In this document: one piece after another, positions 1-26,409 of the stretch
Layout of the letters: every line of letters begins with the position of its first letter
Position numbering within the stretch: the stretch's first letter is position 1
Virus record (IMG/VR): IMGVR_UViG_3300009601_000011
Span: 1-26,409 of that record
Origin: a virus
Strand: one strand, 5' to 3'
Length of the DNA: 26,409 bases
Notes under the pieces: model-generated
Told to the model about the DNA's origin: nothing
Database searches by the model: none
The model's input: the letters and a program-made list of their open reading frames with translations, nothing else
Translations under genes and position numbers: made by a program

Positions 1-122
1 CTTAATAAAGTCTCAGTTTCTTTCATTACTTTAGCATTTTCTAATTCTTCGTCAGTAACGATCCCATCACCATCAAGGTCATATTCATTATACTTGCTGT
101 CATTTTGTAAGGTTTTTTTCAT
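1..122 (-). CDS. EF-hand calcium-binding phage protein (3' end missing)
   Basis: The start at 122 overlaps the stop of the upstream gene as ATGA and has an AAGGAG Shine-Dalgarno sequence about nine bases upstream. The reading frame stays open to the window edge, so only about 40 N-terminal residues are visible. Residues 15-26 form a canonical EF-hand loop: Asp15, Asp17, Asp19, Ile21, Thr23 and Glu26 occupy the calcium-coordinating positions, in the pattern DLDGDGIVTDEE. Only one loop is visible; a second loop or a membrane segment may lie beyond the edge. Calcium binding follows from the motif. Its role, perhaps in the virion or in lysis, is unknown. Confidence 0.8.
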   Translation of the reverse strand, partial: MKKTLQNDSKYNEYDLDGDGIVTDEELENAKVMKETETLL

Positions 123-850
123 TTAGCAATACTCCTTAAACTTTCCATGACACTATCAATAGATGGTTCTTTTCCATTGGGATTATAAATACATTTATAT
201 TTTCTAGGACAGCCAATTTGTTTGTCTGTAAAGTCTATCTCAAATGTTTTTCCTGCACCTTGATATATACAAGCCAAACCACCTTTATAAGTAACCATTT
301 TTTTTCTTAAACAAGTTGTGTATTTAGGCAGTATTATCATCCCATTATTTAATTTTTGTTGGTATGTGTAACTTTTTGCATAAGCCTTAAAATAAAAGAG
401 AAATATCATAATAAGAACAGCCATAAGACAGAAAGCTATTCCAACAGTTTGCAAAGTATCAATTAATTCTTTTTGTTGTTGTCTTTTTTCTACTCTAGCC
501 AATCTATTAGCTTCTTTGGCTTCAGATATCTTATTGGCTCGTTCTGATATGATTTCATCCCAAGCCGTAGGTCCAAATCTAAGGTTAATTATATTTTTTA
601 ACTCTTGACGTTGTTCTTCTAATAATTTTTTATCAATAAAACTTTCTGCTGTACTTTCAACAGAGCCAAACTGTTGAGCTAAAGACATACCCTTGCCTTG
701 TTTTTTATTCATTTGAGATTCGCCAGTAAAGAACCCATCAATTTGTTGAGCTATGCCTTTGATATCTTTTACTGTGCTAATATTTTCTTTGATAAACGAA
801 ACTGATTTTTGAACAAGGGCAATGCCAGTAAGTATTTCCATCACTACCAT
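119..850 (-). CDS. Membrane-anchored phage protein with Cys-rich C-terminal domain
   Basis: This 243-residue protein has a charged, probably helical N-terminal half (about residues 60-130, rich in Glu, Lys and Gln), one clear transmembrane segment at about 135-154, and a C-terminal domain with Cys180, Cys194, Cys214 and Cys220. The even number of cysteines would suit disulphides if that domain faces the periplasm. GAGGT precedes the ATG at 850 and lies inside the end of the upstream gene, which suggests translational coupling. It sits in a trio with another one-helix membrane protein and an EF-hand protein downstream of the tail fibres. I do not recognise a family; a lysis, envelope or superinfection role is only positional inference. 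Confidence 0.7.
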   Translation of the reverse strand: MVVMEILTGIALVQKSVSFIKENISTVKDIKGIAQQIDGFFTGESQMNKKQGKGMSLAQQFGSVESTAESFIDKKLLEEQRQELKNIINLRFGPTAWDEIISERANKISEAKEANRLARVEKRQQQKELIDTLQTVGIAFCLMAVLIMIFLFYFKAYAKSYTYQQKLNNGMIILPKYTTCLRKKMVTYKGGLACIYQGAGKTFEIDFTDKQIGCPRKYKCIYNPNGKEPSIDSVMESLRSIAK

Positions 851-854
851 GTGG

Positions 855-1016
855 CTACCTCACAAGTAAACCTATCATCATTATAATCATAGTTCCTGCT
901 GTAACTATCATAATATGTTCAATGCGTTTAATGCGTAGTATTGTCTCTTTCCAGCGTTCCGAGCAAACTGCCTCGTGAGTGTCTAATTTTGCTTTTACTT
1001 CAGATGCTTTAACCAT
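855..1016 (-). CDS. Small one-helix membrane protein (53 aa)
   Basis: The ATG at 1016 directly abuts the stop of the upstream gene, and a GAGGTG Shine-Dalgarno lies inside that gene's last codons. The 53-residue product starts MVKASEVKAK, continues with a charged amphipathic stretch (about residues 10-33), and ends in a hydrophobic Ile/Met-rich segment (about 34-51) followed by Arg. Its stop overlaps the ribosome-binding region of the next gene. The shape, a charged N-terminus and one C-terminal helix, fits a small holin-like or membrane-adaptor protein, but no catalytic or family motif is seen. The good start signal and exact fit between two genes support it being real. Confidence 0.75.
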   Translation of the reverse strand: MVKASEVKAKLDTHEAVCSERWKETILRIKRIEHIMIVTAGTMIIMMIGLLVR

Positions 1017-1577
1017 TTACACCTCGTCTGGGAAATCATAAATGGGAGCATTGCCAGTAGGTTCTGGAGGCGTTTGACTATCCATTGGCACAACAAACAA
1101 TGCTTTGAAAGCATTTAAATCTGCACAATTAGTTATTGCAGTTTCAATCGCACCACTTGCAGTTCTAACGGCTGATCTGTATGTGGTAATTGCAGATGGT
1201 ATTGCAGTAGATGCTTCAGACTTTCTTGTTACATACCAATCACTAGAAGCTAGTTTACTGTTAGCACTTGTTTTAGTTTGTGCAATCCAGTTAGTCTTTA
1301 GTCCTGCTGTAACACCTTGAGAGCCAGTTAAAGGATCATTAACTGCATCACCATTTTCATCAACCCATAAAGTATCACCTAATATTCTTGGAATATCTTT
1401 AGCAAAATAAAATCTATTGTCATAAGATGTGTCTGCATCAGCTTCAAACGTCACACCCCAATCTGTTTTGTTTTGATCTGTCCACGAATTGCACCAGTTA
1501 TATGGGTGCTTGTAACCATTGTTATCAGTCCATTTTCGACCAACCTTTAATGTTCTTTCGCCATATTTCCAAGTCAT
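1017..1577 (-). CDS. Putative tail-fibre-associated or tail assembly protein
   Basis: This 186-residue protein has an AGGAG site about seven bases before the ATG, overlapping the stop of the large adhesin gene. The N-terminal half is rich in Trp, Tyr and Asp. The C-terminal half contains a segment reading WYVTRKSE, then AIPSAITTYRSAVR, then an Ala/Thr helix. That arrangement recalls phage tail-assembly chaperone proteins encoded just after tail-fibre or adhesin genes. No membrane segment or signal peptide is visible. The position and C-terminal pattern suggest a role in folding or attaching the adhesin. The family assignment is from memory and tentative. Confidence 0.6.
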   Translation of the reverse strand: MTWKYGERTLKVGRKWTDNNGYKHPYNWCNSWTDQNKTDWGVTFEADADTSYDNRFYFAKDIPRILGDTLWVDENGDAVNDPLTGSQGVTAGLKTNWIAQTKTSANSKLASSDWYVTRKSEASTAIPSAITTYRSAVRTASGAIETAITNCADLNAFKALFVVPMDSQTPPEPTGNAPIYDFPDEV

Positions 1578-1586
1578 TATCTTCTC

Positions 1587-4019
1587 CTATTTTGCATTTG
1601 CATATTTAAAACTTTGTTCAGCAAATGCCATGTATATCATTTTAGCCGCAGCTTTATTTGCAAAAGATATTGCTGCATCAGCTTGTCGTATTTTAAATCC
1701 ATTAGATAAAAAATCACAATCAGCAGTGCTTCCTTCGGCAGCAGTAGTATGTACTGCTAGGTGTGGTAAATTTGGATTAACTGTTCCTCGTACTGAATCT
1801 TTTATTATCCAAGCACTTGTATTAGTGGTATCTTTAAACATAACAAAAGCAGGTCTAAATCCAGTATAGACAAACGGACCATCTGCATCATTATTTGCAG
1901 TATAACTACCCATTTTTGAATAACCCTCAATGTCTGCAAAAACATAAGCTACATACTTTTCTCCATTTGCATTTACCTGATGACTATCGTGGACTGTGAA
2001 AACACTATCTGTTGGTGCAGTATCAGCCCACATGGTAGCAGAATCAGCAGTTGCAGCACTAGTATTTAAAATTAAATAATCTGTTGCTGGTGCAGCTGTG
2101 TTTGCACCATGATATACTGCCCAAGAATCAGTCACATCACGATTTTTAATTATCATCATTGTAGGTACTGCACCTAATCCATGAGCAATAGTTCCAGCAT
2201 CTCCTGTGCCTGTGTAAGTTATTAGACTAAATCCTGCTGTTGGATTAGCTTGTACTACTGCAGCAGGATTGTCACCACTTTCACTTATTGTTGCAGTCGC
2301 TGTGCTACCATTTGCTTTCCAGTTCCAAGCTACATATGTATTACTACCTGCATTAACATCAGAAGCATCTCCTAAAGTAAATCCTGTAGATGTAAATGCT
2401 TTTAATCTATCTGAATTTGTACCTTCAGCATCAGTGTCATTTGAAAAAAGAGCTTTAGTTGCTCCAGAAGTGCTGTTTGAAAGATTGTGGTAAGCCGTTG
2501 AGGTTCTTTGTTTTATCCATGTAAAATCTGGTTGAAAATTTACTGCAATAGCTGTGTCATCAGTACCATTTCCAGCCCAAAGGACAGTTTCAAAATAATC
2601 ATCAGCCTGTGTAAGAGAATTTGCACCAATCGTAGGCTCTGAAATGTTTGATGTGCATAATGCTAGAAAGCCTGATGGTGGTGCATAGTAGAAGTCACCT
2701 ATACCCTTTCCATCTGTATTACCTTGTGCTGTTTCATTTCCTGCAAAACTTGAGTCTTGTCCGAAGTTCACAACAATATTTGTAGTGGCATAATGAATTG
2801 ATGCAAATGGACAAAAAGTTCCAGTTAGTCCTGTCGTTGCTTCTCCCTGACTTACATTCTCATTGTAAAATGTTAAAGTTCCATTATCTAAATCTAAAGC
2901 ACAAGCCACAACTTCTCCTGTTGCATATGCGTCACCATACGAACTGCTTGTGCCATTAATGTATTTGGTTCCATCATTGGTATACATATAACCACCTGTT
3001 ATATTACCATCACTTGTTGCTCCTGCAACATTGTCTAATGTAATCCCTATGCCTGTATTTATACTCCCCGCAACATGCACTAATTCAAAATACCATTTAC
3101 CACTTGAAACTGCGAATGTGCCAAATGACATAGCCCAACCATTAGATGAGTGACTTAGTTTTAAGTTGCCTTCAGAATAAGTTGCATAAGTTGCGGGTAC
3201 TAACGGATTTAACGTAGCAAAGTTATTCTCTGGCGAATCAGGCATTGCACAATCAGATGCGACTATATTACTAGATGTCCAATGATTGTGTTCCCCAGAT
3301 GTATCCCTACCAATATTATCATCTTCAACAACTCCTTCATTTTCTGGAGTACCCACAGCATTATCTGCAAATTGTAATCTAAAACCATTTGTACCAAAAG
3401 TTAATCCACTTGTATCTATAGGAATCCAAACACCATTTTTAGTTTCGCCAAATGATGAAGGTGCAAGTGCAGCACCATCTATTAGGTTTGCTTCTGCTAG
3501 GTAGCCGTCAAAGTGTTGTGTGTCTGAGTGGAAACGAGAAAAATGATGCACTGTAGTGCTGTTAATGTATGTATCAGTATTAATAGAACCATAAGCAGTT
3601 GAAGCGTAAGTTGCCTCTACACCATTAATATATAATTTAAGTCTATCAGAAGCCGTGCTGTTAGCTGTGTCAAATGCAACAACAATATGATACCAAGCAC
3701 TAGTGTCTCGTAATAGTGCTGTACTGAAAACTTTAAACACAGTAGAATCACTTACTCTATGCTCTGCATATATTTGGTCATTACTAAAACCAATTGTTGT
3801 CCAATTTTCATCATTTGCTCCTGCGTCAAATATTCTACCACTAACAAGATTGCCACGTTTAAGCCAGCAACTCCAAGTCCATGTTTTTTGATTACTTGCA
3901 CCTGCTGGAGTTCTACTTAAATAAGCACTACTGCCTTTATCAAACCTTAATGACTGTGTAGCAACCCCATTGTAAAAACCACCACCAGGATTTGCTAACC
4001 ATGTTTCTGAACTAAACAT
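1587..4019 (-). CDS. Tail adhesin with LamG-like and SPRY-like domains
   Basis: This 810-residue protein is probably the distal receptor-binding adhesin. Residues about 20-205 look like a laminin-G/concanavalin-type sandwich (patterns such as WTWSCWLKRG, WYHIVVAFD and LKLYINGVE). A linker containing HNHWTSSN follows at about 245. Residues about 285-425 resemble a SPRY domain (SGKWYFELV, then CALDLDNGTLTFYNE). The last 300 residues carry the pattern YVAWNWKANG and an Ala/Thr/Asp-rich beta domain found in marine phage tail proteins. Both recognised folds commonly bind sugars or proteins. The gene starts four bases after the tail-fibre stop, with a weak GGGTGA site. The host ligand cannot be told from sequence. 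Confidence 0.8.
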   Translation of the reverse strand: MFSSETWLANPGGGFYNGVATQSLRFDKGSSAYLSRTPAGASNQKTWTWSCWLKRGNLVSGRIFDAGANDENWTTIGFSNDQIYAEHRVSDSTVFKVFSTALLRDTSAWYHIVVAFDTANSTASDRLKLYINGVEATYASTAYGSINTDTYINSTTVHHFSRFHSDTQHFDGYLAEANLIDGAALAPSSFGETKNGVWIPIDTSGLTFGTNGFRLQFADNAVGTPENEGVVEDDNIGRDTSGEHNHWTSSNIVASDCAMPDSPENNFATLNPLVPATYATYSEGNLKLSHSSNGWAMSFGTFAVSSGKWYFELVHVAGSINTGIGITLDNVAGATSDGNITGGYMYTNDGTKYINGTSSSYGDAYATGEVVACALDLDNGTLTFYNENVSQGEATTGLTGTFCPFASIHYATTNIVVNFGQDSSFAGNETAQGNTDGKGIGDFYYAPPSGFLALCTSNISEPTIGANSLTQADDYFETVLWAGNGTDDTAIAVNFQPDFTWIKQRTSTAYHNLSNSTSGATKALFSNDTDAEGTNSDRLKAFTSTGFTLGDASDVNAGSNTYVAWNWKANGSTATATISESGDNPAAVVQANPTAGFSLITYTGTGDAGTIAHGLGAVPTMMIIKNRDVTDSWAVYHGANTAAPATDYLILNTSAATADSATMWADTAPTDSVFTVHDSHQVNANGEKYVAYVFADIEGYSKMGSYTANNDADGPFVYTGFRPAFVMFKDTTNTSAWIIKDSVRGTVNPNLPHLAVHTTAAEGSTADCDFLSNGFKIRQADAAISFANKAAAKMIYMAFAEQSFKYANAK

Positions 4020-4023
4020 CTAA

Positions 4024-5922
4024 TCACCCAAAGTTAATTTGTGCCGCACCAAGAAGAATACTATTATCGGCTTTGATTATATAAGGAACAACGTCATAGT
4101 CATTGTTAGCTGATGACAAGGTAAGCCCTGCTGCTTCAGCCGTTTCATAGTCACCATGCAAACTAACTGTTCCTGCACTACTACTACTTGGCTGTATAAA
4201 TATAATTACACCAGTTTGACCTACTTGTGATGCTTCAGTTGTAGCTGCTGCCAATGTGTTTGATCCACTAGCTAAAGTTATTATAAAGTTTTGATATGTG
4301 TCGTAATCAAGAACACCACTTGTTGCAGATAAAGCCGCAGTATAAGTTGATGCAAGCTGTGCTTTAGTAAATGTATTCTGATCGCTCGTCTTAACCAACA
4401 CGCCCTGTAAACTAACTGCACCAGATGACACAGTGAAGTCTGCTGTCGCAAATGAAGCTATGCCTTTTGCACTAACTGTTGCATCTGATCCATTGATTGT
4501 AAGAGTGTCAGTCGCACTAGCGACTGTTGCTATGCCTGTGCCTCCTGCGATAGTCAATGTATTTGAATGAGATAAAGTTTGGCTTGACCCGCTATCTCCC
4601 GCTAATGTTATTTCTGTTTGAGCACCAGTTGCACCAGTCGAGCCTGTCGAACCAGTTGTTCCAGTCGTACCAGTATCACCTTTTAACCCAACGCTAGTGA
4701 AGTGGACCGACAACGCATCATCAGCACTAAAGGTATTATTAGAGGCTAGGTGAACCACTGTTATAAGATTGTACCCAGTTTCATCATCAACAGCCGCTGT
4801 TATTTTAAATCGTGCATAGGTTGAACTATCATTAATATCAACAATATGAAGATAGCCTTTGATTGTTGATGTACTCGCACCCCATGTTGCCGTATCAGCT
4901 TGCGTTGCACCGCTATTAGAGTCAGCATCATCAATGTATATTTCCGTTACGTTTGCATAAGTTGCATTGTTAAAACGTAAAACTCCTGCTCCTGGATCGC
5001 CATCAGTTGTTGAAGTTGCAAACTTATAATAGTAACCTGGAATAGCTCCGTCTTCACCGCTAGCTGTAAAGGATATAAACACTTTGTCTGTGTTTGCGAA
5101 AGCACCAGCACCATCAATATAAGTTAAAGCTAATTTTGTGTATCCACTAGCATCCGTAGCGGCTCCCGATACTTTCCATACCGCCCAAGTGTCTAACGCA
5201 TTAGACTTAGACATTCTAATTCTACCACGATTTGTATCATTACCTGATACATCATCAAATGATTGCACCCATGCACTAACATCCGTGCCATTAATCTCAG
5301 CATCATCCACATAAGCTATCGCAGCAGAGGATAATGTTGCATTGTTAAATCTTATAACACCACTGCCAGGATCAGCATCTGTTGTGGTTGTCGAATAGGT
5401 AAACTGTGCTGAGTCACCACCAGCGGGTAAGAAATCAGCTATTGTTGTTAAATCTCCAGAGCTATCGAATCCTAAACTTTTCAACGCTCTGTCTGATGCT
5501 GCTTCAGTAAATTCAGCTGAACTAATAGTGTTTGTTCTTGAAACTTTAAATGACCTGTCAACCTCTTCTTGCAATTGCTGGTTAATAAAAGTCAATCTAT
5601 CTAACGCATCTTCGTGTGTCGCTGCTGGGAAAGGATCGTTTGCAACGTAATCCGTTGACTGGGTTAATGCTACGTTTCTGCGAATAACAACAGTTACGCC
5701 AGAAGCAGGAGCAGAACCAAACTCTACGTTACCGCCAGTATCGACTCCAGCGTTTGTCACTGTGTAATGAGTTGTTAAGGTTTGCACAGTTTCTGTACCT
5801 GTGCTTGATCTGAGTATGACTGTTAGATCAGCGTTTGCGAATATCTTGAACCCATAGGCAAAGGTTGTTGTGCTCGCATCACCGCTGTAACTATTCTTTG
5901 TTGTGGTACTACTAACTGTCAT
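4024..5922 (-). CDS. T7-type tail fibre protein with tandem domains and collagen-like stalk
   Basis: The start at 5922 is preferred over a TTG twelve bases upstream because GGAG lies six bases before it; the product is 632 residues. Residues 1 to about 135 match the T7 gp17 N-terminal domain that anchors fibres to the tail tube (opening MTVSSTTTKNSYSGDAS, with RLTFINQQLQEEVDRSFKV near 108-126). Two related domains follow at about 174-292 and 300-410; both contain a DPGxGVxRFNNAT motif. Eight Gly-X-Y triplets at 412-435 form a collagen-like stalk. The remainder is Ser/Thr/Ala-rich beta structure. A 77-base gap separates it from the upstream gene; I see no convincing promoter there, only AT-rich sequence and a weak 5-bp stem. 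Confidence 0.85.
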   Translation of the reverse strand: MTVSSTTTKNSYSGDASTTTFAYGFKIFANADLTVILRSSTGTETVQTLTTHYTVTNAGVDTGGNVEFGSAPASGVTVVIRRNVALTQSTDYVANDPFPAATHEDALDRLTFINQQLQEEVDRSFKVSRTNTISSAEFTEAASDRALKSLGFDSSGDLTTIADFLPAGGDSAQFTYSTTTTDADPGSGVIRFNNATLSSAAIAYVDDAEINGTDVSAWVQSFDDVSGNDTNRGRIRMSKSNALDTWAVWKVSGAATDASGYTKLALTYIDGAGAFANTDKVFISFTASGEDGAIPGYYYKFATSTTDGDPGAGVLRFNNATYANVTEIYIDDADSNSGATQADTATWGASTSTIKGYLHIVDINDSSTYARFKITAAVDDETGYNLITVVHLASNNTFSADDALSVHFTSVGLKGDTGTTGTTGSTGSTGATGAQTEITLAGDSGSSQTLSHSNTLTIAGGTGIATVASATDTLTINGSDATVSAKGIASFATADFTVSSGAVSLQGVLVKTSDQNTFTKAQLASTYTAALSATSGVLDYDTYQNFIITLASGSNTLAAATTEASQVGQTGVIIFIQPSSSSAGTVSLHGDYETAEAAGLTLSSANNDYDVVPYIIKADNSILLGAAQINFG

Positions 5923-5999
5923 AATTATCTCCAATAGCAGAAAATGGAAAGCAAGTCCACTTTCTCGTTAATAATATATTATTTTTCAAATTAATCAAA

Positions 6000-8609
6000 T
6001 CAAAACCTTACTGCGTTTCTTGATGGAGGTATGTAATATTCTTGATCTGTTTCTTTTTCTATTCTTCTTTCCATTCGACTTAAATATCCAGGATTTGATT
6101 TTTCCATTATCCCATAAATAAATAAATAATCTAAAGCTGTTTTTGTGTAAAACAAATTAACGTATGGTGTGTTTGAAACAAGCATCCTAAATGAGTTTTT
6201 AGTTATGTTATCAGTTTTACCTTCTCTAACGCTTGCCCAAAGTTTCAAAACATCTGCGGCTGTTCCAAACGTAGGTCCTGCAAAGGTTTCAAGAGGTGAT
6301 CTGCCAAACCTATTAAATTCGCCAAACACAAAATCACCATATATTCCTGCACCGCCACCTTGAGTAAAAGCTCTAATAAAAGTTTTTTCATTAAACCCTT
6401 CTCTGTCACTATAAACCTCTGCTGGGCTTTTTCCTTTTAATATATCTTTGGTGGTCATTGAAAGATATCCCATAATAGTTGTACCTATCAGCATTTGAGA
6501 GAGTCCATACATGCCGCTTTCACCAGCTTGTTTTTTTGCATGGTAATGTTGAGTCATACCCTTTGTTACATATGTTATTGGGAATCCTTTTAATTGCATA
6601 AGTGCTCTTATTGCTTCACCTAAAACAGTACCTCTTTCTGTTCCTTGATTCATTATAGCTCGTTCTTTTGCTCCAGGAGTAGGGATAGCTGTGTCAGCCG
6701 CATCAGTAAAGTATGTAGAAAGTTTTGTTGATAAGTTGTCTTTATACCTCAGCAACTCGTCTTTTGTTACTGTTTTTAATTTTCTTTTTCTTGTAGCATT
6801 TGCTTCACGCAACGCACCTGCTTCTAAAATAGCATTGTCAACTGTATCAACAGCAGAAGGAACTAAATAATCATTTCCATCAACGGCTTTTCTTTCCATT
6901 GCTCCATAAACTGCCCAATCTTCTGCTGTAATTCCATACCTTTGTAAATTTAATTTTGTTTTTGGAGGTATATCATTGAATGAACGACTAGCGTAATTTG
7001 CTAAATCCGCTGACATCATTCTAGCTAACCCAGTTTTCTGTGCATCATTCCACCAAGTCATTCCATTTAATCTAAAAAACATTTGATGAGCTTTACCAAT
7101 CATTCCTGGCAAACTGTCATTTGAACCAAACCTAGAGTGCACATCACCTAAAAAGTTTTCAGTTCCTACGTTTAAAAGATAAGCCAATTCCTGTTGATCT
7201 TTTCTGCTTTTCCCCTTAAATATATCCCCAAACGCTGCTGCGTATGAAGAAAACAAATTTCTATCAGTTCTGGAATTTATAAAAGATGCTTTTGTGGCTA
7301 TGTCTGAAAATGAAGATATAGTTGCCGCACCTAATTTTGCCATAGACTGCAACATTCTCCACGCTGCACTTATTCCTGCAAAATCAACAGTTCCTCCTAA
7401 TAACAATCTACCAGAACCTCTTGCTCTAGTTGTTCCGTCTAACTCCCTGAATTGGTTGACTAATCTTTTTTCATTTATACTTTCTCTAGCTTTTAAATTT
7501 GTTTTATTTATTTCCTTAGAATCTTTTAATATTCGTTCAAACATAGCTTTTGGATTTGTTCCAAACGTTTCCATCAAGCCTATTGCTTGCCCATCATGTT
7601 GTATGCCAGCAACAACAGATTCATTGAGGTTTTGCCTTGTAAATTTAGTAGAGTAATCAAAAGCGGATTGACCATCTTTAAAATGTATAACTCTTGATGT
7701 GCTCATTTTTTTAGCTAGATTTGCAGGTCCAGTAAACTTAGCTAATGGGTCTATCATTCCTTGATTAAAATCACTTCCGTCAACTTTTTGGTGCTGACCA
7801 GAAACTAAATTATCATAAATATCACCAATAAATTCTTCATCTTTATATTCGGCTCCATTTTTAAAAGCACTTTTATTTACAAATGTTTGGTCACTTAATC
7901 TAATAAAGCTGCCTGACCCATCTTTTTCAAGCATGTAATTTACCCAATCATCTTTTCCAAATTTTCTTAATAAGATAGGGTCGTGACCTTGACGTACAAC
8001 ATAATTCTTTAGTTCAGCAATAACGGCTCCATTTCTATTCTTTCTTTGAAGTAATTGTTTTTGAACTTTTTGTATTACTCCAGCTATTTCTATTGCTTCT
8101 TTTGCACCAGCAATGCTCAAATCCATAGAATCTGGTCCGTCAAACATAGCTTTGTAGACTAACGAATCCAACTCGCCAGATTTGTAAACAATTAATAAAT
8201 CTTTTTGCCTTAAAGTTGCTGTTAATTTACTTACATACTCTAAACTTATTGCCTGTTGTCTTCGATCAACGCTACCTAATCCCTCATCCATTACTCTAAT
8301 GTCACCTGTTAACATTGCTTCTAAAGCTAATCCAGGATTATCAGGGTCTTTGTTTAACTTTGTCATAATCTTAGTGTAAGCTCTCATATTTAATAATCTG
8401 CTTTTTCTAAGAACGGCTGCATTAATTCTTGCTTGTTTTGCAATTTCTTTTGCTAATTTAAATAAATCTAAATTTTGATCTTCTCCAGCATTAGCTATTT
8501 TTTTAGCTAGTCTTTGTTGAAGGATTGCTTCTATTTCTGCGGCTTCTTCTTCTGCTATGTTAATACCTGCCCTACGAGCAGCATCCATTATCTCAGCTAT
8601 ACAACTCAT
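6000..8609 (-). CDS. Large internal virion (ejection) protein, 869 aa
   Basis: Its ATG at 8609 shares a base with the upstream stop (TAATG), and GAGGT lies a few bases earlier, so translation is coupled. The 869-residue product is mostly helical, with long Lys/Glu/Ala-rich stretches and no clear signal peptide or catalytic motif. The region from about 400 to 740 is more hydrophobic and Gly/Ala/Ser-rich. It is the third of three large proteins between a gp14-like core protein and the tail fibre, where T7-like phages encode gp15 and gp16. By position it is probably packed in the capsid and ejected to help build the DNA channel. I see no lysozyme or transglycosylase signature. Confidence 0.65.
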   Translation of the reverse strand: MSCIAEIMDAARRAGINIAEEEAAEIEAILQQRLAKKIANAGEDQNLDLFKLAKEIAKQARINAAVLRKSRLLNMRAYTKIMTKLNKDPDNPGLALEAMLTGDIRVMDEGLGSVDRRQQAISLEYVSKLTATLRQKDLLIVYKSGELDSLVYKAMFDGPDSMDLSIAGAKEAIEIAGVIQKVQKQLLQRKNRNGAVIAELKNYVVRQGHDPILLRKFGKDDWVNYMLEKDGSGSFIRLSDQTFVNKSAFKNGAEYKDEEFIGDIYDNLVSGQHQKVDGSDFNQGMIDPLAKFTGPANLAKKMSTSRVIHFKDGQSAFDYSTKFTRQNLNESVVAGIQHDGQAIGLMETFGTNPKAMFERILKDSKEINKTNLKARESINEKRLVNQFRELDGTTRARGSGRLLLGGTVDFAGISAAWRMLQSMAKLGAATISSFSDIATKASFINSRTDRNLFSSYAAAFGDIFKGKSRKDQQELAYLLNVGTENFLGDVHSRFGSNDSLPGMIGKAHQMFFRLNGMTWWNDAQKTGLARMMSADLANYASRSFNDIPPKTKLNLQRYGITAEDWAVYGAMERKAVDGNDYLVPSAVDTVDNAILEAGALREANATRKRKLKTVTKDELLRYKDNLSTKLSTYFTDAADTAIPTPGAKERAIMNQGTERGTVLGEAIRALMQLKGFPITYVTKGMTQHYHAKKQAGESGMYGLSQMLIGTTIMGYLSMTTKDILKGKSPAEVYSDREGFNEKTFIRAFTQGGGAGIYGDFVFGEFNRFGRSPLETFAGPTFGTAADVLKLWASVREGKTDNITKNSFRMLVSNTPYVNLFYTKTALDYLFIYGIMEKSNPGYLSRMERRIEKETDQEYYIPPSRNAVRF

Positions 8610-10309
8610 TAACTTTTACCTCTTAATACACAGTTTGCACCAGCTTGAGTCGCTGCATCATAAGAGATTCTCGCTTTTTCTGCTGACTCATCTATTGCTT
8701 TCATACTAGCTCGAACACCTTGCAACGTATCTTTTGCAACGTCTGGTAAATTAGCTATTATTTCTGGATCATCCAATTCTAATAACATAGCTTCATTTTC
8801 TGTCTCTATATCTTCGGCTTTAATCTCACCTAAATCAGTAGTGTCAGCGTTTATTTCATCCACTTTCTCGGCATACGCATCTAATCTTCCTAAGTTATCT
8901 TGCCCTAAAATAGCTGAGTTTTTCTGGTCATCTAATTGTTGTGGTGTTAATCCTGCACCTTCTTGTGTTTGCACAATAGACTCAGTTGTATTAACGTCTT
9001 GTAACCCAGTCTCAGTAACTTGGTTTGTTACAGGGTCTTTTGGTCTAACAACAGCTTCACCATTAGCTCGCCTTAATGCTAAATTTATTGCCTTTAAAGT
9101 TGCCGATAACTTTACTAACTTTTCTTCATTTATAACTTTTTTTTCTTTGCGAAAAATACCTTCTTTAACAACCCTTCCTTGTTTTTGAAGCTCTATTTCA
9201 AGTTCAGTAATTTCTTTAGATTTTTCTAAATTTTCTATATAACTTTTATTATCTCTTGATGTTTGTTTTATTTCAGTCAAAGTTGTGCTCATGTCAGAAA
9301 CTGCACCACCACGAGCATCTGAGCCTAACGTCATCTCTATTTTGTAATCTTCGTCATAAACAGATTTACTTAAAACATCACTTTGATCCACAACTTTTTC
9401 TGTGCCATCAGTATCTTTAATAGTTACAATACCTTCTGCATCTACACTTACTTTTTCCACACTTCTTGGCTGACCTTCACTATCGTAAACTGTAATTCTT
9501 TCTGGTTGATCAGCTTCAGCTTTTATTGTTGTTGTTTCAGCTTCTGATATTATATTATCTAGCTTAACTTGCGTATCACCTAAAGACTGACCTATGGCTG
9601 TCTTCCCAGCCAACTCTCTTGTTTGAGGTGGTAATTTATTTAATCGATCACCTATTTTTCCAAAGCCAACGTGCATTATCCCACCTAAAGCACTACCAAC
9701 GGCTATGTTTAAAAAACTATCTAACATAGTATAACTTTTATCTTGCTCCGCTGCGGCTGCTCCAATAACTAAAGGCTCTACTACGGCTGCTCCAACGGCT
9801 CCATCTATTACACCAGCCATTGCTCTTGAACCACTTTTACCAAGCTTAGATGCCATAACAGCCATTCTAGCTGGACCAATAACAGGGATAAAAGCTGAAG
9901 CAACATTTAATGGATCAAGAAAACTACCAGCTATAGCAACACCGAATTGTGCAGCACCTAAACCAAAGCCACCCTCTGATCGACTAAGTGTAGTTTGAAA
10001 GTTAGTTCTTTTGTCAACTCTATCAGCTAACAGTTGAGCTAATCCAGCTTTTATTCCGCTTTCTCCAACATCAATATCAGCCCTGTAATATTCGCTTTCT
10101 GCCCAAGCCGCTTTTGAGATAGTTTCGCCTTGTGTGCCTTTGCCAATATACTGCTCACCCAATCTGTTTAAAGCATTTAAAGGGTTATAATACAAAGTCT
10201 CTTGAAAAGAAGCACCTAAAACATCCCTTGTTCCAGCTTTTTGAAGATCATAATATTGATTTGTAATATTTTTATCTTCCTTCTGTTCTGGAATATACAT
10301 TTGAACCAT
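8609..10309 (-). CDS. Internal virion protein with membrane-active Gly/Ala-rich region
   Basis: This 566-residue protein starts at 10309 in a TAATG overlap with the gene before it; an in-frame ATG at 10300 is a possible alternative start. Residues about 112-216 contain three hydrophobic Gly/Ala-rich segments (around GGFGLGAAQFGVAIAGSF, AGVIDGAVGAAVVEP and NIAVGSALGGIMHVGFG) that could insert into a membrane during ejection. The second half is acidic and probably coiled (about 340-420). It ends AGANCVLRGKS and is followed immediately by the 869-residue gene, again through TAATG. The position matches the T7 gp15/gp16 module. No enzymatic motif is visible. Confidence 0.65.
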   Translation of the reverse strand: MVQMYIPEQKEDKNITNQYYDLQKAGTRDVLGASFQETLYYNPLNALNRLGEQYIGKGTQGETISKAAWAESEYYRADIDVGESGIKAGLAQLLADRVDKRTNFQTTLSRSEGGFGLGAAQFGVAIAGSFLDPLNVASAFIPVIGPARMAVMASKLGKSGSRAMAGVIDGAVGAAVVEPLVIGAAAAEQDKSYTMLDSFLNIAVGSALGGIMHVGFGKIGDRLNKLPPQTRELAGKTAIGQSLGDTQVKLDNIISEAETTTIKAEADQPERITVYDSEGQPRSVEKVSVDAEGIVTIKDTDGTEKVVDQSDVLSKSVYDEDYKIEMTLGSDARGGAVSDMSTTLTEIKQTSRDNKSYIENLEKSKEITELEIELQKQGRVVKEGIFRKEKKVINEEKLVKLSATLKAINLALRRANGEAVVRPKDPVTNQVTETGLQDVNTTESIVQTQEGAGLTPQQLDDQKNSAILGQDNLGRLDAYAEKVDEINADTTDLGEIKAEDIETENEAMLLELDDPEIIANLPDVAKDTLQGVRASMKAIDESAEKARISYDAATQAGANCVLRGKS

Positions 10310-12930
10310 TAGAATAATTGCCTTGTTTTTAAAAAGTTCATTAATCTTGTTTCTTTAGGGATAACCATTTGCGATCTTCGACCTGCAATATTTACTTTTT
10401 CATAAACATCCTTGCTTTGTATCTCTGCAAGTTTATCTATTGATGTAAATAAATTAGTTAGCTTTATTGTTACAAATGGATTCATATTATCATTGCTAGA
10501 AAATTCATCAGGAAACATTGTCGGAGATATCCTTTTTGCAATATTACCTAAAGCATCTACTAAATAGACTCCTTCATTATCCGTTGTGGTCCTCCATGTA
10601 CCTTTTTTTGATAGGTCACTAAAGTATTCATTTGACCATGCAATCTTTGCTTCCTCGCTTAAATTTGGGGGAGGAGGTGGAGCTTCAATAATTGTTTTTA
10701 GATAGTCAGTATTTTCTCTTAATACAGTTTGTAAAATTGTTGTTATAGGTTGTGCTATCTCATTATACTCAGATGAAAACCGAACAGTTACATCATTTAC
10801 TTTATTATCCAAATTATAATGATTGCCAATAACTTCAGAATAAGCTCTTTTTGCAGAAGCCGTTGAGTCCAGACCTATTGATTTGTAATATTGGGCTGTG
10901 TTTACAACCATGTCACGCATTGCTGTAACATGATCGGCTCTGCCTTGAGTATAGCCACCACCTAAAACCTTATCGTAGCCACCGCCTAAAACAGTTTCCG
11001 TATAACCACCCATTTCTAAAACAACGGCTTCTCTTATTGTTGTTTTGTCCGCACTAGTAACAGAAGCAGAAACACTTTTTATTGTCTCTGCGTTGTTTGC
11101 AAAAATAACTCCTTTTATTCTAGCATCTTCTGGGTAAGCCATTAATAAATTATCTATCGGAGTTATTGTTTTTGTGCGTATTAAATGCCTTAAAACTCGA
11201 TTTTGGTTAACCCCAAAGCTAGTTATAAAATTGTTTCCAATGGCGGCTCTTTCTGAATAAGTGTTTTCGCCAGAATTAAACTCTGCTTCAAATTTATTTA
11301 ATTGGTCATTGGTTGTAACTCTTATATCTAATTCATTTATATTCATAGATTTTTGCAATGAAATCATATTTTCTATTGTTATTTCTTTGCCTTTGTTTTG
11401 ACTTGCATAATAACCAATAAAATCATTTTTTTGCAAAGCGTTTCTATTAGTTATTTGTTGCTTAAAAGAATTGTAAGCTAACTCATCTTTTTTGTTCCCA
11501 TTGCTCTTTACCCAAGCAAGGTGCAATTCTTCTGTTTTTTTAGTTACGGATTCCGCATCTTGAAACTGCACAATTTTAAATGCTGATGATGCTTTTATTT
11601 CTGCCTTTATTTGTTCACTAACAGTTCTTGCTAGTTTGTATTCTTCAGCTAAATTTAATGTAGTCACTACCCCATCAAGTTTGTTTTCATTTTCTTGAGA
11701 CAAAAGACCATCTGCTTTTATGTCAGATACCATGCTCTCTACTATAGATTGGGCATTGTCAATAGCTTGTTTTGCTTTTGTTTTAATTTCATTTTTAATT
11801 AAGCTTTTTATTTGAGTTTGGTGTGAAAAAGGATAGTCTTTATACTTTTCATCAACTTCTTTTTGCATATTTTTTAAGTAAGACAAAGATTTATCTTTCA
11901 TTAAAATTGACAAACTTTTGCTTGTTTCATCAAGTTGTTTGCTTAACTGATTACTTCTTACTGATTCAACTTTTGATGCCACCCTTTCAAGCAATGCAAC
12001 AGGCAATTTGCTAGGGTTTATTTTTAAAACTTTGCCGTCAATATTTTTAGTTTCAATTTCGCTTGTGCTTGATTTTAATCTTTTTAATAATTTTTCGTAT
12101 GTTTTTTCCTCCAACATAAATTCTGGGTTAAGAAATACATACCTTTGCATAGCATCAACGTACTCGTTTTCAACTCTAGTTTTGTCTTGATCTATAAGAG
12201 CTTCTAATTTTAATTTCGTTTCTGGTAAAAAACTTTTGTTTTTTAATTCAGATTTAAGAATATCTATTTTTTCAAGAGTGTCAGCGTTGCCAGAAGATAC
12301 AGTAAAATCGTTTACTTCAATAGTTAATAAAGCATCTTCATGCGTGGAATATTCAAAGTTTGCTGTTTCACCATTCGCTATAGCGGTGCTGTATATATCA
12401 CGCAACTCATCTTCCATAGAACCTCTTAATTGATTGCCTACAGGTAACTTTGTTATTTCTGATATAAGGGCAGTAGCAGCGTTATTGTGTAAATTTGAAT
12501 TGTAATCCCTACCTCTATCAAATGATAAGGTTTTATGATTTTGCATTTTACTACTTTGATACAAAATCATTTCAGCTTTGATTTCTTTAACTTGTCTTTT
12601 ATTTAACCCTTTATTAAAGTATTCTTTTTCAAATTTTTTATTAAAGTCTTCTAATTCTAATTGAGCACCTACTGTATCTCTTTTTTTACTGTTTCTAATT
12701 ACTTCATTAGACTGGTCATTATACAATGCTTTTATTTCGCTTTTAGCAGCCTTTGTGTTTTCAGCCTGTTCAGCCATACTAAAGTTATAAGCAACATCTT
12801 GAGCTTTTGCATAAAAGTCAGCAGCCGCTAATTGAGAATTAACTATTCCAGGGTCAGCCCTTAATCCTATCTGTGGGCTAACGTCTTTAACTCGTTGTCC
12901 AAGTTGGCTATATGTAGGTATCTTTGGCAT
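10309..12930 (-). CDS. Large internal virion protein, 873 aa
   Basis: The start at 12930 has AGGA about nine bases upstream. The 873-residue product is charged and mainly helical, with many Lys/Glu/Gln repeats suggesting coiled coils between about 60 and 480. The C-terminal third contains a short duplicated GGGY motif near residue 650 and a run of five prolines near residue 755. It follows the gp14-like core protein, so it most likely belongs to the internal core that is ejected with the DNA. I find no peptidoglycan-hydrolase motif and no transmembrane segment. The assignment rests on gene order, size and composition, because these proteins diverge quickly. Confidence 0.65.
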   Translation of the reverse strand: MPKIPTYSQLGQRVKDVSPQIGLRADPGIVNSQLAAADFYAKAQDVAYNFSMAEQAENTKAAKSEIKALYNDQSNEVIRNSKKRDTVGAQLELEDFNKKFEKEYFNKGLNKRQVKEIKAEMILYQSSKMQNHKTLSFDRGRDYNSNLHNNAATALISEITKLPVGNQLRGSMEDELRDIYSTAIANGETANFEYSTHEDALLTIEVNDFTVSSGNADTLEKIDILKSELKNKSFLPETKLKLEALIDQDKTRVENEYVDAMQRYVFLNPEFMLEEKTYEKLLKRLKSSTSEIETKNIDGKVLKINPSKLPVALLERVASKVESVRSNQLSKQLDETSKSLSILMKDKSLSYLKNMQKEVDEKYKDYPFSHQTQIKSLIKNEIKTKAKQAIDNAQSIVESMVSDIKADGLLSQENENKLDGVVTTLNLAEEYKLARTVSEQIKAEIKASSAFKIVQFQDAESVTKKTEELHLAWVKSNGNKKDELAYNSFKQQITNRNALQKNDFIGYYASQNKGKEITIENMISLQKSMNINELDIRVTTNDQLNKFEAEFNSGENTYSERAAIGNNFITSFGVNQNRVLRHLIRTKTITPIDNLLMAYPEDARIKGVIFANNAETIKSVSASVTSADKTTIREAVVLEMGGYTETVLGGGYDKVLGGGYTQGRADHVTAMRDMVVNTAQYYKSIGLDSTASAKRAYSEVIGNHYNLDNKVNDVTVRFSSEYNEIAQPITTILQTVLRENTDYLKTIIEAPPPPPNLSEEAKIAWSNEYFSDLSKKGTWRTTTDNEGVYLVDALGNIAKRISPTMFPDEFSSNDNMNPFVTIKLTNLFTSIDKLAEIQSKDVYEKVNIAGRRSQMVIPKETRLMNFLKTRQLF
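10952..10992. repeat. Short tandem duplication inside the 873-aa protein gene
   Basis: The 17-base core TAGCCACCACCTAAAAC at 10952-10968 recurs at 10976-10992 with one change (A to G), 24 bases apart and in frame. On the coding strand it gives two VLGGGY units separated by Asp-Lys. A shorter relative (GGYTE) follows at about 11001-11012. The spacing of eight codons keeps the frame. Confidence 0.75.
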
Positions 12931-12949
12931 ATCTTTATCCTAATTTATA

Positions 12950-13450
12950 TTATACTTCTTGTCCGCCCATAATCCCAGTATCTTGCTTGTCTGTTCCTCC
13001 TCCAGACATTCCGTAAGCCTTCCCAGCCGTTCCTAACAAAGTTGCATAGCTTTGATAGTTTGCTGCACTTTTTCTAGCTTTACCACCTAACCTAATCATA
13101 GCGGCTTGAGCTGTTTTGTTTAGTTGCTGCGTATCGCTTGCGAATCTAAGTTCTATCATATCCATTTCAGTTCCCATATAAGCGTCTCTCAAAGCTAGTA
13201 AATTACTACCTGTTGCAGTGACAACTCCCGATTTAGCTGCGGCAACCCTTTGTGAAGACACTAATCTTTCAGACCCTTGCCTTAATCTTTTTTCTTCCTT
13301 CCTTGAATTTCTTGCTAGAAGTATCTTTTCATTCTCAGCAACCTGTGCACCATATTCAGCGTTTAAACCAGCTTGTTTACCCGCTGCTTTTTGAGCCGAA
13401 GCCGTCATAACTCCCGATACGACTATTGCTGCTGTTGCTACCCAAGTCAT
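12950..13450 (-). CDS. Internal virion protein, T7 gp14-like
   Basis: This 166-residue protein has a hydrophobic N-terminus (MTWVATAAIVVSGVMTASAQ), then an Ala/Lys/Arg/Glu-rich helical body with QRVAAAKSGVVTATGSNL at about residues 66-83, and a flexible Gly-rich tail. Size, composition and place between the tail-tube genes and the large internal proteins agree with gp14-type core proteins, which form the outer-membrane part of the ejection channel in T7. The start shares a base with the stop of the preceding GNAT-like gene (TAATG) and has GGTGG just upstream. Homology is inferred from pattern and synteny. Confidence 0.7.
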   Translation of the reverse strand: MTWVATAAIVVSGVMTASAQKAAGKQAGLNAEYGAQVAENEKILLARNSRKEEKRLRQGSERLVSSQRVAAAKSGVVTATGSNLLALRDAYMGTEMDMIELRFASDTQQLNKTAQAAMIRLGGKARKSAANYQSYATLLGTAGKAYGMSGGGTDKQDTGIMGGQEV

Positions 13451-13875
13451 TACACCACCCTCGCAAAACGATAATAGTCCGAGCCATCTGGTCCAAACTT
13501 TTTCATTAAACCTTCATTTTCAAAGCCAAGCCATTCGACATATCTTACAGCTTGTTTATCATTTGTATGCACACTAGCTTGAATACGCTTCAAATCATTC
13601 TCCTCTTGCACATGATCTAACAGCGAACTGCTGTATTTGGCAACAGAAAAAGGTTTTTTGTAAGCCATGCTTGACATAACAAACCACGCTTCACCAACGC
13701 CTTTCCACAATCCATAAACTCCGCCAATCATAAATACCTTACTTTCTAGCATCGCTGTGTACGCACTTAAACAGTTCTCTTTCACCATAGCTAACTTTGA
13801 GCTTTCTGGAAAATGAAAATTCGTTTCTATCATATCTAAATGTTCTTTCTCAAACTGTATAAATCTAAGCGTCAA
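13450..13875 (-). CDS. GNAT-fold protein, T7 gp13-like, TTG start
   Basis: This 141-residue protein looks like a GNAT acyltransferase fold. It opens with a beta strand (TLRFIQFEKEHLDMI), has the core strand VYGLWKGVGEAWFVMS, and ends with the typical NDKQAVRYVEWLGFENEG helix-strand arm. Podoviruses of this type encode such a protein (gp13 position) beside the core proteins. The best start is TTG at 13875, with AGAAGG ten bases upstream; the first in-frame ATG, at codon 15, would remove the first strand. It overlaps the end of the tail-tube gene by 11 bases. The acetyl-CoA loop (Q/RxxGxG/A) is not clear, so it may be structural rather than catalytic. Confidence 0.75.
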   Translation of the reverse strand: MTLRFIQFEKEHLDMIETNFHFPESSKLAMVKENCLSAYTAMLESKVFMIGGVYGLWKGVGEAWFVMSSMAYKKPFSVAKYSSSLLDHVQEENDLKRIQASVHTNDKQAVRYVEWLGFENEGLMKKFGPDGSDYYRFARVV

Positions 13876-16597
13876 ATGTATTAGACCTTCTCATAATAGC
13901 TAATACTGTCATTGGCAATGGTTGTGTCTGCCTTATTACAATCTTAGCATCGTTATCATAACCCGATGGAAATGATATTTCTTTATCTCCATTAAACAAA
14001 GGTACGGCTTGATCCATGCTCATACTACTGTCTCTGAATGGTAGTCTATCTAAGTTATCTAAGTCTGGTCCTAACTCTGCACCGACTGTTTGAAAGAACC
14101 TGGCTGTAACACCATGTATTCTTTTAATCTTTCCTTGTGCAATTCCATCTTCCGCACCAGCTTCCATTCTTAAAGTCTCAACTAATGAAGTATACCCATA
14201 ACCAATATGAACTTTAGATGAGCTTCTATCTAATGTAATCGCACCACCAGATATTGTTTTATCTGCATGTGCAGCACCATCAGCAAGTATTTGCACAGTT
14301 TCACCTTCTAAATGATTAAGACCAGATATAGTTGTTGTGGCTGTGCTATCGTATGACAACCCATTGTCTACAAAGAAAGCATCTTCAACATCATTATTGA
14401 AATACAAAGATTTTAGATAAGCAACACTTCTAGTCGTTGCACCATTTATAGTTCTCTTAACGGATATATAAACTTGATCTTCAGCACCACTTGGTATTGC
14501 TGTAATACTCTCCACGACAGGAGCACTTTGGTTTGCTGTTGTTAATCTTGTTGTGTCTGAAGAAACAATACTTAAATAAGCGTAAGCACTTGGAGCGGTT
14601 TCTGTAATTGTTACAACAGCCGCTGCTGGGTTAACCACAGTAAAATCAGCGTGAGCGTTAATGACTGTAAATATATTATCTGCGGTTACGTTATTGCTTG
14701 TGTATGGTCTAAACCCCGTAGTGCTTGCAGGGCTACTAGCACCGACCGCTTCAGATGTAAATGTTATCACTTCGCCATCAGACTTAGTTAGTTTTAATGT
14801 CGTACCTACAGCTATGTTTGCATAATCGCTAACTGTAATTGTTGCATCGCCAAACCTGCCACCAACTTTATGCTCATGCCAACCTATTGTTGCATTAGCC
14901 CTATCATAAGTTAATCCAATTAATCTTCCATCGGCATGGACAAACCATATTATCAACTCAGGTTCTTGTTGCCAAACCATATCAGTCAAGCCGCCTCTAG
15001 CTAAATGATCGGCTAAAACTGTTAAATCAACACCCAATAAACCATCAGTGTCTAAATCAAAGGTGATTTCTTTTACTTTTTCAGAACCTTTTTGAATTAA
15101 TATTGTACTGTTTCCCGCTCTTAGAGGTCTGATATCGCCAGTGCCAAAGGTGGTTTCTCTTAATACATTTACATTCGTTGGCGTTACTGGCTCAGAACCC
15201 GACCCACCAGATAATGTAAATTCAGCACTAGTTGTTAATAACTGTAGAAATCTAGCTGGTAATAGATGCTTTATTACGTTCACTTGATCTGAAGCTATCG
15301 TGACATTTATACCACTATCGTCTAATATACCAGGAGTGTGATTTTCAAAGTCAGCCGACACTGAACCAAAGATTGTCTGCGGTTGATCTGTTGTTGCAGC
15401 GAAATATAATCGTTCTTCATAAAACCCTATGGCTCTTGGAAACCCTGTCGTTGCACTAAAGCTACCAAACGACCATAGCTTTGTAGCGTTGCCACTCGCC
15501 ACCACATGATCTGGCAAAAACCCTGTGTCATTTTTAAATAACGCTGTAACTGTAGTTGCGTTGGTATAAGCTGTGATCTTTAAATACCCTGTTGCCGTAT
15601 GTTGAAAAGTCCATTTAACACTTCCATAGGTTTCTTCACCATCTAAATGCACTGGAGGCGTTGCACCACTTGTTTGAGTAGTTCCAGTAGTCTGTTTATA
15701 AACATTTCCGTTATATCGTACTGTGACAGTGTTTGCGTAACTTGTCGCTGCCACCCATTCATCGTGGTTTATTTCTAATATCTCTCTAAATCTTATTAAC
15801 CTTCCAACATCAGTGCTGGCAAACGTGTCCGCTGAAGCTGTGACAGTAACTGACCCTGTGTTAGCCGAAGCGTACATTGTTGTATTGGTTATATTCTCAT
15901 CTAAATACGGACCATCAGTAAAGTCGATATCGCTTAATGCCCATGCTGTATGACTCGTTCTTGTTAATTTTGCTGGTGCATGATTAATGTTAGCTAAGTA
16001 TAAAACATCAGCGGACTGAGCAAAGTTAATTGTGGACAGTTGAGCCGTTGTATACGTTGTTGTGACTTCTGTTATCTCACCAACAGTTCCAGCACTGCCA
16101 TAAGTTGTGTATGCAGTGCTATTAATGCCACTTAATTGAAATGTGTTTGTTGTTTTGCCAGCAACAGTGAACTCTAAGTTGTTTACTTCTGTCATGCCGA
16201 CAACGCTAGCGATAAACACTCTATCGCCATTATCCAAGCCATGACCCGCTGCCGTTACCACGGCTGGATTAGCTTTTGTAATAGCGGTAATAGCTGTTGT
16301 TGCTGCGGTGACTAATCCACCATCTTTAAATATTCTAATATAATTATTACCAAACTCTAATACATAGGCTTGGGTATCACTAAATTCAAAGTTAATTAAT
16401 CTGACTTGCCCGCCATCCTTAGATGTTCCTGCATAGTAAGTTCCAGGTCTTCGTGCAATACCGCCTTGCGGAAACACAACCATGTTCTCTAATTCTTTAA
16501 CTGCTTCAGCGTATTTCTGTAAATCAATCCTACCTTCTAAGCGTGGAGATATTTCACCCGCTCTGAAATTGGTGATAATAGACGATACTCTAGCCAT
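13865..16597 (-). CDS. Tail tubular protein B-like nozzle protein with inserted domains
   Basis: The 910-residue product opens with the signature of podovirus tail nozzle/stabilisation proteins: FRAGEISPRLEGRIDLQKYA, then ELENMVVFPQGGIARRPGT. It would form the distal tail tube. Residues about 95-175 form an insert like the FCCH-type domain often reported in such proteins (VTAAGHGLDNGDRVFI, then TNTFQLSGINST). A second insert at about 275-335 has a carbohydrate-binding-like pattern (VAATSYANTVTVRYNGNVYKQ). A third Thr/Ala-rich insert lies at about 575-690. The start at 16597 follows the tail tubular A-like gene by one base, with AAGG about nine bases upstream. Confidence 0.85.
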   Translation of the reverse strand: MARVSSIITNFRAGEISPRLEGRIDLQKYAEAVKELENMVVFPQGGIARRPGTYYAGTSKDGGQVRLINFEFSDTQAYVLEFGNNYIRIFKDGGLVTAATTAITAITKANPAVVTAAGHGLDNGDRVFIASVVGMTEVNNLEFTVAGKTTNTFQLSGINSTAYTTYGSAGTVGEITEVTTTYTTAQLSTINFAQSADVLYLANINHAPAKLTRTSHTAWALSDIDFTDGPYLDENITNTTMYASANTGSVTVTASADTFASTDVGRLIRFREILEINHDEWVAATSYANTVTVRYNGNVYKQTTGTTQTSGATPPVHLDGEETYGSVKWTFQHTATGYLKITAYTNATTVTALFKNDTGFLPDHVVASGNATKLWSFGSFSATTGFPRAIGFYEERLYFAATTDQPQTIFGSVSADFENHTPGILDDSGINVTIASDQVNVIKHLLPARFLQLLTTSAEFTLSGGSGSEPVTPTNVNVLRETTFGTGDIRPLRAGNSTILIQKGSEKVKEITFDLDTDGLLGVDLTVLADHLARGGLTDMVWQQEPELIIWFVHADGRLIGLTYDRANATIGWHEHKVGGRFGDATITVSDYANIAVGTTLKLTKSDGEVITFTSEAVGASSPASTTGFRPYTSNNVTADNIFTVINAHADFTVVNPAAAVVTITETAPSAYAYLSIVSSDTTRLTTANQSAPVVESITAIPSGAEDQVYISVKRTINGATTRSVAYLKSLYFNNDVEDAFFVDNGLSYDSTATTTISGLNHLEGETVQILADGAAHADKTISGGAITLDRSSSKVHIGYGYTSLVETLRMEAGAEDGIAQGKIKRIHGVTARFFQTVGAELGPDLDNLDRLPFRDSSMSMDQAVPLFNGDKEISFPSGYDNDAKIVIRQTQPLPMTVLAIMRRSNTFDA

Positions 16598-16598
16598 A

Positions 16599-17195
16599 TT
16601 AGAACCTTGCGTTTGTGTAAGTATCTGCCTGTAGTTGTTCTGGGAAGCCTTCTAGTGCATCCATACTTCGAGCTTCACTTAGCCTTGTTTGGTATAATGC
16701 GTATATAGATTGTGCCAGTGCATTACTTCCTGTAATTGCATAAGCCGTTTCTGAAGCTAATCTATGAGCAATCGTACTGCTTAGAAGAGGATCATACTGT
16801 TCCGTATCCGCAACTCTTCCAACATAAATAATCGAACAAGTGCCTTCGTTAGATAAGACTTTTCTACCTTCGATCTTATACATAACATTGCTATCATACG
16901 CAGCAACATCATTGTTTACAGTGGAGTTCCAAAAAGAAAGAACCCTTAAACAATAAGGATCGGTTGGTAATGTAAACTGATAGGTGAATCCAAAAGGCGG
17001 TGCATCTGTGTCTTGTGCTAATGCAGACCTTGATATAGCTACGTTCCAAGTGTGTGACCTTAGAACGGAATCTCTAACTGTCTCGAATCTTCTATTGCAA
17101 AGTCGTGCTTCTTTTGAGTTCTCCGTTAATGCAGTAATAGTTGCTGCACCAAGTAAATCCATAGCTTCGTTACAAATATCCACGACTGACGGCAT
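16599..17195 (-). CDS. Tail tubular protein A-like (gp11-type)
   Basis: This 198-residue protein has the length and pattern of the gp11 tail tubular A family, which forms the gatekeeper ring under the connector: VDICNEAMDLLGAATITAL at the N-terminus, then CNRRFETVRDSVLRSHTWN, then a beta region with LPTDPYCLRVLSFWN, and C-terminal helices. It is encoded directly before the tail tubular B-like gene, as in T7. AGGAG lies eight to nine bases before the ATG at 17195. Only about 50 bases separate it from the previous gene, and they contain a stem-loop described separately. Confidence 0.85.
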   Translation of the reverse strand: MPSVVDICNEAMDLLGAATITALTENSKEARLCNRRFETVRDSVLRSHTWNVAISRSALAQDTDAPPFGFTYQFTLPTDPYCLRVLSFWNSTVNNDVAAYDSNVMYKIEGRKVLSNEGTCSIIYVGRVADTEQYDPLLSSTIAHRLASETAYAITGSNALAQSIYALYQTRLSEARSMDALEGFPEQLQADTYTNARF

Positions 17196-17211
17196 AATAA
17201 ACTCCTAGAGA

Positions 17212-17238
17212 TAGAGAGCAGCGTTAAACTGCTCCCTA
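17212..17238 (-). other. Stem-loop between head genes and tail genes
   Basis: In the leftward RNA, TAGGGAGCAG pairs with CTGCTCTCTA around a seven-base loop, giving ten base pairs with one G-U. The same DNA read rightward would have an A-C mismatch at that place, so the structure fits the leftward transcript better. It lies just after the capsid and decoration genes, the place of the T7 late terminator, but no U-tract follows it on the leftward RNA. It may slow polymerase or protect the upstream mRNA end. Confidence 0.5.
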
Positions 17239-17245
17239 GTTTTTA

Positions 17246-17725
17246 TTAGTTTACAACGTATTCGATGATAAAAGACATCGTTCCAACAGTACCACCTGTT
17301 GCGGAAAACGTAACCGCAGTATAGTAATATCCACCTGGATCAGTCGTATCTCCAGCCATTGCATGAACTTTAAGTCCAGTAGTTTCAATAGCTGCTGCCT
17401 CGTAACGCACATCTGTCATTGCACCAGCATCAGCCACAGCAGTTGCAAAGTAATCTTCATCTTTGACAACGCCAGCGGATGTGTAAAGTCCAACATTAAA
17501 CGTACATGAGCCACCAAAAGTGTCTGTTCCTATTGCCAAGCTTTTAATAGTCGCATTACTTGGAATGGGAGCAAGCATTATTATGTCATTATCAGTGCTG
17601 TCTCCAGCCAATAACTCCAAAGTTCCTTGAGCGATTCTTACCACGCCTTGAAACATACTAGCATCGTTTATAACGACAGGAGTAGCTTCAAAGTTAGCTA
17701 CAAGTGTTGAGTTTCGTGTAGTCAT
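17246..17725 (-). CDS. Putative capsid decoration or head protein
   Basis: This 159-residue protein is encoded immediately after the major capsid protein and is preceded by GGAGGG eight bases before the ATG at 17725. It is predicted to be all beta, Ala/Thr/Gly-rich and low in charge, with no signal peptide and no cysteines except near residue 74. Its position and composition fit a small head decoration or fibre protein displayed on the capsid. No specific family is recognised, so the function is inferred from neighbours. Confidence 0.6.
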   Translation of the reverse strand: MTTRNSTLVANFEATPVVINDASMFQGVVRIAQGTLELLAGDSTDNDIIMLAPIPSNATIKSLAIGTDTFGGSCTFNVGLYTSAGVVKDEDYFATAVADAGAMTDVRYEAAAIETTGLKVHAMAGDTTDPGGYYYTAVTFSATGGTVGTMSFIIEYVVN

Positions 17726-17737
17726 TTTCTAGCCCTC

Positions 17738-18601
17738 CTAAGCTGATTCATCACAATCGATTTGCACAACCTTGGACTCTTCCATGCGGGTAGCACCAAC
17801 ACTCATACAATAATAAACTTGAGTCGCATAACCTTTGTCAGCTCTCTCATCTATTCTTGCACTTATGTCTTTACCCACACCAAGAGCCAAGCCATCTTCT
17901 GCCCATGCAAAGCATGAACGGATGTTGGAAGCAACCGATAGTCTGTTTGTTACAATGAATTTAAAACCCATAAAAGTGTCTACGTCACCTTGAACTAGAG
18001 CTTTAACTGTGTTGAAGTCAGAGCTTGTTACTGAAGTAGTACCAAGTAAGGCTTCAATTTGGTTTGGACCAACAGAAATATAACGAGGTATTGATGGGTC
18101 AACGTCAGCTAAATCTAAAATCTTCTTAGCTTCGATTAACTTAGCAATACTCATATCTGCACTACCATGAACAATCTTTTGTGCTGATGGAAGAGTAGTT
18201 GAAGTTGAGCCAGTTTCGCCTGTATATGACGTTCCAAGTGCCGCAGTAATAAGCACATCATCCATTGCTCTACCCATTGCAGAGGCAGAAGCCATTGCAT
18301 AAGCAGATGTAGGATCGATTAACATTCTTACTTTGTCTTGATCGTCAATTAAGTCAGCGTATTCATAGTCAGCTAAACTCACCCTTCTTCTTGCGTGAGG
18401 TGTGTCTATCTGTGGCGTGTCTGCATGTCGACTGGTACGCAATTGTGCTGTAGCAGAACCGACTTGGTCGAAAAAAGCATTTTTACCTACAATATTTTCT
18501 ACACGAACTGCATCTCTAAGACGGCTTCCCATCTGTTGAGAAAGCATCTGCACGTTTGCAGAATACTGTTGGACAAATGCTGTGGTTACTGAAGTTGACA
18601 T
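17738..18601 (-). CDS. Major capsid protein
   Basis: The 287-residue product has the pattern of short HK97-fold capsid proteins of marine podoviruses: N-terminal AFVQQYSANVQMLSQQMGS, then QLRTSRHADTPQIDTPHARR, then DYEYADLIDDQDKVRMLIDP, a long helix with YAMASASAMGRAMDDVLITAAL, and a beta-rich C-terminus (GFKFIVTNRLSV). It lies downstream of the scaffold gene, where a capsid gene is expected. AGGAG lies eight bases before the ATG at 18601, in a 46-base gap. Many copies assemble around the scaffold into the procapsid. The short length without an N-terminal delta domain fits use of a separate scaffold. Confidence 0.85.
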   Translation of the reverse strand: MSTSVTTAFVQQYSANVQMLSQQMGSRLRDAVRVENIVGKNAFFDQVGSATAQLRTSRHADTPQIDTPHARRRVSLADYEYADLIDDQDKVRMLIDPTSAYAMASASAMGRAMDDVLITAALGTSYTGETGSTSTTLPSAQKIVHGSADMSIAKLIEAKKILDLADVDPSIPRYISVGPNQIEALLGTTSVTSSDFNTVKALVQGDVDTFMGFKFIVTNRLSVASNIRSCFAWAEDGLALGVGKDISARIDERADKGYATQVYYCMSVGATRMEESKVVQIDCDESA

Positions 18602-18647
18602 TTAAGTCTCCTAAATAAAAGTTACATTTGATATTATTTACAGCGTG

Positions 18648-18866
18648 CTACCCTTTACGGACACTCCTAGCGTTTTTAGTTTGCCTCAAACTATCGTCTA
18701 TCCGATTGTCTGCAAGACTCGTTTCCAAGCTATCTCGCATAATCCATTCAAAATATATATCAGCAAGTTTGTCTGGATGCAACATATCTCTTTGCGTTCC
18801 AAATTCTACTGCAAGTTTTATACACTCTAAACGAAGCTCTTGTTGTGGGGTTAATTCATTATCCAT
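18648..18866 (-). CDS. Small protein between scaffold and capsid genes
   Basis: This 72-residue acidic, helical protein begins MDNELTPQQELRLECIKLAVEFG and contains a DIYFEWIMRDS segment. Its start overlaps the last eight bases of the scaffold gene and its AGGT site lies in that gene, so it is translationally coupled. A helical N-terminus followed by a basic tail (TKNARSVRKG) is compatible with a minor head-assembly factor. I recognise no family. Compact packing between two essential head genes supports it being expressed. Confidence 0.65.
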   Translation of the reverse strand: MDNELTPQQELRLECIKLAVEFGTQRDMLHPDKLADIYFEWIMRDSLETSLADNRIDDSLRQTKNARSVRKG

Positions 18867-19704
18867 GAACCTGACCCATTAATTCCTGCATACGATTTAC
18901 AGCACGCTCTCTTCCTATAGGGTCTCGTTTGTTCCAATAGGCGTGCGATTTATCGTTCATTACAGTGTCAATTTCTTGTTGTGCCATAGCTGGTGTAAAG
19001 GCTCTGTTACTGGCGTTATCAGAAACAGTGTCTTCACTTGTGACTGTTGATTTAAAATCACCCATAGCGGCAAAAGCCTTAATAAAAGCAGGATGATTAC
19101 CTATAAGTGTGCCGTCATCTAGCTTCATTTGTAGTAAATCAGTTCCGCCAAACTGGTCAACAATGTCTTTTGCAGCCGTTACCTTTGACTCAAAAGCGTT
19201 TCCCCACTCTTTTTGTAGTTCTAATGTTGTTTGCTCAGCTTGTTTTTCGGACTTGGCATGTAATCCTTCAGTTGCTTGTTCCACTGAGCTTTTGTAATAG
19301 TCCAAAACACCCTGTGCTTGTTGAGGGCTTAGCCTTAGACTATGTGCTACATCAGCGTATTTCTCTGCTACTTCTTCCGTAACAAAGGTTCCGTCTATTG
19401 GAAACTCATAACCCTGCGGGGTTTCTGGTCTTCCTAACTTACTATAAATATTATCCAAATCCTCTTCTGTAGGGTTTACAGGTAATGGGATTTTATCACT
19501 TCCTATTAATCTTTGTGCGTTTACATAAGACCTTGCTAGATTACCCACATCTTTTATTGGTGATAGACTTGGGTGCTCTCTTAGTTCTTCTGGTATCATT
19601 TCCATGAAACTGTTACCAGACCCACCTTGTGCAACTTGTGCTGGGGTTTCCAACAACGAAGTTTGTACTGGTTCGGCTACCTGTTCAGCAACTTGCTCTG
19701 ACAT
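18859..19704 (-). CDS. Capsid assembly scaffolding protein
   Basis: This 281-residue protein resembles the T7 gp9-type scaffold of podoviruses. It has an acidic disordered N-terminus, a PEELREHPSLSPIKDVGNLARSYVNAQ block (within about 37-62), IPLPVNPTEEDLDNIYSKLG (about 72-91), a long central helix with ATEGLHAKSEKQAEQTTLEL, and a basic C-terminus (RERAVNRMQELM) that would touch the capsid protein. Position between connector and capsid agrees. AGGAG precedes the ATG at 19704. It guides procapsid assembly and leaves before packaging. Confidence 0.85.
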   Translation of the reverse strand: MSEQVAEQVAEPVQTSLLETPAQVAQGGSGNSFMEMIPEELREHPSLSPIKDVGNLARSYVNAQRLIGSDKIPLPVNPTEEDLDNIYSKLGRPETPQGYEFPIDGTFVTEEVAEKYADVAHSLRLSPQQAQGVLDYYKSSVEQATEGLHAKSEKQAEQTTLELQKEWGNAFESKVTAAKDIVDQFGGTDLLQMKLDDGTLIGNHPAFIKAFAAMGDFKSTVTSEDTVSDNASNRAFTPAMAQQEIDTVMNDKSHAYWNKRDPIGRERAVNRMQELMGQVHG

Positions 19705-19706
19705 AT

Positions 19707-19910
19707 TTACTCCTCTTTCATCATGTTATAAATGTGTAGTATGACTGCTCTTTTACCTTCTTCAAAGGCTGTAGCATTAGCATCTCCAGCTACATAACTT
19801 GAAGCTCGCCAATTGCAGCGTACCTCCAAATCATTTAACACCTGTTTACCAGCGTTGTCAGCAAACGTGTCTTTATACATTCTCTTTAATTGTGCTATTT
19901 GCTCACTCAT
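19707..19910 (-). CDS. Bbp19-like small phage protein
   Basis: This 67-residue protein has the pattern of Bbp19-type phage proteins (YKDTFADNAGKQVLNDLEVRC, then an aromatic/Ser segment, then ATAFEEGKRAVILHIYNM). Such proteins are commonly encoded beside portal genes in podoviruses; their function is not established. The start overlaps the end of the connector gene by eight bases, with AGGT just upstream in that gene, so the two are probably co-translated. The scaffold gene follows two bases after its stop. Confidence 0.75.
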   Translation of the reverse strand: MSEQIAQLKRMYKDTFADNAGKQVLNDLEVRCNWRASSYVAGDANATAFEEGKRAVILHIYNMMKEE

Positions 19911-21495
19911 TTGAACCTGCCATTTGTGCAGCCTGTGCTACTTGATTAGCAGTGGTAACATCTTCTCTGCCTTTTTCTCTTTCCATTTGCTCTTGTTGCA
20001 TTGCGGCACGTTGCTCTCTTTCTTCATCAACTGCGGATTGTGATTTAAGAACGATTTTTGGAACGCCTAACGCTTCAGTTAAGTAAGTAACCAATCCATC
20101 TGGATCAATATGATCTTTAACTGGTAAGGATTCCGACAACGGCATTAATATTTCTAACGCTCTCATTACGCCATTAACTGAACTAGACTTTTGTGCTCTA
20201 GCTAAAGGAGATACATATTCAATATCAACATCCACACCTTGTAAAATTTCTGGTGGCTGTGCAAGCATATCCGCACGAAGCATTAACGCAAAAGCTCTAT
20301 CAATCAAAGGTCTAAGCATTTCATTCATTAATCGACCAAGGACAGGACCAATAACTCTCATTCTCTCTTCTTGCCTTTGTATAACTTCAGTGGCTGTCAT
20401 ATTAGGGGTGCTTCCACTTAAAAGCTGGTCAACGTAAAACGCACTTCTTATCGCAGTTCTTCGTTGCTCTTCCATGTTTAATCCAATAGGTATATTAGCA
20501 CCCGTCTGTAATGGCACTATTGTATCTCTTGAACCTGATCTATAAAAATTAAGACCTCCAGGCTGGGTTCTTATGGGGAGAAGGAATCCATCATCAGGAA
20601 CTAATAGGGGAGGATCTATCATTTTCTGAGCCGCTTGTATGATTGTTTTTGACATAAGATTTAACATCTTAACATCAGGCAATGCAATCATGGCTGGAGA
20701 TCGACCCATCACTTCTCCTGTTGCCTTTAAGAAGCGAGGAACAACGTAAGGTAATTCTTGGAATCCGCTTTCGGCTAATACCATTTTCGTTTCCATGCAG
20801 ATATACATAGAAGAGTACGGCATATTCTTATTATCTTTTTTTGTAGGGTCTCTGTCTTTCCTCGGCATAACTGCGTGGAGGATTTCGACATTCTGGTCGG
20901 GCTTTTTCTCATGTGTTCGCTGTATAAATGTACCCACATTTTCTATTCCAAACCTTTGCACGGCTTGTCGTGCTGTCATTTCATACTTTCTAAAGACAGT
21001 ATCAACGATGCCATATTGATCTTCAGTTACATAAAACTCAGATATATGCCTTGTGCTAAAGCGTAATGTTTTTTCATCCATTTCAGCAAACATGCACCCA
21101 GTACCAAACACAACTAAGTCAACGTACATCTCATGCACTTCAGTTTCAAAGTTAGACATCGTAAACGCTCTCATCATTCGCTGGGAACTATCTTCTAACC
21201 ATCGCTGCACTTCTTCATCTCGGCTTAACTCAGCGTTTTTCATTGTTAGATGGAACCAAGGCGTAGCACCAGATGTAAGCATACCATGCAAAGACGATGA
21301 TAATAAATCAACGGATTGTAGAGCCGTGCCATCAAAGATAACTTCCATTCTTTTTGAGCCACGACTTCGCTTTTTAACAATGTCAGCTTTTCTTGGAAGC
21401 ATATAATCCGCTAATTCTTGGTAATGATTATTCCAGTTATCTCGTTGACCTTCAACGTGCTGAAACCTAGCAATTATATCTTGTACGTCTTTCAT
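19903..21495 (-). CDS. Head-to-tail connector (portal) protein
   Basis: The 530-residue product matches T7-type head-tail connector proteins, which form the dodecameric portal ring. Family-typical segments include RDNWNNHYQELADYMLPRKAD (near residues 18-38), DGTALQSVDLLSSSLHGMLT (near 55-74), PWFHLTMKNAEL (near 79-90), GTGCMFAE (near 131), and a clip/stem region with MTATEVIQRQEERMRVIGPV (near 362-381). The C-terminus is a Gln/Glu/Ala-rich tail. AGGA lies nine bases before the ATG at 21495. It follows the terminase module and precedes the scaffold, as in related phages. Length is normal. Confidence 0.92.
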   Translation of the reverse strand: MKDVQDIIARFQHVEGQRDNWNNHYQELADYMLPRKADIVKKRSRGSKRMEVIFDGTALQSVDLLSSSLHGMLTSGATPWFHLTMKNAELSRDEEVQRWLEDSSQRMMRAFTMSNFETEVHEMYVDLVVFGTGCMFAEMDEKTLRFSTRHISEFYVTEDQYGIVDTVFRKYEMTARQAVQRFGIENVGTFIQRTHEKKPDQNVEILHAVMPRKDRDPTKKDNKNMPYSSMYICMETKMVLAESGFQELPYVVPRFLKATGEVMGRSPAMIALPDVKMLNLMSKTIIQAAQKMIDPPLLVPDDGFLLPIRTQPGGLNFYRSGSRDTIVPLQTGANIPIGLNMEEQRRTAIRSAFYVDQLLSGSTPNMTATEVIQRQEERMRVIGPVLGRLMNEMLRPLIDRAFALMLRADMLAQPPEILQGVDVDIEYVSPLARAQKSSSVNGVMRALEILMPLSESLPVKDHIDPDGLVTYLTEALGVPKIVLKSQSAVDEEREQRAAMQQEQMEREKGREDVTTANQVAQAAQMAGSNE

Positions 21496-21499
21496 AGCT

Positions 21500-21721
21500 T
21501 TATCCTAACAAAGTTGGTGTGCCACCTGTGCCACTCATACTGGTAGACGTTTCGCCCAATCCTCCAGCAACTATCGTACTGCCACGACCTCTACGTTTTT
21601 TTCTTTCTTTTGTTTCAGCTTCAGCAGATAAAGCCGCAGCTTTTTCATAATCAACCTTATCTGGCTCTTCTGGCGGAGGCGGTGGTGGTGGTGCGTAAAC
21701 TTTAGGTGAAAGAAATGACAT
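21500..21721 (-). CDS. Small proline-rich protein
   Basis: This 73-residue disordered protein has seven consecutive prolines at residues 11-17, then an acidic stretch, a basic KERKKRRGRGST cluster, and a Gly/Ser/Thr tail. AGGAG lies about eight bases before the ATG at 21721. Its tail (GSTIVAGGLGETS) resembles that of the gene just upstream (GGTIMEGYGVTT), so the two may share a binding partner. A run of prolines so near the start should make translation depend on elongation factor P. The function is unknown; position beside the connector suggests a minor virion or assembly role. Confidence 0.65.
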   Translation of the reverse strand: MSFLSPKVYAPPPPPPPEEPDKVDYEKAAALSAEAETKERKKRRGRGSTIVAGGLGETSTSMSGTGGTPTLLG

Positions 21722-21730
21722 GATAATCTC

Positions 21731-22066
21731 CTATGTGCTTATTGATCTTTTTGATGGAGGTCTAGTTGTTACGCCATAGCCTTCCATAATTGTGCCACCT
21801 TGACCAGATCGTTTGCCTCTTGTGGCATACCTGGTTGTTATCGTAGGACTTTCATCTTCAACTATTTCTGGAGTTACCTCTGGCATTACCTCTGGGGTAT
21901 CGATCCTGTCGTACTTATCCATACCCGTTATCGTATCAACGGCTTCCCTAATGACTTTCTTTCCAGGCTTTTCAATTGTCTCTTCAAAAACTTCGCCACC
22001 TACTTTAACAACGCCTTTCCCAACTTTGGAAACGGATTTCACTATTTTTTTTGGTGCACCGCCCAT
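21731..22066 (-). CDS. Small Lys/Val-rich protein, tail shared with neighbour
   Basis: This 111-residue protein has a Lys/Val/Gly-rich N-terminus (MGGAPKKIVKSVSKVGKGVV), an acidic Pro/Glu segment (PEVMPEVTPEIVEDE), and a basic Gly/Arg tail containing GQGGTIMEGYG. It looks largely disordered. GGAG lies eight to nine bases before the ATG at 22066, directly after the acyltransferase-like gene. The N-terminal lysines are noteworthy next to a putative lysine acyltransferase, but modification is speculation. No family is recognised. Confidence 0.65.
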   Translation of the reverse strand: MGGAPKKIVKSVSKVGKGVVKVGGEVFEETIEKPGKKVIREAVDTITGMDKYDRIDTPEVMPEVTPEIVEDESPTITTRYATRGKRSGQGGTIMEGYGVTTRPPSKRSIST

Positions 22067-22067
22067 A

Positions 22068-22475
22068 TTAAGCTCCTCTTACTAAATGCCATCCTAGTTT
22101 TCCACTCTCAGGTCTATACCAAAACGCTTTTCTATAGCCACTACGCATAAACATTTTCTTCAAAACAAGAAAGCCCATTCTTGTATAACCTTTTTCTGCA
22201 ATAAAGTCCACTATCCAAACATCCTTGCCATCACCCTTATATCCCTTAATAGGAAAGTTACCGCTTTCAACGTAGTTGTCAACCTGTTTATCGGTCGGAA
22301 ATCCCCATGTAGCGAGAACCAATGGGATCATATCGGCATCTCTAATGATTTTATACTGCCTAATACCTAGTGGCTCTTCAATACATCTTGTGATTTCTTC
22401 TTTACCCCAATCTTTATGATGGTCACTTCTCTTTAGTAATTCTAAAGCATCGTGGTAATCATGGGCGTACATCAT
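22068..22475 (-). CDS. HlyC/RtxC-like protein lysine acyltransferase homologue
   Basis: The 135-residue product aligns with most of the toxin-activating acyltransferase family, which moves a fatty acyl group from acyl-ACP to an internal lysine of RTX protoxins. The motif SDHHKDW (residues 17-23) matches SPLHRNW of E. coli HlyC, so His20 lines up with catalytic His23. QYKIIRDADMIPLVLATWGF (40-59) matches the next strands. DVWIVDFIAEKG (85-96) matches KWFIDWIAPFG, so Asp90 lines up with essential Asp92. It is shorter than HlyC (about 170 residues), lacking the C-terminal helix. The start overlaps the terminase stop as ATGA. No RTX toxin is visible, so its substrate would be a phage or host protein. 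I judge homology likely, activity uncertain. Confidence 0.8.
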   Translation of the reverse strand: MMYAHDYHDALELLKRSDHHKDWGKEEITRCIEEPLGIRQYKIIRDADMIPLVLATWGFPTDKQVDNYVESGNFPIKGYKGDGKDVWIVDFIAEKGYTRMGFLVLKKMFMRSGYRKAFWYRPESGKLGWHLVRGA

Positions 22476-23758
22476 AAAGCAAACAGGTCATACTCGCTAA
22501 CGGCAGTTTCTTGTGGTGCTTTTGCCATAACAGTACGATTTTCCAACCCAATTGCTAAATACCTAAACGCATCGGCACTATGACTCGTAAAGTCATGCCT
22601 CGGCTGATCTCGAAACATTCGTTTCCGATCATCCCACTCTTGTCTATATTGCCTTAACATTTCAAGTCCAGTTGCACAGTTATCCCTATCAAAATAACAC
22701 TTTGGTATTAGCATCCGTGCCGCATTTATACCATCGGCTATCTTCATGCGGGGTATAACCCGAAAGCGAATGCCCAAACCAAATGCCGTTTCTAGTCTGG
22801 ATTTGCCTGTACCCAATTCACGAACCTCGATATCATGCGGAGCAATATGATCTCCCCAGTGATAATCTTTTTGCCTAAGGACTTCAGCGTAATGGTCCAA
22901 CCCAACACCGCTATTCTCATAATAATCGATAACATTAACCGCACCTCCCCTGTAAATCTGAGCAAACCAAATGGCTGTCGAATCATTTATTCCTAAATCC
23001 CAAGCTGTGTGAACTGGCAGTGATGGATCATAGGGAACTCTCGTAATCTTTCCCTTATCATCTAACGCAGCAAGAAGCTTTCCATAATACGCACCGATAA
23101 TAGCCGCCGTAAATGAACATTCATATTCCTGGTCATACTGCTCTGGCGTCATCTGAGACTTCGCAGCCTCTAATTCAGTAGCCTTTACCACCTCAGTATC
23201 ACTGGCTTTCGCAATCTTCCAGTACCATTGGTCGGAACCATCCTCGGTTTGCTCTTTCGCCTGTTGAAGTATATCAAAAAAATGGTTATGACCCGCTGGT
23301 GTACCTAAAAATATTGCCGCACCCTCTCTATCAGACAAGGCTGGTCTCACAACCTCCCCCCACACTCTAGGGTTTTGCATCCCATATTCATCAAACACAC
23401 ACAAATCTAAGTATATTCCACGCAGTGCATCAGGGTTCTCACCAGACAGCAACATAATCCTGCCATTATTGGGAAAGTCCGCTCTTAATTCAGTCTCGTT
23501 AAACGTAACTCCTGGTATAACACCAGCGTAATGCTTTACATAATCCCAACTAATCCTTTTAGCCTGGGTAAACGTGGGAGCAATTAACGCAACTCGTGGT
23601 CTGGGAAGTGGGCACGTTAACACATGTTTAATCATATGGTTCACTGCAAACACAGTCTTGCCAAAACGTCTGTGCATAACCAGCACATTCCAACGCTTCA
23701 ACTTCTCGTGCATCTCAGCTTGTAATTCTCGTGGCTTATAAGGTATCTTAACCTGCAT
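22472..23758 (-). CDS. terL: Terminase large subunit
   Basis: This is the packaging motor: an N-terminal ATPase and C-terminal nuclease. With the start at 23758, HRRFGKT at residues 29-35 is the Walker A motif, VFDE at 121-124 is Walker B, and FLGTPAG is the probable coupling motif. The nuclease domain begins near TAWDLGINDSTAIWF, with further acidic residues in HDIEVRELGTGKSRLE and DAFRYLAIGLE. The start at 23758 is chosen because GGGGGAG lies six bases before it; upstream in-frame GTG (23773) and ATG (23764) are less well placed. The product of 428 residues is slightly short for the family but complete. It overlaps the small-subunit gene by eleven bases. Confidence 0.93.
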   Translation of the reverse strand: MQVKIPYKPRELQAEMHEKLKRWNVLVMHRRFGKTVFAVNHMIKHVLTCPLPRPRVALIAPTFTQAKRISWDYVKHYAGVIPGVTFNETELRADFPNNGRIMLLSGENPDALRGIYLDLCVFDEYGMQNPRVWGEVVRPALSDREGAAIFLGTPAGHNHFFDILQQAKEQTEDGSDQWYWKIAKASDTEVVKATELEAAKSQMTPEQYDQEYECSFTAAIIGAYYGKLLAALDDKGKITRVPYDPSLPVHTAWDLGINDSTAIWFAQIYRGGAVNVIDYYENSGVGLDHYAEVLRQKDYHWGDHIAPHDIEVRELGTGKSRLETAFGLGIRFRVIPRMKIADGINAARMLIPKCYFDRDNCATGLEMLRQYRQEWDDRKRMFRDQPRHDFTSHSADAFRYLAIGLENRTVMAKAPQETAVSEYDLFAL

Positions 23759-24143
23759 CGTCATCTCCCCCACCAGTTTCCCATACTATTTTAAGTGCAC
23801 CATCCGTTATCTCCACGCCAGTCCTATTCTTCTGCTCACCAAATCGCTCTGGTAATATCTTCTGCACCTTCCATCTGACATGATGTCCATAATCTCTCAA
23901 AAGATTAGGGTCATAGCTCTTTCGACCATGCAAGGCATCGCCATACATATCCTCTAGCTCTTCTAAGGCTTTCTCAGCCGCTTGTCGTTGGGCTTGTTTA
24001 ACATCGCCATCTAATTCTTTATTCTCTCGCATGTGACGATATAAAGTGGCACGGCTGACCTTTGCCTTAACACAGGCTTTCACAAGGCTATGCCCGTCTG
24101 TTATTGATGCTATGATGTGCTGTTGTTTTGCTTTGCTAATCAT
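23748..24143 (-). CDS. terS: Terminase small subunit
   Basis: This 131-residue protein has an N-terminal helix-turn-helix (residues about 15-40: GHSLVKACVKAKVSRATLYRHMREN), then a helical oligomerisation region, and a C-terminal acidic Gly/Asp tail likely to contact the large subunit. It recognises phage DNA for packaging. It is the first gene of the leftward late operon. The best upstream purine match (AGGTAG) is about 17 bases away, further than usual, so translation may be weak or the RNA may fold. Confidence 0.85.
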   Translation of the reverse strand: MISKAKQQHIIASITDGHSLVKACVKAKVSRATLYRHMRENKELDGDVKQAQRQAAEKALEELEDMYGDALHGRKSYDPNLLRDYGHHVRWKVQKILPERFGEQKNRTGVEITDGALKIVWETGGGDDDAG

Positions 24144-24193
24144 GTGTGTTTGGAACTACCTATTAACATATATAAAGAAGTGCAGGTGCGATT

Positions 24194-24221
24194 GGGGTAT
24201 ATCCATTTTTTTTATAGCCCC
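24194..24221 (-). other. Stem-loop in the late-operon leader
   Basis: GGGGTATA at 24194-24201 can pair with TATA-G-CCCC at 24213-24221 (one bulged base) around an 11-base loop made mostly of T on the plus strand and A on the leftward RNA. It lies 50 bases upstream of the small-terminase start within the predicted leader. It could hide or expose the ribosome site, or be a binding site for a packaging protein. Stability is moderate. Confidence 0.35.
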
Positions 24222-24304
24222 CGTACCTTTTCTTTTTTCCTTGTTATTCTGTTTCTTTTCCCGCCTTGCTATCTTCTTTTATTCGCCTCTATTTTTTATT
24301 CTCT
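24218..24304. other. Strand-biased pyrimidine tract
   Basis: In these 87 bases 75 are C or T on the plus strand (about 86 per cent), with runs such as TCTTTTTTCC and TTTCTTTTCCC. The leftward leader RNA would therefore be purine-rich and little structured. No gene start is supported here. Confidence 0.7.
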
Positions 24305-24374
24305 ATAGTATAGACTAATAATATTTTTATATTGCTGTGTGCCTTGCCGCTGTGGAATGTCTCAACTATGTATG

Positions 24375-24395
24375 AATATTAACCTACTTAATCTG
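24375..24395. repeat. 21-base direct repeat, copy 1
   Basis: This is one of two identical 21-base copies (core TTAACCTACTTAATCTG), 73 bases apart. It lies downstream of the predicted leftward start point. The core has TTAA at both ends of a CCTAC centre. Probable protein-binding site (inference). Confidence 0.85.
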
Positions 24396-24424
24396 TATCT
24401 CTTTTATATACAAGCCAATAAACT

Positions 24425-24433
24425 ATTATAGCA
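24425..24433 (-). promoter_or_regulatory. Extended -10 box of the leftward late promoter
   Basis: On the minus strand these bases read TGCTATAAT, a perfect extended -10 element for the bacterial housekeeping sigma factor. No good -35 hexamer lies 16-18 bases upstream; instead the second copy of the direct repeat starts there. Extended -10 promoters need little -35 contact, or a phage activator may bind the repeat. Transcription would start near 24418, leaving a leader of about 275 bases before the small-terminase gene. Confidence 0.5.
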
Positions 24434-24447
24434 ATCAACACAACAGA

Positions 24448-24468
24448 AATATTAACCTACTTAATCTG
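24448..24468. repeat. 21-base direct repeat, copy 2
   Basis: Identical to copy 1 over 21 bases. It covers the place where the -35 hexamer of the leftward extended -10 promoter would be, so a protein bound here could activate or block that promoter. Confidence 0.85.
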
Positions 24469-24500
24469 CATTAATAAATCTAATTTGTTAACCCCTTGTT

Positions 24501-24557
24501 TTGTCAGGATATTTATTTGCATTTAATCATTGTATTATAACCATTGATGTATATACT
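24501..24557 (+). promoter_or_regulatory. Candidate rightward promoter(s) for the small-gene operon
   Basis: There are two candidates. TTGTCA (24501-24506) with TTTAAT (24522-24527) has five of six consensus matches in each box, but a short 15-base spacer. TTGTAT (24530-24535) with TATACT (24552-24557) has a 16-base spacer, a good -10 and a weak -35. The second -10 overlaps the small palindromes GTATATAC and GTATAC, which may be operator sequence. The first rightward gene starts at 24604, so either would give a short leader. Confidence 0.35.
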
Positions 24558-24574
24558 GTTGGTATACGTTAATT

Positions 24575-24603
24575 ACTAGCAACTAAGAAAAGGAGAGAAG
24601 ACC
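24575..24603 (+). promoter_or_regulatory. Leader with ACTAGCA box and Shine-Dalgarno, first rightward gene
   Basis: ACTAGCA (24575-24581) is followed by AAGGAG (24590-24595) and the ATG at 24604. A small stem (TATAC/GTATA, 24552-24566, five-base loop) lies just upstream. The same heptamer precedes the start of four later genes at 14-19 bases, making five occurrences. The stretch AAGACCATG at the start codon recurs before the gene at 25053. Confidence 0.7.
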
Positions 24604-24765
24604 ATGAAACAAAGTAGCATAATAAAAGACATTGAAAATAACTTATCTACAGATGCAATCGTTGATAAGTACCTTAACAGAAGATTAGATAATTATGATA
24701 ATATCTTAAAGGTTATTAAAGATTATAAATGGCAACAATGGAGAAGACACGGGAGGCGAGTGTAA
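24604..24765 (+). CDS. Small basic protein (53 aa), first rightward gene
   Basis: The ATG at 24604 has a good AAGGAG site. The 53-residue product begins MKQSSIIKDIENNLSTDAIV and ends in a strongly basic, Trp-containing tail (WQQWRRHGRRV). It is probably helical and could bind nucleic acid, but no family is recognised. The last codons include GGGAGG, which serves as the ribosome site of the next gene, and the stop shares a base with that gene's start (TAATG). Small basic proteins in first position are typical of early phage genes that act on the host; this is inference. Confidence 0.7.
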   Translation: MKQSSIIKDIENNLSTDAIVDKYLNRRLDNYDNILKVIKDYKWQQWRRHGRRV

Positions 24766-24965
24766 TGTTACAAACTTTAATAATAACAGCTAAGCTTTTA
24801 ATAGGTTTATCGTTCCTCATAGTAGGTCTTTATATAATAACTATAACAAATACCTTACTTGATGGATCAATGACACTTCAAGACATGGTAGCATGTGCAA
24901 TTGGAACAATCTTTATTATGTTTTCAATTATGCTTTTAATAATCTTTAGCAAGATCAACAAATAA
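24765..24965 (+). CDS. Small two-helix membrane protein (66 aa)
   Basis: The start is placed at 24765 and not at the in-frame ATG at 24729, because GGGAGG sits eight bases before 24765 and the stop of the upstream gene overlaps it as TAATG. The 66-residue product has two hydrophobic segments (about residues 4-28 and 40-61) joined by a short polar loop (DGSMTLQD) and ends KINK. Two short helices with a basic tail recall small holins, but early-type position beside host-takeover-like genes makes an inner-membrane modulator equally possible. No conserved motif is seen. Confidence 0.7.
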   Translation: MLQTLIITAKLLIGLSFLIVGLYIITITNTLLDGSMTLQDMVACAIGTIFIMFSIMLLIIFSKINK

Positions 24966-25052
24966 CTTTAATACTCTTTTGATACAGTATTTATTACTGT
25001 ATCAAGAGAGCTTTAAAAGCTCATTAACTAGCAACAGAAAAGGATAAAGACC
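24966..25052 (+). promoter_or_regulatory. Intergenic RNA cassette 1 (two stem-loops, ACTAGCA, Shine-Dalgarno)
   Basis: Stem A pairs CTCTTTTGATACAGTA (24974-24989) with 24995-25010: 16 pairs including one G-U, loop TTTAT. Stem B is GAGCTTTAAAAGCTC (25008-25022). The two share GAG at 25008-25010, so they cannot both form fully. ACTAGCA (25027-25033) follows four bases after stem B, then AAAAGGAT and the ATG at 25053. No U-tract follows stem A, so it is not a standard intrinsic terminator. Confidence 0.75.
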
Positions 25053-25502
25053 ATGATAAACAATAAACAGATAAAAACAATCAATACCATGTATGACAGT
25101 CTACAATTTATGAATAATATTACATGGAATAAATACAGAGATAATATTTTTAAGTATGAACTGCAACAGGAAAAAATGCACAGAAATGGTTGGTGCAATG
25201 GTAGAGATTATGGCAAGTTCACCGCCAATCTTTCAGCTAAGTATTTTACTGTAAAACATATGATTGATGCAATGATAGCTCAAAACAAATCAATATATTA
25301 TAATGATTCAAGTAAGTTGCATACTGTAAAAGATTATTTACATGTTAAAACAAGCGTTTTTATGGCTGAAAGTTTTGTTTTAAACTATCCAGAAAAGATA
25401 GAAAAATATAATAAGTTCTGGCTAGATAGTGGCGTATTTTTGCAATTCATAGAATATGATTACGTTGAGCTAGTAAACACAGAAGAAAAGAAAGTAGCGT
25501 AA
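25053..25502 (+). CDS. Hypothetical phage protein (149 aa)
   Basis: The ATG at 25053 is preceded by AAAAGGAT. The 149-residue product begins MINNKQIKTINTMYDSLQFM, is rich in Lys, Asn, Tyr and Phe, and appears soluble and mixed in fold. Its two cysteine-free halves contain aromatic clusters (NGWCNGRDYGKFTANLSAKY has the only cysteine). No signal, membrane segment or known motif is visible. It lies in a run of small rightward genes separated by RNA cassettes. Codon use is very AT-rich compared with the virion genes. Function unknown. Confidence 0.75.
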   Translation: MINNKQIKTINTMYDSLQFMNNITWNKYRDNIFKYELQQEKMHRNGWCNGRDYGKFTANLSAKYFTVKHMIDAMIAQNKSIYYNDSSKLHTVKDYLHVKTSVFMAESFVLNYPEKIEKYNKFWLDSGVFLQFIEYDYVELVNTEEKKVA

Positions 25503-25587
25503 ACTTTAATACTCTTATAATACAGGTTAACGCCTGTATTATGGGAGCTTTAAAAGCTCAAACAACTAGCAAAGAAAAGGATATATT
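25503..25587 (+). promoter_or_regulatory. Intergenic RNA cassette 2
   Basis: Stem A pairs CTCTTATAATACAGG (25512-25526) with 25533-25547: 15 pairs with two G-U, loop TTAACG. Stem B (25545-25559) is identical to that of cassette 1, and the two stems again share exactly GAG. ACTAGCA (25565-25571) follows, then AAAAGGAT and the ATG at 25588. The 15 bases AACTTTAATACTCTT that open the cassette are the same as in cassette 1, while the inner stem differs by paired changes. Confidence 0.75.
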
Positions 25588-25917
25588 ATGACATTAACAA
25601 ACAAAGATAAAAGGGCTTTAATAGAGGGCTTAGCAATCCAACTAAAAGGATCGTCTTTTAAACAATATCAATCTTTTACTGTAAACGCTGATAAATATTT
25701 GCAATCAATATTCTTAGATTGGTTTAATAATTATTTAACTTATGAAAAGTTCGCAGAACATTATGAGATCAGTATTACAAGAGCTGAAGAACTAATAAAA
25801 GAAGCAAGAGCTATACATGAAAGACTGGTAAAAGATATAATCACAACAAAAGCATCTAAAGAGTTAGGCATGAATAAAAAAGCCTTAGACGATAAGCTTA
25901 TATTTATAACGGGCTAA
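25588..25917 (+). CDS. Putative helix-turn-helix phage protein (109 aa)
   Basis: The ATG at 25588 follows AAAAGGAT. The 109-residue product is helical and charged. Residues about 51-76 (TYEKFAEHYEISITRAEELIKEARAI) look like a helix-turn-helix: a first helix, a turn at EIS, and a recognition helix. A second helical unit with ASKELGMNKKALDDKL ends the protein. This makes a small DNA-binding regulator plausible, and the repeats or palindromes in the divergent region are possible targets. That link is speculative. Confidence 0.7.
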   Translation: MTLTNKDKRALIEGLAIQLKGSSFKQYQSFTVNADKYLQSIFLDWFNNYLTYEKFAEHYEISITRAEELIKEARAIHERLVKDIITTKASKELGMNKKALDDKLIFITG

Positions 25918-25997
25918 CTTGTTACTCTCTCAAGGCTCTATTTATTAGAGCTTTGCAGGAGCTTCAAGGCTCACAAACTAGCATAGGAGACTAAACA
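25918..25997 (+). promoter_or_regulatory. Intergenic RNA cassette 3
   Basis: Stem A pairs CAAGGCTCTA (25931-25940) with 25946-25955 around loop TTTAT, the same loop as cassette 1, and continues as CTCT/GGAG after a two-base bulge. Stem B is GAGC...GCTC (25959-25972). The shared GAG (25959-25961) again belongs to both stems. ACTAGCA (25977-25983) lies four bases after stem B, followed by AGGAG and the ATG at 25998. Confidence 0.7.
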
Positions 25998-26135
25998 ATG
26001 ACAAAAAAAGACATAACAGAAACAACAGTAATAATAATATTATTAACTGTTTTAACAATCTCTTTCATAAATCCATTTAGCAAGAAATACACTATTTGGA
26101 ATTTAGTTTATCAAACTCAAGATTTGTATAACTGA
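25998..26135 (+). CDS. Small one-helix membrane protein (45 aa)
   Basis: The ATG at 25998 has TAGGAG upstream. The 45-residue product has a polar start (MTKKDITETT), one hydrophobic segment (about residues 11-25, rich in Ile, Leu and Val) and a polar aromatic tail (YTIWNLVYQTQDLYN). It could be a single-pass inner-membrane peptide. The presence of the same leader cassette as its neighbours is the main evidence that it is translated. No family recognised. Confidence 0.65.
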   Translation: MTKKDITETTVIIILLTVLTISFINPFSKKYTIWNLVYQTQDLYN

Positions 26136-26246
26136 GCAATAAAAGAATTTGTAAAGGTTAGAATAGACCTAGCCTTTACAATAACCCGTCATATAGCTCT
26201 TAAATAGCTATTAATGGCATAACTAGCAAAATAGAAAGGTTCTAAT
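26136..26246 (+). promoter_or_regulatory. Intergenic RNA cassette 4
   Basis: Stem A pairs TTGTAAAGGTTAG (26149-26161) with 26169-26181: 13 pairs with one G-U, seven-base loop. Stem B pairs ATAGCT (26193-26198) with AGCTAT (26206-26211) and extends as GTCAT/ATGGC after a two-base bulge. ACTAGCA (26222-26228) follows, then AAAGG and the ATG at 26247. Sequence differs from the other cassettes, and here the stems do not share bases, but order and spacing are kept. Confidence 0.65.
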
Positions 26247-26409
26247 ATGCAAGAACTAATAAAAGATGATGTTAAACGTAAAAACTATCTGAGTTATTTT
26301 AAGCTTGGAGCAATCGATGCGATTATAAAAAAGAAAGTGAATAGCCTTAATATGAAAAGCTCAGCCTACTATAAAAAAGGTTGGGAATTTGGAACGTCTA
26401 TAAATGAAG
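26247..26409 (+). CDS. Hypothetical phage protein, 3' end missing
   Basis: The ATG at 26247 follows AAAGG and the fifth ACTAGCA box. The frame is open to the window edge, giving 54 visible residues starting MQELIKDDVKRKNYLSYFKLG. The layout YFKLGAIDA, then a Lys-rich stretch, then YYKKGWEFG resembles the paired Tyr/Gly and Gly-Trp spacing of small ribosome-modulation-factor-like proteins common in phages. This is a weak resemblance. Size and function remain open because the end is missing. Confidence 0.65.
   Translation, partial: MQELIKDDVKRKNYLSYFKLGAIDAIIKKKVNSLNMKSSAYYKKGWEFGTSINE

Follow-up and report, generated by a model that had tools for sequence, protein, structure and literature searches.

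Long intergenic stems with an internal loop, about two helical turns in length, serve as RNase III sites in the early operon of small genes of phage T7. Hammerhead ribozymes of phages and prophages also flank genes: they are intergenic in polycistronic transcripts, occur several per genome before different downstream genes, and have been proposed to yield one mRNA per gene by cutting the transcript (PMC3088659). A different arrangement is that of the SAS/ESAS elements of cluster K mycobacteriophages (PMC3203893) and cluster EF Microbacterium phages (PMC7302621), in which the consensus GGGATAGGAGCCC (or GGGAAAGGACCCC) occupies the Shine–Dalgarno position. For the cluster K repeats, little support for hairpins was reported (PMC3203893).

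The window analysed here is a virus record of 26,409 bases from an uncultured ocean phage (IMGVR_UViG_3300009601_000011). Gaps 1–4 are the spaces between early genes 2 and 6 (Table 1). The original prediction placed one repeated RNA cassette in all four. Its coordinates, stems and heptamer (ACTAGCA) hold, as do the distances of 3–5 nt from the last stem to the heptamer and of 14–19 nt from the heptamer to the ATG; the cassette does not, as gaps 1–3 carry one family (A/B) and gap 4 another (class C). The layout of a T7-type site, in which early genes are separated by a stem of at least about 20 bp that contains an internal loop, is found in A/B but not in gap 4 (13 bp). Compared with the T7 sites, the window adds a start-associated motif and a tail that can pair with the 3′ arm of the stem (the capture tail), and cleavage is here only inferred. 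The original prediction also knew of no described element with this layout: SAS/ESAS, however, (PMC3203893, PMC7302621) have the same gross layout, and hammerheads (PMC3088659) hold the same kind of slot, in relatives of this phage right before ACTAGCA. What is shared with SAS/ESAS is a short motif at a fixed place ahead of many non-structural genes, to which an inverted repeat (cluster K) or a conserved stretch (EF) is added upstream of a subset or of all; here, CTAGCA is fixed before many starts and an element stands upstream of a subset. However, ACTAGCA is unrelated to SAS in sequence and lies upstream of a separate Shine–Dalgarno rather than within it, and the base pairing of the repeat is strongly supported by covariation. 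In contrast to the hammerheads, the elements of the window are covarying hairpins of unrelated sequence; no hammerhead core (CUGANGA and GAAA, a UH cleavage site and three helices) was found in the window by descriptor scans or Rfam.

Early operon

The leftward genes of the window are structural, with PHROG matches to terminase subunits, head–tail adaptor and capsid. By terminase (~50% identity) the nearest isolates are the HTVC010P-type pelagiphages. Their structural gene set is similar, but the early genes of HTVC010P and HTVC034P have neither stems nor ACTAGCA leaders. A terminase search of bacterial genome contigs for host assignment gave no match. The early operon begins with the rightward cluster from 24604. 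Early gene 2 starts inside the stop codon of gene 1, so a leader is not needed there. The near-identical contig L091 continues the operon with the 26247 gene, then a further hairpin, a gene for an HTH protein (PF01381) and an additional small gene, and closes it with an ordinary hairpin followed by a U-tract (a T-tract in the DNA). This true terminator-like end marks the internal stems as a different device. No U-tract follows any of the four window stems, and in 46 related A/B elements T runs immediately beyond the base of the stem reach at most 3; intrinsic terminators were rejected, in agreement with the original prediction. In the divergent structural/early region, a 24-nt direct repeat (24375–24398 and 24448–24471; 96% identical, 73 bp apart) was noted, possibly representing operator or origin sites.

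Table 1 Features of the early operon and its leaders, in window coordinates
Feature	Position	Strand	Remarks
Sigma70-like promoter before early gene 1	24530..24557	+	-35 TTGTAT, 16 nt, -10 TATACT; consensus resemblance only
Heptamer ACTAGCA before gene 1	24575..24581	+	Without stems; same arrangement in relatives
Early gene 1, 53 aa	24604..24765	+	No PHROG match
Early gene 2, 66 aa	24765..24965	+	Start overlaps gene 1 stop (TAATG)
A/B element 1, long stem	24967..25017	+	R1 71.5 bits; covariation
A/B element 1, alternative short hairpin GAGCUUUAAAAGCUC	25008..25022	+	GAG and P1 common to long stem
Heptamer ACTAGCA, gap 1	25027..25033	+	ATG 19 nt after heptamer
Early gene 3, 149 aa	25053..25502	+	No Pfam or PHROG match
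A/B element 2, long stem	25505..25554	+	P1 25505-25509, then 25512-25527 with 25532-25547; R1 63.6 bits
A/B element 2, alternative short hairpin	25545..25559	+	Fold and alignment of 46 elements
Heptamer ACTAGCA, gap 2	25565..25571	+	ATG 16 nt after heptamer
Early gene 4, 109 aa	25588..25917	+	phrog_26669, function unknown
A/B element 3, long stem	25918..25968	+	P1 CUUG/CAAG, CUC 25925-25927/GAG 25959-25961; R1 59.8 bits
A/B element 3, alternative short hairpin GAGCUUCAAGGCUC	25959..25972	+	Fold and alignment of 46 elements
Heptamer ACTAGCA, gap 3	25977..25983	+	ATG 14 nt after heptamer
Early gene 5, 45 aa	25998..26135	+	Open reading frame
Class C element, first stem, 13 bp UUGUAAAGGUUAG/CUAGCCUUUACAA	26149..26181	+	32 distinct members
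Class C element, second stem with alternative pairings	26188..26218	+	Just before heptamer; folding
Heptamer ACTAGCA, gap 4	26222..26228	+	ATG 18 nt after heptamer
Early gene 6	26247..26409	+	Runs past window end; 60 aa in near-identical L091

The hairpin family of gaps 1–3

Folding of the gaps was compared with dinucleotide shuffles. The z scores of gaps 1–4 were -6.1, -5.7, -2.9 and -3.3, and 0, 0, 2 and 0 of 200 shuffles each, respectively, were at least as stable. An alignment of 46 distinct A/B elements from related metagenomic phages was made, in which the stem is aligned by two anchors with 0 indels. The hairpin begins with 5 bp and a 2×2 internal loop, above which come the 3 bp of CUC/GAG, 13 further bp and a loop of 3–6 nt; stem length is constant at 23 positions (5 bp, the 2×2 loop and 16 bp), which is about two helical turns. 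In element 1, P1 (24967–24971/25013–25017) and the 2×2 loop are followed by CUC (24974–24976)/GAG (25008–25010) and the inner 13 bp (24977–24989/24995–25007). Across the 46 elements, which are all metagenomic and mutually related and so are not independent samples, 97.8% of the outer 5 bp and 90.5% of the inner 13 bp are paired. Two-sided changes occur at 11 of the 13 inner pairs in this set, with slid inner-stem controls pairing at 31–46%. In an independent count on 17 diverse members, 95.3% were paired, with 72 two-sided cells and a covariation score of 0.617 (0.050–0.095 when slid, 0.224 when shuffled).

The covariance model R1, the E-values of which are rough, recovered A/B members across related loci; 740 kb of unrelated DNA from phages and bacteria yielded no convincing match. 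Most members score 55–72 bits on the coding strand and 29–43 bits on the reverse. Gaps 1, 2 and 3 score 71.5, 63.6 and 59.8 bits, and gap 4 scores 12.3 bits. A search of the kind suggested in the original prediction has returned homologous, covarying elements in many related phages for the family of gaps 1–3, with gap 4 outside the A/B model; neither of the outcomes named there as adverse, a lack of homologues or stems no better than shuffled sequence, was obtained, the homologues being many and the stems far more stable than shuffles. Four pattern loci (L082, L084, L087 and L092) look like chance matches and were rejected. Of 4227 Rfam models, none reached the gathering threshold, either in the window or among 20 relatives, and the weak matches in the gaps resemble chance hits. 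A/B is a structured RNA family absent from Rfam, present in uncultured marine phages and located upstream of about 20 protein clusters.

Alternative folds

The 3′ arm of the long A/B stem contains GAGC, and the tail GCUC lies directly 3′ of it. The original prediction described a long and then a short stem-loop in succession. In gaps 1–3 this does not apply: GAG pairs either way, so that the two stem-loops are mutually exclusive alternatives that share bases, and the overlap makes them one element with two states. The tail hairpin covaries (GAGCU/AGCUC, GAGCG/CGCUC and GAGCUG/CAGCUC) and is retained in CAC variants, where the middle CUC/GAG pair of the long stem is lost. By predicted folding, the long stem is favoured in the intact RNA in 46 of 46 elements, by 2.4–8.9 kcal/mol, and a fragment running from GAG onward is predicted to form a 5′-terminal hairpin in all 46. 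In gaps 1 and 2, the Shine–Dalgarno and the start codon are outside both predicted folds. A sister group of phages has a two-state layout alike but of unrelated sequence (e.g. AGAUUUAC...GUAAAUC in L064 and L074), with a shorter long stem of ~18 positions.

Gap 4 and class D

A single family for all four gaps was rejected: the low R1 score of gap 4 and its assignment to another class mean that the operon does not hold one cassette four times. Class C has 32 distinct members, located before at least 21 different proteins. Its first stem is 12–13 bp in length; 99.8% of cells are paired in the alifold consensus, with two-sided change at 3 of 14 pairs. Downstream of it come stems for which alternative pairings are predicted. 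Near the operon end, in L091 and relatives, a class D hairpin precedes the HTH regulator gene in 34 of 38 cases. Class D (L091:4590-4530, reverse strand) has a covarying stem and a conserved AUGA-containing loop.

The start-associated heptamer

Across the entire window, ACTAGCA shows no enrichment (9 copies found, 5.4 expected); all five early copies are positioned 14–22 nt before an ATG. The copy behind the sigma70-like promoter has no stems, so motif and stems are separable, and the heptamer likewise stands without an element before several genes of these operons. An A/B, C, D or hammerhead element is found upstream of more than half of the motif sites. No 7-mers are more frequent than CTAGCAA and TAGCAAA in the leaders of early genes called in 80 terminase-matched loci and in additional pattern loci, and exact motif copies thin out once the distance to the terminase exceeds ~4 kb, which lies outside the early operon. 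Counting was restricted to leaders no shorter than 15 nt: in 44 loci, CTAGCA is present in 138 of 200 early genes and AACAACA in 2 of 200, whereas in ten sister loci AACAACA is present in 24 of 45 and CTAGCA in 0 of 45. This reversal suggests that the start-associated sequence is particular to each lineage. In the sister phages L050, L062, L063, L064, L066, L067 and L074, AACAACA takes the place of ACTAGCA before early genes, and long-stem/tail elements of different sequence occur there too.

Hammerhead ribozymes in the same slot

Complete hammerhead cores were found in L072, L080, L121, L124, L125 and L142. In L072 and L080 (higher-GC relatives; TerL ~82%), type II and type I cores occupy the space before ACTAGCA; Rfam also recognises them, though with scores below gathering (28.8 bits for the best, Hammerhead_II; cut-off 37). 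The descriptor scan, covering 1.18 Mb, found matches in the slot before ACTAGCA, and the same descriptor gave 0 in 5.9 Mb of shuffled sequence. All 14 distinct hammerhead sequences that were tabulated lie 0–12 nt upstream of the motif, a nearness that is circular for loci fetched with CTAGCA-containing patterns and is not so for L072, L080, L119–L125 and L127. Hammerheads precede five protein clusters. GP88 (PF17338 in both groups) has A/B upstream in L048, L053, L057, L096 and L116 and a type I hammerhead in L121. GP88-like starts, assigned by N-terminal similarity only, have a hammerhead upstream in L130, L139 and L142 but no element in L132. In L080 and L124, hammerheads stand before an ArdC-type gene. 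A/B elements thus stand where related phages keep hammerheads, even before homologous genes. Hammerheads and stems occur in phages of different, though related, lineages; the equivalence is thus one of position and gene, not one within a single genome.

A general coupling of CTAGCA to hammerheads was rejected: among 157 type II hammerheads the motif accompanies 9, which come almost entirely from the present group of phages. One high-GC, apparently unrelated phage carries a type III and a type II hammerhead (L138:9597-9645 and 10029-10087), each followed by CTAGCA and a start codon. It was kept as a lead only, because one of the two was chosen by a CTAGCA-demanding pattern.

Proposed mechanism and alternatives

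The gap elements are best explained, with a probability of about 0.5, as interchangeable cis-acting transcript-processing elements of one early operon, those of gaps 1–3 probably being RNase III-type sites that leave a hairpin-capped product. We infer both the cutting of the window's elements and the enzyme responsible. The long hairpin of gaps 1–3 would form first as the transcript emerges, and its double-stranded part would be cut, with a host RNase III-type enzyme as the likeliest agent. Loss of the 3′ arm from the stem would let the downstream message, beginning at GAG or nearby, refold, with GAGC and the tail GCUC pairing into a hairpin at the new 5′ end. This hairpin would block re-pairing and shield the 5′ end, while ACUAGCA and the Shine–Dalgarno would stay single-stranded for translation. 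In gap 4 a different structure would act in the same slot, and in the relatives the cut would be made by the RNA itself (the hammerhead). With slot and tail logic as in the hammerheads and with a location on the coding strand, the elements are most economically read as being cut. Their length of about two helical turns suggests an RNase III-type enzyme, an argument weakened by the 13-bp first stem of class C and by the shorter stems of the sister group, where ~18 positions show that the two-turn length is not universal. Of the two functions that the original prediction had offered, a modular processing element is the better supported, by covarying stems, by hammerheads in the slot and by the many unrelated downstream genes.

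The stems might instead stabilize 3′ ends or insulate, stopping exonucleases after each cistron or shielding the translation and structure of neighbours, with no cutting 5′ of each gene. Their stability, their position immediately downstream of stop codons and the lack of a U-tract would fit, and so would the covariation, but the conserved pairing of the tail with the 3′ arm and the presence of hammerheads, which cut, in the same slot are left unexplained; we consider this unlikely. Slightly less likely again is a two-state switch, in which a phage or host factor or upstream translation selects the fold and so tunes the next gene without cleavage. The two folds are indeed mutually exclusive, each is conserved on its own, and heptamer and tail are placed just before the Shine–Dalgarno; yet neither predicted fold covers the Shine–Dalgarno or start codon in gaps 1 and 2, and the hammerheads again favour cutting.

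Known small ribozymes have a richer conserved core than A/B, a simple hairpin with a 2×2 internal loop and few conserved unpaired bases. It is improbable that A/B and C are self-cleaving ribozymes of an undescribed class, even though slot and capture-tail logic are as in the hammerheads and Rfam has no match. An equally improbable extension is a general cut-and-capture slot before phage early genes, with interchangeable cutters (hammerhead I/II, A/B and class C), a capture tail and a lineage-specific start motif, in which A/B and C would be a new self-cleaving RNA class. Least probable is a role as DNA, either as protein-binding sites, one possibility raised for SAS/ESAS, or as recombination boundaries for the shuffling of small gene modules. 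The layout does resemble SAS/ESAS (PMC3203893), and the same elements precede many unrelated genes. However, arm sequences drift while pairing, including G–U, is kept, and the coding strand far outscores the reverse, which argues for RNA and not a fixed DNA site. Nor do the elements travel strictly with genes: the 149-aa gene is without an A/B element in L003, and GP88 follows A/B, a hammerhead or nothing. The other suggestion of the original prediction, spread by recombination together with gene modules, is weakly supported for the same reason.

Because A/B elements occupy the place of hammerheads in related phages, the purpose of the phage hammerheads can be tested directly: should elements cut by protein and elements that cut themselves prove exchangeable, then the job is transcript processing.

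Capture tails in type II hammerheads

Type II hammerheads (L129–L304) were fetched mostly by a core pattern without CTAGCA. In this set, the tail after stem II often complements the ribozyme's own CUGA-N7 strand. N7=U occurs with AUCAG in 24 cases and with GUCAG in 0; N7=C occurs with GUCAG in 36, AUCAG in 0 and UUCAG in 1; where N7 is A or G (n=25), neither AUCAG nor GUCAG is found. The N7 and tail bases of the RUCAG tail and the CUGAY strand thus covary in 60 of 61. This pattern suggests a competing hairpin that would hide the catalytic core. A pseudoknot between loop I and the same hammerhead tail was described by Perreault et al. (PMC3088659), and the tail may use both pairings. That a capture tail is shared by A/B and type II hammerheads suggests its reason: the product caps itself and cannot be re-joined. 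A Shine–Dalgarno-like site and an ATG are found within 70 nt of 106 of 156 type II hammerheads. One phage carries seven type II hammerheads in ~4 kb (L149:1142-5156), many just before start codons. In a Rhodobacteraceae bin (L293:212-608), ATCAG comes after both of two type II hammerheads, together with a repeated CTAGAACTA..AGGAGGTTCA leader that is possibly another start-associated sequence.
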